Assembly (NCBI GenBank): GCA_900290255.1
Contig: OMOD01000150.1
Location: forward strand, 6,917 to 70,916
Length of the DNA stretch: 64,000 nucleotides
Source: Candidatus Sulfotelmatobacter kueseliae
Lineage (GTDB): Bacteria; Acidobacteriota; Terriglobia; Terriglobales; Acidobacteriaceae
Reading direction: 5' to 3'
The translations under genes and the position numbers were made by a program. The notes below the pieces were generated by a model. That model saw nothing but the letters and a program-made list of their open reading frames with translations, was not told the origin of the DNA and searched no databases. Position 1 is the stretch's first letter, and every line of letters starts with the position of its first letter. Shown here one piece after another: positions 1 through 64,000 of this stretch.

Positions 1-2
1 CC

Positions 3-524
3 GCCGCTGCGGCGGCGCAGCTGCGCTCTGACGCCCAGGCGGCAGCCTCTTCCCCGGCTCCTTCTCCTGTGGCTCCCGTTTCGACGCAGCCCGAGCCCCC
101 GGTAAGTCCGCTGCCGCATTCCGTTTCCACACCGCCCACTTCCCCCGCCGGGATACCCTCGAGCTTGAAGTCGGACATCGCTTCGATGACGCCCGAAGCC
201 AGCGGCAACAAGCCAGTTGAGGCCGCGCTGCCTTCGATTGAGCCCGTAGATATTCCGGAAGCCGCGGCGCGTGGTCTCGTGACCGATCAGCCGGCGCCTC
301 CCTACCCCGCCAGTGCCAAAGGCCAGCAGGGGACAGTCGTTCTGCAGGTCCTGATTGGCCGCGATGGCACCGTGCAGGATGCCAAGTTCTTGCAAGGCTC
401 GCTGGCGTTTGCGCGGGCCGCGATTGATGGGGTGAAGCAGTGGAAGTTCAAGCCTTACCTGATGAACGGGCGGCCGGTGTCAGTGCAGGCGCCGCTGACC
501 ATCCCCTTTAAGCCGCCGTCCTAG
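3..524 (+). CDS. TonB C-terminal domain protein, 5' end outside window
   Basis: The reading frame is open to the window edge, so the N-terminus is missing; the first in-window start-like codon is a GTG at 69, but the Ala/Pro/Ser-rich sequence before it is in the same frame. The last 80 residues match the TonB C-terminal fold: a PPYPASAKGQQGTVVLQV strand, a GRDGTVQDAKF turn and the WKFKPYLMNGRPV segment with the usual aromatic residues. The region before it is a long Pro/Ala linker, as in periplasm-spanning TonB proteins. The probable role is energy coupling to outer-membrane transporters or another envelope function. The substrate cannot be told. Confidence is good for the domain and low for the role. 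Confidence 0.8.
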   Translation, partial: AAAAAQLRSDAQAAASSPAPSPVAPVSTQPEPPVSPLPHSVSTPPTSPAGIPSSLKSDIASMTPEASGNKPVEAALPSIEPVDIPEAAARGLVTDQPAPPYPASAKGQQGTVVLQVLIGRDGTVQDAKFLQGSLAFARAAIDGVKQWKFKPYLMNGRPVSVQAPLTIPFKPPS

Positions 525-757
525 GTCCCAAGTGGTTTGTTTTGTTGAGAACGAGGCCAGAACTGGGGATCGCGGTGACTCCCGCGCCGCCTGACCGAGA
601 CAGCCAGACCTCGTCCGTTCCTGAATGGGGCGGCGCAGGCCGCGGCGTTACCGACGGGGCTCAAATGAAGCAGCCGGGAGAGCGCAAGGCGCATCTATCG
701 AGATATAATGTGAAGAGTTTCTCCGGAAGTACTTCCTTCCAGAAGACGGCCAAACTG

Positions 758-1963
758 ATGTCCATGAAAACCAAAGCTGCGGTTCTCGTTCTGTCCTTTG
801 CCGTATTACTGTTCGTCGTGGTGGGCTCGCTGGGAGGCGTGCACGCTTCGTCGAACGACGGCTCTTACCGCCAACTGCAGGTTTACAGCGAAGTTCTGCA
901 GCGGGTGCAGAACGAGTACGTGGAAGAACCGAACATCCCGAAAGTGACCGACGGCGCGCTGCACGGCCTGCTGGAGTCGCTGGATTCGAACTCCAGCTAC
1001 ATGTCCGCCGACGCCTACAAGGCTTACAAGGAGCACAAGAGCACGTCCAAGGGCGGGATCGGCGCCGTGATCTCGAAGCGCTTTGGCTATGCCGACGTGG
1101 TTACGGTGCTGCCGGGTTCTGCCGCTGAGAAAGCTGGAATTGAGCCGACGGACATTTTCGAATCGATTGAAGGACAAAGCACTCGGGATATGTCGCTGCC
1201 TGAGATTCGCAACCTGCTGGCTGGCGCGCCGGGGTCAAGCGTGGATGTGGCCGTGGTGAGAGCGCGGCGGGCGGAACCGCAGAAGGTTGTGATCGCGCGG
1301 GAGGTCGAAAACATTCCTGCCGTTACCGACAAGATGATGGAGGAGGGCATCGGCTATGTGAAAGCCGAAACGTTGACCAGGGGCAAGGCGCAGGAAATTG
1401 CCGCCAAGATCAACGCGCTCCAGAAATCGGGCGCGAAGAAGATTCTGCTGGATCTGCGCAATTGCGCGGAGGGGGACGAAGGCGAAGGCATCGCGGTCGC
1501 AAATCTGTTCCTCAATCATGGGACGATTACCTACCTGCAAGGGCAGAAATATCCGCGGGAAGCATTCAATGCCGACCCGGCGAAGGCGATCACTACGTTG
1601 CCGGTCGCAGTTTTGGTCAATAAGGCCACAGCCGGCGCGGCTGAGATTGTAGCGGCGGCGATTCTGGAGAACGCGCGTGGCGATGTGGTTGGCGACAAGA
1701 CATTCGGCGACGGCTCGGTACAGAAGACCATTGACCTGCCCGATGGAGGCGCTCTGATTCTCTCCGTGGCGAAGTACTACTCGCCCAGCGGGAAGGCTAT
1801 CCAGGACGAAGCCATCACGCCCAACGTGCTGGTGGCGGACGCCGACGATAACATTGCACCGGAAGACGAAGAGCAGACTCCTGAGCAGCAAGCCAAGCCC
1901 AAGAACACGGTAGATGATCAGTTGAACAAGGCCGTGGAAGTGCTGAAGAGCCGGAGCAGCTAA
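758..1963 (+). CDS. S41 (CtpA-like) protease homologue lacking catalytic Ser and Lys
   Basis: 401 residues from the ATG at 758 (MSMKTKAAVLVL...), chosen because it begins a clear signal/anchor segment; the frame is open further upstream to a TTG at 542, but that part is not protein-like. Layout: membrane anchor (residues 5-28), N-terminal helices, a PDZ domain (GGIGAVIS to about residue 180) and the S41 core. In active CtpA/Tsp the motifs are SASASE and TFGKG, with Ser and Lys 25 residues apart. Here they read TAGAAE and TFGDG, again 25 apart, so Ser is Gly293 and Lys is Asp318. The fold is kept but peptidase activity by the known Ser/Lys dyad is unlikely. It may bind C-terminal peptides as a scaffold or adaptor in the periplasm. 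Confidence 0.85.
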   Translation: MSMKTKAAVLVLSFAVLLFVVVGSLGGVHASSNDGSYRQLQVYSEVLQRVQNEYVEEPNIPKVTDGALHGLLESLDSNSSYMSADAYKAYKEHKSTSKGGIGAVISKRFGYADVVTVLPGSAAEKAGIEPTDIFESIEGQSTRDMSLPEIRNLLAGAPGSSVDVAVVRARRAEPQKVVIAREVENIPAVTDKMMEEGIGYVKAETLTRGKAQEIAAKINALQKSGAKKILLDLRNCAEGDEGEGIAVANLFLNHGTITYLQGQKYPREAFNADPAKAITTLPVAVLVNKATAGAAEIVAAAILENARGDVVGDKTFGDGSVQKTIDLPDGGALILSVAKYYSPSGKAIQDEAITPNVLVADADDNIAPEDEEQTPEQQAKPKNTVDDQLNKAVEVLKSRSS

Positions 1964-1975
1964 GGCAGTAACCAA

Positions 1976-2188
1976 ATGAACGATTTGCGCAATCAGATAG
2001 AAAACCTCTCCGCGGCTGAGAAAGTCGAGTTGCTGGACGCGGTGTGGCAAAGCTTGGAAGGGGATGCGTTGTCGCTGACTGATGCGCAGCGTGAGGAACT
2101 CGATCATCGTATTGCCCGACAGGAGCGAAACCCTGCCGATGTGATCCCGTGGGAGCACGTCAGGTCTGGTCTCTTCAAGAAGCCCTGA
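1976..2188 (+). CDS. Antitoxin of the addiction-module component family
   Basis: 70 residues beginning MNDLRNQIENLSAAEKVELL, followed by an AVWQSL segment and a RIARQERNPADVIPWE tail. This is the pattern of the small addiction-module component proteins (TIGR02574-type) paired with ParE/RelE toxins. Its TGA overlaps the ATG of the toxin gene (ATGA arrangement at 2186-2190), so the two are translationally coupled. The antitoxin should bind and block the toxin and probably also represses its own promoter. The gene begins 12 bp after the S41 homologue stop, so it may be read from the same transcript. Confidence 0.85.
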   Translation: MNDLRNQIENLSAAEKVELLDAVWQSLEGDALSLTDAQREELDHRIARQERNPADVIPWEHVRSGLFKKP

Positions 2189-2478
2189 TGCTGCCAGTCG
2201 TCTGGTTAGCCGAGGCGGCCGCAGACCTCGAAGAAGCGCGGAAATGGTACGAAGATATACGCCCTGAGATTGGGGAGCGTTTCGCGCTCGCCGTTGACTC
2301 AGCAATCCGCGCAATCTCAACAAACCCACTGCAGTTTCCCGCTGTATACCGTGACCGCCGACGGGCGGGTGTGCGCCGGTTTCCGTACGGGGTATTCTTT
2401 GAGGTTCAAGAGCAGAGGATTGTTGTGATCGCGTGTTTTCATGGCAGACGCAATCCGAAAAGGCAGGAATCGCGCTAG
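2188..2478 (+). CDS. ParE/RelE-family toxin
   Basis: 96 residues from the ATG at 2188 (MLPVVWLAEAAADLEEARKW). An upstream in-frame ATG at 2149 lies inside the antitoxin and is rejected, because the overlap start gives the normal family length. Typical elements are seen: the N-terminal AAADLEEARKWYE helix, the FPAVYRDRRRAGVRRFPYGV beta region and a C-terminal IACFHGRRNP strand that resembles the VLHXXRXP ending of ParE/RelE proteins. ParE members act on gyrase and RelE members cleave mRNA on the ribosome; which applies here cannot be read from the sequence. Confidence 0.85.
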   Translation: MLPVVWLAEAAADLEEARKWYEDIRPEIGERFALAVDSAIRAISTNPLQFPAVYRDRRRAGVRRFPYGVFFEVQEQRIVVIACFHGRRNPKRQESR

Positions 2479-2537
2479 CCTGCACTCTGCCGGTAATAGC
2501 AACCTGCAGCAAAGTGCTATCCTGACCTCGACCGCTC

Positions 2538-4760
2538 ATGATGTCCCTCTACGAAAATCTCCCGGAGGTCGAAATCGGGGGGCGCAAAGTTGTCGGCCGG
2601 GTTCTGTTTGGACTGCTGGTGCTGGTTTCCGCGCTGGTTGGAGCCACGGCCGGGCTGCTGCTCGTCTACACCACCGACCTGCCGCAAGTGGATGCACTCG
2701 AAGCCTACCGCCCCAGTTCGATCACGGAAATTTATGACGATCACGGGCGGGTGCTGGGCTCGTTCGCTTTGCAGCGGCGGGTAGTGGCGAGCTACGACGA
2801 TTTCCCGCCGCTGTTGCGCGACGCTCTGGTTTCGATCGAAGACAAGGATTTCTATCGCCACTCCGGCGTCAACTTCTGGCGCATCATCGGAGCAGCCTAT
2901 CGCGACATTGAATCAGGCGGCAAGGTGCAGGGCGCATCCACTCTGACCATGCAGCTGGCCCGCAATCTGTTCTTGTCGCCGGACCGGTCGTTCCACCGCA
3001 AGGTGCAGGAAACGATGCTGGCCATCCAGATCGAGCGCCACTTCACCAAGCCACAGATCTTCACGCTTTACGCCAATCAGATTTTTCTTGGGGCTGGGGT
3101 GTATGGGTTTGAAGCGGCATCGGAGTTTTACTTCAGCAAACCGGCAAAGCAACTGACGCTTGAAGAAGCGACGCTACTCGCGGGCTTGCCCAAAGGGCCT
3201 AGCGTGTATTCGCCGATCAACCATCCCGATAAAGCGGAGAAGCGGCGCAATCTGGTGATCAACGCCATGCTGGAAGACGGCAAGATCACGGCAATGCAGG
3301 CGGCTCAGACGCGATCGACGCCGGTGGTGCTGCATCTGGCCCACGATCCCAATTCGCTCGCTCCTTATTTTGTCGAGGAGATTCGCCGCTATCTCGAAGG
3401 CAAATACGGAGCCGACCAGGTGCACGAAGGGGGATTGAAAGTCTTTACCTCGCTCGATGTGGACCTCGAGAAAGCCGCAACCCAGGCAGTGCTCGACGGG
3501 TTGGCGGCTTATGAGCGGCGCCACGGCTGGAAGGGACCGCTGGAGAACATCGTGGCTGAGGGAGCGGTTCTGGAGAAGTACTCCCACCCGGACTGGGACG
3601 ATGAGCCGGAGGTGGGCGGATATTTTCACGCACTGGTAACGGCGGCAGGACCCGGAATCGCCACCATGAAGTTCGGCCGCTATACCGCGGCTCTGGGGCA
3701 GGCCGACGTGGCCTGGACCGGCCAGAAGCTGGCTGACATTCTGAAGACAGGCGACATCTGCTATGTGAAGATTCTGTCGCTGGGGGCAAACGGCGCAGCA
3801 AAAGTAAGTCTGGAACAGGACTCCGGGGCGCAGGGCGCACTGCTGGCCATCGACAACGCCACCGGCGGTATCAAGGCGCTGGTGGGCGGCCGCGATTTCA
3901 ACGACTCGAAATTCGACCGCGCCACGCAGGCATTGCGCCAGGTTGGCTCGTCGTTCAAGCCGTATGTGTATACCACGGTGATTGACCAGGGCGCCAGCCC
4001 CGACGACACCGTGCTCGATGAACCCATCAGTTTTGAGACGCCTTCGGGAGACTACACGCCGCACAATTACGACGAAAAGTTCGAAGGCATCATCACCCTG
4101 CGGCGGGCGCTGGCGCAGTCACGCAATATTCCTGCGCTGAAGCTGGCGAACAAAGTCGGCATCAGGAGCGTGATTGACTATGCCGAACGCTTTGGCATCA
4201 CCACCAAACTTCCACCGTATCTGCCCGTGGCATTGGGATCGGCGGAAATCACGCTGCTGGAGCAGACCTCGGCGTACAGCGTGTTTCCGAACGATGGCGT
4301 GCGCGTGATCCCGCGCTACATCACGCGCGTGACCGACTATGAAGGGCGCGTGCTGGAAGAGGACTTTCCCGAAGTGAAGGATGTGATCAGCGAGCGTACG
4401 GCACGCATCATGACTTCGATGTTGCGCGAAGTTGTTCTCCACGGCACCGCGGTGGCGGCGGCGAAGCTGCCGTTTCCGGCGGGAGGCAAGACCGGCACGA
4501 CCAATGATTTCACCGACGCGTGGTTCGTGGGATTCACTCCCACCATGACGTGCGGAGTCTGGGTCGGCTATGACGAGAAGAAATCTTTGGGGGCGAAAGA
4601 GACGGGAGCGCATGCCGCATTGCCGATCTGGATGAACTTCATGACCGCGGCGATGGCAGGCAAAGATGCGGGAGATTTTCAGCCCCCGCCCGCGCTGCCG
4701 CGCGCCGCGCAAAAGGTAGATACTCCTGACACGGCGCCGGCGACGGAAGAGGCACACTGA
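2538..4760 (+). CDS. Class A penicillin-binding protein (PBP1A type)
   Basis: 740 residues. A short cytoplasmic segment and one membrane helix (about residues 20-44) precede a GT51 glycosyltransferase domain with catalytic Glu101 in EDKDFYRHSGV, the QGASTLTMQLARNLF motif and the FTLYANQIFLG motif. The C-terminal transpeptidase has the active-site tetrad SSFK (Ser471), SRN near residue 527 and KTGTT near residue 651. It polymerises and crosslinks peptidoglycan at the inner membrane. A Pro/Ala-rich tail follows. Two consecutive ATG codons open the gene; the first is used here. It starts 59 bp after the toxin gene on the same strand. Confidence 0.95.
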   Translation: MMSLYENLPEVEIGGRKVVGRVLFGLLVLVSALVGATAGLLLVYTTDLPQVDALEAYRPSSITEIYDDHGRVLGSFALQRRVVASYDDFPPLLRDALVSIEDKDFYRHSGVNFWRIIGAAYRDIESGGKVQGASTLTMQLARNLFLSPDRSFHRKVQETMLAIQIERHFTKPQIFTLYANQIFLGAGVYGFEAASEFYFSKPAKQLTLEEATLLAGLPKGPSVYSPINHPDKAEKRRNLVINAMLEDGKITAMQAAQTRSTPVVLHLAHDPNSLAPYFVEEIRRYLEGKYGADQVHEGGLKVFTSLDVDLEKAATQAVLDGLAAYERRHGWKGPLENIVAEGAVLEKYSHPDWDDEPEVGGYFHALVTAAGPGIATMKFGRYTAALGQADVAWTGQKLADILKTGDICYVKILSLGANGAAKVSLEQDSGAQGALLAIDNATGGIKALVGGRDFNDSKFDRATQALRQVGSSFKPYVYTTVIDQGASPDDTVLDEPISFETPSGDYTPHNYDEKFEGIITLRRALAQSRNIPALKLANKVGIRSVIDYAERFGITTKLPPYLPVALGSAEITLLEQTSAYSVFPNDGVRVIPRYITRVTDYEGRVLEEDFPEVKDVISERTARIMTSMLREVVLHGTAVAAAKLPFPAGGKTGTTNDFTDAWFVGFTPTMTCGVWVGYDEKKSLGAKETGAHAALPIWMNFMTAAMAGKDAGDFQPPPALPRAAQKVDTPDTAPATEEAH

Positions 4761-4777
4761 GGGGCAGGGGAGGAATC

Positions 4778-5254
4778 ATGAGGAAGAACACGGTTCTGAC
4801 GTGGACTGCTGTCCTGATGGTTGCGGCGGGTGCATTCTCGCAGAATTCATCCGTGAGTGGCACCAATGATGAGATCAAAGTGTCTCTCGCGGTGACGCAG
4901 GTGCTGGGCTCGCAGGTCAAGGCGTGGAACAACCACGATCTCCAAGCTTTCATGGCGGGATACTGGAACTCTCCGGATCTGACTTTTTTTTCGGGCGCGA
5001 ATGAGCGGCATGGCTGGCAAGAGACCGTGGATCGATACAAGGCGAGCTATCAGAGTCCCGGGCACGAAATGGGCAAGCTGGAGTTTGCCAATATGCGCGT
5101 CGCGGCACTCGGGTCCGACGCGGCGTTTGTTCGCGGCGAGTGGCATTTGACCATGTCCGACGGGAAAACTCCGCATGGTCTGTTTACGCTCGTGTTTCGC
5201 AGGTTCCCGGACGGATGGAAGATCGTGCACGACCATACATCGGCAGCAGAGTGA
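4778..5254 (+). CDS. Secreted NTF2-like (DUF4440/SnoaL-type) protein
   Basis: 158 residues with a strong ribosome site (GGGGAGGA) 7 bases before the ATG. A signal peptide (MRKNTVLTWTAVLMVAAG, cleavage near AFS-QN) is followed by one NTF2-like cone fold: the helix VKAWNNHDLQAFMAGYW, the strand DLTFFSG, a helix with GWQETVDRYKASY, and the closing strands GLFTLVFRRFPDGWKIVHDH. This pattern is that of DUF4440 proteins. Such domains bind small molecules or act as accessory units; no catalytic set is clear here. It lies 17 bp after the PBP gene and is probably co-transcribed. Confidence 0.85.
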   Translation: MRKNTVLTWTAVLMVAAGAFSQNSSVSGTNDEIKVSLAVTQVLGSQVKAWNNHDLQAFMAGYWNSPDLTFFSGANERHGWQETVDRYKASYQSPGHEMGKLEFANMRVAALGSDAAFVRGEWHLTMSDGKTPHGLFTLVFRRFPDGWKIVHDHTSAAE

Positions 5255-5558
5255 AAGCCGGTTTTTCGCGAATCGCCTTATTCGTGTCATCTTGATTGTT
5301 CATGTCATCCTTCTAGGAAAGAAGGCATACCTGTCCAGCGATATTTGCGAACCAGAGCAGACAGACTTCTATTCGTGCTCGAGGCACACAAGGTTCATTC
5401 GGAACTCCGCCGCCCCATCTGAGAAAGTGCTCACGGTCAATCCACCGCGGCACTCAGGATGAACGAGCTGGCGCCCAAGTGGAAGTTTGGGACCCCGGAC
5501 ATTGAGGGAAAGTTTACCCTGAGGGGCGAACAGAGCCAAGGGCAAAGGCGAGCGTGCG
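5255..5558. other. Intergenic region, no gene seen
   Basis: 304 bases between two convergent genes. I see no protein-like frame, no clear palindrome of the families found elsewhere in the window and no RNA gene. It should contain the transcription ends of both neighbours, but no stem followed by a T tract stands out. Confidence 0.5.
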
Positions 5559-6470
5559 TCACTCCGTGCGGGGCGTCGCGCTGGCGAGCGCGAGAATCGC
5601 TCCGGCAAACAGCAGCGTGTCGAAAAAGTAGTTGATCCCGTCGACCTTGACGTCGGTGCTTGGGTCTAACAATGAGGCGATCAGGATCGGGCCATAGACG
5701 ACAAGGACCAGCAGGAAAATCCAGGCGCCGAGATAGGTTGCGGCCGTCCGTGTCTTCTTCGCCAGCAGAATGCATAAGCCTGCAATGAGCAGAATCGCCC
5801 CCGTCAGATAGCTGATGAGCACGCGGGCTGGAATCCACGCGGGCATGAATTTTTCGAGAGGAACGCCCGGGACATTAAGGGGATGAAGAAAGTGCTCGAC
5901 GCCGTAGAAAACTGCAGCGATCCCGATCAACACGCGGCCTACGGTTATGAGCTTGCTTCCGCCTTGCCCGCGGCCTGGCTCGCGCAGGGCGTCTCCCGCA
6001 AGGATCCAGCCTCCGCCCCCGAACGACATTTCGCGGATGACATACGTCCATACAAACCTGTCTCTGGGGTGGGCGAGAGCTCCCCGGAAGTCCATCATCG
6101 CCACGAAGAGAAACATCATGATCCCGAACAGCAGGCCGGACCAGCCCACCTGAATTTTTGTGGCAATACTCAAGGACGCGGCCAGCAACGCAAAGCCGAC
6201 GAAATAAGTCCAGAATAGGGGCCAAGGCATAAACTTGGGCACCAACTGCATGATGCCCTTGGCGGCAGCGAAATGCTCCGCGCCGAAAACCGCCAGCGGC
6301 ATGGCGAAACACAGATTGGCCAAGGCGACGATTTTGTCGAGACCGCGAGCCTCGGTGAAATCGCGCGTCGTGGCTAACAGGCCGATCAGGAGAAGTACAA
6401 CGCCAGCGCTGCAGGTTGAGACGACGGTGCGGGAGATTTCGAAGAATGCGGCGAGAATGGTTGGGTGCAT
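5559..6470 (-). CDS. DoxX-like integral membrane protein with internal duplication
   Basis: 303 residues, almost entirely hydrophobic, with about eight predicted membrane helices. Two halves repeat: the first contains VFGAEHF followed by PKFMPWPLFWTYFVG, the second VFYGVEHF followed by EKFMPAWIPARVLISYLTG. Each half has the look of a four-helix DoxX/DoxD-like unit, so the protein seems to come from tandem duplication and fusion. DoxX-type proteins are linked to quinone or redox functions in some organisms, but nothing here fixes a substrate. It is transcribed alone, convergent with the upstream NTF2-like gene. Confidence 0.75.
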   Translation of the reverse strand: MHPTILAAFFEISRTVVSTCSAGVVLLLIGLLATTRDFTEARGLDKIVALANLCFAMPLAVFGAEHFAAAKGIMQLVPKFMPWPLFWTYFVGFALLAASLSIATKIQVGWSGLLFGIMMFLFVAMMDFRGALAHPRDRFVWTYVIREMSFGGGGWILAGDALREPGRGQGGSKLITVGRVLIGIAAVFYGVEHFLHPLNVPGVPLEKFMPAWIPARVLISYLTGAILLIAGLCILLAKKTRTAATYLGAWIFLLVLVVYGPILIASLLDPSTDVKVDGINYFFDTLLFAGAILALASATPRTE

Positions 6471-6540
6471 AGATTTTCCCCGGACCGGGACAGCGCCTCA
6501 GAATTCTACGCTAAAGGGTGGGTTCGAGGCCGGGTGGAAC

Positions 6541-6601
6541 CGCGGACGCCCCCGTCCGGGGGAGGGCGACTGTGTGGGCGGACGAGGGCGTCCGCCCCTC
6601 C

Positions 6602-6602
<1 letters not shown>
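6541..6602. repeat. R1 palindromes, two adjacent copies
   Basis: Two GC-rich inverted repeats of the CGGACG(A/G)GGGCGTCCG family lie just before the glnS stop codon. The first is GCGGACGCCCCCGTCC and the second GGGCGGACGAGGGCGTCC. They may also form stems at the 3' end of the glnS transcript. Confidence 0.8.
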
Positions 6603-8323
<1,721 letters not shown>

Positions 8324-8350
8324 GGTTTGATCTTATCGCAACAGCTCATG

Positions 8351-8470
8351 GAGGGGCGGACGCCCTCGTCCGCCCGGAGAGTGGCATGACCTATGTGGAT
8401 GGATTTGTGGAGCTGCTCCCCGGACGAGGGCGTCCGGGGCTCCAAAATTGCGTCCGGGGCTCCAAAATTC
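8351..8470. repeat. R1 palindromes downstream of the RAYT gene
   Basis: At 8351-8375 GAGGGGCGGACGCCCTCG begins an inverted repeat, and at 8417-8470 the opposite orientation CCCCGGACGAGGGCGTCC is followed by a half unit GCGTCCGGGGCTCCAAAA. The head-to-head order with a short spacer is like a REPIN (two REPs in inverted order). These copies flank the transposase gene on one side; a matching set lies on the other. Confidence 0.85.
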
Positions 8471-8483
8471 TTGAACTACGGAA

Positions 8484-8972
8484 TCAACGACAGAGGGGAG
8501 AGGCGTACGGATTCTGTTCCGGCGAGCACCAAATCCAACGATACTGCTGCCAATCGTCAACCAACCCCTTGCGCACAGGGTTCTGCAAGATGTAGGCGAT
8601 CTTCGCGTCCAAATTCTCAGAAGTACGGACAATGCGATCGAATGACTCCTCCTGCCAGATCGCGCCGTGATTACCAGAGCGATGATTGATCGCGTGCGCC
8701 GAGGGGCCTTTGATCGCCTTCAAGATCTCGACTAGTGAAACGACGGTGCGACGAGTTTCGACCGTCAGTGGTGTGAGAACCAGATGAACGTGGTCGGGCA
8801 TGACCACCGCAACGCGAAGGCGATATCGCCTTTCGTGATCATGGACGCAGCAGCCCAGCACGACATTGCGGGCCCAGTCGGGTAACTCGCGCCGGAACTT
8901 GGTGTTGAACGTGATGAAATGAGGAGTCCTGTCGCGCTGCATGTGCGGCAGATTGCGGCGGTAAAACTGCAT
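8484..8972 (-). CDS. REP-associated tyrosine transposase (RAYT, Y1/IS200-like)
   Basis: 162 residues. The HUH metal motif is HVH at 61-63 in MPDHVHLV, and the presumed nucleophile is Tyr127 in AKIAYILQNPVRKGLV, a layout typical of RAYT proteins. RAYTs bind and cut REP hairpins as single strands. The gene is bordered on both sides by R1 palindromes (8351-8470 and 9054-9213), as expected for a RAYT locus. An alternative start is Met11. The gene appears intact and could mobilise the R1 repeats seen throughout the window; that link is an inference from proximity and family knowledge. Confidence 0.9.
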   Translation of the reverse strand: MQFYRRNLPHMQRDRTPHFITFNTKFRRELPDWARNVVLGCCVHDHERRYRLRVAVVMPDHVHLVLTPLTVETRRTVVSLVEILKAIKGPSAHAINHRSGNHGAIWQEESFDRIVRTSENLDAKIAYILQNPVRKGLVDDWQQYRWIWCSPEQNPYASPLCR

Positions 8973-9053
8973 GAAGGAATTTTGTCATTGTGGATTGCTC
9001 GGTAGAAAGGAATTGGCGCGAAAAAAACGCGGACGTTCCCGAAGTAGGAATTG

Positions 9054-9213
9054 TGGAGGGGCGGACGCCCTCGTCCGCCCATGCTGCCACGTTTGCCCAG
9101 CGCTCCCCGGACGAGGGCGTCCGGGGCTCCAAAATTGCGTCCGGGGCTCCTGGCGTCGGGGCTCCCGGTAGCAGATCTCAGATGATGGAGGGGCGGACGC
9201 CCCCGTCCGCCCA
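9054..9213. repeat. R1 palindromes upstream of the RAYT gene
   Basis: Three blocks: 9054-9080 (GGAGGGGCGGACGCCCTC), 9103-9173 (CCCCGGACGAGGGCGTCC with two half units ending GGGGCTCC) and 9187-9213 (GGAGGGGCGGACGCCCCC). Orientation alternates, as in REPINs. They lie between gltX and the RAYT gene on the minus strand. Confidence 0.85.
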
Positions 9214-9233
9214 CACTGCCCGGGGCGCTATCA

Positions 9234-10910
9234 CTACAGTTTCCTCGTCGCCTGGGCGATGCGCACCAGCGTCGTTTCTTTTCCCAGAACTTCCAGCGTT
9301 TCGAACAGCGGAGGGGCGTTCTTGCGGCCGCAGACGGCGACACGGATGGGCTGAAACATCTGTCCGGCCTTGAGCCCGAGTTCCTGCGCGGCGGCGCGCA
9401 GGGCTTGATCGAGCGGATCGTGCCGGAATTCGACGTCGGCCAGCACGGCTTGCGCCTTCTGCAAGACCTTCAGCGCCATCGCCGCGTCTCCCTTTTGCGG
9501 GACGAGTTCGGCCGGGTCGTAGGGCGGCAATTGATCGACGAAGAAGAAGTCCGCCGCAGTGAGCACGTCGCGCAGCAGACGGATGCGCTCGCGGATGAGC
9601 GGGGTGATCTGCAGCATTCTTTCAGGCGTAACGTCGAATCCCGCTTCGCGCACGATGGGCAGCAGGCGCCGGCTGAGGTCCTCGATGGGCAGGCCGCGGA
9701 TGTGCTCCGCGTTAAGCCAGAGCGCCTTGGGGTCGAAGGTGTCTTCAGGAGCAGAAGTGGAGCCCCGGACGCCCTCGTCCGGGGAGGCCTGGGCGGGTGA
9801 GGGCACCCGCCCCTCCACGTTTTCCTTGAAATTGACGACCGCGTTGGCCCGGTTGATGCCTTCGAGCGAGAAGGCGTCAATCAACTCCTGGAGGCTCATT
9901 CGCGTGCGGTCGTCCTTCGGCGACCAGCCCAGCAGGCAGAGGAAATTCACGAACGCCTCGGGCAGAAAGCCGGCGTTGCGATACGTGGTGACGCTCACGA
10001 CCGGGCCGTGGCGGCGCTTGGAAAGCTTGGTGCCATCCGGCGCGACCAGCAGCGGAAGGTGAGCAAACTGCGGCGGCGTAAATCCGGCGGCTTCAAAAAT
10101 CAGCACGTGCTTGAATGTGTTCGAGAGGTGGTCCTGCCCGCGAATAATGTGGCTGATGCGCAGGTCCGCGTCGTCGGCGCAGGAGGCTAAGTGATACGTG
10201 GGCATGCCATCGGAACGCAGCAGGGCAAAGTCTTCGATGTCGGCGGTTAATTTGTTCTGATCCCCATAGACCGCGTCATGAAAATGGACCCGCCACGCGC
10301 CTTCGGCGCGCTGGACGGCCGAGGGCGTAGTCCCTCCCCGGACGGGGGCGTCCGGGGCTCCCTGGGCGTCCGGGGCTCCCTGGGCGTCCGGGGCTCCCTG
10401 GACGGCGTCCGGGGCTCCCTTCGGCTGTCCCCACATCGTTTCATCTCTGGGCACGCGGAAGCGCAGGGCGAACGGCTCGCCGGCGGCGGCGCGGCGATCG
10501 CTTTCCGCGCGTGACAACTCGGGCATCCCGGGATTAAACAGCCAGGTTCCCTGGGCGCCGGATTTCTCGCTGTCGCCGGTGTGAGCGGGCGTGAAATCGC
10601 GATAAGCGAGTCCTTTCTGAAAGATCGCTTCGGCCATCTGGCGATGCAGCGCGCCTCGTTCCGACTGCTTGTACTCCTCATCCCAGCCCAGCCCCAGCCA
10701 CTTCAGGCCGTCAAAAATCGAGGTGACCGAAGCGTCGGTGTTGCGTTCCACGTCGGTATCGTCGAGCCGGAGAATCATCGTTCCGCCCGTCCGGCGGGCG
10801 TACAACCAATTGAAAATAAAGGTACGGGCGCTTCCCACATGAAGAAACCCGGTGGGTGAGGGGGCGAAGCGCACGCGCGGCTGGGCCGTACTGCTGGTTA
10901 ACTGGTTCAT
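9234..10910 (-). CDS. gltX: Glutamyl-tRNA synthetase with two palindrome-derived insertions
   Basis: 558 residues, longer than the usual 470-500. Class I motifs are intact: [16 protein letters not shown] (HIGH variant, residues 15-30) and [11 protein letters not shown] (residues 292-302). Two stretches do not belong to the family: residues about 162-205, with GAPDAQ hexapeptide repeats, and residues about 364-391, with [15 protein letters not shown]. Both are encoded by R1 palindromes (10334-10421 and 9758-9819). The inserts fall between conserved blocks and leave the frame intact, so the enzyme is probably active. It charges tRNA-Glu. Confidence 0.95.
9758..9819. repeat. R1 palindromes inside gltX (second insertion)
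   Basis: GGAGCCCCGGACGCCCTCG followed by the inverted GGGCGGGTGAGGGCACCCGC. Read on the minus strand in frame it gives [19 protein letters not shown]. The reading frame continues on both sides into normal GluRS sequence. Confidence 0.85.
10334..10421. repeat. R1 palindrome plus 18-bp tandem units inside gltX
   Basis: A full R1 palindrome (CCCCGGACGGGGGCGTCC) is followed by GGGGCTCCCTGGGCGTCC units of 18 bp repeated about three times and one slightly different unit. On the minus strand each unit encodes GAPDAQ, so copy number can change without loss of frame. Confidence 0.85.
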
Positions 10911-11008
10911 TCGGAAGTCCCTAGCGATGGTACGGGCTAGGGAAATCGAGCGTCAAGCGGAGGCGATCCTGGCTTGCGGATGAATTGGAACGCAGACAAT
11001 CACTGTCG

Positions 11009-11050
11009 AGCTTCGCTCGACCGGACGGGCGGGGGCGCCCGTCCCCACAC
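11009..11050. repeat. R1-type palindromes between gltX and the GGDEF gene
   Basis: GAGCTTCGCTC, a small stem, directly precedes GGACGGGCGGGGGCGCCCGT and CCCCACAC. The same order (small stem, then a GC palindrome, then CCCCACA) recurs at 23815-23862, 31328-31404 and 41494-41539. Confidence 0.75.
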
Positions 11051-11189
11051 GGGCAGTGGTGCTGCGGTTGCATCAACTTTGCGGCACTGTACTTAAATCC
11101 TGTTGTGTTCGCCCACCGGCTGTGAAAACATTACGTTAACCACTTCCCACTGATCGCCCGGAATTCGGCCAACCGGCGTTGGCGGCCTT

Positions 11190-14100
11190 ATGAACAGCTT
11201 GGTTATCACCACGGTCGTAATCCCGGGTTTCGTTTCGCTGCTGCTGTTTCTTGTCTTCTGGTATCTCCACGAACAGAGCCGGCAATCCTATTTTCGGGCG
11301 TGGCAGCTGGCCTGGGCAGCGTACTCGCTGCACTACATCTTCGACGCGTTTCCGAAGTCTCCCATTGCATTTTTTCTCGGCGAACTTTTCCTGGTGGCGA
11401 TGGCGTTGTGCATCTTCGTTTCCACGCGGCTGATGCGCAGTTCGTATCGCTTCCGCTGGTACGACGCGGCCGTTGCCGTCCTGGGGATCACGCTCGCGGC
11501 CTGGACGCTCCACGGGCACATCATGAGTGGCGTGTTCCGGCCCGACGTCCAGCCGAGCATACGACTGGGCATTGGCCTGGCTGCCATTCTGTTGTATTGC
11601 TCTGCCGTCTTTTATCTGAACGGCCACAAGCGCGGATCGCTGGCCTTTGAGGTGCTGGGTGTGTCGCTGGCCTTGTGGGCTGTGCTGATGGGCGTGGGGC
11701 AGTTGCAGAATCCGTTGGGAGAAAATTTCGTCACCGCCAGCCGGCTGTTCGGCCCGGTGCCCCAGATGCTGCTGGGCATCGCCATGGTGATGGTGTTGTT
11801 TGAGAACCAGCGCAACGCGGTGCAGGAGAACACACTGGCATTGTCCACGCTGGGCGTGGACCCGCGGCGACTGCTTTTTGCCGAAGACCTGGTGCCCAGC
11901 ATGCAGGCCGCGCTGGAGCGGTTGATGACCGCTCTGCCCGCACGCCGCGCCGCCATCTTCATCACGGAACGCTGGCGGGGTTTGTTGCCCTCGGTGCAGC
12001 AGGGTTTTTCTCCCGGCTTCCTCGCAGCACTGGAAAGAAGCGGAGCCGGAGACTACATCTGCGAACTGGCCTACCGGCATGGCGGAGTCTTCACGGCCGA
12101 GGATCTGGCTGAGATCACCGAACCGCTGCCGGCGGCTTCGGTCGGGGTTTTTGCGGAATTCAGGCGGATTCTGATGGATGCCGATGTCCATCATCTGACG
12201 GCAGTCGCGCTGCAGACCCGGGAACACCATTATGGAGTCATCCTCTTCCCGCACCGCCAACGCCGGGCTTTCGGCTCGTCGGGTCCGCGTCTGATGGTCG
12301 GCCTGGCTTTGCAGCTGGGTCTCACGCTGGAAAACTATGTCGTCAGCCACGATGCCCATCGCCGCACGCAGGAGTACGAACTGCTGACCGAGATTGGAAA
12401 GGCCATCAGTTCGCGGCTCGATCAGGATGAAATTCTGCGCACGATTCAGGTGGAGCTGGGGCAGATTTTCGACACCAGCCATTTCTACATTGCGTTCCAG
12501 GAAGCGGAGGAAATCCGCTTCGAACTCGAGGTTCGGGATAACCGGGTCCTGCCCAAGCGCCGCCGTGAACTGCGCAATGCTTTTACCGAATATGTAATCC
12601 GCACCGGCGAATCGTTGCTCATCCGCTCTGACCTCGAGGCCACGCGCAAGCGTCTGGGGATCAGCCATGTACCGGAACGTCCGGCGAAATGCCTGATTGC
12701 CGCGCCCATTTTCGTCGGCAACAAGCCCTTCGGAGTGATGGTGGCCATGAATCCTGAAAGGGAATTTGTTTTCGAACAACGCGACCTGGATGTGCTGGTG
12801 ACCGCGGCCGGGCAGGTCTCGGTCGCGATGGAAAATGCACGCTTGTTTGCCGAAGAACAGCGTCGCTCCCGCCAGCTGGCTTTTCTCAATAATATTTCCC
12901 GCACCGCCATCTCCAGCGATGATCCCGCGCACCTGCTCAGCCAGATCGCGGGAGAGATTCATAAGAATTTTACTTTCGATCACATCGGCATCGGCTTGCT
13001 CGACTATGGGACCAAGGAAATCGAGATCAAGGCTGAGGCCGGCGCCACGGCGCATGCCACGGGCAAGCGCATTCCGCTGGGAACCGGCATCCTGGGCCGC
13101 GTGGCCCGTACCGGAGAACGCGCTTTGGTGCAGAATGCGCCGCCCGGCAGCCTGAGCGGCATTCTCCCGGATTCCCGCGGCGTGCTGTGCATTCCGATCA
13201 CCTATGGCGAGACTTTGCTCGGAGTGCTCAACGTCGAGAGCCGCGGCGAGAATACCTTCTCGCCCCAGGATGTGCTGATTCTGAACACTCTGGCCGACCT
13301 GCTGGCCACGGCCCTGCACAATGCTTTCGTCTTCCAGAAATTGCAACAGCAATCCATCACCGATGGACTGACCGGGATCAAGACACGCCGCTTTTTCTGG
13401 GAAGCGTTGTCGGCGGAGTGGAAGCGCGCCTCGCGCTCCGGACGCCCGTTCTCCGTGGTGCTGATTGATCTCGACAAATTCAAGGAAGTCAATGACACCC
13501 TGGGCCACTTCGAGGGCGACCTGGTGCTGGCCCGCGTGGGGCGACTGCTGGAGCAGAAGTCGCGGCAGTCGAACGTTGTGGCGCGCTATGGCGGCGATGA
13601 GTTCATCATCCTGATGCCCGAGACCGGGGCGGAACAGGCCCAGGTGCTGGCCGAACGCCTGCGCCAGTGGCTGGCCACCGATCCCATGCTGGGCGAACAC
13701 CACGTCACCGGCAGCTTCGGCGTGGCCAGTTTTCCCATGCATGGATTTTCCATTGAAGACATCATCCGGGTGGCCGATGCCGGCATGTATGTGTCCAAGC
13801 GCTCGGGAGGAAACCTGGTCTCGACGGCGCAGGAATTTGCCGAGGGGCAGGATTTCGCCCAGCAGCGCCAGCAGATTTCGGCCTATATTGAGGGCTTTCT
13901 GCAGCGCGAGCACACCGGCCCCGAGCAACTGGAAGAGTTGACCTCTACCCTGTTCAAACTCTGCGGCGGTGAGGAAGACTGCAACGTCGCCGTGCTCAAG
14001 GAAGCCATCGAATCTTTGAGCCGGGCCGCCGAGTCGCGCGAGTTGCAGACGGCGGGCCACGGCGACCTGGTGGCGCGCTACACCGGAGTGGTAGCGCGGG

Positions 14101-14570
14101 CTCTGGGTTTGTCGCCGGAGGAAACGGCCGATCTGGTCTATGCCGCCCGCGTGCACGACGTAGGCAAGATCTTTGTGCCCGAGGGCATCCTCAACAAGCC
14201 CGGCCCGCTCAGCGAGAAAGAGCTCATCGAGCTCCGCATGCACGCCCACGTGGGAGCGGAGATCGTGGGCGTCATCCCGCACAGCGCCATGATGCGGGAA
14301 GCGGTCGAGCATCACCACCAGCGCTTCGACGGCTCGGGCTATCCCGACGGCCTGAAGGGTGAGCAGATTCCGCTGTGGGCGCGCATTATCGGCCTGGCCG
14401 ACACCTACGCCAACATGGTCACCGAAGAATCTTTCTCGTCGGCCAGGACGCCGGAGCAGGCGTTTGACGAACTATCCCAGATGAGCGGCACGCGCTTCGA
14501 CGGCATGCTAGTGCGGCTGCTGCTGCGCGGGCTGAAGTCGGAGCGGACGCCGTCCGGATCGGGAAGCTGA
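11190..14570 (+). CDS. Membrane GAF-GGDEF-HD-GYP protein (c-di-GMP synthesis and breakdown)
   Basis: 1126 residues. About seven hydrophobic helices (residues 5-205) form a membrane sensor. GAF-like domains follow (about 220-400, 395-560, 570-720), then a diguanylate cyclase with RYGGDEFIIL near residue 800 and an HD-GYP phosphodiesterase with VHDVGK near 988 and HHQRFDGSGYPDG near 1041. Both active motifs look intact. The product-inhibition site before GGDEF reads RQSN instead of RXXD, so feedback by c-di-GMP may be weak. Having both activities behind several GAF domains suggests a signal-switched enzyme. A frame of 1060 codons on the opposite strand is a shadow. Confidence 0.95.
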   Translation: MNSLVITTVVIPGFVSLLLFLVFWYLHEQSRQSYFRAWQLAWAAYSLHYIFDAFPKSPIAFFLGELFLVAMALCIFVSTRLMRSSYRFRWYDAAVAVLGITLAAWTLHGHIMSGVFRPDVQPSIRLGIGLAAILLYCSAVFYLNGHKRGSLAFEVLGVSLALWAVLMGVGQLQNPLGENFVTASRLFGPVPQMLLGIAMVMVLFENQRNAVQENTLALSTLGVDPRRLLFAEDLVPSMQAALERLMTALPARRAAIFITERWRGLLPSVQQGFSPGFLAALERSGAGDYICELAYRHGGVFTAEDLAEITEPLPAASVGVFAEFRRILMDADVHHLTAVALQTREHHYGVILFPHRQRRAFGSSGPRLMVGLALQLGLTLENYVVSHDAHRRTQEYELLTEIGKAISSRLDQDEILRTIQVELGQIFDTSHFYIAFQEAEEIRFELEVRDNRVLPKRRRELRNAFTEYVIRTGESLLIRSDLEATRKRLGISHVPERPAKCLIAAPIFVGNKPFGVMVAMNPEREFVFEQRDLDVLVTAAGQVSVAMENARLFAEEQRRSRQLAFLNNISRTAISSDDPAHLLSQIAGEIHKNFTFDHIGIGLLDYGTKEIEIKAEAGATAHATGKRIPLGTGILGRVARTGERALVQNAPPGSLSGILPDSRGVLCIPITYGETLLGVLNVESRGENTFSPQDVLILNTLADLLATALHNAFVFQKLQQQSITDGLTGIKTRRFFWEALSAEWKRASRSGRPFSVVLIDLDKFKEVNDTLGHFEGDLVLARVGRLLEQKSRQSNVVARYGGDEFIILMPETGAEQAQVLAERLRQWLATDPMLGEHHVTGSFGVASFPMHGFSIEDIIRVADAGMYVSKRSGGNLVSTAQEFAEGQDFAQQRQQISAYIEGFLQREHTGPEQLEELTSTLFKLCGGEEDCNVAVLKEAIESLSRAAESRELQTAGHGDLVARYTGVVARALGLSPEETADLVYAARVHDVGKIFVPEGILNKPGPLSEKELIELRMHAHVGAEIVGVIPHSAMMREAVEHHHQRFDGSGYPDGLKGEQIPLWARIIGLADTYANMVTEESFSSARTPEQAFDELSQMSGTRFDGMLVRLLLRGLKSERTPSGSGS

Positions 14571-14652
14571 CTCTTCAGACGTCAGACCTTAGCCCTCAGA
14601 CCCCGAACGTCGGCTGGAGCACAAGTCCCTCGGCTCGGCACCAAAGCGGTGG

Positions 14653-14698
14653 GAGATCCCTCGTCCCGCTGGTGAAAACGCGGGACTTCGGGATGACG
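14653..14698. repeat. R4 half element
   Basis: AGATCCCTCGTCCCGCTGG to CTTCGGGATGACG. This matches the right half of the long R4 elements at 53411-53525 and 55202-55316, so it is a solo half copy in the gap between the GGDEF gene and the dehydrogenase gene. Confidence 0.7.
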
Positions 14699-14792
14699 CA
14701 GTCGAAGAAGGTAGATGGTCAAAATTCAAACTGAGCCAGGATCGCCCCGCTTCGCTTGCCATACGCACCGGGAAACGGGAAACTAATCTGCT

Positions 14793-15575
14793 ATGTCCAT
14801 TCCTCTTTCTCTCTCTGGCAAGGTTGCACTCATCTCCGGCGGATCGCGGGGCATCGGCGCGGCTTGCGTCCGCATGTTTGCGGCCGCCGGCGCCCAAGTC
14901 GTCTTCAGCTATCGCAGCGCCCGCGCGCAGGCGGAGGCGCTGGCCAAGGAATGCGGCGCCGACCGGTGCGTTCCCGTGGCCTGCGATTTGAATAATCCGG
15001 AAGCGGGCCGCGAGCTGGTGGCCGAGACCGTCAGGCATTTCGGCCGGCTCGATATCCTCATCGCCAACCATGGCGTCTGGCCGGCGGAAGACGTCCCCAT
15101 CGACCGCATGCCCGATGCGCAATGGCGCTCGACTCTGTCCATCAATCTGGACGGCGTGTTCGGCCTGGCCAAACACGGCATCGCCCAAATGAAGGCTCAA
15201 CCCCGAAAGGGCGCGGTGGCCGGGCACATCGTTCTGATCAGTTCGACCAGCGGACAGCGGGGCGAGGCCTTCCACTGCGATTATTCCGCCAGCAAGGGCG
15301 CGCTCATCAGCATGACCAAGAGTCTTGCCACCGAGCTGGCTTCGGCGGCCATCTATGTGAACTGCGTGGCCCCCGGTTGGGTGGACACTGACATGAGTGC
15401 GGCCGCCCTGGCGGATGCAAAAACCGGCGATACCATCCGCCGCACCATCCCCCTGGGCCGCGTGGGCACGCCGGAGGAGATTGCCGCTCCCGTGCTGTTT
15501 CTGTGCACCGACTACGCCGGCTTCATTACCGGAGAAGTCTTCAACGTGAATGGCGGTGCGGTGCTGGTGGGGTAG
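14793..15575 (+). CDS. Short-chain dehydrogenase/reductase (FabG-like)
   Basis: 260 residues with a Rossmann fold. The cofactor motif is GGSRGIG (16-22), the structural motif is ANHG (91-94, NNAG in most members), and the catalytic set is Asn118, Ser150/151, Tyr164 and Lys168 in DYSASKGALISMTKS. An acidic residue at the end of strand beta-2 is not seen, and SYRSARAQ there suggests NADP(H). The C-terminus VFNVNGGAVLVG is typical of FabG-like enzymes. It could be a 3-oxoacyl-ACP reductase or a sugar/alcohol dehydrogenase; neighbours give no decision. It is transcribed alone. Confidence 0.9.
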   Translation: MSIPLSLSGKVALISGGSRGIGAACVRMFAAAGAQVVFSYRSARAQAEALAKECGADRCVPVACDLNNPEAGRELVAETVRHFGRLDILIANHGVWPAEDVPIDRMPDAQWRSTLSINLDGVFGLAKHGIAQMKAQPRKGAVAGHIVLISSTSGQRGEAFHCDYSASKGALISMTKSLATELASAAIYVNCVAPGWVDTDMSAAALADAKTGDTIRRTIPLGRVGTPEEIAAPVLFLCTDYAGFITGEVFNVNGGAVLVG

Positions 15576-15682
15576 AAGCGGGGCAATCGCCCGAAAAAAG
15601 AGTTGGGGCTGAGTTTGCGTTTCGGCCATTTCCTGCATCGAAGGGAGTAGGAACTTTCGGGTGATGGCGCACTTTGATATGG

Positions 15683-15792
15683 AAGCGAGCCAAGCGCGCC
15701 CTTCGGTCGCTGCGCTCGCTCAGGGCAGGCTCCGTGGTTCGCCGGCTCGCCCAGATCCCTCGCTGCGCAACGAACGCTTGCTCGGGATGACA
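15683..15792. repeat. R4-like composite element
   Basis: Contains GCCCTTCGGTCGCTGCGC, the GCTCAGGGCAGGCT motif shared with R3 copies, and the R4 right half CAGATCCCTCGC to CTCGGGATGAC. It lies in the gap before the LolA-like gene. Confidence 0.65.
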
Positions 15793-15860
15793 AGCAAGCA
15801 GGCAGAAAGTCCACAAGAAACGCTACAATTCTGATTGGGCTCATCACTCCTTTACACCTA

Positions 15861-16715
15861 ATGCGACGGCTACTCCCGATCCTGGTTCTGTTGGGTTCGG
15901 TCTGGTCCCACGCTGCGGGACAGGCCCAGAACGTGTCTGCCCCGGCGCCACCACAAACGGCTTCCACGGCCAAGACCACTTCGACCGCGCCTCCGGAAGA
16001 CGAAAACACGCGCAAAGCGAAAGAGTTGGTTCAGCAAGGCATTCAGGCCCTGGGCGGACCGGCTTACCTCAACATTCGTGACCGCGAACAGAGTGGGCGC
16101 GGTTATGTTCTGCATCACGGCCGGCAAGAGGGGCAGGGCGTGCTGTTCTGGAGTTTCAGCCAGTTTCCCGACAAGGAGCGGGTGGAACTCACCAAGGAGC
16201 GCGACGTTGCCGAGCTGTATGTGGGGGACAAGGGATACGAGATCACCTACAAGGGCGCTCGTCCCCCGGAGAAGAAGGATCTGGACGATTACCTGCGCCA
16301 GCGCCATTTCTCGCTCGACACCGTCCTGCGCACCTGGGTCAACGATCCCGCCGTTTTGTTTCTGTTTGATGGCAACGCCATCGCGGCTGAGCACTCGGCG
16401 CTGCAGGTTACGCTCATCAATGCCAAGAACGAAAGCGTTACGCTCTACTTCGACGCTGATACCCACCTCCCGGTAAAGAAGACGTTCACCTGGCGTGACC
16501 CGGTAGACCGGCAGAAGAACGTGGAAGAGGAGATTTACGACAACTATCGGCAGGTCTCGGGCGTGACGGTTCCCTACAACGTCACCCGCTACTTCAATGG
16601 CGACATGTCCCACGAACGGTTCTTTTTCAACGTGACCATCAACCAGGGTCTCGACCAGGCCATGTTCGACCCCAACTCTGGCTACGATCCCAACAAGCCG
16701 GCGAAGAAGAAGTGA
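15861..16715 (+). CDS. Secreted LolA/LppX-like protein of unknown role
   Basis: 284 residues. A signal peptide (MRRLLPILVLLGSVWSHAAG) is followed by a Pro/Thr/Ala linker and a domain starting AKELVQQGIQALGGPAYLNI, which in many acidobacterial proteins opens an outer-membrane lipoprotein-sorting-like fold. The beta-rich part has VTLYFDADTHLPVKKTFTW and the ending VSGVTVPYNVTRYFNGD, the usual pattern of these unclassified periplasmic proteins. No enzyme motif is visible. A lipid- or lipoprotein-binding role is possible by fold only. Confidence 0.75.
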   Translation: MRRLLPILVLLGSVWSHAAGQAQNVSAPAPPQTASTAKTTSTAPPEDENTRKAKELVQQGIQALGGPAYLNIRDREQSGRGYVLHHGRQEGQGVLFWSFSQFPDKERVELTKERDVAELYVGDKGYEITYKGARPPEKKDLDDYLRQRHFSLDTVLRTWVNDPAVLFLFDGNAIAAEHSALQVTLINAKNESVTLYFDADTHLPVKKTFTWRDPVDRQKNVEEEIYDNYRQVSGVTVPYNVTRYFNGDMSHERFFFNVTINQGLDQAMFDPNSGYDPNKPAKKK

Positions 16716-16803
16716 CTTCCTGCCCTTCGCGGACCCTCTGGGCAGGGATTCTTCGACTCGCGATCCACCCACCCTGATGTCGCAAAGAATTGTTTGGCTA
16801 CTG

Positions 16804-16853
16804 CTCCCCCGGACGAGGGCGTCCGGGGCTCCAAATTGCGTCCGGGGCTCCAA
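16804..16853. repeat. R1 palindrome with half unit
   Basis: CCCCGGACGAGGGCGTCC followed by GGGGCTCCAAATTGCGTCC and GGGGCTCCAAAA. Nearly the same as 8417-8470. It sits between convergent genes. Confidence 0.85.
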
Positions 16854-16863
16854 AAGCGCGACG

Positions 16864-17268
16864 TTAGGATGGGGCACACGGCCGTTCAGTAGTATTCGAT
16901 GTGGCCCGCACTGCAACATCCACGTCTACACCTTTTTCGTCTTCCAAGTCCTCAATAACTTTCCTCGCGTTTCGCCAATCTCTCCGCGCGAATACCGCGA
17001 AGGCAAGAGACAGGCATCCCATAAGGATCGTCGTAAGCACAAAGTACATTTTGACGGGTTCAACGAGGCCACCTGTAAAATCGGTTATCAACAAAGATAA
17101 GAACGCCCCGAAAAACAGGCTGAACAGTCCCAGGGATGGCGAACTGTACCCTTCAACAAGACGGTCGATCTCCTGTTTTAGAAGGAGAAGCATTTTGAGT
17201 CTTCTCCTCGCGACCGTGGTCTGAACCAGCGGTTCCTCTCCTGGACCAATGCGAGGGGTTTCGCTCAT
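16864..17268 (-). CDS. Small two-helix membrane protein, unknown
   Basis: 134 residues. A basic N-terminal part (ARRRLKMLLLLKQEIDRLVE) is followed by two hydrophobic segments, SLGLFSLFFGAFLSLLIT and MYFVLTTILMGCLSLAFAVF, and a charged tail. The ATG lies immediately after the TAA of the upstream zinc-ribbon gene (no gap), so the two are almost surely co-translated. I do not recognise the family. The coding call rests on the coupling, the membrane pattern and sensible composition. Confidence 0.65.
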   Translation of the reverse strand: MSETPRIGPGEEPLVQTTVARRRLKMLLLLKQEIDRLVEGYSSPSLGLFSLFFGAFLSLLITDFTGGLVEPVKMYFVLTTILMGCLSLAFAVFARRDWRNARKVIEDLEDEKGVDVDVAVRATSNTTERPCAPS

Positions 17269-17535
17269 TTATAGATATTCCTTTGCCAGAGATGGCAGCA
17301 AGACAGCAAGGCTGATGAAATGCGTATTGCCACACGTTTTGCAGATCATCGCGGCGCAAGGGTGTGCGCTGGCATGCATACTGGTGCCGTACTCCGAACG
17401 CATTTGGTAGCGAAAGGTGAATGCGCCGGGAGGAACCTCCCAGTCGGAATGCCCACAAAGGGGACACTGCGGGGAGGGTATTTTTTCTTGGAGCGCAGCA
17501 ATTACCTTGGACTGGAAACTTGACTGGTCGGCCAT
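17269..17535 (-). CDS. Small zinc-ribbon protein, unknown
   Basis: 88 residues from the ATG at 17535 (MADQSSFQSKVIAAL); an upstream in-frame start at 17601 adds an unconvincing N-terminus. Two cysteine knuckles, CPLCGHSDW and CKTCGNTHF, form a zinc ribbon, and the C-terminus is hydrophobic (FISLAVLLPSL). The gene is followed without a gap by the two-helix membrane protein. It may be a small nucleic-acid- or protein-binding factor working with that membrane partner, but no function is known to me. Confidence 0.7.
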   Translation of the reverse strand: MADQSSFQSKVIAALQEKIPSPQCPLCGHSDWEVPPGAFTFRYQMRSEYGTSMHASAHPCAAMICKTCGNTHFISLAVLLPSLAKEYL

Positions 17536-17631
17536 GCGGGGGATTGTACGTCCCCCCTGCTTGCGCGTCGAGGGCTGCACAAAAAGGCAGGTAACCTGCA
17601 CAAGAAATTACCCTTTTCGGAGGGTTCCTGG

Positions 17632-17654
17632 GCAAAGCCACGAAGTGTGGCTTT
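17632..17654. repeat. Left 23-bp flanking repeat of the accessory island
   Basis: The 23 bases start GCAAAGCCACGAAGTGTGG and end CTTT; an identical copy in the same orientation is at 20057-20079. The unit is itself a hairpin (AAAGCCAC, loop GAAGT, GTGGCTTT). It may be a target duplication, an attachment site or a repeated terminator. See the island entry. Confidence 0.8.
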
Positions 17655-17666
17655 GCACATAAACTG

Positions 17667-18911
17667 TTAACGTCCTAGGCTTTGTTGGGCAAGATTAGGA
17701 GTTTTTGTGCAGAAGAAAGGTTCGATGCCAAGTTCGAACATTTCGTGGATCAGAACTACAAGATTGTGACAGAGAATCTTACAAAGCGTCTCGTTGACCA
17801 TCGCTGCTTCGGTCTTACTGCGAAGGCTGTCTCCGAATTTCCGCTTCATCATGCTAAAGGTGGACTCGACATTGCTGCGCTTGTGGTAGTGCTGAAGGAA
17901 CTCTTCCCGGCGGAACATGAAGTAATGGAACATCTGCCCGAACGTGCCGCCTACACCACCGGTCGCATTGCCTCTGAAAGAAATGAACGGTGTGCCACCG
18001 AACTTATGCACGGCATCCGTGGAAATGTTCCCCCCGTAAGCCTTGTCAGCGGAAACTTGAGAGATAGTGAAGTTATGAGCGGTCGCTTCGACCAATGGCG
18101 GGAAGAATTTAACGTCGCTGGCGTGTTTGTCGCCAATTTCCACGGCAGTCACGATATTGGTCTTGACCCCACAAATGAGATGGCACTTCACCCACTCACG
18201 CTGGCTTTGCTCCTTCCCGTACTTGACATCAAACCAGCGGACAAATCGCGTGGTCATAAAGCCCGAAGAATCCACGGCGAAATCTGTTTCAACCGATTGC
18301 AGTGGAAGGCTACTTTGGGTGATAAGCCTTCGCAGAATAGGGGTCATATCAGGATTCTCAAGGTAGTTGAGAATCGAGTTGAAGTGAGGGGTTTTGGAGA
18401 TGAAACCTTTGGCATGTGCGTCTCGCAGGTCGCTCATAAAGCGGCGGGCGCTGACGGTGCTATAGACCTTGAAAACAGCACTGAAAATCGCGTCGGGCAA
18501 AGGAAGGTTCGGGCGGCCCGCCCGCTTGACCTGAGGCTGTTCGACAGAGCGGCAGAGATCAGCAAGCATGGATTGGAACGTGTCCTTTTCGTTTGTCTGG
18601 GCCGCATTGTATGCAGGCCACACTTGAGGATACGTGGGACGCTCGGTCGCAACGGCGATAGTCTCCGTCACCGTCGTACTCCCGTCAGAATGCTCTTCGC
18701 GTCGCATGACATAAATAGCCGCGAAAATGTGTTTACAGTTGAGGCGGCGCGTCTCCCAATCGGGGCAGGAGCACTGAGGCCGCTGCCCTTCAATATGGCT
18801 GACCCTGTAGAAACCGTTGCCGGTTTGGGACGGAACCTTCCAAGTGTCGCCGTACCGGATAATTTTCTTAGTGGCTGCAAGTGTCAGCCCACGCTGTTCT
18901 CTCAGGTCCAT
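17667..18911 (-). CDS. IS4-superfamily DDE transposase with N-terminal SWIM zinc finger
   Basis: 414 residues. The SWIM motif is C47-S-C49 ... C59-K-H61 in QCSCPDWETRRLNCKHI. The DDE catalytic residues are Asp214 (FAVDSSGF), Asp289 (SADKAYGG) and Glu349. The IS4 signature Y(2)R(3)E(6)K is exact: Tyr342, Arg345, Glu349, Lys356 in YHKRSNVESTFSMMKRK. The gene looks intact, with a GAGGG ribosome site and a near-consensus promoter. Clear terminal inverted repeats next to the gene are not obvious apart from the 23-bp hairpin repeats. The SWIM domain may help DNA binding. Confidence 0.9.
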   Translation of the reverse strand: MDLREQRGLTLAATKKIIRYGDTWKVPSQTGNGFYRVSHIEGQRPQCSCPDWETRRLNCKHIFAAIYVMRREEHSDGSTTVTETIAVATERPTYPQVWPAYNAAQTNEKDTFQSMLADLCRSVEQPQVKRAGRPNLPLPDAIFSAVFKVYSTVSARRFMSDLRDAHAKGFISKTPHFNSILNYLENPDMTPILRRLITQSSLPLQSVETDFAVDSSGFMTTRFVRWFDVKYGKEQSQREWVKCHLICGVKTNIVTAVEIGDKHASDVKFFPPLVEATAHNFTISQVSADKAYGGNISTDAVHKFGGTPFISFRGNATGGVGGTFGQMFHYFMFRREEFLQHYHKRSNVESTFSMMKRKFGDSLRSKTEAAMVNETLCKILCHNLVVLIHEMFELGIEPFFCTKTPNLAQQSLGR

Positions 18912-18935
18912 AAAGCCCTCGCTTACCTGAGAAAT

Positions 18936-19005
18936 ATATTACTAGTTAGGTATATAATTGTCAAGCAAAATCTACTTGACAATCTATTACTGGCGAGTAT
19001 ATTAT
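18936..19005. promoter_or_regulatory. Divergent promoters over a 9-bp inverted repeat (operator)
   Basis: Minus strand: TTGACA at 18964-18959, 17-bp spacer, TAATAT at 18941-18936, driving the transposase. Plus strand: TTGACA at 18976-18981, 18-bp spacer, TATTAT at 19000-19005, driving the zinc-ribbon gene. Both -35 boxes lie within the arms of the perfect inverted repeat ATTGTCAAG (18957-18965) and CTTGACAAT (18975-18983). One dimeric protein bound there would block both promoters. Confidence 0.75.
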
Positions 19006-19012
19006 TCCATTC

Positions 19013-19171
19013 ATGGCGATGGTCACGGTTAAGCAAAAAGGGTATAAATGTAACCGTTGCTCCCACGAGTGGATACCACGAAAGAATACCGTGGGAGAGC
19101 CAAGGGTTTGCCCCTCGTGCAAATCGCCATATTGGAACAAACCCCGAAAATATAAGCGCAAGGCGCTATAA
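19013..19171 (+). CDS. 52-residue zinc-ribbon microprotein, probably leaderless
   Basis: Reads MAMVTVKQKGYKCNRCSHEW, continues through IPRKNTVGEPRVCPSC and ends KSPYWNKPRKYKRKAL. Two CXXC knuckles (Cys13/16 and Cys33/36) form a zinc ribbon with a strongly basic tail. Similar small KGYKCXRCGHEW...CPXCKSPYWN proteins occur in many bacteria and archaea as predicted DNA-binding factors. The ATG lies 8 bases after the -10 box, so the message should start at or next to the start codon; a second ATG is at 19019. It may regulate the divergent promoters next to it. Confidence 0.8.
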   Translation: MAMVTVKQKGYKCNRCSHEWIPRKNTVGEPRVCPSCKSPYWNKPRKYKRKAL

Positions 19172-19191
19172 TTCTGATCTTTCAAAAGGTT

Positions 19192-19282
19192 TGGCGGAGA
19201 AGTCGGGGGTCGAACCCACGGTGCTTACACACCGTCCGACGGTTTTGCAGACCGTTTGCCTCCACAGGCTTGGGACTTCTCC
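19192..19282 (-). tRNA. Allo-tRNA-like gene, 9/3 cloverleaf, anticodon GCA
   Basis: 88 nt plus encoded CCA, read from 19282 down. Acceptor stem GGAGAAGTC with GACTTCTCC (9 bp); linker CCAA; D arm GCCT-GTGG-AGGC; anticodon arm ACGGT-CTGCAAA-ACCGT with anticodon GCA after U33; variable arm ACGGTG-TGTAAG-CACCGT (6-bp stem); T arm GGG-TTCGACC-CCC (3 bp); discriminator G73; CCA at 19194-19192. Every stem pairs without mismatch, whereas a normal 7/5 fold would need a G-A mismatch and a G-U pair in the T stem. The long variable arm, G73 and GGAGA start are serine/Sec-like; the anticodon reads Cys codons. It may insert Ser or another residue at UGC/UGU, or serve a special Cys role. Confidence 0.9.
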
Positions 19283-19288
19283 GTTAAA

Positions 19289-19364
19289 TGGTCACGCCAA
19301 TCGGATTCGCACCGATGTCTCGGAGGAGCAAGCTCCGCGTCCTAGGCTGCTAGACGATGGCGTG
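19289..19364 (-). tRNA. tRNA with Glu-like body and UGC (Ala) anticodon
   Basis: 73 nt plus CCA at 19291-19289, read from 19364 down. Acceptor CACGCCA with TGGCGTG (7 bp); TC; D arm GTCT-AGCAGCCTA-GGAC; G26; anticodon arm CGGAG-CTTGCTC-CTCCG, anticodon TGC; variable loop AGAC; T arm ATCGG-TGCGAAT-CCGAT; A73. The D-arm sequence ATCGTCTAG...CTAGGAC is that of bacterial tRNA-Glu. Odd points: U37 instead of a purine, G at position 55 of the T loop, and no G3-U70 pair, so AlaRS should not charge it. It ends 6 bases before the 5' end of the allo-tRNA gene and is probably co-transcribed with it. It may be a missense tRNA or a decaying one. Confidence 0.8.
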
Positions 19365-19427
19365 GTCGGGTGCAGGTGGGGAGGACGTGTCCAAACGTTT
19401 GACTCCCCACTTGCATTGCAAGAACTG

Positions 19428-19850
19428 CTATTCCCCCTTTCGTGCGTGCACCTTCCTTCTCGACAACTGTTGCGGATCGGCATTCAAATGCTCCTGTGGA
19501 ATTGTGAACACGAGCATACTTTCATTCGCCAACCATTCTGCCGGAAACGACCTCGTTTTAGTCCAGTCGTAGCGGATGAAGTTGAGAAAAGTGACGGCAG
19601 AAAACCCAGTGCCACCTTTCCCTTTAGGGCCGTAAGCCTTAATGGGATAGGTTTTGTCATCCTCTTTCTTCACAGGTTGAATCCCAACCCGATTAGTAGC
19701 CTTGTCCCAGAGAAGAATGACAAAACCGCTGTGGGTTTTGGTCAAGAAATCAGAAGCGCTGTTGTTGATGCCAATTCGACCGAAATTCGAGACGGACACC
19801 TTTGGAGATGTGGTGCGAACATACGTGCGAGTGTAGACCTCAAATGCCAT
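19428..19850 (-). CDS. Unknown protein of the island
   Basis: 140 residues from the ATG at 19850 (MAFEVYTRTYVRTTSPKVSV); an upstream start at 19910 is possible but adds an unlikely N-terminus. The sequence is soluble, with SVSNFGRIGINNSASDFL, the strand FVILLWDKATNRVGIQPV and a late YDWTKTRSFPAEW. It resembles small beta-rich hypothetical proteins of mobile regions, but I cannot name a family. It lies upstream of and in the same direction as the two tRNA genes, 64 bp from the first, so the three may share a transcript. Confidence 0.65.
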   Translation of the reverse strand: MAFEVYTRTYVRTTSPKVSVSNFGRIGINNSASDFLTKTHSGFVILLWDKATNRVGIQPVKKEDDKTYPIKAYGPKGKGGTGFSAVTFLNFIRYDWTKTRSFPAEWLANESMLVFTIPQEHLNADPQQLSRRKVHARKGE

Positions 19851-19920
19851 GATGGTGGCCTCCTGCGCCCAGTATTTGATGGCCGTAAGTCGGCCAGATT
19901 CCGTTGCCAATCACGTGGGT

Positions 19921-20007
19921 ATGGCTCCAGTGAATCAATTATACACGAAGCCAGAGGTTACCGCAACGGTCACAATAGTTCCGCCAGATGGTGGATTGGA
20001 TTTATGA
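19921..20007 (+). CDS. Possible 28-residue peptide
   Basis: A short frame, MAPVNQLYTKPEVTATVTIV followed by PPDGGLDL, opens divergently to the unknown protein at 19850. No ribosome site and no family resemblance are seen. Listed only because the region would otherwise be empty; it is more likely not a gene. Confidence 0.15.
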   Translation: MAPVNQLYTKPEVTATVTIVPPDGGLDL

Positions 20008-20056
20008 GCAGGAACCGAGGTTTTTGTGCAGTAAGCCTGTGAAAGCAGTTAATTAT

Positions 20057-20085
20057 GCAAAGCCACGAAGTGTGGCTTTTTTGCC
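20057..20085 (+). terminator. Right flanking repeat, terminator-like hairpin
   Basis: The right copy of the 23-bp repeat (GCAAAGCCACGAAGTGTGG...). Here the stem AAAGCCAC/GTGGCTTT runs into TTTTTT, the form of an intrinsic terminator on the plus strand. The left copy at 17632 has no T tract. Confidence 0.55.
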
Positions 20086-20150
20086 ACAGACGGCCTTCCG
20101 GCCAGCGATAGTAAGCTGATTAGTAATTCAACAGAAAACATTTCCAGCAA

Positions 20151-21062
20151 TTGGTTCAAGAGCAGACAATCCGCTCGGCGGTCGAGACGAGCGGCGTCGG
20201 GCTGCATAGCGGTGCGCCGGTTGCGATGCGCATCCGGCCCGCGCCCCCGGGCACGGGCATCGTTTTCCGCCGGACTGACCTCGATGGCTTCGAGATCGAG
20301 GCGGTCAGCCGCAACGTGGCCCGCGTCAGCTACGCCACCAGCCTGATGAAACAGGGCGTGCTGATCTCCACCACCGAGCACTTGCTCTCGGCTTTCATAG
20401 GCATGGGCATTGACAATGCCATGGTGGAGCTCGACAACCTGGAATTGCCCATCCTTGACGGCAGCGCCCAGCCCTTTGTTCAGATGATCCAGAAGGCGGG
20501 CATCCGCAAACAGCGCCGCCCGCGCCAGTACCTGAAGATCCGCCGCGAACTGGAATGGCGGGAGGGCAACAAGTTCATCGCCGTTTATCCCTCCGACAGT
20601 TATGCCGTCTCCTATTCCATCAACTTCCCGCATCCTCTGATCGGCAAAGAGACTTTCCAGGTGCAACTCAGCAACGGAAGCTACCTGCAGCAGATTGCGG
20701 CGGCGCGCACCTTCGGCTCGCGCCAGGACGAGCAGGCCATGCGCAACATGGGCTTGATTCGCGGCGCCTCCCGCGAGAACTGCATCGTGCTTACCCAGGA
20801 CGGAATTGAAAACGGGCCGCTGCGCTTCCCCGACGAGTTTGTGCGCCACAAGGTGCTGGACCTGGTTGGGGATCTGGCTCTGTTGGGCAAGCAGATTCTG
20901 GGCAAGGTAATCGCCGACCGTGCCGGCCACGCCATGCATACTGCGCTGGTCTCGCGCATCCTGCGCGACCAGACGCTGTGGGAGGAAGTGACGGTCTCGG
21001 CCAACCCAGAAGAAAGCGCGGTCGTCTCTGCCGCGCAAGCGGCAGCCGCGGCGCCGTTCTAG
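20151..21062 (+). CDS. lpxC: UDP-3-O-acyl-N-acetylglucosamine deacetylase
   Basis: 303 residues starting with TTG (MVQEQTIRSAVETSGVGLHS). It catalyses the committed zinc-dependent step of lipid A synthesis. Zinc ligands are visible as His77 in TTEHLLSA and His233/Asp237 in VRHKVLDLVGDL; the later DRAGHAMH supplies the catalytic His. Length and motif order match single-domain LpxC. Its presence shows an LPS-type outer membrane. The C-terminus ends in an Ala-rich tail. It lies immediately after the accessory island and has no operon partner here. Confidence 0.97.
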   Translation: MVQEQTIRSAVETSGVGLHSGAPVAMRIRPAPPGTGIVFRRTDLDGFEIEAVSRNVARVSYATSLMKQGVLISTTEHLLSAFIGMGIDNAMVELDNLELPILDGSAQPFVQMIQKAGIRKQRRPRQYLKIRRELEWREGNKFIAVYPSDSYAVSYSINFPHPLIGKETFQVQLSNGSYLQQIAAARTFGSRQDEQAMRNMGLIRGASRENCIVLTQDGIENGPLRFPDEFVRHKVLDLVGDLALLGKQILGKVIADRAGHAMHTALVSRILRDQTLWEEVTVSANPEESAVVSAAQAAAAAPF

Positions 21063-21091
21063 ACTCCAGGCTCACCCATTATCTGGATCGG

Positions 21092-21196
21092 CCCTCAGGG
21101 GCTGAAGCCCCGGTTTTCTTCCCGCTGTTTGCGGCACCCTTCGGCTCGCTGCGCCCGCTCAGGGCAGGCTAGAAACTGAAGTCGTGCCCTTCCCGG
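21092..21196. repeat. R3-type composite repeat after lpxC
   Basis: GGGGCTGAAGCCCC, then GCGGCACCCTTCGGCTCGC, GCTCAGGGCAGGCT and GAAGTCGTGCCCTTCCCG. The same sequence of blocks (from GCGGCACCC on) occurs inside folP at 36111-36223, which shows that the folP insert is a mobile repeat. Confidence 0.75.
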
Positions 21197-21234
21197 TTCG
21201 TTCAACTTCGCGGTAATCGGAGTGATTCGGCGGT

Positions 21235-21540
21235 TCAGTCTGCGGGTTCGCAGGGTGGTTCGGCGGGATCGGTCTCGCTCGCCGGCTGTTCTCGCAGCAG
21301 TTTCTCCAGTTCAGCCCGCGTCTGACGGATCACAGCGGCGGCAAACTGCTTGGCCGACTCCTGCCTCTCTTTCGACAAATCCTTGACCCGCATTTGCAGC
21401 AGGGGAATGTCTTCCTCAAACCAGCGCAGGGTTTTCTGCACCCGGGCAATGCGGAGATCGTGGGTCATGATCGGTTCGGACTCTTTCGGTTTGGATCTCA
21501 GGCGATCTTTCAGCATGACGACGGGAAGGATTCCGCACAA
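21235..21540 (-). CDS. Small coiled-coil protein, unknown
   Basis: 101 residues; the true start may be the Met at residue 9 (MLKDRLRSKPK) or 25 (MTHDLRIARV). The central part, RIARVQKTLRWFEEDIPLLQ followed by MRVKDLSKERQESAKQFAAA, has heptad spacing and is helical, and the end is acidic and Pro-rich. No family is recognised. The coding call rests on composition and a sensible charge pattern only. Confidence 0.5.
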   Translation of the reverse strand: MCGILPVVMLKDRLRSKPKESEPIMTHDLRIARVQKTLRWFEEDIPLLQMRVKDLSKERQESAKQFAAAVIRQTRAELEKLLREQPASETDPAEPPCEPAD

Positions 21541-21678
21541 GTCCCATCCGGGATACCTGCGACGGGCTATCGCTCCGAAGTGCTGGCCCTCGGGCTGATT
21601 ACAACGGCTGCCTGTAGGAGATGATCGGAAGTCTCGACCGAATCATCCGGTACGGACTGCGGCTGACGAGAGAGCCTT

Positions 21679-23636
21679 TTAGTGTCCGCCTTTGCAATTG
21701 GGCAGACGGAACGCCCCAATCCTGGTCCGGTAGCTGGTGTCACCCGCCTTCAGATAATCGCCGACATACCAGAACGTACAGTCATCGCTGGGGTCGATCG
21801 CGGTTGTCGTGTAGTCTTCCCAGCGCAGGGTGTTGGTCTGAGACGCCTCGCCTAGGGCGAGCACGGACTCGTGTAACGTTAAGCGGCCCTTCGGATCGCC
21901 GGCCGGACGCGCCGCAAAGCGCAACCCCGGAAAATTTGGCAGCCCGCCGAACGAGTATCCGACGCCGATGTCGCCTTTTTTGTCCATCGCGATGCTGGGC
22001 ATCCAGCGGTAGAAGCCTTCCGGTGCATAGGTGCCTTGCTGATACAACTCTGGATTTCCCTTGTTATTGAGCCGGAACTCGTACCATCGGACTCCTCCCC
22101 CGCCAGCTGACGTAGCCACCGAGTGCGCGGCAACGATCGACTCGTGACGGCCAACTTTGCGGTAGACGAGTCGCTGCATGATTTTGTCGCCCTGCACGTC
22201 GAGCCTGCGTTCGGTATTGGGTTGCGGCACGCAGCTCGACAGCTGCCCATTGCACAGGTAGTGATAGGGCGCAACCTTGATCTTTACCGGCCCATCCGCT
22301 TTCGTCTTGGCCGGATTGTTCCAGTCAACGTGAACTTTCCAGTAGTAGATGCCATCGTCATCGAAGACATTCTTGAGCTGCGTGCCACCAGCTGCCATCA
22401 TGATGTTCGGCGTTCCCACTGGCGGTGCTTTCTGGCCGTCAATGTCGGCGTTATTGAGGAAATTCGCGCCGTCGATGATGATGCATTGCTCCGTAGCAGG
22501 TTGTCCCAGAAGCATCTTCGCGCGATCCACAATGCAAATGTGTTTCTGAATTACGTCATCGCCGGTGCTGGTTGGCACGTAGTAGCCATCCGTCCAGACG
22601 GCGGGACGTGGGTAGTCCGGGAACAATGTACGCTCGAACGCGTAGCGATAATACGTCCCCAGCGGATCGGGCCCCGTGCTAACTGCGTAGCACATACCCC
22701 AAACTCCCTCCTTTGCCTGGGGCGGCCTCTGCCCGGGCGAAGGAGGCTGAGGCGGATTGGCTGGAGGCGCAGCCGGCGGACCGGGCGAAGACTGCTCTCC
22801 GGATTTCGCAAGCTGACCCGGCGGGACTGGCTCGCCAGGAGCCAGCCGGATTTCGCAAGCTGACCCGGCGGGACTGGCTCGCCAGGAGCCAGTCCGGATT
22901 TCTCGGGAAAATCGCCAGGCCGGATTCGCGAGAACATCGGCATCACGATCAACCATCTCCCGGCAAGTTGATCGTAGCGCACCACCGCGTCGCCGTTGTT
23001 GCGCGCCTCACATACGCCGCCAAAGCCGGCCCACACTGATTTTGTAGCCACCGCCCCATACAACACAGTTCCAGTCTTGTCGTATTTCCTGCCCTTTTTG
23101 GAATAAACCGCAATCCTGGCGTTAACAATCTGCACGATGTGATCCGGGCCGACCGCGAGGCTGTCGTCCGATGGGCTGCGAAATTTGGCTGTGCCTTGCG
23201 GCCCCTCAAATCCTGCGCCCAGCCCGCCGAAGCTCTCCAGCACAGGCGCCGCCGGCCGGGGGCCCTGCGACGTTTGTTCAACCGCGATGCCGGCAGGACT
23301 CAAAGCAGGCGGCGGGATCGGGGGAGGAATGGGTTCCGGTGGTCTTTCCTGGCCGGCGTTTGAATCATCAGGTGAGACTCCGGGGGACGTTCCGCAGGCC
23401 GCTCCTTCGCACTCGGCAGGTGGCGCGTCATCGGCGGAGGCTGTCTGTAATGCAAGGGGAGCGGAGAGGTCGTGTTTCATTGCCGTGTATACCAGTACGG
23501 CTCCCGGGAGTGGTGTTTGTTTTTGTTCCTGGCTAGTCCGCGATTGGAGCTCGGGTGCACTCGAAGAAAGGAGAACGGCAACTCCAAGCCCCAGGACCGT
23601 GGAAAGATTGGGCATCAACGATCGAGGGATGGACAT
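21679..23636 (-). pseudogene. Secreted propeller-like protein, frame broken by a 47-bp tandem duplication
   Basis: The N-terminal part is read from 23636: a signal peptide, a Pro-rich linker, then SLAVGPDHIVQIVNARIAVY and VVRYDQLAGRWLIVMPMFSR. The C-terminal part continues in another frame from about 22800 to 21679: WGMCYAVSTGPDPLGTYYRY, TLFPDYPRPAVWTDGYYVPT and GVGYSFGGLPNFPGLRFAAR. Together they form one member of a family of large secreted acidobacterial proteins. The frame changes exactly where a 47-bp unit is duplicated (22799-22892); with one copy the two parts join in frame. It is either a recently disabled gene or an on/off variable one. Confidence 0.8.
22799..22892. repeat. 47-bp direct repeat, two copies
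   Basis: Unit CCGGATTTCGCAAGCTGACC...GGAGCCAG at 22799-22845, repeated without change at 22846-22892. Each unit contains the hairpin CTGGCTC/GAGCCAG and on the minus strand encodes LAPGEPVPPGQLAKSG in one frame. Because 47 is not a multiple of three, the second copy shifts the frame. Confidence 0.9.
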
Positions 23637-23938
23637 TGTAGGTCCTCAGTCTGCAGGAAAGGCGAAGATCATAGCTGTCGCCAGGGTTGCGGTTAGAAGG
23701 CCGACAAGCCCAATCCTGACAATGCGCCACATAACCGAGCAAATATACCCGCCCTGACCGCGGGAGGCCAACAGTTAGTAGTGGCTCAGTTTGGTGGCTC
23801 GGACGGGCCGCGCGGTCGAGCTTTGCTCGACCGGACAGCCGGGGGCGGCTGTCCCCACATGGTTGTTTCCTCAAACTGAGGCATTACCCAACAGTTGAAA
23901 TATCTCGATTAGGAAGGTCGAGGGCAAACGACGGCGGC
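23637..23938. other. Intergenic region with one R1-type repeat
   Basis: 302 bases without a gene. At 23815-23862 it holds GTCGAGCTTTGCTCGACC, then GGACAGCCGGGGGCGGCTGT and CCCCACATGG, the same three-block order as at 11009 and 31328. The part nearest 23636 should contain the promoter of the broken secreted-protein gene. Confidence 0.6.
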
Positions 23939-24664
23939 TTACTGCAGGGTTCCGGATTCGGCGATCAGGTCTTTGGCACCGGGAAGCTCGTCTTCCAGCC
24001 GCGCGTCGAGCCACTTCTCCAGATAGACCTGGGATTCTTTCTCCACGTGATGGAAGCGGAGTCCGGCGCGGCCTTTCACGTCCGCCCAGACCACTTCGGC
24101 CTCAAGGCTCATTTTGTGGTCGGTCTCGGGCAGGGTGAATTGCAGGTGCGGCGTGGCTCCTTTGGGCAGGGCTTCGCGCAACTGCAAGGCGATGCCGCTC
24201 TCACTGATGTTGGTGCTGCTGGCTTTGACTTTCTTGTCGCCGAGTACAATCTGGATCGGCATTTTCACCGGGTGGCGGAAGTAGCGGCGGCGCTCCCGTA
24301 CCATGAAGTTCAGCGCGGCGTGAAAGCAGCGGGACGCGTTCAGCGTGCTGATCGGTTTCTGCAGGACGAAGTTCGCGCCCATGCCGAAGGCGTCCTGGGT
24401 GGTGGTCTTTTTGCCGTTCAGGATGGCGAACGTGACGGAGTTCTTGTTGCTGGGCGTGCTTCTCAGGCCCTGCAACACTTCCAGTCCCCCCTTCAGGTCG
24501 TCGCAGTCCACAATGACCGCGTCGAACTTTTCGGAGATCAGAATGTCGGCGGCCGACCGCGCTTCGTGGCAGATTTCCACGTCGATCGAGAGCTTCTCGA
24601 GCGTCGGCCGGATCACGCGCACCAACTCCGGATCTTGGCTTAGGAGGAGTGACTCCAACGTCAT
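23939..24664 (-). CDS. Receiver-PilZ response regulator
   Basis: 241 residues from the ATG at 24664 (MTLESLLLSQDPELVRVIRP); the open frame upstream to 24859 is rejected, since this start opens a normal receiver domain. Receiver: phosphoacceptor Asp53 in AVIVDCDD and the conserved Lys103 in LQKPI. PilZ domain: RRRYFRHPV near 125-132 (the RXXXR site) and TNISESGIAL (the D/NXSXXG motif). PilZ binds c-di-GMP, so the protein may join phosphorylation and c-di-GMP signals; a membrane GGDEF/HD-GYP protein is encoded at 11190. A related protein with a degenerate receiver is at 31412. Confidence 0.85.
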   Translation of the reverse strand: MTLESLLLSQDPELVRVIRPTLEKLSIDVEICHEARSAADILISEKFDAVIVDCDDLKGGLEVLQGLRSTPSNKNSVTFAILNGKKTTTQDAFGMGANFVLQKPISTLNASRCFHAALNFMVRERRRYFRHPVKMPIQIVLGDKKVKASSTNISESGIALQLREALPKGATPHLQFTLPETDHKMSLEAEVVWADVKGRAGLRFHHVEKESQVYLEKWLDARLEDELPGAKDLIAESGTLQ

Positions 24665-24875
24665 GCTTGTGATTCTAGGGGCACGCGACACTGGCTCCAA
24701 AGTAACCAAGGTCATGCGACCACTGATTGTCCCGCGAGCCTTTGCGGCCCGGCACGCTTGCGGGGTTTCGAATCCTTTGACCCGAAACCCCGGAGGGGCG
24801 AAGGAGGAGCTGCGACACATGGTCGCGGCATTGTGCCCGCCGAGTACTGCGGAGTACAACTAGACACGAGCATTC

Positions 24876-25364
24876 ATGCCGCAAGTTGCCTATCTGTCGC
24901 TTGGTTCGAACGTCGGTGACCGCGAGCACTACCTGCGGGAGGCGATCGCGCGTTTGGCCGGCGCCGGGACAGTCGTCGCGGTTTCCTCCCTGTACGAGAC
25001 TGAGCCGGTGGAATTCACTGATCAGGCGTGGTTTCTGAACTGCGCGGTCGCGATTACGACGACCATGGCACCTGAGCAACTCATGGCGGCGGTGCTCGCC
25101 ATCGAGCAGGAAATGGGCCGGCGGCGAACTCTGCAAAAAGGCCCGCGCATGATTGATATCGACATTGTGCTGTTTGGCGACAGGGTGGTTCGGGAGCCGG
25201 GGCTGACCGTTCCTCATCCGGCAATGCACCAGCGGCGGTTTGTGCTCGAGCCGCTGGCGGAAATCGCGCCCGAGGCCAGACACCCGGTTTTTAAGCGGAG
25301 TGTTCTAGAACTTCTGCAAGCGCTTCCCGCGGGACAACTCGTGAGGAAGATCCGCGGAGAGTAG
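24876..25364 (+). CDS. folK: 2-amino-4-hydroxy-6-hydroxymethyldihydropteridine pyrophosphokinase
   Basis: 162 residues. It transfers pyrophosphate from ATP to 6-hydroxymethyl-7,8-dihydropterin in folate synthesis. Motifs: YLSLGSNVGDR at the N-terminus, YETEPVEF, FLNCAV, and the metal- and substrate-binding segment GPRMIDIDIVLFGD, then PHPAMHQRRFVLEPLAEIAP. Length matches the family. folP, the next enzyme, is separate at 35432. The gene is divergent from the PilZ regulator. Confidence 0.96.
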   Translation: MPQVAYLSLGSNVGDREHYLREAIARLAGAGTVVAVSSLYETEPVEFTDQAWFLNCAVAITTTMAPEQLMAAVLAIEQEMGRRRTLQKGPRMIDIDIVLFGDRVVREPGLTVPHPAMHQRRFVLEPLAEIAPEARHPVFKRSVLELLQALPAGQLVRKIRGE

Positions 25365-25381
25365 AAACGCCCGGGTCGGGA

Positions 25382-25449
25382 CCCTCAGGGCCTAAAGGCC
25401 GTCCGAATGGGGTGAGCGGACGCGGCGCTAAAGCGCCGCTCTTCCACGG
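25382..25449. repeat. R3 palindromes
   Basis: CCCTCAGGGCCTAAAGGCC followed by GCGGCGCTAAAGCGCCGC and TCTTCCACGG. It lies between convergent folK and the M23 peptidase gene. A short-word block (GAGGTCTGAGGTCCGAGGTC, about 25519-25544) follows. Confidence 0.75.
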
Positions 25450-25553
25450 CTGCTCCAGGCTTTAGAAGCACACGGGGAGCAATCCGAGGAACCAAGGGTA
25501 TGGATGGGCTGTGAATTGAGGTCTGAGGTCCGAGGTCCGAGGTCCGCTTCTAG

Positions 25554-26501
25554 CTAGCTGCCTGCGGCGAAACCGCCCGCGTGGGCGAGGGTCATGCGGA
25601 GATATTTGTAGGGATTGACCGGGGTGTCGTTGATGCGGACTTCGTAGTGGAGATGTGGACCGGTCGAACGGCCACTGGCGCCGACGTATCCGATGACGTC
25701 GCCACGGTGCACCGCTTGTCCTGCCGTCACGGCAAAACCGGAGAGGTGGCCATAGCGGGTGCTGATGCCGTTGCCGTGATCAATCATGATGGCCTTGCCG
25801 TAGCCGCCCAGCTGGTCCGTGAAAGTTACCACACCGTCGGCCGGAGCGATGATGGGATGGCCATAGCTGCTGCCGATATCCACGCCGCTGTGAAATGCGC
25901 CTTCCCCGTTAAAGGGATCGATGCGTTCGCCGAAGCTTCCCGTCACCTGGCCTTCGACTGGCCAGAGATTCGGAGCCGCATTAGCACGGAACCAGTCTGC
26001 CGTCGTGGCGTTGCGGGTCAAGCCCATGGTCAAGCCGACCATGGTCGCTCCGCTCAGCGCTGAGGTGCGGAGGGCATGCAGCTGATCAAGCGAAGAAGTC
26101 ACATCCGCGTCCTGAATCTGCTCGGTCGTCGCCGTCACCAGCGTGGGTTGCTGCTTCAAACCATACAATGCCGAAACTTCACCCGCCAGCGAGCCCAGCG
26201 ACGCCACCTGCACGTCGCGCTCTTTGGCGGCCTGCTCCAGGCGCGAGTAATTGTTCTTGAGCTGATCTTTTTCCGTCCGCAACTGGTTATAGCGAGAGAC
26301 TTTCAACAGCATGCGGGTGTAGGAGCTGGCGATGCCGGTCAGACTGAGGAATCCGATTGCGACCCCCACCACGAAAACGTAGAGGTAATGCACGGGGATG
26401 GAGATTTTGCGCAACTGCCCGTCATCCCCGCGGGCCACAAAAAGGATGTAGAAACGCTTCTGCAAATCGCTCCTCGGTTTCTCCACCAGCTTTTGAATCA
26501 T
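25554..26501 (-). CDS. M23 family cell-wall metallopeptidase, membrane anchored
   Basis: 315 residues from the ATG at 26501 (MIQKLVEKPRSDLQKRFYIL); a TTG at 26522 is an alternative start. One membrane helix (YLYVFVVGVAIGFLSLTG) is followed by a coiled coil (YNQLRTEKDQLKNNYSRLEQ) and a C-terminal M23 domain with zinc motifs HSGVDIG and GPHLHYEV. It should cut peptidoglycan cross-bridges or act as a regulator of another hydrolase, in the manner of EnvC/NlpD, but all zinc ligands are present. Its 5' end overlaps the long tail of the upstream hydrolase frame. Confidence 0.9.
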   Translation of the reverse strand: MIQKLVEKPRSDLQKRFYILFVARGDDGQLRKISIPVHYLYVFVVGVAIGFLSLTGIASSYTRMLLKVSRYNQLRTEKDQLKNNYSRLEQAAKERDVQVASLGSLAGEVSALYGLKQQPTLVTATTEQIQDADVTSSLDQLHALRTSALSGATMVGLTMGLTRNATTADWFRANAAPNLWPVEGQVTGSFGERIDPFNGEGAFHSGVDIGSSYGHPIIAPADGVVTFTDQLGGYGKAIMIDHGNGISTRYGHLSGFAVTAGQAVHRGDVIGYVGASGRSTGPHLHYEVRINDTPVNPYKYLRMTLAHAGGFAAGS

Positions 26502-27696
26502 CAGGTCCGGAATTCCAGGCAATGTTCTGAGGTTGCAGACTGCCTGTTCGGATCACCTGACTTTTTTCGGGCTGCGTCCCATCTTGGGAATGGAAACTTT
26601 CTCGCGCCCTACACCTACCGGAACTGCGACCAGAGCCTGAAAGCCTTTTGTCTGCAATGGTAACTCCATGCAGAACATAGCCCGGCCAAAAGGTTTGTGT
26701 GAATGACTGGTTAAAGTTAACAAACTGGGTTCCCCCTGTCAACGACGCACAAGGCCATTTTGGGGTTACCGAAGGCGGGTAATCGAAGGTCACCATGGGA
26801 CAGGTGACCGGGGGCGGGCGTGTCAGTCTGGCTCTGCCGGTCAATGGCTGGACATACTGATCGAGGAATCTGAAGACGTCAGCCTCCCATCCCGCGATAT
26901 CCGTGTACACAAACATGTGCCCATCGTCCGTGGATTTGCCAAAGGGCGGGTAGATCCTGAGAACGTGCGCCTTGCCGAGCCGGGTCAGTTCACTGTCCAA
27001 AGCCTTCCCCGGGGCGGTGGAGTAGTCGTTCGCCGCGTGAACGAGCATGATGGGAACGGTGGTCTTGCGGACTGCGGTCAGCAAGAGTCCTCGTATTTCG
27101 GACGAACCTTCCCAGGAAGCAGCCGCAGCACCAAAGGTGACTGCGGCTCGCAGGCTGCTGTCGCGCTCGATCGCCAGGAGCGTGAGCTGACCGCCGAACG
27201 AGTGTCCCACAATGGCGATCCGGCGGGCGTCGACTCCGGGCAGGGTCTTCAGGAATGACAAACCTGCCATGACATCGTCCAGATGATCCTTCGTCAGCAA
27301 AACGAACTGCAGGCGCTCGCGGGCTTCATCTCCCTTGGCGGCCTTCTCGCGGTGCAGGAGGTCTTGCATGAAAGGCCCCTGGTCCGCGGAAAGGCCTTGA
27401 CCGCGGCGGAAGAGATACAGAAAGGCGTAGCCGTGTCTAACGAAGGCTGGCGCGAGTTCTTCGGCTGCCTCGGTCATCGTGAACTCGCCGGTATGCGCGG
27501 CATCCGTACTGCCTGAGCCATGAACGAACAGCACGGCCGGAGACGGACCGGGGCCCGCTGGCCTCCAGAGAAACGCTTTGAGGCGCAGGTTGCCGCTCGG
27601 GACTACAACGGTCTCGGGAGCGAGGGATGGCGCCGACTGGCCAATCGCGAGGGATGGCAGCAGCAATGCGCACGCGAAGACGAGCCGCATTCTCAT
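26422..27696 (-). CDS. Secreted alpha/beta hydrolase with run-on C-terminal tail
   Basis: 424 residues. A signal peptide (MRMRLVFACALLLPSLAIGQ) precedes a normal alpha/beta hydrolase fold with oxyanion segment VLFVHGSGS, nucleophile Ser166 in GHSFGGQ, Asp224 in AANDYS and His260 in DDGHMF. The family domain ends near residue 284 (FRFLDQYVQPL). About 140 further residues of low-quality sequence follow, and the stop lies 80 bases inside the M23 gene in another frame. The natural stop has probably been lost by mutation, giving a read-through tail. Substrate unknown; it resembles dienelactone-hydrolase-like esterases. Confidence 0.8.
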   Translation of the reverse strand: MRMRLVFACALLLPSLAIGQSAPSLAPETVVVPSGNLRLKAFLWRPAGPGPSPAVLFVHGSGSTDAAHTGEFTMTEAAEELAPAFVRHGYAFLYLFRRGQGLSADQGPFMQDLLHREKAAKGDEARERLQFVLLTKDHLDDVMAGLSFLKTLPGVDARRIAIVGHSFGGQLTLLAIERDSSLRAAVTFGAAAASWEGSSEIRGLLLTAVRKTTVPIMLVHAANDYSTAPGKALDSELTRLGKAHVLRIYPPFGKSTDDGHMFVYTDIAGWEADVFRFLDQYVQPLTGRARLTRPPPVTCPMVTFDYPPSVTPKWPCASLTGGTQFVNFNQSFTQTFWPGYVLHGVTIADKRLSGSGRSSGRCRARESFHSQDGTQPEKSQVIRTGSLQPQNIAWNSGPDDSKAGGETEERFAEAFLHPFCGPRG

Positions 27697-27798
27697 CGCG
27701 CCGAACTATACCAGACTGACGTGCAGCGGCCGCGAGATTTTGCACTCCCACGCGAACCCGGCATCGGATAGGCGACATCCGCTATAGTGGTTGCGCCG

Positions 27799-28836
27799 AT
27801 GCCGCTTTCCGAAAAAGCGCTGATTGCCCAGATTCGCCGCATGGCTGAATCGGCCAGGCACCTCACGGACAAGAGCAGGCGGACAGGAGTGTCCGCCCCA
27901 CATGGACAAGGGCAGGCGGACAGAGCCCGCCCCACACAAATTCTCACCGGAATTGGCGACGATTGCGCCGTGCTGCGCGTCCTCCCGGACCGCGATTTCC
28001 TGCTCACTACAGACTTCACACTGGAGGGGATTCACTTCCGGCGCGACTGGCACCCGGCGGAATCGGTTGGCTACCGCTGCCTGGCTCGCGGACTGAGCGA
28101 CATCGCCGCCATGGGCGGGGAACCGGTTGCGGCCTTTCTCTCGCTGGCTCTGCCACGTGATTTGCCTCAGGCCTGGGTTGAGCGGTTCATGCGCGGGCTG
28201 CTCGCCCTGGCACAAAAATACGACGTCACGCTGGCCGGCGGGGATACCGCCGAGTCGCCCAACGGAATCCTTGCCGATATTACCGTCGTCGGCAGTACGC
28301 CCAGGGGAAAATCCGTCCTGCGTTCTGCTGCCCGCCCGGGGGATCGCATATTCGTCAGCGGAGAACTCGGCGGCTCGGCCGCCGCAGTGGTCGAGATGAG
28401 GGCGAAATCCAGGCGGGTAAAGCCGCAGGATTATTCCCGGCATTTCTATCCCGAGCCTCGGGTTGAACTGGGGCGCATTCTGCGCCAGAAGGGCCTGGCG
28501 AGCGCCATGATTGACCTGAGCGACGGCCTCTCCACCGACCTGGCTCATATCTGCGAAGAAAGCGGGGTGGGAGCGGAAATCGAGTCGCAACTGATTCCCC
28601 GCGCCCGGGTCGGCAAGCCCACTCGGGAAGTGCATCTCGATCTTGCCCTGCACGGGGGCGAAGATTACGAGCTCCTGTTCACTGCGCCTGCCGGAAAGCG
28701 TGTTCCCGCACAGATTGCCAGAGTGCCCCTTACTCGAATCGGCAGCATCACCCGCGGGCGCAAGATTTTCGTGATGAACCCGAAAGGCATAGGCTACGAA
28801 CTGGTTGCCCGAGGCTGGGAGCATTTCCGGCGATAG
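27799..28836 (+). CDS. thiL: Thiamine-monophosphate kinase with palindrome insertion
   Basis: 345 residues from the ATG at 27799 (MPLSEKALIAQIRRMAESAR); a GTG at 27787 is possible. It phosphorylates thiamine monophosphate to the diphosphate. Motifs: GIGDDCAVL, TTDFTLEGIHF, SDIAAMGGEP, LAGGDTAESP, MIDLSDGLSTD and LHGGEDYELLF. Residues about 23-46 (DKSRRTGVSAPHGQGQADRA) do not belong to the family and are encoded by two R1-type palindromes at 27875-27937. The insertion is in frame, near the N-terminus and before the first conserved motif, so activity is probably kept. Confidence 0.95.
   Translation: MPLSEKALIAQIRRMAESARHLTDKSRRTGVSAPHGQGQADRARPTQILTGIGDDCAVLRVLPDRDFLLTTDFTLEGIHFRRDWHPAESVGYRCLARGLSDIAAMGGEPVAAFLSLALPRDLPQAWVERFMRGLLALAQKYDVTLAGGDTAESPNGILADITVVGSTPRGKSVLRSAARPGDRIFVSGELGGSAAAVVEMRAKSRRVKPQDYSRHFYPEPRVELGRILRQKGLASAMIDLSDGLSTDLAHICEESGVGAEIESQLIPRARVGKPTREVHLDLALHGGEDYELLFTAPAGKRVPAQIARVPLTRIGSITRGRKIFVMNPKGIGYELVARGWEHFRR
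27875..27937. repeat. Two R1-type palindromes inside thiL
   Basis: GGCGGACAGGAGTGTCCGCC then CCACATGG, followed by AGGCGGACAGAGCCCGCC and CCACAC. The first is nearly the same as the intergenic copy at 35403-35427, showing a common origin. Confidence 0.85.
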
Positions 28837-28864
28837 GTAGAATTCCTCCTTCTCGCGTCACGCT

Positions 28865-28913
28865 GCGGAGCTTCGCTCCGCCGGGCGGACGAGGGCGTCC
28901 GCCCCTCCACGAG
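28865..28913. repeat. R1 palindrome with small stem
   Basis: GCGGAGCTTCGCTCCGC joined to GGGCGGACGAGGGCGTCC and GCCCCTCCACGAG, between thiL and the next gene. Confidence 0.8.
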
Positions 28914-28993
28914 GCGTAGCGGCTGTTACCTCCGTGCCTCGGTCACTACTCAGTCTCTACCCGCGGGCCGAAAACCGGGCTAAAGTTAGGGTC

Positions 28994-29602
28994 ATGTCGT
29001 ACACGCGATTTCTTCTCCCCATCCTTGCCGGCCTGATGATCACAACCGCCTCGGCGCAAACCAAGCCCGTGCCTCCGCCCCCAGCTCACGCCAAGCCGCC
29101 ATCGCCTGCCGTCACTGACGATTTCATCCATAAGCAATTCGGCGACAACTGTTCGTTGCTGGACGGACCAGCGCAGTTCGTGGCCGATCTCGATGACGAC
29201 GGGGTTGACGATCTTGTGGTCGCCGCCAAGTGCAAGAATCCGATGGCCGACAAGGATGAATACAGCTTTGTGGTCGCCGATCCTTACGACAGCTTTCTTG
29301 GCTTTGGCAATGTCAAAGTCACTTCCAGCTTCGGCTCGGACGCACCGGAGCGGCGCGGCGTGAGCCTGCTCATTATTCACGGCGAGGGCCATGACGCCTG
29401 GCGCGCCGAGACTCCGAAGGCCAAGTTTCTCCTCATCAACCTGCCCTTTAAGACGCTAACCGTGAAGCGGCTTACCCTGAAGAAGAAAACCGTTCTCGGC
29501 ATCTACATGGAAGAAACGGGCGAAGGCGAAAACATCTCCTCGGTGGTCTTTTGGGACGGAAAGAAATACAAGTACCAGCCGCTGGGATCAACGATGGAGT
29601 AG
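28994..29602 (+). CDS. Secreted protein, unknown (VCBS/FG-GAP-like segment)
   Basis: 202 residues from the ATG at 28994 (MSYTRFLLPILAGLMITTAS), chosen because it starts a clear signal peptide; the frame is open 20 codons further up. A Pro-rich linker is followed by QFVADLDDDGVDDLVVAAKC, an acidic Asp-rich strand-turn motif like the calcium-binding FG-GAP/VCBS repeat. Later segments are beta-rich (AKFLLINLPFKTLTVKRLTL). No enzyme motif is visible. It is probably a periplasmic or surface protein of a lineage-specific family. Confidence 0.7.
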   Translation: MSYTRFLLPILAGLMITTASAQTKPVPPPPAHAKPPSPAVTDDFIHKQFGDNCSLLDGPAQFVADLDDDGVDDLVVAAKCKNPMADKDEYSFVVADPYDSFLGFGNVKVTSSFGSDAPERRGVSLLIIHGEGHDAWRAETPKAKFLLINLPFKTLTVKRLTLKKKTVLGIYMEETGEGENISSVVFWDGKKYKYQPLGSTME

Positions 29603-29786
29603 GGGAATTGTCCACGCCCAACTCCACGGCGTTCATTGACTTGCCCTCACGGGGAAAGTCCAAAAGCTGAGGATAGGGACTTTCTACTCCAACCTGTGGA
29701 TATTTCCCCTCAAAAAGATCTCGCGCAACACGCCGACCTGTCGTAAACTTCTCTCCCCCCAATATTCCCGCCGAAAGGAACATACC

Positions 29787-30380
29787 ATGCGTAAACGCTC
29801 CATCGCTTTCGTCGCCGTGCTCGCGCTTGGGACCCTGGGTGGATCAGTCCTGGCGCTCGCGCAAACCGCAAACCCAACCGCTGCAAGAAAGACCTTCGGA
29901 TTTCAGGATTCCAAGACCGGAACCTTCCATCCTCTGGGGAAGTCAGCAGATCTGTCCAACACCACGGCAACCACAACTTACTCCGGCACGATCGAGGCCA
30001 CCATTACGATCACGTTAAAGACAGCCCTTCCCAAAGGGGATGCAATCGTCTGCAGTGTGGACGCGATCGCAAGTTCTGAAAACGAGACGACGTTCGCGGG
30101 CGTGACCTATGATGACAGCGCGGCCAGCACTGCCACCGTATCCGGTTCCACGGCAACTTGCAAAGTGAACATCCCCTTTTCCTGGGTGATGTTCACGGCA
30201 TCTACGACCGTCGTGAACTCGCTCGATGGTAGCTTGAGCGTGGTCATGTACTCGCCAACTGCCACGACGATAACGCAATTGGTCGAGGATTTTGCACGGG
30301 ACCACAGTCAGTCGATCACCATCAACGCTGGCAAACCAGCCGACGGAACGCTGACTGTCACCGAGGCCGTAACACTGTAA
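29787..30380 (+). CDS. Small secreted Thr/Ser-rich protein, unknown
   Basis: 197 residues. A signal peptide (MRKRSIAFVAVLALGTLGGS, with the cleavage region ALAQTANP) is followed by a low-charge Thr/Ser/Ala-rich domain with regular beta strands (TTTYSGTIEATITITL, STATVSGSTATCKVNIPF). It contains two cysteines that may pair. A GAAAGGAAC ribosome site precedes the ATG. No family is recognised; the composition suggests an exported beta-sandwich. Confidence 0.65.
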   Translation: MRKRSIAFVAVLALGTLGGSVLALAQTANPTAARKTFGFQDSKTGTFHPLGKSADLSNTTATTTYSGTIEATITITLKTALPKGDAIVCSVDAIASSENETTFAGVTYDDSAASTATVSGSTATCKVNIPFSWVMFTASTTVVNSLDGSLSVVMYSPTATTITQLVEDFARDHSQSITINAGKPADGTLTVTEAVTL

Positions 30381-30485
30381 ACACACTGGCGCCTTACTTC
30401 ACGGTTTCGTGTGCGGGGACGGATTTCTTGCCACTTCGCCTCGTCCCCGGCACACGGTTCTTGATCCAGACGTATCCATCCACCA

Positions 30486-31235
30486 TCAACAATCGATCAC
30501 GGGAAATTCTGCGGTTCCGACCGCGCTCACGTTGGCCTCGGCGAACTCCACCACGCGATCCAGAGAACTCTGCAACTCAGCCGTATAGCGTTCGACGTCT
30601 TCGTCACTCGCTTGCGCCGGCACCGGAATCATTTTTCCAAAGCGCAGCAGCACGCGCGAGAAGGGCGCCGGGATCATCAGCCCATCCCAGGTATTGAGCA
30701 CCCAGGCCTTGTCCACGGCCGCGTGGAACATGGTCAGCGCCATGCCCGACGAGCGCGCCAGCGCGACCGGTCCCGGTTTGACTTTGCGCCGCGGGCCGCG
30801 CGGACCGTCGAGGGTGAAGGCCACGGTCCAGCCGTCCTCGAGGGCGCGGCGCAGGCCCAGCAGGGCGCGCACGGCGTTGCGGCTGCTCGATCCCTTCACC
30901 GCGACAAAGCCGAACTTGTGGATGATGCGGCCCATGTATTCGCCGTCGTAGCTGTTGCTGCTCATCACCCGGATGCCCATGTCGCGAAAGACGTAAGTGG
31001 CGGGAATCATGCAGCTATGCCAGAACGAAGCGACCAGCGGACGCTGGTCGAGCGTCTCCTGCGCGTCGTCCTCGCGCGAGAAGCAAATCCGCAGCGTTGG
31101 CCCGATCAGCCGGATCAACCCGTATCCCGCCCAGATAATCATGCGCAAAACCATGCGCTGGCGCAGAATGTAGCGGCGCGGGTCAATCGCGGGCAGCGCC
31201 GGCAGCGAGGCCGCGGGAGTGCTGGCTTCAGGCAC
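30486..31235 (-). CDS. DUF374 lysophospholipid acyltransferase-like protein
   Basis: 249 residues with a GTG start. The LPLAT/DUF374 pattern is clear: SFWHSCMIPATYVFRDMGI, SNSYDGEYMGRIIHKFGF, VKGSSSRNAVRALLGL and the acceptor motif FTLDGPRGPRRKVKPG. In DUF374 proteins the usual HX4D is replaced by the SXSXDG and GSSS region, as here. By family it should acylate a lipid, possibly a lipid A or lysophospholipid precursor, at the inner membrane. It is convergent with the secreted-protein gene before it. Confidence 0.85.
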   Translation of the reverse strand: MPEASTPAASLPALPAIDPRRYILRQRMVLRMIIWAGYGLIRLIGPTLRICFSREDDAQETLDQRPLVASFWHSCMIPATYVFRDMGIRVMSSNSYDGEYMGRIIHKFGFVAVKGSSSRNAVRALLGLRRALEDGWTVAFTLDGPRGPRRKVKPGPVALARSSGMALTMFHAAVDKAWVLNTWDGLMIPAPFSRVLLRFGKMIPVPAQASDEDVERYTAELQSSLDRVVEFAEANVSAVGTAEFPVIDC

Positions 31236-31327
31236 GAAGCTATTGTAACGGGATGAGGCTGCCCCACCGCGAGACTTGGGCTTGGAAATTCAGTTTTGCG
31301 CGGGGCACTGCCTCCGCCGTGGTAAAA

Positions 31328-31404
31328 CGCGGGCAGGAGTGCCCGCGCCACACAAGCCGGGCTTCGCCCGGCCGGACAGCCGGGGGCGGCTGTTCCCACA
31401 TTGG
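31328..31404. repeat. R1-type composite repeat
   Basis: CGCGGGCAGGAGTGCCCGCG with CCACAC, then GCCGGGCTTCGCCCGGC and GGACAGCCGGGGGCGGCTGT with TCCCACATTGG. It lies between the acyltransferase start and the 3' end of the PilZ gene. Confidence 0.8.
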
Positions 31405-31411
31405 CATCGCG

Positions 31412-32116
31412 TCAGTTTTCCAGGTAGGAATCAATCCAGACTTTCACCGGTCTCCGCCGGTCGTCCGCCTGATCGAAGCGGACGCCGAACAGCTTGGGCT
31501 TGCGCCAGCTCACCACACTGCGCACGATGACCCGCGGCAGCGTCATCAGCGCGAACGAGACCTCAAAGTTGGTGCCCACCGAGACATCCTCGGGGCTCGT
31601 CAGCGACATGCCGCCCGAACTCATCTCAATGGTGCTGGCGATGAAGCGCCGCCCGTCTCCCACGACCAGGACTTCGGTCATGACCGGGATGCGCACATAG
31701 CGCCGGAATTCGTGCAGCACCAGCAGATGCGTGGCCCGCACCAGCTTGACCGCGCCCGGCCGCTCCAGCGGCTCATGAAACACGGCATTGATGCCGTACT
31801 TGGAGTAGCGCATGGTTTCCTGGGCGCTGCCGCCCACGCCGTAGATAATCGAGCGGCTATTGGACGGCGACATGCGCAGCGTTTCCATCAATTGGCCGGG
31901 ATCGTTGGCCAGGTTGAGCACGCAGGCTTCGAATTTTTCCTTATGCAGGCGGTCGGCGGCCTGGCTCGACATGACCGCCGTCTCAATGCCGAACTGGCGA
32001 AAGCACTCGGCAAGCAAGCAGCGTGTGGATTCGTCCAGGTCGACCAATGCGGCGCGGGCCGCGGCTTTCCGCGTGGGGAGGGTAGGAGCGAGGACAGAGG
32101 AAAAAGCTTTATCCAT
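31412..32116 (-). CDS. PilZ protein with degenerate receiver domain
   Basis: 234 residues from the ATG at 32116 (MDKAFSSVLAPTLPTRKAAA). The N-terminal half has the receiver fold, but the phosphoacceptor position is Asn68 in ACVLNLAND, so phosphorylation is unlikely. The PilZ half has HEFRRYVRIPV (136-145) and IEMSSGGMSL, the two c-di-GMP-binding motifs. It is clearly related to the protein at 23939, whose receiver keeps the Asp. A ligand- or protein-controlled PilZ effector is likely. Confidence 0.8.
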   Translation of the reverse strand: MDKAFSSVLAPTLPTRKAAARAALVDLDESTRCLLAECFRQFGIETAVMSSQAADRLHKEKFEACVLNLANDPGQLMETLRMSPSNSRSIIYGVGGSAQETMRYSKYGINAVFHEPLERPGAVKLVRATHLLVLHEFRRYVRIPVMTEVLVVGDGRRFIASTIEMSSGGMSLTSPEDVSVGTNFEVSFALMTLPRVIVRSVVSWRKPKLFGVRFDQADDRRRPVKVWIDSYLEN

Positions 32117-32310
32117 GTTCAGGGGAAGCTCCACTTCGAACCCATTGTGGAGTCTGGCCGCCCGGGTTGCAAAGACACAAAGGACCAACACGGGAAGTAC
32201 CAAAGTTCATTACTTTTTCCAAGGGGCGCGAGAACGGACATTACGAAAACGAGATGTGGCGTGAAATGAGCGAGTTGCGAGAGTCGAGGAGGTGCCGGGA
32301 TGCGGTTCTT

Positions 32311-32514
32311 TTAATCGCGGCCGGCGGGATCGGGTTGGAACCAGGAAACTCCGCCAAAGGGACTGTGACTCGTAAAATCGGGGAGCGGCGACAGGTAACC
32401 GCCCTGAGCCTCCGAGGTCTCCTGCATCCAGCGCGGGCTGTACTGAATCCTCTGTCCGGCCTCGGACCAGTGGCATGCCAAATGTCCTACTTCAAGCTGC
32501 CACAATGATGTCAT
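32311..32514 (-). CDS. Small conserved-looking protein, unknown
   Basis: 67 residues, MTSLWQLEVGHLACHWSEAG and later QYSPRWMQETSEAQGGYLSP then PDFTSHSPFGGVSWFQP. The Trp- and Pro-rich pattern resembles short acidobacterial hypothetical proteins, which supports coding. No function can be given. It may be co-transcribed with the gene at 32568. Confidence 0.5.
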   Translation of the reverse strand: MTSLWQLEVGHLACHWSEAGQRIQYSPRWMQETSEAQGGYLSPLPDFTSHSPFGGVSWFQPDPAGRD

Positions 32515-32567
32515 CGCATCGAACCTCCGACGCTCGGCTCATCGCGATTATAGCTCTCGACCCGAGA

Positions 32568-32807
32568 TCACGCAGCGTAACCGTCTGCCGTCTGGTCTGT
32601 TGCCATCCTCACGATATTCAAGGGGATCCGAACCCGCCTGAGCTGGCGTGATTTCTGTTCGATGGCGTCCACAAACACGACGTTGTCGCCCATCACCAGA
32701 GGATCACCAACCAACTCAAATTGTGCTCCGTACAGCTTGATCTGGTTCGCTCGTGAGAATCCCAATCGCTTGAGTCTTTCGCAGAGACGAACCTGTGTAG
32801 CGGTCAT
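32568..32807 (-). CDS. Small conserved-looking protein, unknown
   Basis: 79 residues from the ATG at 32807 (MTATQVRLCERLKRLGFSRA); an ATG at 32819 is an alternative. The rest reads QIKLYGAQFELVGDPLVMGD and VVFVDAIEQKSRQLRRVRIP. The compact beta pattern with an N-terminal helix resembles a small family seen in Acidobacteria. No function is known to me. Confidence 0.6.
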   Translation of the reverse strand: MTATQVRLCERLKRLGFSRANQIKLYGAQFELVGDPLVMGDNVVFVDAIEQKSRQLRRVRIPLNIVRMATDQTADGYAA

Positions 32808-32999
32808 GATGAGTACCATTGCGTTACGAATTGGATTCTGGGACTTGTAGAGGTCCTGCGGAACTACTAGGTTGAAACTCTATTGTAACATTCCCGCAAC
32901 AAACTCGTGCTTCACGGACCGGTGGCGTTAGCGTCTGCAGCTACATCTCCTGTGACTGAAACGGCCGATATCCCGGTTCATCCCAAGGTCACGAGCAGC

Positions 33000-34238
33000 C
33001 TATTCGCTCCAGCGCCGGAACAGCAGTGCACCGTTCGTGCCACCGAAGCCGAACGAGTTCGACATGGCGTATTCGATCTCGGCTTTGCGGGAATGGTTGG
33101 GGACCAGATCCATGCCGGCGGTGTCAGGGTCGGGATTCTCCAGATTGATGGTGGGCGGCAGCATCTGGTCGCGCAGGGCAAGGACGGTAATACCGGCTTC
33201 GAGTCCTCCCGCGCCGCCGAGCAGGTGGCCGGTCATGGATTTGGTCGAACTCACCGCGACCTTGTGCTGGCCGAAGAAATTGCGGATGGCGTGAGCTTCG
33301 AGCGTGTCGCCGATGGGCGTGGATGTGCCGTGAGCGTTGACGTAGCCGATTACGCCGGGCGTTACGCCGGCGTCGCGCACGGCGTTGCGCATGACGCGGA
33401 ATCCGCCTTCATGTTCGGGAGCGGGCTGGGTCATGTGGTAGGCGTCGGCGGACATGCCGTAGCCGACGACTTCGGCGAGGATGGGCGCGCCGCGCTTGCG
33501 AGCGTGCTCCAACTCTTCGAGGATCATGATGCCCGAGCCTTCGCCCATGACGAAGCCGTCGCGAGCCTGATCCCAGGGGCGGCTGGCTCTCTCGGGCTCG
33601 TCGTTGCGGGTGGAAAGCGCGCGCATGGCGGCGAATCCGCCGACGCCCATGGGTGTGATGGCGGCTTCGGCGCCGCCGGCGATCATCACGTCGGCGTCGT
33701 TGTGCTGGATGATGCGGAAGGAATCGCCGACGGAATGGGCGCTGGTTGTGCAGGCCGTGGCCGTGGCCTCATTCGGTCCCTTGGCGCCGTGACGCATGGA
33801 GACGTGCCCGGCGGCCAGGTTGATGATGGCGGCGGGAATAAAGAAAGGCGAGATTTTGCGCGGCCCTCCTTCGACCAGCGCAGCGTGCTCGCGCTCGATG
33901 ATGTCGAATCCGCCGATGCCGGACCCGATATGCACGCCGACATGCTCGGCGTTCTCCGGGGTGATCTTCAGTTCCGACATCTTGAGCGCTTCGTCGCTGG
34001 CGGCGATGGCCAGGTGGATGAAGCGCCCCATCTTCTTCAGTTCTTTTTTTTCGATGTAGTTCAGCGGGTCGAAGTTCTTGACCTCGGCGGCGATCTGGCA
34101 GGCAAAGTTGCCGGCGTCGAAACCGGTAATGCGGGCCACGCCGCTCTTGCCGGCGACGAGCGCCTTCCACACTTCTTCGGTGGAATTGCCCACGCCGCAG
34201 ATTAGGCCGAGCCCCGTGACTACGACCCTGCGCGTCAA
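33000..34238 (-). CDS. fabF: 3-oxoacyl-ACP synthase II
   Basis: 412 residues with a TTG start directly after the acpP stop (TAGTTG), giving tight coupling. It condenses malonyl-ACP with acyl-ACP in fatty acid elongation. The catalytic Cys lies in ATACTTSAHSVGDS, the two His residues in NAHGTSTPIGD and SMTGHLLGG, and the terminal NSFGFGGTN loop is present. The start is fixed by the family N-terminus MTRRVVVTGLG. Confidence 0.97.
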   Translation of the reverse strand: MTRRVVVTGLGLICGVGNSTEEVWKALVAGKSGVARITGFDAGNFACQIAAEVKNFDPLNYIEKKELKKMGRFIHLAIAASDEALKMSELKITPENAEHVGVHIGSGIGGFDIIEREHAALVEGGPRKISPFFIPAAIINLAAGHVSMRHGAKGPNEATATACTTSAHSVGDSFRIIQHNDADVMIAGGAEAAITPMGVGGFAAMRALSTRNDEPERASRPWDQARDGFVMGEGSGIMILEELEHARKRGAPILAEVVGYGMSADAYHMTQPAPEHEGGFRVMRNAVRDAGVTPGVIGYVNAHGTSTPIGDTLEAHAIRNFFGQHKVAVSSTKSMTGHLLGGAGGLEAGITVLALRDQMLPPTINLENPDPDTAGMDLVPNHSRKAEIEYAMSNSFGFGGTNGALLFRRWSE

Positions 34239-34484
34239 CTATTTTCCCGCCTTGGCGTGCTTGCCGATGTAGTCAATCGCGTCCTGCACGGTGCGGATTT
34301 TTTCCGCGTCTTCGTCGGGAATCTCGATGTCGAAGGCTTCTTCGAAGGCCATGACCAGTTCGACCGTGTCCAGCGAATCGGCGCCCAGATCGTCCACGAA
34401 CGACGCGCTGGCGGTGACTTCGCCTTCATCCACTCCCAACTGCTCCACGATGATCTGTTTTACCTTGTCGTCTACGGCTGCCAT
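34239..34484 (-). CDS. acpP: Acyl carrier protein
   Basis: 81 residues, acidic and helical. Ser37 in [16 protein letters not shown] carries the phosphopantetheine arm, added by the AcpS encoded at 39413. It supplies acyl chains to FabF and to lipid A and phospholipid synthesis. A GAGGAAAA ribosome site precedes the ATG, and TATATA lies about 25 bases upstream on the minus strand. The first gene of the acpP-fabF pair. Confidence 0.98.
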
Positions 34485-34924
34485 GTTTTTCCTCGCTTGC
34501 CTCTATATAGATTTGAATTCGGTTCTGCGGTTGCTCAGCCAGTATGTTTACCGGTCGGGCTATGCCCTTTACACCTCGCACATCTTAACCACGGCGAACG
34601 GAAATCGGCGAACGTGTAGTGTAATTGTCCGGGTGAATCAGTGTAAAGGAAAGGGTGTGCCGTTTCGGGCCACGCCTCTGCTGACCTGCAATTGCACTCC
34701 AGAATCCTAACGGCTGGGAGTTGCCGGGTCAAACGCCCGGGCGGGTTACTCCAAGCTTGACCGCCTTCTGCACGTGCTTGGCGATCTTTGCGGTTAAGGT
34801 TGTTTCTTACCGCAAAGCCCGCAAAGAACGGCCGCGAAGAGCGCTAAGAGAAGCAACAGAGATTCGAACCCGGCTTCCTTCCCGGTTATGATGAGGCGGT
34901 CAGCGAAGTGGAGGCAGACATCGT
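34485..34924. other. Divergent intergenic region (acpP / dtd)
   Basis: 440 bases without a gene. The part next to 34484 should hold the acpP promoter. Around 34780-34860 there are short words of the CCGCAAAG/GCAAAGAA type (R5-like). No tRNA or riboswitch was found. Confidence 0.5.
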
Positions 34925-35374
34925 ATGCGGGCGGTGGTCGAACGCGTGAGCCGGGCCAAGGTCACGGTCAACGGATGGACCAGCGGCGAAATCGGCCACG
35001 GGTTGCTGGTTCTGCTGGGTGTGGGGCACGGGGATACCGAGGCGGACGCGAGCTATCTCGCCGAAAAGATTGCGGGCCTGAGAATCTTTGAAGATTCCGA
35101 GGGCAAGATGAACCGCAGCGTGGTGGACGTGGGCGGGAGCGTGCTGGCGGTCTCGCAGTTCACTCTGTACGGCGACGTGAGACGCGGGAAGCGTCCGTCG
35201 TTCGATGCCGCGGCTCCGCCAGAACAGGCCCGGCGGCTGTATGAATTTTTTGTGCAGTGCGTGCAGGCTGCCGGCCTGCGCTGCGAAACCGGCCGCTTCC
35301 AGGAAATGATGCAGGTGGAGCTGGTGAATGACGGCCCGGTGACGATACTGATTGATTCGAGGAAGGGGTTCTAG
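34925..35374 (+). CDS. dtd: D-aminoacyl-tRNA deacylase
   Basis: 149 residues. It removes D-amino acids from tRNA, and Gly from mischarged tRNA-Ala. Motifs: [17 protein letters not shown] at the N-terminus, the SQFTLYGD motif and the C-terminal [11 protein letters not shown] that carries the Gly-cisPro-like cross-subunit segment (here GPVT). Length matches the family. Upstream is divergent acpP; downstream is a convergent folP. Confidence 0.96.
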
Positions 35375-35402
35375 GCAGCGAGGGGTTTAGGGGCGCGCCT
35401 TC

Positions 35403-35427
35403 GCGGACAGGAGTGTCCGCGCCACAT
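35403..35427. repeat. R1-type palindrome
   Basis: GCGGACAGGAGTGTCCGC with GCCACAT. A near copy lies inside thiL at 27875. Confidence 0.8.
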
Positions 35428-35431
35428 ATGG

Positions 35432-36463
35432 TTATCGCGCTTGCAGGATCGCGTCGGCGACGCGGGCGGCTTCGAGGGCTGGCTTCACATCGTGAGTGCG
35501 CAGAATGTGCACTCCCTTGAGGATCAGCGCGACCTGGGTCGCTAGCGTGCCGTAGAGCCGGGCTTCGGGCGGAGCATCTACGCCATCGCCATTCCTAGAA
35601 AGCGTGGCCAGCGTCCGTCCAATGAAGGATTTTCGCGACGTGCCGGCGAGCAGCGGAAAGCCTGCCGCCTGCAGTTCGCTGAAGCGGGCCAGAAGTGGAT
35701 AGTTCTCGTCGAAATTCTTGCCGAAACCGAAACCGGGATCGAGCACGATGCGCTCGCGCCGCACTCCCGCCAGCACGGCTTTCTCGGCCCATTCCTTCAG
35801 TTCGCGCTTCACCAGCAGCACAATGTCGCCCGGCGGCGGCAGCGTGCGCCATTCTTCGGGGCGTCCACGCATGTGCATCAGGACCGCACCGCATTTCAAA
35901 TCGGCAACGGTCTTTGCCATCTGAGGGTCCCAGCGGAAGCCGCTGACGTCGTTTACGATCTCCGCGCCCGCATTGACCGCGGCGCGGGCAACCGCCGCCT
36001 TGTAAGTGTCGACGGACAGAACCGCGGCAGGATGCTTCTTCTTCAGTTCGGTGATTACGGGAAGCACGCGGCGAAGTTCTTCTTCGGCGGTGACAGTGGG
36101 ATACGATACCTCAGGCGCTAAAGCGCTGCTCTCTTTTGGACGCATAGCGGCACCCTTCGACTCCCTCTCGCTACGCTCGCGGTCGCTCAGGGCAGGCTTA
36201 ACACCGAACTCGTGCCCTTCCCGTCTGGTGGTGACTTCCGGGGCGACTCTCGCGCCGGGGCGGGTGGATTCTCCGCCGATGTCGAGGATGTCGGCGCCTT
36301 CATCGAGGAGACGCTCGGCCTGCTCGATGGCCTGGTCGCGATCGAGATACAGGCCGCCGTCAGAAAACGAATCGGGCGTGACGTTGACCACGCCCATGAT
36401 CAACGTGCGCTTGCCCAGTTCGAGCGAGCGCGATCCCAGGTTCCAATGGAAGACAGGCCTCAT
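35432..36463 (-). CDS. folP: Dihydropteroate synthase with repeat insertion
   Basis: 343 residues, longer than the usual 270-290. Motifs: GVVNVTPDSFSDGG, DIGGESTRPGA, DTYKAAVARAA, NDVSGF, MHMRGRPEEW, DPGFGFGKNFDEN and GTSRKSFIG. Residues about 76-123 (REGHEFGVKPALSDRERSER and on) do not belong to the family and come from an R3-type repeat at 36111-36223. The insert lies just after the STRPG loop, which closes over the pterin site, so an effect on activity cannot be excluded. The frame is intact. It joins pABA to the FolK product. Confidence 0.95.
   Translation of the reverse strand: MRPVFHWNLGSRSLELGKRTLIMGVVNVTPDSFSDGGLYLDRDQAIEQAERLLDEGADILDIGGESTRPGARVAPEVTTRREGHEFGVKPALSDRERSERESKGAAMRPKESSALAPEVSYPTVTAEEELRRVLPVITELKKKHPAAVLSVDTYKAAVARAAVNAGAEIVNDVSGFRWDPQMAKTVADLKCGAVLMHMRGRPEEWRTLPPPGDIVLLVKRELKEWAEKAVLAGVRRERIVLDPGFGFGKNFDENYPLLARFSELQAAGFPLLAGTSRKSFIGRTLATLSRNGDGVDAPPEARLYGTLATQVALILKGVHILRTHDVKPALEAARVADAILQAR
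36111..36223. repeat. R3-type composite repeat inside folP
   Basis: GGCGCTAAAGCGCTGCTC, GCGGCACCCTTCGACTCCC, GCGGTCGCTCAGGGCAGGC and CGTGCCCTTCCCG. The same blocks in the same order occur between genes at 21092-21196. Confidence 0.8.
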
Positions 36464-36688
36464 GCGGGGTGATTCTAAATGAAGAAGGCGAGACTCGGTC
36501 GCACTTCACAAATCTTCACCGCAGAGGACGCAGAGTACGCAGAGGATTTATGGGATTTTGCCTCTGAATCGGCGGTTCCGATGGATCAAAGCTCATAACG
36601 CAAAGTGCGCCAAGAACTGCCGCTGAGATCGCAAAGAAAATCGGTACGAACTTCGGGCCTTCACCGCCTGGACGAATACGCCACCTGC

Positions 36689-37120
36689 CTACCTGCGCCG
36701 CACCGCCGCGGCGCGCTGGCGCGTGGCAGAGGCCCCACTGGGCCCCGTGCCCGTGGGAGGCTTGCGGGTTCCGTCGAGCAGCTCTTTGAGGACGACGGCG
36801 TTGTTGCGCGTTTCATTTTTCGAAGCGAAGAGCAGAGTCAGGCGCTTGCGCTTATTGGCGAACTGGTAGAGGCGACAGAGTGCCGTCTCCGCTTCGGGAT
36901 GCGAGAGTTCTTTCAAATACTTCTGGCGGAATTTCACCCACTCGCCAGGCCGGGCGTGATACCAGCGGCGCAATTCGTCGGAAGGCGCCAGATCGCGCAG
37001 CCATTCGTCCAGCGCAGCGCTGGCTTTGCTGAGGTCGCGCGGCCAGAGGCGATCGACCAGCACGCGCGTTCCGTCGGCTCGCGATGCCGGCTCATAGACC
37101 CGCTTGATCACGACCGCCAT
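36689..37120 (-). CDS. DUF488 family protein (YeaO-like)
   Basis: 143 residues. The N-terminus MAVVIKRVYEPASRADGTRV, the motif LVDRLWPRDLSK, then WYHARPGEWVKFRQKYLKEL and LTLLFASKNETRNNAVVLKE are the standard pattern of the short DUF488 proteins. Their role is unknown. The last 25 residues are an Arg/Ala/Gly-rich tail that is probably disordered. The gene stands alone between folP and a cytochrome gene. Confidence 0.85.
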   Translation of the reverse strand: MAVVIKRVYEPASRADGTRVLVDRLWPRDLSKASAALDEWLRDLAPSDELRRWYHARPGEWVKFRQKYLKELSHPEAETALCRLYQFANKRKRLTLLFASKNETRNNAVVLKELLDGTRKPPTGTGPSGASATRQRAAAVRRR

Positions 37121-37188
37121 GAACGCACCTCCGTTGCTCTATTATTGTAAGGCCGCGGGACGGGGCCGGGTGCGGGCTAGGACGATTC

Positions 37189-37605
37189 ATGCCAAGGGAA
37201 GAAAAGATTCTCCAGCGGAGGAGGTTCACGGAGCGTTGCCGGTGCCGGGCCGCGGTTGCGGGAGCAATGGCCGTGCTGATCGGGCTTGCTATGCTCTGTG
37301 CTTGTGACGTTGAACGGCGCAAGTCGGATGCCGAGTTGGGACTAAACCCGCAGCAGGCGTCCGGCCGGAAGATCTACGACAACTATTGCGACCGCTGCCA
37401 CGAGCCTTACTCGACGCGGGGCAAGAAGGGCCCGGGGCTCAAGGGAGTGTTCAAGAACAAGTATCTTTCTCTGAGCGGGCTGCCGGCGAACGACGAGCGC
37501 GTAGCCGACATCATTCGCCTGGGACGCAAAGAGATGCCCGGCTATAGCCAGACCCTGAGCCAGCAGGATATGGACGATTTGCTGGCGTACATGCATACGT
37601 TGTGA
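37189..37605 (+). CDS. Mono-haem cytochrome c, probably a lipoprotein
   Basis: 138 residues; the start may be later, for example Met27 (MAVLIGLAMLCACDVER), which opens a hydrophobic segment ending in a possible lipobox (LCAC). One haem site, CDRCH (67-71), is followed by KGPGLKGVFKN and the probable axial Met in RKEMPGYSQTLSQQDMDDLL. It is a class I c-type cytochrome of the periplasm, acting as an electron carrier. No oxidase or reductase gene is adjacent. Confidence 0.88.
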   Translation: MPREEKILQRRRFTERCRCRAAVAGAMAVLIGLAMLCACDVERRKSDAELGLNPQQASGRKIYDNYCDRCHEPYSTRGKKGPGLKGVFKNKYLSLSGLPANDERVADIIRLGRKEMPGYSQTLSQQDMDDLLAYMHTL

Positions 37606-37620
37606 GGGATTGCAGCGAAA

Positions 37621-37731
37621 ATCCCCACCTTTGCCGCAAAGAACGCGGCAAAGATGGGGCACCCGGGCCAGACGCGCACAAGGTCAGCTACAATCCCACG
37701 TCTCGCAAAAGCGGCGAGACGTGGGGCACCC
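37621..37731. repeat. Two R2 palindromes
   Basis: 37621-37666 begins ATCCCCACCTTTGCCGC and ends GATGGGGCACCC; 37694-37731 begins CCCACGTCTCGC and ends GCGAGACGTGGGGCACCC. They lie between the cytochrome gene and selA, close before the selA start. Confidence 0.8.
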
Positions 37732-37756
37732 GCAGACGAGAACATGAGACGAGAAC

Positions 37757-39250
37757 ATGAAGGGTACGGCCAAATCCGAATTGTTTCGCGAATTGCCGTC
37801 GGTGGATGAACTGCTGCGCACGCCCGGCCTGGCTGGGCTCGCGGCTGAGGATGGAATGGCAGCGGTCACTGAGGCTGCCCGCGCGGTTCTCGCCCGCCTG
37901 CGGCAGGGAATCTCTTCTGGATTGCTGGACCAGCCGGCGCTGCAGCTTGCTCTCGAGGGAATGCTGGGAGCGATTGGGGAACAGCTTCGGCAAACGCTTC
38001 GCTATTCGCTCCGTCCGGTCATCAACGCCACCGGGGTGATTCTGCATACCAATCTCGGGCGCGCGCCTTTGGCCGAGGCTGCGCTGGCGCACATTGGCGA
38101 GACTGCCGGACATTACTCCAACCTCGAGTTTGAGATTGAAGCGGGAGTACGCGGGAAGCGCGACGTGCACGTGGAGCGGCTGTTTCAAAGGCTGCTGGCG
38201 GAGGGGCAGGAATTCTCTGCCGGGCGGGCGGGGGCGCCCGCCCCTCCACACGCGCAGGTTGCGACCATCGTCGTCAACAACAATGCCGCCGCGGTTTTGC
38301 TGGCACTGAACACGCTGGCGGAGGACGGCGAGGTGATCGTCTCGCGGGGCGAGTTGGTCGAAATTGGCGGATCGTTTCGCATCCCCGACGTGATGGCGAA
38401 ATCGGGCGCGGTTCTGCGCGAAGTCGGGACCACGAATCGCACCCGCATCGCCGACTACGAAAAAGCCATCAACGAGCGGACCCGCCTGCTGCTGCGCGTG
38501 CACCGCTCAAACTTCGAGATTACGGGTTTCACCGCACACGCCTCGACCGCTGAATTGGTGGAATTGGCGCGCCAGCGCGGCCTGCCCCTGATGGAAGACC
38601 TGGGCAGCGGCGCGCTGGTGGATCTCGCAACTTTTGGCGTGGCCGGCGAACCCAGCGTGCTCGACAGCCTGCGCGCCGGCATGGACGTGGTGACTTACAG
38701 CGGCGACAAGCTGCTGGGTGGGCCGCAGTCGGGATTGATCAGCGGCCGGGCGGATCTGGTGGCGCGCATGCGTGCCAACTCTTTGTTTCGCGCCCTGCGC
38801 GTCGATAAGGTGACGTACGCTGCGCTGGAAGCCACGCTGCTGGCATATGTCAAGCACGACCATGACGCCGTTCCCGCGTTGAGGATGATGCGGATCACGA
38901 AAGAGGAAATTGGCAGGCGCGCGGAGGCGGTAGCCGAACGGGTACGGTCGGCAGAAAATCCCCACGTCTCAGAATCGAGACGTGGGGCACCCACGAAACT
39001 CACAGTAGAGGTTATTGATGGCGAGTCGGTGATTGGCGGCGGGGCAGCGCCGTCTGCCGTGCTGCCCACCCGCCTGCTGGCTCTGAGTTGCGAAGGTCTG
39101 AGTGCGGATGAGTTGTCGGCCCGCCTGCGTGGAGCGGATCCGCCGGTCATTGGCCGGGTCGAGGATGGGCGCGTGCTGCTGGATTTGCGGACAGTGTTTG
39201 TGGAGCGGGATCAAATGATTGCGGCCGTGCTCGAGCGCATCACCTCGTAG
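37757..39250 (+). CDS. selA: L-seryl-tRNA(Sec) selenium transferase with two repeat insertions
   Basis: 497 residues. A PLP enzyme that converts Ser-tRNA(Sec) to Sec-tRNA(Sec). Motifs: INATGVILHTNLGRAPL, VVNNNAAAVLLAL, RGELVEIGGSFRIP and the PLP lysine Lys318 in TYSGDKLLGGPQSG. Residues about 151-167 (QEFSAGRAGAPAPPHAQ) are encoded by an R1 palindrome and residues 400-414 (ENPHVSESRRGAPTK) by an R2 palindrome, both in frame. No selB, selD or tRNA-Sec is in the window. A class II tRNA with Ser/Sec-like traits is encoded at 19192 and might be a substrate. Confidence 0.93.
   Translation: MKGTAKSELFRELPSVDELLRTPGLAGLAAEDGMAAVTEAARAVLARLRQGISSGLLDQPALQLALEGMLGAIGEQLRQTLRYSLRPVINATGVILHTNLGRAPLAEAALAHIGETAGHYSNLEFEIEAGVRGKRDVHVERLFQRLLAEGQEFSAGRAGAPAPPHAQVATIVVNNNAAAVLLALNTLAEDGEVIVSRGELVEIGGSFRIPDVMAKSGAVLREVGTTNRTRIADYEKAINERTRLLLRVHRSNFEITGFTAHASTAELVELARQRGLPLMEDLGSGALVDLATFGVAGEPSVLDSLRAGMDVVTYSGDKLLGGPQSGLISGRADLVARMRANSLFRALRVDKVTYAALEATLLAYVKHDHDAVPALRMMRITKEEIGRRAEAVAERVRSAENPHVSESRRGAPTKLTVEVIDGESVIGGGAAPSAVLPTRLLALSCEGLSADELSARLRGADPPVIGRVEDGRVLLDLRTVFVERDQMIAAVLERITS
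38219..38252. repeat. R1 palindrome inside selA
   Basis: GCCGGGCGGGCGGGGGCGCC followed by CGCCCCTCCACACG. In frame it encodes AGRAGAPAPPHA just before the VVNNNAAAV motif. Confidence 0.85.
38957..38994. repeat. R2 palindrome inside selA
   Basis: AATCCCCACGTCTC, loop AGAATC, GAGACGTGGGGCACCCAC. In frame it encodes NPHVSESRRGAPT. The same family lies upstream of selA at 37694. Confidence 0.85.
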
Positions 39251-39293
39251 GTATTTAGAACTTAGGATTGATGTATCCCCAACGAAGGCCGGC

Positions 39294-39336
39294 GAGCTGC
39301 GCTCGCCCGCCCGGACGAGGGCGTCCGGGCCCACAC
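39294..39336. repeat. R1 palindrome between selA and acpS
   Basis: GAGCTGCGCTC followed by GCCCGGACGAGGGCGTCC and GGGCCCACAC. A short-word block (AATCGAAAATCGG) follows before acpS. Confidence 0.75.
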
Positions 39337-39412
39337 GATCTTGGCCGGGACCCAGCCAAGTACGTGATGCGGGACTACAATCGAAAATCGGCAATCGAAA
39401 ATCGGAAATACC

Positions 39413-39790
39413 ATGATCGTCGGCACGGGCATTGACATCGCCGAAGTTCCGCGCATTCGCCAGGCGATCGAGCGCTTTGGGGCGCGTTTTCTCGAGCGCG
39501 TGTTTACTGCGGGAGAGATTCGCTATTGTGATTCCAAGGCCAATCGCTTCGAGCGATTCGCCGCGCGGTTCGCGGCCAAGGAAGCGGCGATGAAGGCGCT
39601 GGGCACGGGCTGGAATCACGGCGTGCGCTGGCGTGATTGCGAAGTGACCCGTATGCCGGGCGGGCGGCCCACTTTAACTTTCCATGGCAAGGCGGAGGAG
39701 TTCGCGGCGAAGCTGGGGGCGAGGAATGTCGCGCTGTCACTGACTCACACGGCCGAGCAGGCCATCGCGCAGGTGATTCTGGAGAGTTGA
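39413..39790 (+). CDS. acpS: Holo-[acyl-carrier-protein] synthase
   Basis: 125 residues. It moves 4'-phosphopantetheine from CoA to AcpP. Magnesium-binding motifs are MIVGTGIDIAEVPRI (Asp8) and ARFAAKEAAMKALGTG (Glu58 region), and the C-terminal VALSLTHTAEQAIAQV closes the trimer site. The length is standard. It starts about 160 bp after selA on the same strand. Confidence 0.97.
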   Translation: MIVGTGIDIAEVPRIRQAIERFGARFLERVFTAGEIRYCDSKANRFERFAARFAAKEAAMKALGTGWNHGVRWRDCEVTRMPGGRPTLTFHGKAEEFAAKLGARNVALSLTHTAEQAIAQVILES

Positions 39791-39796
39791 GTTCAG

Positions 39797-39903
39797 TCCA
39801 CGTCTCGCAAAAGCGGCGAGACCCTTCGACTTCGCTCAGGGCAGGCTGTGGGGCACCCAACGCTCGCTGCGCTCGCGGGGCGGACGGGGGCGTCCGCCCC
39901 TAC
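39797..39903. repeat. R2 and R1 palindromes upstream of infC
   Basis: A split R2 element (CCACGTCTCGC ... GCGGCGAGAC, interrupted by CTTCGCTCAGGGCAGGC, then GTGGGGCACCC) at 39797-39859, and an R1 element (GGGGCGGACGGGGGCGTCC) at 39878-39903. They lie right before the infC -10 region. Confidence 0.75.
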
Positions 39904-39909
39904 GCATGC

Positions 39910-39954
39910 TATAATTCTTTATTCTCAGTCGGTTAGAGCACGGAGGACAGTATC
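39910..39954 (+). promoter_or_regulatory. infC -10 box, ribosome site and AUC start
   Basis: TATAAT at 39910-39915 is a perfect -10 hexamer; no good -35 box is seen because an R1 palindrome occupies that place. GGAGGA at 39942-39947 precedes the ATC at 39952 by four bases. The rare AUC start allows autoregulation by IF-3, which rejects non-AUG starts. Confidence 0.75.
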
Positions 39955-40560
39955 GACAAACGTTTTATCCGCACCAACGATCGCATCCGGGCCCGCGAAA
40001 TTCGCGTGATTGACGACGAAGGGCAACTGCTGGGCATCATGCCGCCCTACGAAGCGCTCAAGAAAGCCCGCGAGAAGAATCTGGATCTGGTTGAGATTTC
40101 GCCCACCGCGCAGCCTCCCGTGTGCCGCATCATGGACTATGGGAAGTATCTTTACCAGCAGGAAAAGAAAGAGCGCGAAGCCAAGAAGCACCAGAAGACG
40201 ATCACCGTAAAAGAGGTCAAGTTCCGCATCAACGTGGACGACCACGATTACGAGACCAAGAAGAATCATGTGCTGCGTTTTCTGGCGAACGGCGACAAGG
40301 TCAAGGCGACGATATTCTTTCGCGGACGCGAGATGACGCGGACCGGCCTGGGGCGGCAGATTCTGGAGCGGCTGATCAAGGACGTGGAAGCGCAGAGCAT
40401 AGTGGAGTTCCGTCCGCGGCAGGAAGGCAACACGCTGCACGCGATTCTGGCGCCCAAGAAGGCGGAAGTACCGAAGAAGGCGGAGAAGCCAAGGCCAGCG
40501 GCTCCGGCCGCTGCCGCGCCGAGCGCGCCACCGGCACAGGTGGCCAAGCCCGCGTCGTAG
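39952..40560 (+). CDS. infC: Translation initiation factor IF-3 (AUC start)
   Basis: 202 residues starting at the ATC at 39952: IDKRFIRTNDRIRAREIRVI. The first usual start codon in frame, GTG at 40006, would cut off the conserved N-terminal RTNDRIRAREIRVID segment. N-domain: GIMPPYEALKKAREKNLDLV; linker rich in Lys; C-domain: KEVKFRINVDDHDYETKKNH and FFRGREMTR. A Pro/Ala-rich tail of about 25 residues follows. AUU or AUC starts are known for infC and serve feedback control. Head of infC-rpmI-rplT-pheS-pheT. Confidence 0.95.
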   Translation: MDKRFIRTNDRIRAREIRVIDDEGQLLGIMPPYEALKKAREKNLDLVEISPTAQPPVCRIMDYGKYLYQQEKKEREAKKHQKTITVKEVKFRINVDDHDYETKKNHVLRFLANGDKVKATIFFRGREMTRTGLGRQILERLIKDVEAQSIVEFRPRQEGNTLHAILAPKKAEVPKKAEKPRPAAPAAAAPSAPPAQVAKPAS

Positions 40561-40644
40561 AAGCTCTCCTGGTAGAGAGAAAAGCAGGTTCCTCGCTGCG
40601 CTCGGAATGACAAACCTGTTCTGAGCGGTCCTCTGGAAGAAGCA

Positions 40645-40695
40645 TGCGGGAGCAGAAACGAAAAACTGACAGCTGACGGCTGAGAGCTGACAGCT
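40645..40695. repeat. R5 short-word block between infC and rpmI
   Basis: Repeated words of the GACAGCTGACGGCTGAGAGC type that can fold into weak hairpins. No gene. Confidence 0.55.
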
Positions 40696-40709
40696 GGTTT
40701 TGAGGTCTT

Positions 40710-40907
40710 ATGCCGAAATTGAAAACGCACAAAGGCGCTGCCAAGCGCTTCAAAAAGACAGCGACCGGAAAAGTGAAGCGGGGGCATTCACACCTGCGCC
40801 ACATGCTGACGTCGAAGGGCAAGAAACGGAAACGGAAGCTGGGGAAGTCCGCTTTGGTCAGCGATGGCGATCTGGCCAAGGTGAAGCGGATGATTCCGTA
40901 CCAGTGA
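40710..40907 (+). CDS. rpmI: Ribosomal protein bL35
   Basis: 65 residues, very basic: [20 protein letters not shown] then [20 protein letters not shown]. This is the standard bL35 sequence and length. Its place between infC and rplT is the usual bacterial order. Component of the large ribosomal subunit. Confidence 0.98.
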
Positions 40908-40925
40908 GGAGCATTGTTGAATTTT

Positions 40926-40992
40926 GATTGTTGATTGTTGAATGAAAACCGGAACGGCGGAGATTTAGGTTCTTATTCAACAATCAACAATC
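40926..40992. repeat. R5 perfect 18-bp inverted repeat between rpmI and rplT
   Basis: GATTGTTGATTGTTGAAT at 40926-40943 and its exact reverse complement at 40975-40992. There is no T tract, and co-oriented rplT follows, so it is probably not a full terminator. It could slow or process the message within the operon. Confidence 0.8.
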
Positions 40993-41098
40993 ATCAATCC
41001 ACAATTGCTCCAGGCGTGTGAAGAGGCCATCGATCGCCGTCACGGCAGATCGTCCTTGCCTCCAGCCGCCATAAAACGAAAGAAAAAAGGAGAAGACC

Positions 41099-41464
41099 AT
41101 GCCTCGAGTGAAACGCGGCACCAAACGCCGCGCCAAACGCAAGAAGATACTGGACCGCGCCAGCGGTTATTTCCTGACCAAGTCAAAGCTGTACCGCTCG
41201 GCCAAGGAAGCAGTCGAGCGCGGGCTGAAGTTTGCCTATTCAGGGCGCAAGCAGCGCAAGCGGCAGTTCCGCTCGCTGTGGATCGTGCGCATCGGCGCGG
41301 CCGCCAAGCTGAACGGGATGAGCTACAACCAGTTCATCCACGGGCTGAAGAAGGCGGGAGTGGAACTGGACCGCAAGATTCTGGCGGACCTGGCGGTGCA
41401 CGATCCCGCGGGATTTACCAGCCTGGCGACGCAGGCCAAGGGCGCGATCGGCGGGGCAGCGTAG
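41099..41464 (+). CDS. rplT: Ribosomal protein bL20
   Basis: 121 residues: [20 protein letters not shown] at the start, [20 protein letters not shown] and the C-terminal [20 protein letters not shown]. Standard length. In E. coli L20 represses rpmI-rplT translation through an RNA pseudoknot; the R5 inverted repeat before this gene is not obviously that structure. Strong AAAGGAG ribosome site. Confidence 0.98.
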
Positions 41465-41493
41465 GCGGAACAGCTTTCTGCTTGCACTGCTGA

Positions 41494-41646
41494 TGTGGGG
41501 ACAGCCGCCCTCGGCTGTCCGGCCGGGCGTAGCCCGGCTTAGCGGCAGCGAATACGCCCAGATTGCGTCTGGTGCACGGCCGCCGCAAATCAACACCCAT
41601 CGGCTCTTCGAGCCGACTGGACAGCCGAGGGCGGCTGTCCCCACAT
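41494..41646. repeat. Two R1-type composites between rplT and pheS
   Basis: 41494-41539: TGTGGGGACAGCCGCCCTCG and GCCGGGCGTAGCCCGGC. 41601-41646: CGGCTCTTCGAGCCG and GGACAGCCGAGGGCGGCTGT with CCCCACAT. The two are in opposite orientation with about 60 bp between them, REPIN-like. Confidence 0.8.
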
Positions 41647-41673
41647 AAGCATTTTCTAGTTTGAAGAAGACGA

Positions 41674-42822
41674 ATGGCCTACACCGTTCCCAAACTGACG
41701 GATTACTCAGCGGCGGCGCTGGAGAAGGCTGCGAGCGCGTGTGCGGATGCGTGCGCGTCGGAGATGGGAACGATCCGCACCGACGCGGACCTTAAAACGT
41801 TCCGCGATCGCTGGCTGGCTCGTAAGAACGGAATTCTCACTCAGATCAATGACCTTTGGCTAAAGAGCGCTCCCAAAGCGGAGAGGCCCGTTGTCGGACA
41901 AAAGGTCAACTGGTTGAAGAAGCACGTCGAAGGCTTGGTCGAGGTTGCAGGCAATCGACTCCTCCTTCAGCGGGCGCCTGCCACTCAATACCGCACGGTC
42001 GTGAGCCTCGATTTTGGCGGCCCGGTCGACATCACGCTCCCCGGAGCGCGGCGGCCTATCGGCGCCGAGCATCCTGTCATTCGCACGATGCACGAGATCG
42101 TCTCCGTCTTTCAGAAGCTCGGATATTCCGTGGCTGAGGGTCCGGTCGTCGAGACGGATTACTACAACTTCGAGGCGCTGAATTTTCCGCCGGATCATCC
42201 GGCACGGGATACGCAGGACACGCTGTTCATCGCGGGGCAGGAGTCGAAGCCGCAGCGCGAGCGGCTGCTGCTGCGCACGCACACTTCTCCTGTGCAGATT
42301 CGAACCATGGAGAAGATGCGGCCGCCGATCCGCATCGTGATTCCCGGCACGGTGCACCGCAACGATCCGCCCGACGCCAGCCACTCGCCGATGTTTCATC
42401 AGATCGAAGGCCTGGCCGTCGATACGAATATTACCTTCGGCGATCTGAAGGGCACGCTCGATCACGCCATGAAGGCGCTGTTCGGATCGAACGTGAAGAC
42501 ACATTTCCGGCCGTCGTTTTTCCCCTTCACCGAGCCGAGCGCGGAACTGTATGTGACTTGCTTTATCTGTGGCGGCAGCGGAAAGCGAGGCGCCGACGCG
42601 TGCCGCCCATGCAAGCAGACGGGATGGATCGAAGTGCTGGGCTGCGGGATGGTGGATCCGAATGTGTTCGAGTTCGTGAAGGACAACGGATACGACCCGA
42701 AAAAGGTTTCGGGATTCGCCTTCGGCATGGGCGTGGATCGCCTGGCCCTGCTGAAGTATGGCGTGGATGATTTGCAATACTTCTTCCAGGGAGATGTGCG
42801 GTTCTTAGAGCAGTTTGGATAA
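41674..42822 (+). CDS. pheS: Phenylalanyl-tRNA synthetase alpha chain
   Basis: 382 residues. N-terminal coiled coil (residues 1-95), then the class II core: motif 2 GTVHRNDPPDASHSPMFHQI, FRPSFFPFTEPSAE and motif 3 FGMGVDRLALLKYGVDD. Before motif 3 there is a small zinc-finger-like insert with CFICGGSGKRGADACRPCKQ, resembling DnaJ-type CXXCXGXG knuckles, followed by the usual WIEVLGCGMVDPNVFE. This insert occurs in some bacterial phyla. It acts with PheT as an (alpha-beta)2 enzyme. Confidence 0.97.
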   Translation: MAYTVPKLTDYSAAALEKAASACADACASEMGTIRTDADLKTFRDRWLARKNGILTQINDLWLKSAPKAERPVVGQKVNWLKKHVEGLVEVAGNRLLLQRAPATQYRTVVSLDFGGPVDITLPGARRPIGAEHPVIRTMHEIVSVFQKLGYSVAEGPVVETDYYNFEALNFPPDHPARDTQDTLFIAGQESKPQRERLLLRTHTSPVQIRTMEKMRPPIRIVIPGTVHRNDPPDASHSPMFHQIEGLAVDTNITFGDLKGTLDHAMKALFGSNVKTHFRPSFFPFTEPSAELYVTCFICGGSGKRGADACRPCKQTGWIEVLGCGMVDPNVFEFVKDNGYDPKKVSGFAFGMGVDRLALLKYGVDDLQYFFQGDVRFLEQFG

Positions 42823-42825
42823 AGA

Positions 42826-42887
42826 CGCTCTTAGCTATTGGCTCTTGGCTTTTAGCTAAAGGCCAAGAGCTAAGAGCCAGAAGCCGA
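42826..42887. repeat. R5 short-word hairpin between pheS and pheT
   Basis: GCTCTTAGCTATTGGCTC, then TTGGCTTTTAGCTAAAGGCC and AAGAGCTAAGAGCC. The arms pair around AGCTAAA. It separates the two subunit genes in the message. Confidence 0.65.
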
Positions 42888-42891
42888 TTTC

Positions 42892-45234
42892 ATGAAAATC
42901 TCTCCACAATGGATTCGCGACTTTGTTGATCTCGCCGTGGACGACCGCCGGCTGGCCGAGGACTTGACCAATGTTGGGATTTCGGTGGAGGGGATCAGCG
43001 GTAGCGGAGCGGATGCCGTCTTCGAGATGGAGATTGGGACGAACCGTCCTGACGCGATGAATCATTATGGGGTCGCGCGGGAAGCGGCGGCGATTTATGA
43101 TCTGCCGCTGAAAGCGATTGCGCCGAAGCTGCCCTCAGCGGCTAAAGCCCCTCAGAGTGGAGAGGCTGGCGGCGCGGCTGGAAGCCGCGCCCTTTCAAAT
43201 CCCACAGATGCTGACGCGGCGCTAAAGCGCCGCTCTTCCACGACTACGGCGGAGGACCTGCCATTTCCCATCGTTGTCGAGGAGCCGCAGCTTTGTCCGC
43301 GGTTCACGAGCCGGGTGATCCGCGGGACGCGTATCGTGCCCTCGCCGCAAAAGGTCGCCCGCCGACTGCAACTGCTCGATCAGCGCCCGATCTCGAACGC
43401 GGTGGACGCGACCAACTACGTTCTCTGGGAGATCGGCAAGCCGACGCACGTCTTCGATATGGACCTGCTGGAAGGCAGAAGCATCATCGTGCGCATGGCT
43501 CGCGACGGCGAAACGCTGAAGACGCTCGACGGCGTCGAACGCAAACTAAGCACCGAAGATCTTGTCGTCTGCGATGCGAAAAAGCCCGTGGGCCTGGCCG
43601 GAGTCATGGGCGGGTACGACACCATGATCACCGAAAAAACCAGGAATGTTTTGATTGAATCTGCCTGGTGGGATCCGGGGATCATTCGCCAGATGTCGCG
43701 CCGGCATGGACTGCACACGGATGCTTCCCACCGTTTCGAGCGCGGCGCGGATTTTGAGTCCACGGTGCTGTCATGCGACCTTGTGGCAGAAATGATTTTG
43801 GAGTCGGGCGGCGGAGAACTTGTCGGCGAGGTGGTCGATGTGGTGTCGAAGAAGATGGATCAGGCTCCGGTGGTTCTGCACGTGGCCGAGGTGCACCGCA
43901 TTCTGGGCGGAGAACTCGATGCCGGGCTCATCTTCCGGCTTTTGAAAAGGCTGGGATTCGCGCTGATTCCCGAGGGTGAAGGCGAAGCGCAATTCCGCGT
44001 GCACATTCCGAGCTGGCGGCTGGATGTGGAGCGGGAAATTGACCTCATCGAAGAAATCGCCCGGCTGCACGGGTACGACAAGTTCGAGAGTACCTTGCCA
44101 CCGTACATCGGCGCGGTGGTCGAACTGCCGCACGCCGCGATGGATGCGACCTTGCGCAAGCGGAGCCTGGCTTTGGGATACAACGAAGCGCTGTCGCTGA
44201 CGTTCATTTCGCATGCCGACGCGGAGAAGTTCGAGTCCGGCTTCGCCGTTCCCCCAGCGGCTAAAGCCGCGTCGAGCGTGGCATCTGACGGCACGACTGA
44301 AGTCGTGCCCTTCCCGTCCGTGGCGACGCTCGATGCGCGCGTTGGTGCCCGCGTACTGGAGCTGGCGAATCCGCTGAGCGAAGAGGCGTCGGTGATGCGT
44401 ACGTCGCTGGTGCCCGGCATGCTCGATATGCTGGCGTGGAATTTGAATCGCGATGTGGCTGAGGCGCGGTTGTTTGAAATCGGCAGCGTGTATGAACTGG
44501 CGGGCGGGCCGTCGGGCGAACGCGTGGAACCGAAGCGCGCCTGCCTGGGGGCGACGGCCGCGGCGGTGGAAAGTTCGCTACCCGTGGGCGCGATGCTAGA
44601 GGAAGAGCCGACTGCCCCGGAGGAAACGTTTCGCTGTTTCAAGGGTGACGTGGAGAACGTGCTGGCGGCGTTTGCCGGAGACGTGAGTTACGACCGGGAG
44701 ACGCCTGGGTATTTTCATCCGGAACGGTCGGCGCGGGCGTTGATAGATGGTGTGGTAGTGGCGCAGTTTGGGCAAATTCCAAAGGGATCGATGAAATATC
44801 TGACGACGGAAGAGGTTCTGTTTCAGGGATCGCCTGCTGAAAAGCAGGTAATAAGGGGACGCTATCTGCGCCAAGACGTTTTCGTGGCCGAGTTGGACTT
44901 GGAACGGCTATACAAGCTGGGGCCGCGTCAAGCAAAGTTCACACCGCTAACGAAGTATCCGGCGGTGGAAAGAGACTTCTCGTTTGTCTTCAGCGATGAG
45001 ATCTGGTTTGAGCAGATGAAAAAGGCCGTCGATGCCGCGGGCATAGCCGAACTGCGCGAGTTTCGTCCGGTGGAAATTTTCCGCGGCGGAGCGATTGCGG
45101 CTGGAAAGTATTCCGTGCTATTGCGGGCGAAATTTCAGTCCGACGAGCGGACGCTCCGCGATGATGAGGTAACGCGGTGGTCGGCGAGGATTGTGGCGGC
45201 CCTGACTGCACTGGGCGGAGCGCAGAGGGTATAA
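42892..45234 (+). CDS. pheT: Phenylalanyl-tRNA synthetase beta chain with two repeat insertions
   Basis: 780 residues. The N-terminus MKISPQWIRDFVDLAVDDRR runs straight into FEMEIGTNRPDAMNHYGVAR, so the EMAP/OB tRNA-binding domain found in many PheT proteins is absent. B3/B4 editing region, B5 domain and the catalytic-like core (TYPAVERDFSFVF equivalent LTKYPAVERDFSFVF) and the C-terminal FDX-ACB domain are present. Residues about 81-121 and 454-475 are foreign and encoded by R3 repeats (43132-43242, 44252-44316), both in frame. The first insert falls where the OB domain would normally be. Confidence 0.95.
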   Translation: MKISPQWIRDFVDLAVDDRRLAEDLTNVGISVEGISGSGADAVFEMEIGTNRPDAMNHYGVAREAAAIYDLPLKAIAPKLPSAAKAPQSGEAGGAAGSRALSNPTDADAALKRRSSTTTAEDLPFPIVVEEPQLCPRFTSRVIRGTRIVPSPQKVARRLQLLDQRPISNAVDATNYVLWEIGKPTHVFDMDLLEGRSIIVRMARDGETLKTLDGVERKLSTEDLVVCDAKKPVGLAGVMGGYDTMITEKTRNVLIESAWWDPGIIRQMSRRHGLHTDASHRFERGADFESTVLSCDLVAEMILESGGGELVGEVVDVVSKKMDQAPVVLHVAEVHRILGGELDAGLIFRLLKRLGFALIPEGEGEAQFRVHIPSWRLDVEREIDLIEEIARLHGYDKFESTLPPYIGAVVELPHAAMDATLRKRSLALGYNEALSLTFISHADAEKFESGFAVPPAAKAASSVASDGTTEVVPFPSVATLDARVGARVLELANPLSEEASVMRTSLVPGMLDMLAWNLNRDVAEARLFEIGSVYELAGGPSGERVEPKRACLGATAAAVESSLPVGAMLEEEPTAPEETFRCFKGDVENVLAAFAGDVSYDRETPGYFHPERSARALIDGVVVAQFGQIPKGSMKYLTTEEVLFQGSPAEKQVIRGRYLRQDVFVAELDLERLYKLGPRQAKFTPLTKYPAVERDFSFVFSDEIWFEQMKKAVDAAGIAELREFRPVEIFRGGAIAAGKYSVLLRAKFQSDERTLRDDEVTRWSARIVAALTALGGAQRV
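43132..43242. repeat. R3 repeats inside pheT, first insertion
   Basis: CAGCGGCTAAAGCCCCTCAG, GGCGCGGCTGGAAGCCGCGCC and GCGGCGCTAAAGCGCCGC with TCTTCCACGAC. In frame: AAKAPQSGEAGGAAGSRALS, then ADAALKRRSSTT. Confidence 0.85.
44252..44316. repeat. R3 repeats inside pheT, second insertion
   Basis: CCCAGCGGCTAAAGCCGCG and GGCACGACTGAAGTCGTGCC with CTTCCCG. In frame: PPAAKAASSVASDGTTEVVP. Confidence 0.85.
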
Positions 45235-45254
45235 GGGATCCGTTGTTCAGAGAT

Positions 45255-45364
45255 TCCCATGTCTCGCAAAGGCGGCGAGACATGGGGCGCCCGGCAGTTG
45301 GGCGCACCCGGTGAGTCAAAATCCCCACCCTCTCGCGCAAAACGCGAGAAGGGTGGGGCACCCC
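45255..45364. repeat. Two R2 palindromes between pheT and lexA
   Basis: CCCATGTCTCGC ... GCGAGACATGGGGCGCCC at 45255-45292, and ATCCCCACCCTCTCGCGC ... GAAGGGTGGGGCACCCC at 45321-45364. Confidence 0.8.
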
Positions 45365-45420
45365 CTCCGTAACTTCACTTCCTGCTTGCTTTTTCGCCTT
45401 CTGTTCGCCAATAATTGGCC

Positions 45421-46041
45421 ATGGCCATCACACGCAGACAGCGGGAAGTGTACGACTTCATTTCCAGATTCGTGGCAGAGCACGGATATTCTCCGTCGTT
45501 TGAGGAGATCGGCAAAGGGCTGGATTTGTCGTCGCTGGCGACGGTGCACAAGCATGTGACCAACCTTGAAAAGAAAGGACTGCTCACGCGCGACTACAAC
45601 CGCAGCCGCTCGATTGATCTTTTGCCTCCCAAAGGACGCCTGAAGCAAGCCATGAGCGTGAACACCGCAGTGGTGCTGCCGCTGGTCGGACGCATCGCCG
45701 CCGGCCAGCCGATCGAGGCGGTCGAGAATCCGGAAACCATTTCGCTGGCCGACTTTGTGCGCTCGAAAGAAGTGTTTGTGCTCGAGGTGCGAGGCGAGTC
45801 CATGCAGGACGAGCACATTCTTGACGGCGATTACGTGCTGGTCGAGAAAACGCGTACGGCGCACAACGGTGACATCGTGGTGGCGCTGGTGGATTCGAGC
45901 GATGCCACGCTGAAGCGGTTTTACCGCGAAGGCGACAACATCCGTCTGCAGCCTTCGAACGTGAGCATGAAGCCGATCATCGTGCCGGCCGCTTCGGTGG
46001 ACGTGCAGGGGCGGGTGATTGGGGTGCTGAGGAAGTACTGA
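45421..46041 (+). CDS. lexA: LexA repressor
   Basis: 206 residues from the ATG at 45421 (MAITRRQREVYDFISRFVAE); a TTG two codons earlier is rejected. N-terminal winged helix with recognition segment LSSLATVHKHVTNLEKKGLL. The self-cleavage site is Ala94-Gly95 in RIAAGQPIEA, the catalytic Ser127 lies in VRGESMQDEHILDGDYVLVE and Lys165 in DATLKRF. It represses SOS genes and is inactivated with RecA help. I see no operator that I can match with confidence in front of the gene. Confidence 0.96.
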   Translation: MAITRRQREVYDFISRFVAEHGYSPSFEEIGKGLDLSSLATVHKHVTNLEKKGLLTRDYNRSRSIDLLPPKGRLKQAMSVNTAVVLPLVGRIAAGQPIEAVENPETISLADFVRSKEVFVLEVRGESMQDEHILDGDYVLVEKTRTAHNGDIVVALVDSSDATLKRFYREGDNIRLQPSNVSMKPIIVPAASVDVQGRVIGVLRKY

Positions 46042-46045
46042 CGAC

Positions 46046-46196
46046 AGCTTCTAGCTACTAGCTTCTAGCCGATCGGCAAGGCTTTTTCGTAGTTCGCGCC
46101 TGCTCTGGCCCAACCCTGAAACTAAGAAACGCACGCTGCCCCAGGAAGCAACGTGCGTCAAGAGTTCTTATCTAGCGGCTAGAAGCTAGCAGCTGT
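46046..46196. repeat. R5 short-word inverted repeat between lexA and trxA
   Basis: CTTCTAGCTACTAGCTTC at 46048 onward pairs loosely with GCGGCTAGAAGCTAGCAGC near 46174-46194; between them ACGCACGCTGCCCCAGG ... GCAACGTGCGT forms a further stem. Convergent genes flank it, so it may end both transcripts. Confidence 0.6.
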
Positions 46197-46529
46197 TTAC
46201 CCGATGTGCTTGTTCAGGGCCTGGGCGATGGCGTCTTTGGGGCGGTAGCCGACAAGTTGTTCGACGACCTGGCCTCCCTTGAAGACCAGCAGAGTGGGGA
46301 TGCCGGTGACTTTGTAGCGCATGGGAGTGGCGCTATTGGAGTCCACGTCCATCTTGCCGATCTTGATCTTGCCCTGATACTCGGCCGCCAGTTCCTCAAC
46401 GATGGGCGCGATGGCGCGGCAGGGGCCGCACCAGGTCGCCCAGAAGTCCACCAGAACGGGCTTATCCGATTTCAAAACATCCTGGTCGAAGTTTGCATCG
46501 GTCACTTCGACGATTCCGTTGCCTGCCAT
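46197..46529 (-). CDS. trxA: Thioredoxin
   Basis: 110 residues. The active site is Cys34-Gly-Pro-Cys37 in FWATWCGPCRAIAPI, with Asp28 (DFW) and cis-Pro in VTGIPTLLVFKGG. Standard length for cytoplasmic Trx1. It reduces protein disulfides using thioredoxin reductase, which is not in the window. A GGAGAAAG ribosome site precedes the start. Confidence 0.97.
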   Translation of the reverse strand: MAGNGIVEVTDANFDQDVLKSDKPVLVDFWATWCGPCRAIAPIVEELAAEYQGKIKIGKMDVDSNSATPMRYKVTGIPTLLVFKGGQVVEQLVGYRPKDAIAQALNKHIG

Positions 46530-46637
46530 TTTCTTTCTCCTCGTTGTGAAACGTCGCGCTGTCGGCCGGCGCTCGGTGGCGCGGTCGGGCCGGGTCGGCG
46601 AGCGTTATGAGTGCGTCCCGTTAGGGAAGACAACTCT

Positions 46638-46860
46638 TTATTTTAACACCGCTATTTGATGCGCGGACATCGGGGAAGGTCGCAGCGACCCGGAAGCTGC
46701 AGGCCAACCCCCGGGGGTCAGGCTGGGAGCTTTCTTGCCGCCCTCGGCCATTTCTCCGTGGCACTCGGCGCAGTGAAGGTCAAACAATTTGGCTCCAGCT
46801 GCTAAAGCTTCGGGAGGCGGCCGCCGGGGGATTCGGTCGAGCGGCTGAGATTGATCGGTT
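46638..46860 (-). pseudogene. Cytochrome c fragment (possible remnant)
   Basis: On the minus strand a frame contains ALAAGAKLFDLHCAECHGEM, a haem-binding CXXCH site preceded by the helix usual for cytochrome c, then AEGGKKAPSLTPGGWP. The expected signal peptide, the full fold and an axial Met are not visible, and the upstream sequence (RTLFFFRFPQTDQSQPLDRI) does not look like an N-terminus. It is probably the remains of a gene; a short real peptide cannot be excluded. Confidence 0.35.
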
Positions 46861-47075
46861 TGAGGAAAGCGGAAAAAGAAAAGCGTCCTCGACTTTTCAG
46901 TCCAGGACGCCTCGGCAGCCCTCCCCCAGAACTGCCAAACCACGAGTGGATATTAGAATCGCCCTGCTTTTTCGTAAACGTCACTTTGGTAATGCGGTTT
47001 GCGGGGAAGCCAAGGTTCCTGCTGACGGAAGTAACCAGCGGATGAGATGCAGGGAACCACAGCGGTGTGAACGCT

Positions 47076-48542
47076 CTACTGTTTCTGCCAGGTTTGGCCG
47101 TCGTCGCTGGTGATCCAGACTTCGGCCGTGGAAGTCGTAACCTTCCCGTGCTGAGCATCGGAGAACTCCACAGAGACGACGTCGCCGGAGATGGCCATGC
47201 CATTGAATAATGGCACGACCTGGGCCCAATGGCCGCCGGCGTCGAGCGAATGGTAGAGGGCTCCATTGGACCCTCCGGCCCACACTTCGGTTCCGCTCGC
47301 AGCCACGGCGCGGAAGACGACCGCGGCCGGTTGCTTCAGATCCTTCTTGTCCGCGGAGCTTTCTTTGGCGCGGGCGGGTTTTTCGAGAACCACGACACTC
47401 GTATAGTTAGCCGCCGAGAAGTTGCCTCCAGCCACCAGACTCGCATTCACATCCACATCCTGCCAGGTCTTGCCCTGATCGAAGGAACGCTCGAGCGCGC
47501 CGCTGGAACTTATGTTCCAGCGCGGCAGGCGCGACGGCGCCGGAGCGGTCAACTGGGTGAAGCTGCGCGCAGTCATGCCGGGGTTGCCGGTCGCGGTGGG
47601 GAGTTCCTGCTGCGCAGTGTCATCGGCTGCGGTGTGGTCGAGGTTTGCCGCCTCAACATTCACGACCGGCTTGGCCTTGCCGACAGGTCCCCCTATTACG
47701 CCTCCTTCTGAGGAAGGCACCGACTGGGCCTGCAGCTGGAGGCCCTGATTCTGCGTCTGAGCCTCATTGTTGACCGGTGCGACCGGACTCGATGCTTCCA
47801 CCGCGACCATCTGCGAAGACGATGGAATCTTCAGATTCGCGGCCTGGTTCGCGGTTTGCTGCACTGGGACCGAAGCCTGCGCCGGGTTTGCTCCCTGCGC
47901 ACGGGTGTTTTGCTGCTGCCACTGCGTGGGCATCTGCGGACCATGAGGAAATTGATTGTGAGCCACGCCCGACCCAATGCCTCCGACCTGCGGCCGTGGG
48001 ACGGAAACTGTCGGGGGTTCCAAGCGAGCGGTCAGCCTGCCCTCGGCAGATTCCAGGCCGGCCTTGCCGGCAGAAAAGGCGTTCGGGGCGGGAGCGAGAG
48101 GCAACGATTTTTCCTTGTTCCCGGCAGCTGTTGCAGGCAGAGATGATGCTGTCGGCTGGCTCTGCGCCGGGCTGGCGGGAGCCTCGACGCGGGCCATCTG
48201 TTTCGTTGCGGTGAGGGACTGATGCCGCTGGAGTTGGATGACTCCCACGGCGGCGATAGCTACGACTACGGCGGTTACAAATCCCCAACGCAGCGCGGGC
48301 CAGGCCAGCCATCCGCCGCGGGCGGGAGCGAGGACGGTTTGCATCGCCTCGGGCTCGGGCAAGGCGAGCGCCACCACGTCGCGGCAGTCGCCGCAGCGGG
48401 CCAGGTGCTCGAGCACGACGCCGCGCTCGCGGTCCGGCAGCGAGCGTTCGGTAAAAGCCGTCAGCACATCCGCATCGGGGTGAGGGGCGAGCGCTGGCGC
48501 GGCCTTCAGCCGCTCGCGCACGATTTTGGGGGCGTGTTCCAT
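47076..48542 (-). CDS. Anti-sigma-factor-like membrane protein with BNR/YCF48-type ectodomain
   Basis: 488 residues. N-terminal zinc-binding anti-sigma motif VLEHLARCGDCRDVV (His46, Cys50, Cys53), one membrane helix (about 88-105, GFVTAVVVAIAAVGVIQL), a long Gln/Ala/Pro-rich linker, and a C-terminal part with repeats like BNR/YCF48 blades: GALERSFDQGKTWQDV, GALYHSLDAGGHWAQV and EVWITSDDGQTWQKQ. It lies 69 bp downstream of the sigma factor gene and probably holds it at the membrane. The outer repeats may sense a ligand or damage. Confidence 0.85.
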   Translation of the reverse strand: MEHAPKIVRERLKAAPALAPHPDADVLTAFTERSLPDRERGVVLEHLARCGDCRDVVALALPEPEAMQTVLAPARGGWLAWPALRWGFVTAVVVAIAAVGVIQLQRHQSLTATKQMARVEAPASPAQSQPTASSLPATAAGNKEKSLPLAPAPNAFSAGKAGLESAEGRLTARLEPPTVSVPRPQVGGIGSGVAHNQFPHGPQMPTQWQQQNTRAQGANPAQASVPVQQTANQAANLKIPSSSQMVAVEASSPVAPVNNEAQTQNQGLQLQAQSVPSSEGGVIGGPVGKAKPVVNVEAANLDHTAADDTAQQELPTATGNPGMTARSFTQLTAPAPSRLPRWNISSSGALERSFDQGKTWQDVDVNASLVAGGNFSAANYTSVVVLEKPARAKESSADKKDLKQPAAVVFRAVAASGTEVWAGGSNGALYHSLDAGGHWAQVVPLFNGMAISGDVVSVEFSDAQHGKVTTSTAEVWITSDDGQTWQKQ

Positions 48543-48611
48543 TTCACCTTCTACTGCCAGCTTCTGACTTCCAGCCCGATTTCGGTTCTGTTCAGGCGCG
48601 GTCTTCGGCCC

Positions 48612-49535
48612 TTATCCCGGCCCTTCCCGGACCCTGGCCTCTACTCTCTTCTCAGAGAACGCAGCATGTGAAGAATCTTGCGTTAAACTGCGCCGAATAT
48701 CCACTTGCAGGTCCCGCACGTCCACTTCCAGGGCTTCCTCAGCCTGGCGCCGGGACATGCCGCGGCGCACCAGCCCGGCCAGAATCTGCTTGCGCAAGAG
48801 CTTGGCCAGCTTGTCGAGCTTGCGGCTGATGGTGGACTCGTGCACGCCCAGCATGCGGGCAATCTCGGCCAGGGTGCGGCCATCGAGATAATAGGCGCTG
48901 AGTACAGTTCGATCTTCCCCGGAGAGAGCAGCCAGCACGTCGTCGGTGGCCTGGGCCAGGCGCGGGTCGGCGGACGCTGCCGGTTCCGGATCAGGGGCGC
49001 GGAATTGCACGCCTTCTTCTTCTTCCTCGTCCAGGCTCACGAGCCGTTTCGTGCGGCGGTAGCGATTGACGTATTCCTGCGCCAGCACCGTCCGCAGCCA
49101 ACCCTCCAGCGAGCCACGCCCAGTGTACGAAGCCAGCTTGGAGACGCGCTGGCCTTCGCGGATATTCGTGCCGTAGAGGTCGGCGTAGAGGGTGTCAGCG
49201 AGTTCGCGGGCGGCGGAGTCTTCGCGCGCAATACGCAGAGCCGCCTGATAGAGCTTTTCGCGGTAACGCGTGAGAAAAACTTCCCAAGCCGAATTCTGGC
49301 CGGCGGCACAGGCGCGGGCCAGGGCCAGTTCGTCGACCCGGAGAGCCAGGAAGAAAGCGCGGAGTTCGCTCTCCGAGCTACCTGCGCCGGCCTGTTTGGA
49401 GCCAACCTCGCAGAGAATCACAACTAGCGATTCGCGCGTGAGGCCTACCTTTTCGCAGGCACTGCGGGCATGGAGCTCCGCCAGCAGGTCATTTACCACC
49501 GACCGCACGGCGGAGACTGGTTTCGTTGAACTCAT
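48612..49535 (-). CDS. ECF-like RNA polymerase sigma factor
   Basis: 307 residues from the ATG at 49535 (MSSTKPVSAVRSVVNDLLAE); an earlier start at 49583 is less likely. Region 2 is seen in SAWEVFLTRYREKLYQAALR and GSLEGWLRTVLAQEYVNRYR. Region 4 has LSAYYLDGRTLAEIARMLGV and HESTISRKLDKLAKLLRKQI with a helix-turn-helix. The N-terminal 100 residues and C-terminal 50 residues exceed the usual 180-residue ECF size. With the anti-sigma gene at 47076 it forms a signalling pair. Confidence 0.88.
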   Translation of the reverse strand: MSSTKPVSAVRSVVNDLLAELHARSACEKVGLTRESLVVILCEVGSKQAGAGSSESELRAFFLALRVDELALARACAAGQNSAWEVFLTRYREKLYQAALRIAREDSAARELADTLYADLYGTNIREGQRVSKLASYTGRGSLEGWLRTVLAQEYVNRYRRTKRLVSLDEEEEEGVQFRAPDPEPAASADPRLAQATDDVLAALSGEDRTVLSAYYLDGRTLAEIARMLGVHESTISRKLDKLAKLLRKQILAGLVRRGMSRRQAEEALEVDVRDLQVDIRRSLTQDSSHAAFSEKRVEARVREGPG

Positions 49536-49663
49536 GCGAGCGAAGAGGCGATCTTCGGTCAGACGATGCTCTGATCCTACCAATTATTAGACGCACCGGG
49601 CGGGAAATTTGGCCGCAAGGCAGGCAGACATTTTCGTTCTTTCCATGAGCCGAGACGGGCAAG

Positions 49664-49721
49664 ATCCCATGTCTCGCAAAAGCGGCGAGACACGGGGCAC
49701 CCGCGAGACACGGGGCACCCG
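49664..49721. repeat. R2 palindrome with repeated half
   Basis: ATCCCATGTCTCGCAAAAGC then GGCGAGACACGGGGCACCC and a second CGCGAGACACGGGGCACCC. The duplicated half shows local slippage. Lies just before the ARPP-1 gene. Confidence 0.75.
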
Positions 49722-49739
49722 GCTCCAGGCGGGGGAGGA

Positions 49740-50897
49740 ATGGGCATGAATCCGAAGAATTTCTTAGCTTTAGCGTTGCTGGCGATCGTGGCCGGATTGG
49801 TGATGGTGGATCAGCGGCAGGCGCGGGCGGGCGAAGTGGCGCCAGCGACGGGATATAAGGTGCTGGAGCCAATCCGGCACGGAAATTTAACGGTGTTTCC
49901 GGTGGTCGCTGCGAAGAGCTATCCGACCTCCGAATTCCTGACTCTCGATGAGGGGCTGCGCTCGGGAGAAGTGGTTGTAACCGAAGCGGGCAACGTGCAG
50001 GGGCTGATTCGGCGGCCTATTACGCCCGTCATCCGGCATGCCGGGGCACAGGTGAATCAATTGGTGCTGGTCAACAATTCCAAGCGGCCTCTGGTGCTGC
50101 TGGCCGGCGAAATTGTCACCGGCGGCAAGCAGGATCGGGTAATCGGCAAAGACCGCATTGTGCCCGCGGAGAGCGATCCGGTGGACCTGAGCGTGTTCTG
50201 CGTTGAGCCGGGCCGCTGGGTAGCCACCAGCGAGCACTTCGGTGCGTCGGAAGCGATGTATGGCGGAGCGGCTGGGGGCGGAAGCTTTCACGGTGCTGCT
50301 CCCATGGCCATGATGGCGCAGCCGTCGGTGCGCGCCAAAGCCATGGCCGACAAAGATCAGGCGTTGGTCTGGGACGAGGTACGAAAACAAAAGGCGGCAG
50401 AGACTGTGGAGGTGGCCGGAGTGGCGCCGGCGGCAGCCGATCAGATAGCGCAAACCAGTTCTTATGCCAGATTGATGGAGAACGAAGACGTCAAGAAGCA
50501 GGTCGACGCGGTGGCCAAGCCGATTGAAGCCAACTATGAGAGCCTGATCCATCAGCTGCGCGACCGCAACGCCGTGGGTGTGGTGGTCGCGGTGAACGGG
50601 CGCATCATCTGGGCCGACGTGTTCGCCAGCACCGACTTGCTGCAAAAATACTGGCCGAAGCTGGTGCGCTCCTATGCCTCCGAGGCGGTGGTTACGCGCG
50701 CGAAAGAAGTGGAAGTGAACGTTGCCCGGGCGCAGGCCTTTTTGGCAGACCTGGAAGGACGCAGGGAGACGATCGAGCGCGAGCCGGGGGTCTATCAGCA
50801 CACGGAAGTAAGCGGGGATGGGTTCAAGGCGTTCGAGTTGATGTCGCTGCTGCCAAAGACCGGTTTCGACGTGCACGTGGCGAAGATGGCAGAGTGA
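49740..50897 (+). CDS. Secreted ARPP-1 domain protein
   Basis: 385 residues. A signal peptide (NFLALALLAIVAGLVMVDQR) precedes a domain with LRSGEVVVTEAGNVQGL, VLLAGEIVTGGKQDRVIGKD and VDLSVFCVEPGRWV, the pattern of the ARPP-1 domain (associated with ADP-ribosylglycohydrolase and rhodanese-phosphatase genes). The second half has VGVVVAVNGRIIWADVFAST and a helical end. Function is not known. The start has a GGGGGAGGA ribosome site. It stands alone. Confidence 0.8.
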   Translation: MGMNPKNFLALALLAIVAGLVMVDQRQARAGEVAPATGYKVLEPIRHGNLTVFPVVAAKSYPTSEFLTLDEGLRSGEVVVTEAGNVQGLIRRPITPVIRHAGAQVNQLVLVNNSKRPLVLLAGEIVTGGKQDRVIGKDRIVPAESDPVDLSVFCVEPGRWVATSEHFGASEAMYGGAAGGGSFHGAAPMAMMAQPSVRAKAMADKDQALVWDEVRKQKAAETVEVAGVAPAAADQIAQTSSYARLMENEDVKKQVDAVAKPIEANYESLIHQLRDRNAVGVVVAVNGRIIWADVFASTDLLQKYWPKLVRSYASEAVVTRAKEVEVNVARAQAFLADLEGRRETIEREPGVYQHTEVSGDGFKAFELMSLLPKTGFDVHVAKMAE

Positions 50898-50903
50898 GAG
50901 TGG

Positions 50904-51042
50904 AAGAGCGGCCCTTTAGGACCGCGTACCAGTCCCGCTTATGGGGAAAACGGGCTTCAGCCCCGGAGAATCCGCCGGGGCTGAAGCCCGTGAGATCTTT
51001 TGTTCGTTTCTAACGCGGCGCTGAAGCGCCGCTCTTCCACGG
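50904..51042. repeat. R3 repeats
   Basis: GCGGCCCTTTAGGACCGC, CGGGCTTCAGCCCCG followed by CGGGGCTGAAGCCCG, and GCGGCGCTGAAGCGCCGC with TCTTCCACGG, between convergent genes. Confidence 0.8.
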
Positions 51043-51075
51043 CTGCCCGAGCTGTCCGGAGAAGGTCAGCCGAGA

Positions 51076-52110
51076 TCACTGGCTGCGGTTCTCATACCAG
51101 TTTCGCCATGCAGCCGAGTCGTTGGGGAGGCGCTGGTGGGTGATGTTGCCCAGCGCCTGAAAAGCCCAGGCGTGGGTCTGCGCGTCGAGCGACGAATCAT
51201 CGGTGTAGTTCACGAGTTGTGGGACGGCGCTCATTCTCTGTTCCGGCGTGAACATGCCGGACTCGGCAAGGCTGCATGCCGCCAGCTCGCGGACGCTGGC
51301 CGAGGGATCATCGTGCATGACTTGGAGAAGAACTGGGACTGTCTCAGACGTTCCTGCCAGCGCCAGGCCCTCCACCACCCAGCGGCGGGAGTCTTCGTCC
51401 GAATCCTTCAGATGAGAGCTCAGGACTTCGACCACGCGGCCGGTCTCAACGCCGCGATTTCCCAGCAGGCCAAGCGCCCACAAGGCCCAGATTTTCTGGG
51501 TGTGATCGGGAGAATCGGCGGACTTGAGCACATAATCCAGACTCGCCGGATTCTTGGCCAAACCGTAAGCCGCCAGCTCGACCTCGACGCCGGATTCCCG
51601 TACTCGCATGTCATTGGAGTTCAGCGCAGCGGTACTAAGCGTGGCGATCCGCGAATCCCATTGGAGCTTTCCCTGCCAGCGATCGACCCGCGACGAAATC
51701 TGTTCGACCGCGCCATTGGAGCGGCCGACCGCAAGTTCGAGCAGGGTCTCGGCTTGCTTCTGCGGTTTCATTCGATCCAATTGGCCGAAGTCTCGCGCCG
51801 AAGCTGGACCTTCGTCGCGGTGAGAGACGAACGAGAATGAATTGGCGAAGTGAGACCACGTCGAATGAGCGCTGCCCACACCGGCCACCAGCACCGCCAG
51901 CAGTACTCCGACCGCGATTGCGAACAGAGGCCGCGCGACCGTAGCGCCGCGCCGAGCCGAGGCTGAAGATGCGTCCGGAGGGCTCACCGAAATGTCTGGG
52001 CCGGGACCGAGTGAGCCGTAGTCGGATGTCGCCTGCAGGCGCGGATCGGCGCTGGACGCGAGATCTTGCGGGCGGATCGGCTCGGGCGATGATGAGGGAG
52101 AAACCTCCAT
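51076..52110 (-). CDS. Membrane-anchored HEAT-repeat protein
   Basis: 344 residues. The first 70 residues are Pro/Ser-rich, then one membrane helix (LFAIAVGVLLAVLVAGVGSA), then helical HEAT-type repeats: RESGVEVELAAYGLAKNPAS, IWALWALGLLGNRGVETGRV, SRRWVVEGLALAGTSETVPV and VRELAACSLAESGMFTPEQR. The repeats form a solenoid outside or inside the cell membrane for protein binding. Partner unknown. No operon partner. Confidence 0.8.
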   Translation of the reverse strand: MEVSPSSSPEPIRPQDLASSADPRLQATSDYGSLGPGPDISVSPPDASSASARRGATVARPLFAIAVGVLLAVLVAGVGSAHSTWSHFANSFSFVSHRDEGPASARDFGQLDRMKPQKQAETLLELAVGRSNGAVEQISSRVDRWQGKLQWDSRIATLSTAALNSNDMRVRESGVEVELAAYGLAKNPASLDYVLKSADSPDHTQKIWALWALGLLGNRGVETGRVVEVLSSHLKDSDEDSRRWVVEGLALAGTSETVPVLLQVMHDDPSASVRELAACSLAESGMFTPEQRMSAVPQLVNYTDDSSLDAQTHAWAFQALGNITHQRLPNDSAAWRNWYENRSQ

Positions 52111-52250
52111 ACGATCTCGAGTCTAGGTTGATGCCCGAAATAGGGTAAAGTTACTTCGGTTCAATCCTGACGGTTTAGATGCAGGAAATGCAGATCCTCA
52201 TGCGGCGAAGCATTGGAAGGTGAAACGCAGTTCACAAGGAGGAAGTTCTT

Positions 52251-53282
52251 ATGAAGACCAAGTGTTGGGCATGCCTGATAATTCTGATGGTTCTTTCCAT
52301 GGCGGTGCTGGCCCTGGCTGCGGCCGGCCCCGGCTATCACGTGATCCAAACGTACAAGGTTGGCGGCGAAGGCTGGTGGGACTATCTCACCGCAGACTCT
52401 GATGCGCGCCGCGTCTTCATTTCCCGCGGCACTCAGGTGATGGTGCTCGACGCGGATTCGGGCAAAACCGTGGGCGATATTCCCGACACGCCGGGAGTGC
52501 ATGGCATCGCGCTGGCGCCGGAACTCGGCCGCGGCTTCACTTCGAACGGACGCGAAGGCACGGTCAGCATTTTCGATATCAAGACGCTGGCTACAAGCAG
52601 CAAGGTCAAAGTGGGCGACAATCCGGACGCAATTCTCTACGATCCGGCGACCAAGCGCGTTTTCACGTTTAACGGGCGGAGCCAGGATTCGACCGTGATC
52701 GATGCCGCCAGCGGCAAAGTGCTGGGCACCATCAAACTGGATGGCAAGCCGGAGTTCGCGGCCAGCGACGCCAAGGGCACGATCTACGTCAATATCGAAG
52801 ACAAGAGTGAGTTGGTGGCGATTGACCCCAACAAGCTGGAAGTGAAGGCGAAGTGGCCTCTTGCCCCGTGTACGGAGCCGAGCGGGCTCTCGATCGACCG
52901 CAAGAACCGGCGCCTGTTTGTGGGCTGCGACAACAAGATGATGGCGGTGGTGGACGCCGACAGCGGCAAAGTGCTGGCCACGCCGGCGATTGGCGAGGGC
53001 GTGGATGCAACTACGTTCGATCCTGAAACCGGCCTGGCTTTCGCCTCTTGCGGCGAGGGCGTACTGACGGTGGTGAAAGAGGAATCGCCGGACAAGTTCA
53101 GCGTGGCCGAGAATGTTCCGACCAGGCGGGGAGCGCGCACCCTGGCGCTCGATGCGAAGACCCACAATATCTTCGTCGTGACCGCCGACTTCGGACCGCG
53201 TCCGGAGGCGACGGCGGACAACCCACATCCCCGGCCTGCGATGCTTCCCGACAGCTTCGTGGTGCTGGTGGTCGGGAAGTAA
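52251..53282 (+). CDS. Secreted YncE-like beta-propeller protein
   Basis: 343 residues with a very strong AAGGAGGA ribosome site. Signal peptide MKTKCWACLIILMVLSMAVL. Repeated blades with the VXDXXSGK pattern: MVLDADSGKTVGDIPDTPGV, TVIDAASGKVLGTIKLDGKP and AVVDADSGKVLATPAIGEGV. Such YVTN/YncE propellers bind ligands or DNA in the periplasm; quinoprotein-like activity is not indicated. Transcribed alone. Confidence 0.85.
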   Translation: MKTKCWACLIILMVLSMAVLALAAAGPGYHVIQTYKVGGEGWWDYLTADSDARRVFISRGTQVMVLDADSGKTVGDIPDTPGVHGIALAPELGRGFTSNGREGTVSIFDIKTLATSSKVKVGDNPDAILYDPATKRVFTFNGRSQDSTVIDAASGKVLGTIKLDGKPEFAASDAKGTIYVNIEDKSELVAIDPNKLEVKAKWPLAPCTEPSGLSIDRKNRRLFVGCDNKMMAVVDADSGKVLATPAIGEGVDATTFDPETGLAFASCGEGVLTVVKEESPDKFSVAENVPTRRGARTLALDAKTHNIFVVTADFGPRPEATADNPHPRPAMLPDSFVVLVVGK

Positions 53283-53748
53283 CTGCAGCGTGGGATGCTC
53301 CAGGGCGCGGGCCGCCGTTTCAGTTTGCGCTACCCATCCTCGCGGGATCGAGCCCGCGAGGATTTTCTGTTCCGAGGCGTATCAGTTTGAACTTCGCCGT
53401 CCTCTGCGGCGTCATCCCGAAGCCCCGCGCTTTCACCAGCGGGGCGAGGGATCTCGCGGGCACCACCGGGATACCCCGCGCCAGATCCCTCGCTCCGCCT
53501 GAAAACCGGCTTCGCTCGGGATGACGCCGTACAGAGCCCTTCCCAAAGCGACAAATTCGCGGTAGGATACCGCAAACCCATCGACCGTACGACCGTTCGG
53601 TCGGGCCATTGCTCTGGGGAAAACTGGGAACACTTCATCAAAGTCGCATCCCGACGAATCTAAATCTGCTGAGTGGTGATGTCCGGTGGTGTCCAGGCTT
53701 CCGGAAGCGTAGTGGCTTGGAGCAGAAGTCCGAGCCGTTGAGGTCTTT
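53283..53748. other. Intergenic region with a complete R4 element and a palindromic operator-like site
   Basis: 466 bases without a gene. 53411-53525 is an R4 element: it starts GTCATCCCGAAGCCCCGCGC, has CGAGGGATCTCGC and CAGATCCCTCGC in the centre, and ends CTCGGGATGAC. 53588-53601 is CGACCGTTCGGTCG, a near-perfect palindrome like the one before ilvC at 57150. The rest should hold the promoter of the ferredoxin reductase gene. Confidence 0.65.
53411..53525. repeat. Full R4 element
   Basis: About 115 bp bounded by GTCATCCC and GGGATGAC with an inner pair GAGGGATCT/AGATCCCTC. Its closest relative in the window is 55202-55316. Confidence 0.8.
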
Positions 53749-54522
53749 TTGCAGATGACGATCCCTGATGAAAAGTTTTACCACGCGCAAATCACGCGGC
53801 GCGTTGATTTTGGTCCTGACCTGTGGATGTTCCGCATCTGCAGCGGAGGTGAGTTCAGTTTCGTCCCCGGCCAGTACGCCACGCTGGGGGTAGAGCACGC
53901 CGGCAAGCGCATCGAGCGTCCGTATTCGATTGCGTCCTCGCCGGCGGAGGATGAAGTCGAGTTCTTTTTCGAACTCGTGCCCGAAGGCGCGCTCACCCCG
54001 TTGCTGCATACAATGCAGCCCGGCGACCAGTTGCTGATGCGCAAAGTACCGAAGGGCAGATTTTCGTTGGACACGCAAAACGGGCGCACCAATCATCTTC
54101 TGATTTCAACCGTGACCGGGGTGGCGCCGTTTGTGAGTTACGTTCGCACCCTGTACAAGGATTGGAAGGAAGGACAATTCGACGGTTCCCACAAACTCTT
54201 CCTTTTGAATGGCGCTAGCCGGCCCTGGGAGTTCGGGTACCGGGAAGAACTAAGCCAGTTCGACAAGGAATTGCCCTGGTTCAAATATGTGCCGACGGTC
54301 AGCCGGCCCTGGGATCACGAAGACTGGGGCGGGGAAATCGGGCGGGCGGACGACATTCTGCGCAAATATGCGGATCACTGGGAACTGGAGCCGAGCAATA
54401 CGGTGGCCTACCTGTGCGGGCATCCGGAGATGATCGAGCACAGCAAGGCGATTCTGAAACGGCGGGGTTTCACCGATAAGGGAGCGATCAAGGAAGAGGT
54501 TTACTGGGTGCCGGCAAAGTAG
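53749..54522 (+). CDS. fpr: Ferredoxin/flavodoxin--NADP reductase
   Basis: 257 residues (or 255 from the second ATG). FAD-binding motif RPYSIASSPAEDEVEFFFEL, the pyrophosphate segment LLMRKVPKGRFSLD and the NADP-binding motif STVTGVAPFVSYVRTLY, then YLCGHPEMIEHSKAILKRRG and an aromatic C-terminal part EEVYWVPAK, as in bacterial Fpr. It moves electrons between NADPH and ferredoxin or flavodoxin. Its stop abuts the stop of the convergent TetR gene without a gap. Confidence 0.93.
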   Translation: MQMTIPDEKFYHAQITRRVDFGPDLWMFRICSGGEFSFVPGQYATLGVEHAGKRIERPYSIASSPAEDEVEFFFELVPEGALTPLLHTMQPGDQLLMRKVPKGRFSLDTQNGRTNHLLISTVTGVAPFVSYVRTLYKDWKEGQFDGSHKLFLLNGASRPWEFGYREELSQFDKELPWFKYVPTVSRPWDHEDWGGEIGRADDILRKYADHWELEPSNTVAYLCGHPEMIEHSKAILKRRGFTDKGAIKEEVYWVPAK

Positions 54523-55119
54523 TCATGCGAGGATGCCAGCGAAAACCAGGGCGGTGAACTGCGGAACCAGATTGTGGGTCTGCAGCTCGCCCTCCGGCTT
54601 ATACCACTGGTAGATCCAGTTGATCATTCCCAGCAGGGCAAAGGCAGCGGCGCGGGGGCTGACGGCACCTTTGGCCTGACGGGCCCGTTGTACTTCGGCA
54701 ATCAGGTTCTCGACGAAGTGAATGTACTCCTTCTTGCGGATGTTGATCCGTTTGCGGAGCACGGGCGGCAGGGGATGGTTTTCGTGCAGCATGACCGTGA
54801 TCTCACGGTCCACCGGGCTGAGCACCACTTCGATGTGCAGGCGGATCAGGGCGCGGAGGCGCTGTTCAGGATCGGCGATGCCGCGCACCGGAGCGAGCAC
54901 ACGCTCCTCGGTAATCTCCATGGCGTGGTTCATGATCTCGAACAGGATTTCGTCCTTGCTCTGAAAATGGTGGTACAGACCGCCTTTGCTGAGCTTGAGA
55001 GCGGCGGCGACGTCGTTCATGGAAGTGGCGTCGTAGCCTCGCTGCTGAAACAGGCGGGCGGCAGTGCGCAGGATTTCCTGCCGGGAGTCAACCACGGTCT
55101 CGCGGGCCATCGCCGACAT
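54523..55119 (-). CDS. TetR/AcrR-family regulator
   Basis: 198 residues. The helix-turn-helix is in ILRTAARLFQQRGYDATSMN and KLSKGGLYHHFQSKDEILFE. The ligand domain (TEERVLAPVRGIADPEQRLR onward, HENHPLPPVLRKRINIRKKE) resembles regulators of fatty acid or CoA-thioester metabolism such as the KstR2/FadR-type TetR proteins; this is a guess from pattern. Possible operators in the window are the palindromes at 53588 and 57150, the latter in the ilvC promoter. Confidence 0.9.
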   Translation of the reverse strand: MSAMARETVVDSRQEILRTAARLFQQRGYDATSMNDVAAALKLSKGGLYHHFQSKDEILFEIMNHAMEITEERVLAPVRGIADPEQRLRALIRLHIEVVLSPVDREITVMLHENHPLPPVLRKRINIRKKEYIHFVENLIAEVQRARQAKGAVSPRAAAFALLGMINWIYQWYKPEGELQTHNLVPQFTALVFAGILA

Positions 55120-55201
55120 GGTAACGCGGAACGGGTGTTTTGCGCTCGGCCAAGTCTGTTGGCCGATAGTAGATCAGTTTGGACTTTACCCGCTCGATGA
55201 C

Positions 55202-55316
55202 GTCATCCCGAGCGAAGCCGTTTTTCAGGCGGAGCGAGGGATCTCGCGCGGGGCGTCTCGACGGTGCGCGCCAGATCCCTCGGCCCGCTGGTGAAAGCGC
55301 GGGCCTTCGGGATGAC
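55202..55316. repeat. Full R4 element upstream of the TetR gene
   Basis: Starts GTCATCCCGAGCGAAGCC, has GCGAGGGATCTCGCGCG and CCAGATCCCTCGGC in the middle, ends CTTCGGGATGAC. Same length (115 bp) as 53411-53525. Confidence 0.8.
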
Positions 55317-55389
55317 GCAGCATAGGAAAGCAGGGCTAAACTAAGGCGCTACTGCTACGCCGGAGGTCCGCGCTTGGCTGATGGCGCGG

Positions 55390-55755
55390 TCACTCCGGCG
55401 CTGGCTCGAACCGGATGTAGACGCTCGTCTCCACTTCCACCGCTTCTCCGTTGAGTTTGTACGGCTTCCAGCGCCATTGCCGCAGCGCGTCTAGAGCAGC
55501 GTTTGCGAAGATGGGATCGCCTTTGGTGACCTGCAGATCTTTCGGCACTCCCCGCTTGTCAATCGTGAGCTTCACGTTGACGCCGTCAGAAAGGGCTTTG
55601 GCCGAGACCTGTTTGGGATAAACCGGCATCACGCGCCTGACGATTTCTCCCTTCGGAACAGGAGTGCAGATCAGGCGGCCGGCCGGCTTTCCCGAAGTCT
55701 GCTGGCCGAGGGAACTGGAGGCGAGAAGTAGGAGAACTGCAAGCAGTCTTTGCAT
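55390..55755 (-). CDS. Small periplasmic TonB C-terminal domain protein
   Basis: 121 residues. Signal peptide MQRLLAVLLLLASSSLGQ, then a single TonB-type domain: PVYPKQVSAKALSDGVNVKL, IDKRGVPKDLQVTKGDPIFA and WRWKPYKLNGEAVEVETSVY. No N-terminal anchor or Pro-rich spacer remains after cleavage, so it is not a classical TonB. Such short forms are common in Acidobacteria and may serve envelope assembly or uptake systems. Confidence 0.85.
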   Translation of the reverse strand: MQRLLAVLLLLASSSLGQQTSGKPAGRLICTPVPKGEIVRRVMPVYPKQVSAKALSDGVNVKLTIDKRGVPKDLQVTKGDPIFANAALDALRQWRWKPYKLNGEAVEVETSVYIRFEPAPE

Positions 55756-56006
55756 TCTTGGCGGCCCCCCATGGATGGAGACACCCTAGCACCCATAGGG
55801 GTTCCAGGTGGCTCCATTACGTTCGTTACGTACGTTCGATGCCGACTGAGACTGTGTCACATCTTGTCTTACGCCCCTTCGGGGCTCGCTCATGTTCCAC
55901 TCTTTTCCCCACGGCTCACGCCGTGGGCTGCACTCTTCCGCCGCTTCGCGGCTGCCAATGGCTGCACGCTCCGCGTTATCGGCGGCGATCAAGTTGTACG
56001 GCATCT

Positions 56007-56900
56007 CTACTGCTCTTTGACGTAGGTCTCGGGGATGAAGTTCTGCTCGTCGATGGGCGGGCGCACGTACCTGGTCTTGTCGAGCGGAGGCAGCTTCAGC
56101 GGCTTGGGAGTGAGGTCTTTGTAGGGAATGAGAGAGAGCAGATGGCGGATGACATTGAGCCGGGCACACTTCTTGTCTTCCGCATTCACCACGTACCAGG
56201 GGGCCTGCTTGATGTCGGTCACCGCGAACATTTCGTCCTTGGCGCGGGAATACTCGGCCCAGCGGCGTCTCGATTCCAGGTCCATGGGGCTCAGTTTCCA
56301 GCGCTTGGTGGGGTCCTTCATCCGATCCTGGAAGCGACGCTCCTGCTCTTCATCGCTGACCGAGAACCAGTATTTGATCAAGATGATGCCGGAGCGGACC
56401 AGCATGCGTTCGAACTCGGGACAGCTATGGAGGAATTCCAGGTACTCCGCCTCGGTGCAGAATCCCATGACGTGTTCGACGCCGGCGCGGTTGTACCAGC
56501 TTCGGTCGAAGAGCACCATTTCTCCGCCCGCCGGCAGGTGCGCGACGTAGCGCTGAAAATACCATTGGCTTTTTTCCCGCTCGGTGGGCGTGCCCAGCGC
56601 GACCACCCGGCACACGCGGGGATTCAGCGTCTGAGTGATCCGCTTGATAGCACCGCCCTTCCCGGCGGCATCGCGGCCTTCGAAAAGGACGACGACCTTC
56701 AACCCCCGCTGGCGGATCCATTCCTGCAGCTTTACCAGTTCCACCTGCAAACGGCCGAGTTCCTGTTCGTAGTCGCAGTTCTTGCCCAGGCGCAGAGGTC
56801 TGAGCGGCATGCCATTTGCGCCGGAGGGGTCGCGCTTTGCCGGCAGTGACGCGTTCTTGGGATGCGTTTCTTCAGGACTGGAACTTTGTGGTTGGGACAT
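56007..56900 (-). CDS. ppk2: Polyphosphate kinase 2 (class I type)
   Basis: 297 residues, one-domain PPK2. Walker A GRDAAGKGG (75-83), Walker B VLFDRSWYNRAG (Asp132), the lid region KYWFSVSDEEQERRFQDRMK and WKLSPMDLESRRRWAEYSRA. It uses polyphosphate to phosphorylate nucleoside phosphates (GDP or ADP). The start is followed by a Pro/Ser-rich 40-residue leader. The gene is divergent from ilvC, with 376 bp between. Confidence 0.94.
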   Translation of the reverse strand: MSQPQSSSPEETHPKNASLPAKRDPSGANGMPLRPLRLGKNCDYEQELGRLQVELVKLQEWIRQRGLKVVVLFEGRDAAGKGGAIKRITQTLNPRVCRVVALGTPTEREKSQWYFQRYVAHLPAGGEMVLFDRSWYNRAGVEHVMGFCTEAEYLEFLHSCPEFERMLVRSGIILIKYWFSVSDEEQERRFQDRMKDPTKRWKLSPMDLESRRRWAEYSRAKDEMFAVTDIKQAPWYVVNAEDKKCARLNVIRHLLSLIPYKDLTPKPLKLPPLDKTRYVRPPIDEQNFIPETYVKEQ

Positions 56901-57276
56901 ATGTATACCTCTGTAGGAGCGCAGACTGCCACAATGGCTGCGGCGGAGCCCCCTCTTATATCATCGGAGACTCCGCGAGGAGTCTTCACCCTCATTCCCT
57001 GCTGGCTTCCCCCGCCGGTGGTCATCGGAAGGCAGACAGCGGCATGCCTGAAGGCATGCCCTGATACGAATCTCTCAAACTGCACCACTGCCCATCGGAG
57101 TTGGGTCTTGACACCGTGGAGCAGGGGCGGATAAGATAGGCTAATACCGACCGACCGGTCGGTTTGCTGTATACGGGACCCTCCGCCCTTTCTGAACAGG
57201 TTGGATTGGACCCGATTCCCCAACAGGCAAGGGCTTGTTCCCTCCCTGATGAAAAGTGCAACGAGAGGAGCACCGA
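56901..57276. other. Divergent ppk2/ilvC control region
   Basis: 376 bases without a gene. 57041-57060 is a strong hairpin, GGCATGCCT-GA-AGGCATGCC. The ilvC promoter and a 14-bp palindrome lie at 57108-57163. AGAGGAG at 57264-57270 is the ilvC ribosome site. I do not see a leader peptide rich in Ile/Val/Leu codons or a T-box motif. Confidence 0.65.
57108..57163 (+). promoter_or_regulatory. ilvC promoter with palindromic operator
   Basis: TTGACA at 57108-57113, 18-bp spacer and TAAGAT at 57132-57137. The perfect 14-bp palindrome ACCGACCGGTCGGT at 57150-57163 lies just after the expected start of transcription, a place suited to repression. A related palindrome is at 53588, near the TetR gene. 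Confidence 0.65.
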
Positions 57277-58309
<1,033 letters not shown>

Positions 58310-58317
<8 letters not shown>

Positions 58318-60019
58318 ACTTGCTGAGCTTCGCGGGGCAGAAATCGTTCTCGAGTGCCTGCGCGCCGAAGGGGTGGAGCTGATGTTCGGCTACCCCGGCG
58401 GCGCGATCATGCCGCTGTACGACGCGCTCGATGGCAGCGGCATCCGCCACGTGTTGACGCGGCATGAGCAGGGAGCGATTTTCGCGGCCGAAGGCTATGC
58501 GCGAGTCACCGGCAAGGTCGGCGTCGCCATTGCGACCAGTGGTCCCGGCGCCACGAATCTGGTGACCGGCATCGCCGATGCCAAGATGGATTCGGTTCCG
58601 CTGGTCTGCGTCACCGGGCAGGTGCGCAGCGCACTGATCGGGACGGATGCATTTCAGGAGACAGACGTCTTTGGCGTGACGCTCTCGCTGACGAAATGGA
58701 GCCGGCTGGTGCGCACGCTCGACGAAATCCCGGAAGTGATTGCCGAGGGCTTTCACTGGGCGCGCAGCGGGCGGCCGGGACCGGTGGTGATTGATATCCC
58801 CACCGACATGCTCAAGGCAAAGAAGGAATTCTCCGGGCCGGTGAAGTTTATCCCGCATGCCCGACCGGCCGAAGCAAAGGCCGATGGCGGGTTCGACGAT
58901 ACGATCGTGGCCATGCTGCAGCAGGCAGCGCGGCCGGTTGCCCTGGTGGGCGCGGGGGCAAAGCTTTCCGGCGCGATTCCGGAATTGCGGCGCCTGCTCG
59001 ACGACTTGAATATTCCGACATTCTCGACCGTGCATGGGCTGGGCGCGGTTCCGCCGCAGGCGGACTATTACCTGGGCATGGTCGGTATGCACGGGACGCG
59101 CGCCGCCAACATGGCGCTCCACGAAACCGATCTGCTGCTGGTATTCGGGGCGCGGCTGGACGATCGGGTTACCGGCGATCCGACGCGCTTCGCACCCGGC
59201 GCCAAGATCGTGCACTTCGAAATTGATCCCGCGCAGCTGGATCGCGTGCGTCCCTGCGACGTGCCCGTCATCGGAGACCTCGCCGATACGATTCCGGCAT
59301 TCCAGGCGGAGCTGCGGCGGCATTCCCTGCTCGATTTCAGTCCATGGCGCAGCGTCGCTTGCGGACCCGAGCGGGCGGAACTCGACCCGCGCGGTCTGGC
59401 GCAGCCGACGATTCGTTTTCTCGACGAACTGTTCAGCCGGCTCCCCGAAAACAGCGTGGTTCTCGCCGACGTAGGCCAGCACCAGATGTGGGCAGCACAA
59501 CGCTACCGTTCTTCCTCGCCGCGCGGTTTCATCACCTCAGGCGGTCTGGGAGCCATGGGTTTCGCTCTGCCGGCGGCGGTGGGTGTGCAGCTGGCGAAGC
59601 CTGAAACCTGTGTGCTGTGCGTTTCCGGTGACGGCGGATTCCAGATGAACATCCAGGAACTGGCCACCGTGCACCGCCTGGGACTGCCCGTCAAAATGGT
59701 GATCATCGACAACAAGTATCTGGGCATGGTGCGGCAGTGGCAGCAGCTGTTTTACGAGCGCAACTACGCCGAGACCGACCTGAGCGACAACCCCGATTTC
59801 GTGGACATCGCCAAGGCCTACAAGATTCACAGCTTCCGGCTGAAGGAAGACGCCATGCGCGAGTTTCCCGTGTCGCAGGAGACGGGAGATCAGATTGACC
59901 GGTTCCTGAATTCGCCGGAGCCGGAACTGCTGGTATTTGATTGTGCTCCCGAGGCCAACGTTTTCCCGATGGTTCCGGCGGGAGCGGCACTTTCGGAGAT
60001 GTTGCTGGAAGACGAGTAA
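58310..60019 (+). CDS. ilvB: Acetolactate synthase large subunit
   Basis: 569 residues. ThDP enzyme: the catalytic Glu is in [23 protein letters not shown] and substrate region [19 protein letters not shown], and the ThDP-magnesium motif [20 protein letters not shown] ending with IIDNK. It joins two pyruvates, or pyruvate and 2-oxobutyrate. The gene overlaps ilvC by 8 bases; the small subunit gene follows 226 bp later. Confidence 0.97.
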
Positions 60020-60210
60020 GGAAAGTCAGAAGTAAGAAGTCAGAAGTCAGAAGTAAGAAGTTAAGAAGTAAGAAGTAAGAAGTAAGAATGCAGAAGTAAG
60101 AAATCAGAATGCAGGAGTCCGAAGTCAGACTTCAGATTTCACAATGCAGCCCTAATCACGACGGTTTTACTTCTGCATTTTGACTTCTGACTTCTGACTT
60201 TTGAAATCGT
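60020..60210. repeat. R5 short-word block between ilvB and ilvN
   Basis: Many copies of the words GAAGTAAGAA and GAAGTCAGAA (60020-60130), and their complement TTTGACTTCTGACTTCTGAC at 60179-60200. The message between the two subunit genes can form a long hairpin. Confidence 0.75.
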
Positions 60211-60245
60211 AGATCGGGACTCGAACAGTCTCAGGAGCTAAACAT

Positions 60246-60545
60246 ATGCAGGTTTTTCACATTCGCTATCGCAATACGCAGGGAACTCTGATGCGCATCC
60301 TGAACGCGGTTTCGCGCCGCGCGCTGGATATGCCTTCGGTGCAGGCCGCTCCCTCGGGCCGCGAACACCTGGTCACGCTGATGCTCGAGGTGAATTCCAA
60401 GCAGGTTGGCCAGCTCTACCGCGAATGGTATGCGATTGCGGACGTGATCCACGTGGGTTCCAGTTCAGCCCATGCGGCGGAGTGGGCAGGGCCGCATCCT
60501 GTGGCAGGCGTGTGTATCGAGTCGCGCGCTGCGGCCCGGGCGTAA
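60246..60545 (+). CDS. ilvN: Acetolactate synthase small subunit (short, ACT domain)
   Basis: 99 residues. One ACT domain: MQVFHIRYRNTQGTLMRILN, SRRALDMPSVQAAPSGREHL and VTLMLEVNSKQVGQLYREWY. It resembles IlvM-type short subunits and lacks the C-terminal domain of long IlvN. It should stimulate the large subunit and may carry the valine feedback site, though the short form often is weakly sensitive. A CAGGAG ribosome site precedes the ATG. Confidence 0.88.
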   Translation: MQVFHIRYRNTQGTLMRILNAVSRRALDMPSVQAAPSGREHLVTLMLEVNSKQVGQLYREWYAIADVIHVGSSSAHAAEWAGPHPVAGVCIESRAAARA

Positions 60546-60549
60546 CTGA

Positions 60550-60637
60550 ATTGCGGATTTTAGATTGCAGATTGCAGTTTCTGGCGACGAGTCGTGTCCA
60601 ATCTGAAATCTACCATCTAAAATCTGCAATTCAAGAC
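60550..60637. repeat. R5 short-word inverted repeat between ilvN and ilvD
   Basis: TTGCGGATTTTAGATTGCAG and later ATCTAAAATCTGCAATTC; the arms pair over about 15 bases. Same class as 40926 and 60020. Confidence 0.65.
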
Positions 60638-60692
60638 TGAACCTGCTGCTCGCCATTCTCCATCTCCGCGGCGCATCTTATAATCTCTGACT

Positions 60693-62366
60693 ATGGATCT
60701 CAAACATATCAGCCGTGGAATCACCGACGGGCGCGACCGGGCTGGGGCGCGCTCCATGTTCAAAGCGGTTGGATTCACCGACGCCGATCTCAGCCGGCCG
60801 CTCATCGGCGTGGCCAACACCTGGATCGAAACCATGCCCTGCAACTATCACCTGCGGCGGCTCTCGGCCAAAGTGAAGGAGGGCATTCGCGCGGCCGGCG
60901 GCACGCCCATGGAATTCAACACCATCGCCATTTCTGACGGCGAAACCATGGGCACCGAGGGCATGCGGGCGTCGCTGGTGAGCCGCGAGCTGATCGCCGA
61001 CTCGATTGAACTGGTCTGCCGCGGGCAAATGTTCGACGCGGTGGTGTGCATCGTGGGCTGCGACAAGACCATTCCGGCCGCGGCCATGGCTCTGGCGCGC
61101 ATGAACCTGCCCGGCTTGGTGCTCTATGGCGGCACGATCGCGCCCGGCAGCTATCGCGGGAAGGACGTGACCATTCAGGACGTCTTCGAGGCGATTGGGG
61201 CGAACGTTGCCGGAAAGATGAGCGACCGGGAACTCAAAGAACTCGAGGACGTGGCCTGCCCCGGCGCAGGCGCGTGCGGCGGGCAGTACACCGCGAACAC
61301 GATGTCCACCGTGATGGAGATGATCGGGCTCTCCCCGATGGGATTCAACAGCGTGCCCGCGATGGATCCCCAGAAAGACAAGATTTCGTTCGATTGCGGC
61401 AAGGTCGTGATGAACGTCCTCGAGAAAGGCCTGCGGCCGCGAGACATTCTGACGCGAGCCGCTTTCGAGAATGCGATCGCCTCGGTCGCGGCCACCGGAG
61501 GCTCGACCAACTCGGTTCTGCATCTGCTGGCGATTGCGCGCGAGGCCGGAGTCAGTCTCGAGATTGACGACTTCCAGACGGTGAGCGCGCGGACTCCTTT
61601 GCTTGCCGATCTGAAACCGTCGGGGCGATTCGTGGCGGCGGACATGCACCGTGCAGGTGGCATACGGCTGCTGGCCAAGCGGTTGCTCGGCGGCAAATAT
61701 CTGCATCCGGCAGCGATTACGGTCACCGGTCTGAACATGGCGGCTGAGGCCGAGAGCGCGGTCGAAGCCCGGGGGCAGGAAGTGATCGCTCCCCTGGCGA
61801 AGCCGCTGAAAGCCACCGGCGGTCTCGTCATTCTGAAGGGGAATCTCGCGCCGGAGGGATGCGTTGCGAAGATCAGTGGCCACGAACGGCTGGAGCAGCG
61901 CGGCCCGGCGCGCGTGTTCGAATCCGAGGAAGACGCGATGGCTGCGGTCACCGTCAAGAAAATCAGAGCCGGCGACGTGGTCGTGATTCGGAACGAAGGT
62001 CCGAAGGGCGGCCCTGGAATGCGTGAAATGCTGGGCGTGACCGCGGCGATCGTGGGCGAGGGCCTCGGCGATTCGGTGGCTCTGTTGACCGACGGCCGCT
62101 TCAGCGGCGCGACTCACGGACTGATGGCGGGACACGTTTCTCCCGAAGCCGCGCTGGGCGGTCCCATCGCGGCCGTGCGCGACGGCGACGTGATCCGCTT
62201 CGACATACGCAAGCGCGTGCTGGAAGTCGAGATCAGCGACGACGGGTTGCGCCAGCGCATGGCGCAGTGGAAGACGCCCGAACCGAGATATTCGACGGGA
62301 GTGTTCGCGAAATATGCGGCGCTGGTTTCGTCGGCGTCGCAGGGAGCGATCACGAGACCGCGCTAG
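60693..62366 (+). CDS. ilvD: Dihydroxy-acid dehydratase
   Basis: 557 residues. Iron-sulfur cluster cysteines lie in [27 protein letters not shown] and [20 protein letters not shown]. The catalytic and metal-binding Lys/Glu/Asp residues are in those segments and in [20 protein letters not shown]. It makes the 2-oxo acids for Val and Ile. Third enzyme of the pathway, here after ilvN. A frame of over 900 codons on the other strand is a shadow. Confidence 0.97.
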
Positions 62367-62371
62367 TTTGA

Positions 62372-62432
62372 GGGAGCCCCGGACGCCCTCGTCCGGGGTT
62401 GCATCGGGCGGACGAGGCGTCCGCCGCTCCAC
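62372..62432. repeat. R1 palindromes between ilvD and leuC
   Basis: GAGCCCCGGACGCCCTCG joined to GGGCGGACGAGGCGTCCGC and GCTCCACG, in inverted order (REPIN-like). The reading frame of leuC is open through them upstream to 62314, but the real start is after the repeat. Confidence 0.85.
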
Positions 62433-62442
62433 GATACTCGTG

Positions 62443-63852
62443 ATGACGATGAAGAAAACACTATTCGAGAAGATTTGGGATGCGCACCTGGTGGCGCAGC
62501 CGGCGGGGCGGTCGTCCATTCTGTATATCGACCTGCATCTGGTGCATGAGGTGACCTCGCCGCAGGCGTTTGACGGGTTGCGCGCTGCCGGGCGCAAGGT
62601 TCGCCAGCCTGCGCGCACGGTGGCCACCGTCGACCACAACATTCCTACCGAGCCGCGTGGCACTCCGATTACCGACCTCGTCGCCGCGAAACAGATCGCA
62701 GCCCTGCAACAGAACTGCAAGGAGTTCGGCATCCGGCTGTTCGACATGGATTCGCCGGAGCAAGGCATCGTGCACGTGATCGGTCCGGAACTGGGGCTGA
62801 CGCAACCGGGCCTGACCATCGTCTGCGGCGACAGCCACACCAGCACCCACGGAGCTTTCGGAGCGCTGGCCTTCGGCATCGGAACGTCTGAAGTCGAGCA
62901 CGTACTGGCCACGCAGTGCCTGGCACAGCAGAAACCGAAAACGATGCAGATTGACGTGCGCGGACGGCTGGCCCCGGGCGTCACCGCGAAAGACCTGGCG
63001 CTCGGAATCATCGGGCAAATCGGCACCGACGGCGCGACCGGACACGTGATCGAATACGCGGGACCGGCCGTGCGTGAGCTGTCGATGGAAGGCCGCATGA
63101 CCCTGTGCAACATGAGCATTGAGGCGGGAGCGCGCGCCGGCATGGTAGCGCCGGATGAAACGACCATCGCGTATGTGAAGGGGAAGCGCTTCGCTCCGCG
63201 GGATGCCGAGTGGGAGAAAGCGGTCGCGCATTGGCGCGGCCTGCCGACCGATGCGGGAGCGGCCTTCGACAAGGTGGTGGAGATTGATGCCACCCAGCTC
63301 TCGCCATTTGTGACCTGGGGGACAAATCCCGGCATGGTCGCACCGGTAACGGGCCAGGTGCCCGAACTCAATGGCTTGGCGGACACTGAGCGGCGTGCAG
63401 CCGAACTGGCATTGCAATACATGGGACTCGAACCGGGACGGCGGATTGAAGAGATCGCAATCGATCGCGTATTCATCGGATCGTGCACCAACTCGCGCAT
63501 CGAAGACCTGCGTGCCGCAGCGCGAGTGGCCAGGGGGCATCACGTGAACACGAAAGTGCGGGCGATGGTGGTGCCGGGATCGCAGGCGGTGAAGCGGGCG
63601 GCGGAGCAGGAAGGGTTGCACCGGATTTTCCTGGATGCCGGCTTTGAATGGCGTGAGTCAGGGTGTTCGATGTGCCTGGGAATGAATCCCGACATTTTGC
63701 AGCCTGGGGAACGCTGCGCGTCGACCAGCAATCGCAATTTCGAGGGCCGCCAGGGGCGCGGCGGACGGACGCATCTGGTCAGTCCGATGATGGCTGCAGC
63801 GGCGGCGATTGCCGGGCATTTCACCGATATTCGGAATTGGAAGTTTCAATGA
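62443..63852 (+). CDS. leuC: 3-isopropylmalate dehydratase large subunit
   Basis: 469 residues from the ATG at 62443 ([20 protein letters not shown]); the open frame before it (from 62314) is repeat-derived Arg-rich sequence and is rejected. 4Fe-4S cluster cysteines lie in [13 protein letters not shown] and [12 protein letters not shown], and [20 protein letters not shown] carries active-site residues. It isomerises isopropylmalate together with LeuD, which should follow beyond the window or elsewhere. Confidence 0.97.
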
Positions 63853-64000
63853 GCGGGATAGCAATGATCACAGGGGCTAAAGCCCAAACACATTCAACGC
63901 TTTTTACGCGGCCCTTAAGGGCCGCTCTTCCACGACGTTCGTCAGTTTTTCAGCAGGCTCTGAGGTCGTGCTCTTCTCAAGACTTCGTCGTTGCCAGGAT
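63853..64000. repeat. R3 repeats downstream of leuC, to window end
   Basis: AGGGGCTAAAGCCC at 63872-63885, then GCGGCCCTTAAGGGCCGC with TCTTCCACGACG to 63937, and a GTCGTGCTCTTC block. An ATG overlapping the leuC stop opens a 50-codon frame to the window end, but it is read through the repeat and does not look like LeuD. Confidence 0.7.

What the first reader, a model, noticed from the sequence alone, without database searches (positions are those of the whole stretch)
19192..19282. A 9/3 cloverleaf, class II allo-tRNA with a Cys (GCA) anticodon
Seen directly: all five stems pair perfectly when the acceptor stem has 9 bp and the T stem 3 bp, with a 6-bp variable-arm stem, a GUGG D loop, U33 followed by GCA, G73 and an encoded CCA. 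In a standard 7/5 fold the T stem would have a G-A mismatch. Known: unusual 8/4 and 9/3 tRNAs (allo-tRNAs), with long variable arms and SerRS/SelA-type features, have been described from soil bacteria; I recall this from the literature and have not checked it. Inference: such a tRNA could put Ser (or Sec via SelA) at Cys codons, or be a dedicated Cys tRNA for special messages. This is the strongest candidate for an undescribed system here.
Basis: partly seen in the sequence, partly recalled or inferred. Interest (0 to 1): 0.95.

Follow-up and report, generated by a model that had tools for sequence, protein, structure and literature searches.

The report
Transposon-carried miscoding serine-type tRNA
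A small bacterial transposon carries an oddly shaped tRNA that looks built to carry serine but reads cysteine codons, and nearly all tRNAs of this shape found in related bacteria also sit inside or beside transposons, which makes these strange tRNAs look like mobile cargo.

Summary
Minus strand 19282-19192 encodes a perfect 9/3 cloverleaf with a GCA anticodon, G73 and CCA. Five homologous genes, this one included, show compensatory changes, also in both extra acceptor pairs. The type is known: 9/3 allo-tRNAs (Mukai 2017, seen through a review and a later paper). The review does not list GCA among 9/3 anticodons.

The new part is the context. The gene lies inside a complete 2,416-bp transposon (17649-20064, inverted ends, 9-bp duplication ACGAAGTGT) with an IS4-type DDE/SWIM transposase, a zinc-ribbon gene, a cargo gene and a second tRNA (anticodon UGC, no Ala-type G3:U70). 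Related elements carry other anticodon-switched tRNAs in the same slot. Of nine distinct 9/3 genes found, five lie in elements with both ends and duplications, two beside the transposase at a contig edge, one in a remnant, and one, the weak case, near a single end-like sequence. Eight of the nine were found by RNA search. Two transposon families are involved.

Most likely it is charged with serine and misreads UGC/UGU; transcription, charging and benefit are inferred. Selenocysteine and cysteine readings are weaker.

The parts
19192..19282 (-). 9/3 allo-tRNA, anticodon GCA, G73, encoded CCA
19289..19364 (-). second tRNA, anticodon UGC; C3-G70 instead of G3:U70, irregular T loop UGCGAAU; nearest host tRNA is Glu(CTC), weakly (64% identity)
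   Evidence: ARAGORN; Rfam tRNA 48.1 bits
19372..19414 (-). hairpin just upstream of the tRNAs; like ones seen by eye in seven other tRNA-bearing elements, not clear in G277, not looked for in IMG/VR elements
   Evidence: covariation weak
19428..19850 (-). cargo gene of unknown function (140 aa) upstream of the tRNAs on the same strand; 72% identical protein in L117
   Evidence: no Pfam or PADLOC match
19013..19171 (+). 52-aa zinc-ribbon protein, divergent from the transposase
   Evidence: sequence; found in 11 genome or MAG elements (own included) and at 6 of 37 IMG/VR loci; Pfam only below cut-off
17667..18911 (-). transposase, DDE_Tnp_1 with N-terminal SWIM zinc finger, IS4-type Y-R-E-K signature (signature recalled)
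17649..17659 (.). left terminal inverted repeat GGCTTTGCACA
20054..20064 (.). right terminal inverted repeat TATGCAAAGCC
17640..17648 (.). left 9-bp target duplication ACGAAGTGT
20065..20073 (.). right 9-bp target duplication ACGAAGTGT, in the middle of a hairpin (by eye) before lpxC
18936..19005 (.). divergent sigma-70-like promoters between transposase and zinc-ribbon gene
   Evidence: consensus scan only

Best explanation
The feature is a functional-looking 9/3 allo-tRNA(GCA) carried as a cargo gene by a complete IS4-type (DDE/SWIM) transposon, in tandem with a second anticodon-switched tRNA. Shown: the cloverleaf, its covariation, the transposon ends and target duplication, and odd tRNAs in the same slot of related elements. 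Inferred: the tRNAs are transcribed from the cargo side and cut out by ordinary tRNA processing; SerRS charges the allo-tRNA through its long variable arm and G73; it then reads UGC/UGU and inserts serine now and then in competition with the host's normal tRNA-Cys, i.e. it is a mobile missense suppressor. The use to the element is unknown; mild mistranslation of host or foreign messages is my guess.
For: Structure. The five 9/3 genes of A4 all keep GG in the 4-nt D loop, UUCRA in the T loop, U33, A37, G73 and CCA. Ser identity: five of five class II element tRNAs compared score nearest to a tRNA-Ser among 40 tRNAs of this genome, at 63-72% identity. Relatives of this shape inserted Ser in E. 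coli whatever their anticodon (PMC7609411 section 7; PMC7590224 passages). Transposon. Recurrence in the slot: 9/3 GCA (G072, G200), 9/3 UAA (G500, and G160 in a remnant), 7/5 class II GCA (G013), 7/5 class II GUC (G096), class I GAG (G277) and UUU (L117). A second family, IS1595-like with 8-bp duplications, carries 9/3 UAU genes.
Against: No expression or charging data. The transposase genes show no in-frame stops or unusual Cys-codon numbers that would need the tRNA. Many transposases of this family have no tRNA beside them: of 15 places six have one (six of the eight near-full-length ones), and of the 37 IMG/VR loci four, two of them with the same tRNA. The second tRNAs have irregular T loops in several elements, as decaying genes might. 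The four UAU 9/3 genes and the class II gene of L163 lack an encoded CCA, and the review reports that UAU allo-tRNAs with destabilised stems could not be used for translation in E. coli.
Confidence: 0.6

Rival explanations
1. The tRNAs are not decoders but structural or regulatory RNAs of the transposon, e.g. processing sites that separate incoming transcripts from the transposase gene, or regulators of transposition. The anticodon would then be free to vary.
For: Anticodons differ widely between elements; a hairpin lies just upstream in the eight elements where I saw it; several second tRNAs have non-standard T loops.
Against: The five 9/3 genes of A4 keep U33, A37, the D-loop GG, UUCRA, G73 and CCA, as expected of a charged, ribosome-active tRNA. 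The GCA loop is identical in G000 and G072 although the stem around it changed in pairs.
Confidence: 0.2
2. Neutral or decaying passenger: tRNA genes captured by chance and carried along.
For: L117 has lost its allo-tRNA down to an acceptor hairpin (by eye); cargo differs between elements.
Against: 99.3% of pair cells are paired over five diverged genes, with 13 of 27 pairs changed on both sides. The class II element tRNAs read here all carry G73 and none has a Ser anticodon, which chance capture of host tRNA-Ser genes would not give. Two transposon families carry them.
Confidence: 0.12
3. SelA converts Ser on this tRNA to selenocysteine, inserted at UGC/UGU, replacing a missing tRNA-Sec.
For: selA lies in the window at 37757-39250 and selB in the genome. 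No UCA tRNA-Sec was found in this assembly, though one search also missed the second tRNA of the window, so that list is not complete. An engineered allo-tRNA is a SelA substrate (PMC9902344 passages), and 9/3 allo-tRNAs are said to have features for the Sec apparatus (PMC7590224 passages).
Against: Eight of 37 genus genomes lack a tRNA-Sec hit of 60 bits or more; all eight have selA, and of these only G000 has the element. G013 carries a GCA element tRNA and a normal tRNA-Sec. I saw no selA inside an element. The gene has 12 acceptor-branch pairs and a 4-bp D stem.
Confidence: 0.05
4. A second cysteine tRNA charged by CysRS.
For: GCA anticodon; ARAGORN names the G072 copy tRNA-Cys.
Against: G73 instead of the U73 that marks tRNA-Cys (PMC7609411 passages); serine-type variable arm; other 9/3 genes carry UAA and UAU anticodons.
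Confidence: 0.05

Closest known systems
9/3 allo-tRNAs of Acidobacteria (Mukai et al. 2017; seen through PMC7609411 section 7 and passages of PMC7590224; original not held)
   Same: 9-bp acceptor and 3-bp T stem, long variable arm, SerRS-type features, non-serine anticodon; a UAU member already linked to a transposon-related gene and irregular tRNAs seen in polycistrons.
   Different: GCA anticodon (the review lists Arg, Leu and ochre for 9/3); D stem is only 4 bp; here placed in a defined, complete transposon with a paired second tRNA.
selC* tRNA-Cys (8/4)
   Same: GCA anticodon, long variable arm, longer acceptor stem.
   Different: Those have U73, an 8/4 branch with a bulged A51a and a dedicated CysRS* (PMC7609411 passages); here G73, 9/3, no bulge.
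IS4-type transposons with cargo genes
   Same: DDE transposase with the Y-R-E-K signature (recalled), inverted ends, 9-bp duplication.
   Different: N-terminal SWIM finger, a small zinc-ribbon gene and tRNA cargo.

Membership tests
9/3 allo-tRNA | 9-bp acceptor and 3-bp T stem | tested here: met
   the free fold agrees on the acceptor but not on the T arm
9/3 allo-tRNA | long variable arm and G73 (SerRS-type features) | tested here: met
   the identity role of G73 is recalled
9/3 allo-tRNA | anticodon not for serine | tested here: met
   GCA
9/3 allo-tRNA | long D stem as in tRNA-Sec (PMC7590224) | tested here: inconclusive
   4 bp with a 4-nt loop: short loop, but no longer stem
9/3 allo-tRNA | charged by SerRS and active in translation | not testable with these tools
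   needs bench work
tRNA-Sec | UCA anticodon, long D stem, score above the Rfam cut-off | tested here: not met
   GCA; 4-bp D stem; 35.3 bits against 47
selC* tRNA-Cys | U73 and bulged 8/4 branch | tested here: not met
   G73, unbulged 9/3
IS4-type transposon | DDE_Tnp_1 domain with Y-2-R-3-E-6-K | tested here: met
   DDE_Tnp_1; Y342, R345, E349 and K356 invariant in ten sequences; signature recalled
IS4-type transposon | terminal inverted repeats and target duplication | tested here: met
   17649-20064 with ACGAAGTGT on both sides; 23 of 58 sources scanned give ends with an identical 9-bp duplication, some being the same place fetched twice
IS4-type transposon | mobility shown | not testable with these tools
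   different target duplications in relatives only

The most novel reading that the evidence does not exclude
9/3 allo-tRNAs are dedicated cargo of at least two transposon families that carry serine-type tRNAs aimed at codons the host rarely uses (UUA, AUA, UGY, perhaps CUA), as a mobile mistranslation module that spares host genes but damages AT-rich foreign ones, or diversifies the proteome under stress.
Probability: 0.15. Interest if true: 0.9.

Novelty: new variant of a known kind. Interest (0 to 1): 0.74.

Why it matters
Allo-tRNAs are used to engineer the genetic code, yet their natural role is unclear. Finding eight of nine distinct 9/3 genes of this survey inside or beside transposons of two families (the ninth near a single end-like sequence) gives them a genomic home and would explain their scattered occurrence. 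It makes the role testable: remove the tRNA from an element and measure transposition, mistranslation and fitness. It also shows a transposon slot in which tRNA bodies and anticodons vary freely, a natural source of miscoding tRNAs.

Tried and rejected
Recoding inside the element: sixteen transposase genes with and without tRNA neighbours show no in-frame stops and similar Cys-codon counts (6 to 14). Cargo genes were only read by eye.

Link to selenocysteine: SelA and SelB are present, but the pattern over relatives does not follow the element.

Cargo function: no Pfam match within E 1 for the tRNA-side cargo proteins of the window, L117, G072, G160 and G013; no PADLOC match within E 0.01 for nine proteins. 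The structure model of the window's cargo protein is too poor to search (mean pLDDT 50.7 from a two-row alignment). It was not found in viral contigs, nor was the hairpin pattern.

Phage or plasmid origin: no phage hit; four weak plasmid hits of 72-80% identity covering 35-61% of the query.

Vertical descent versus a hot spot: G000 and G072 have the element with the same duplication beside lpxC. The transposase-to-tRNA stretch is 74% and the lpxC stretch 75% identical. G200 seems to have it beside the same neighbour gene but turned round (by eye), so repeated insertion into one hairpin is also possible. Not settled.

Rare-codon bias: Ser-type tRNAs aim at host-rare codons (random draws reach it with p 0.0009 for seven lineages, 0.005 for five distinct codons, 0.003 for twelve tRNAs). 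The test was made after seeing the data. I judged the lineages independent by eye, took codon use from 42 predicted genes of this window only, and left out the UUA (stop) tRNA and the 8-nt-loop tRNA. CUA rests on ARAGORN's reading of L164, where my scanner read ACA. The five second-type tRNAs alone show no bias (p 0.28). The GCG and GUC anticodons common among 8/4 genes in the review go against it.

Weak scanner hits not counted as tRNAs: two in L189 and a 26.8-bit Rfam hit outside the element in L175. The tRNA-His in L160 lies outside its element.

Literature: the listings showed me no paper describing tRNA pairs as cargo of such transposons (106 listed nothing), and one search listed nothing. 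The original Mukai 2017 paper is not held, so this is no proof of absence.

Full report
What was checked. The tRNA is on the minus strand, 19282 to 19192. The 9/3 fold scores 8.2 kcal/mol better than a 7/5-like fold that I wrote out. The free fold beats all 200 shuffles (z -3.27) and keeps the 9-bp acceptor, but draws the T arm as 4 bp with a 3-nt loop. Twenty dinucleotide shuffles of the 64-kb window gave no candidate scoring 35 or more in my cloverleaf scan (best 31.9), against 37.0 for this gene. ARAGORN misses it; Rfam gives 35.3 bits to tRNA-Sec, below the cut-off of 47.

Where it is. The window lies in a genome of 5.39 Mb in 198 contigs, 96.1% complete, 8.46% contamination. Acidobacteria is my reading, from a Terriglobales MAG with a 72% identical cargo protein and an Acido-Lenti-1 RNA. 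The tRNA is inside a low-GC island that holds a complete transposon, 17649-20064, 2,416 bp, with ends GGCTTTGCACA and TATGCAAAGCC and the 9-bp duplication ACGAAGTGT. It encodes a DDE_Tnp_1 transposase with a SWIM finger, a 52-aa zinc-ribbon protein on the other strand with divergent promoter-like sites, an unknown 140-aa protein, a hairpin, a tRNA with a UGC anticodon and then the allo-tRNA. ARAGORN calls the UGC tRNA Ala, but it lacks the G3:U70 pair of AlaRS substrates; its nearest host tRNA is Glu, weakly (64% identity). The Y-R-E-K residues are invariant in ten aligned transposases (signature recalled).

Relatives. The transposase was found in 14 of 400 genomes (own included), in 8 of 399 genomes of the class (overlapping set) and at 37 loci of IMG/VR contigs. 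One search gives 16 rows at 15 places. Six places have a tRNA beside the transposase: G000, G072, G200, G277, G013 and G096. These are six of the eight near-full-length copies; the other two are G273, with an internal stop, and G147. The interrupted or partial copies have none that I could find. G500 also has one, G570 does not. L117, found through the cargo protein, has one. Of the 37 IMG/VR loci four have one: L163, seen as L134 (missed in L163 by the cut-off), L164, and L172 and L173, which share one tRNA. All 37 were scanned with ARAGORN and my scanner, 15 of the 37 also with Rfam. In eight zinc-ribbon elements without a tRNA the slot looks filled by other sequence, in several cases protein-coding by eye.

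The tRNAs. 9/3 GCA in G000, G072 and G200; 9/3 UAA in G500 and, beside a zinc-ribbon fragment and one transposon end but no transposase, in G160; 7/5 class II with GCA in G013 and with GUC in G096; class I with GAG in G277; second tRNAs with UGC (G000), UUA (G072, anticodon by eye), ACU (G160), AGU (G500, by eye) and UUU (L117); class II UAU in L163, without CCA; class II in L164 with an unclear loop (UAG by ARAGORN, ACA by my scanner); and an 8-nt anticodon loop in L172 and L173. The class II ones carry G73 and none has a serine anticodon.

Structure under selection. Five 9/3 genes aligned to the model form 99.3% of pair cells. Thirteen of 27 pairs have changes on both sides, including pair 8 (UA to CG) and pair 9 (AU, CG, GC), the two pairs that make the stem 9 bp long; no shuffle of 500 reaches this. 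The alignment was fitted to the structure of one member, which favours it; a plain MAFFT alignment misplaced the 5' acceptor strand. The number of further pair types does not exceed the shuffles (226 of 500 reach it).

A second transposon family. R1, a model of this gene alone, gave three hits above 60 bits in 200 relatives: G000, G072 and G160. R2, a model of the five genes, searched over 396 genomes of the phylum, gave 11 genomes: this one, one more 9/3 gene (G264), seven ordinary tRNA-Ser, one tRNA-Sec and one 8/4 tRNA-Ser in a tRNA array. Over 398 genomes of the family R2 gave G000, G072, G200, G264, G568, G981 and G1011. The last four are 9/3 with UAU anticodon and G73 but no encoded CCA. 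G264, G568 and G981 lie inside elements with an IS1595-type transposase (Pfam on the G981 copy; the others by 47-50% identity), matching ends and perfect 8-bp duplications CTCTGCAA, CAGGGCTC and CATTCTAG. G1011 shows one end-like sequence and no such transposase in 6 kb. So nine distinct 9/3 genes are known here: G000, G072, G264, G568 and G981 inside elements with both ends and duplications; G200 and G500 beside the transposase with one end beyond the contig; G160 in a remnant; G1011 the weak case. Eight of the nine were found by RNA search, G500 only through the transposase; R2 was built from five genes of the first family. This matches and extends the review, which mentions a UAU pseudogene overlapping a transposon-related gene and polycistrons with irregular tRNAs (PMC7609411 section 7).

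How it likely works. Relatives of this type inserted serine in E. coli whatever their anticodon (PMC7609411 section 7; PMC7590224 passages). Five of five class II element tRNAs compared are nearest to a tRNA-Ser among 40 tRNAs of this genome. The simplest reading is a serine-charged tRNA that reads UGC/UGU in competition with the normal tRNA-Cys. Transcription, charging and benefit are inferred. I found no sign that the transposase needs the tRNA.

Rare codons. In 42 predicted window genes (15,476 codons) the codons read by the Ser-type tRNAs include the rarest, UUA and AUA, and perhaps CUA (L164); UGC ranks 18 and GAC 55 of 61. Random draws reach this bias with p 0.0009 (seven lineages) or 0.005 (five distinct codons), but the test came after the data and the lineages are few.

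Selenocysteine. selA is in the window and selB elsewhere. No UCA tRNA-Sec was found; the search also missed the second tRNA of the window, so absence is not certain. In the genus, 29 of 37 genomes have a tRNA-Sec hit of at least 60 bits. The other eight, this one included, all have selA, and only this one of the eight has the element. The pattern does not tie the allo-tRNA to Sec.

Verdict. A real 9/3 allo-tRNA of a known kind with an anticodon the review does not list for it, in a context that is new as far as the papers I could search show.

Noticed in passing
window 16750-17640: Low-GC stretch left of the element with TGCACAAAAA motifs like the transposon's own ends and two unknown genes; perhaps an older, partly lost copy.
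   Followed up: partly
L172 and L173, 3788-3862: Element-borne class I tRNA with an 8-nt anticodon loop (CGCA), as in +1 frameshift suppressors.
   Followed up: partly
L026, L040, L043 (host genome): Three host tRNA genes (Arg, Thr, Trp by eye or ARAGORN) with internal tandem duplications of about 19 to 29 nt; probably assembly artefacts.
   Followed up: no
L041 (C107:7483-7539): tRNA-like fragment with a GCA loop and no complete acceptor stem by eye; perhaps a tRNA-Cys pseudogene.
   Followed up: no
window 55908-55953, plus strand: Acido-Lenti-1 RNA, 54.6 bits.
   Followed up: no
L201: Array of about eleven tRNAs, several irregular, with an 8/4 tRNA-Ser(UGA).
   Followed up: no
L117 4577-4600: Acceptor hairpin left where relatives have the allo-tRNA: an apparent internal deletion (by eye).
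   Followed up: partly
window 15707-15731 and 21146-21170: 25-bp direct repeat, 96% identical, on either side of the element and lpxC.
   Followed up: no
genus genomes G001, G008, G009, G016, G019, G028, G035: selA present but no tRNA-Sec hit of 60 bits or more; missing by assembly gaps or real, not settled.
   Followed up: partly
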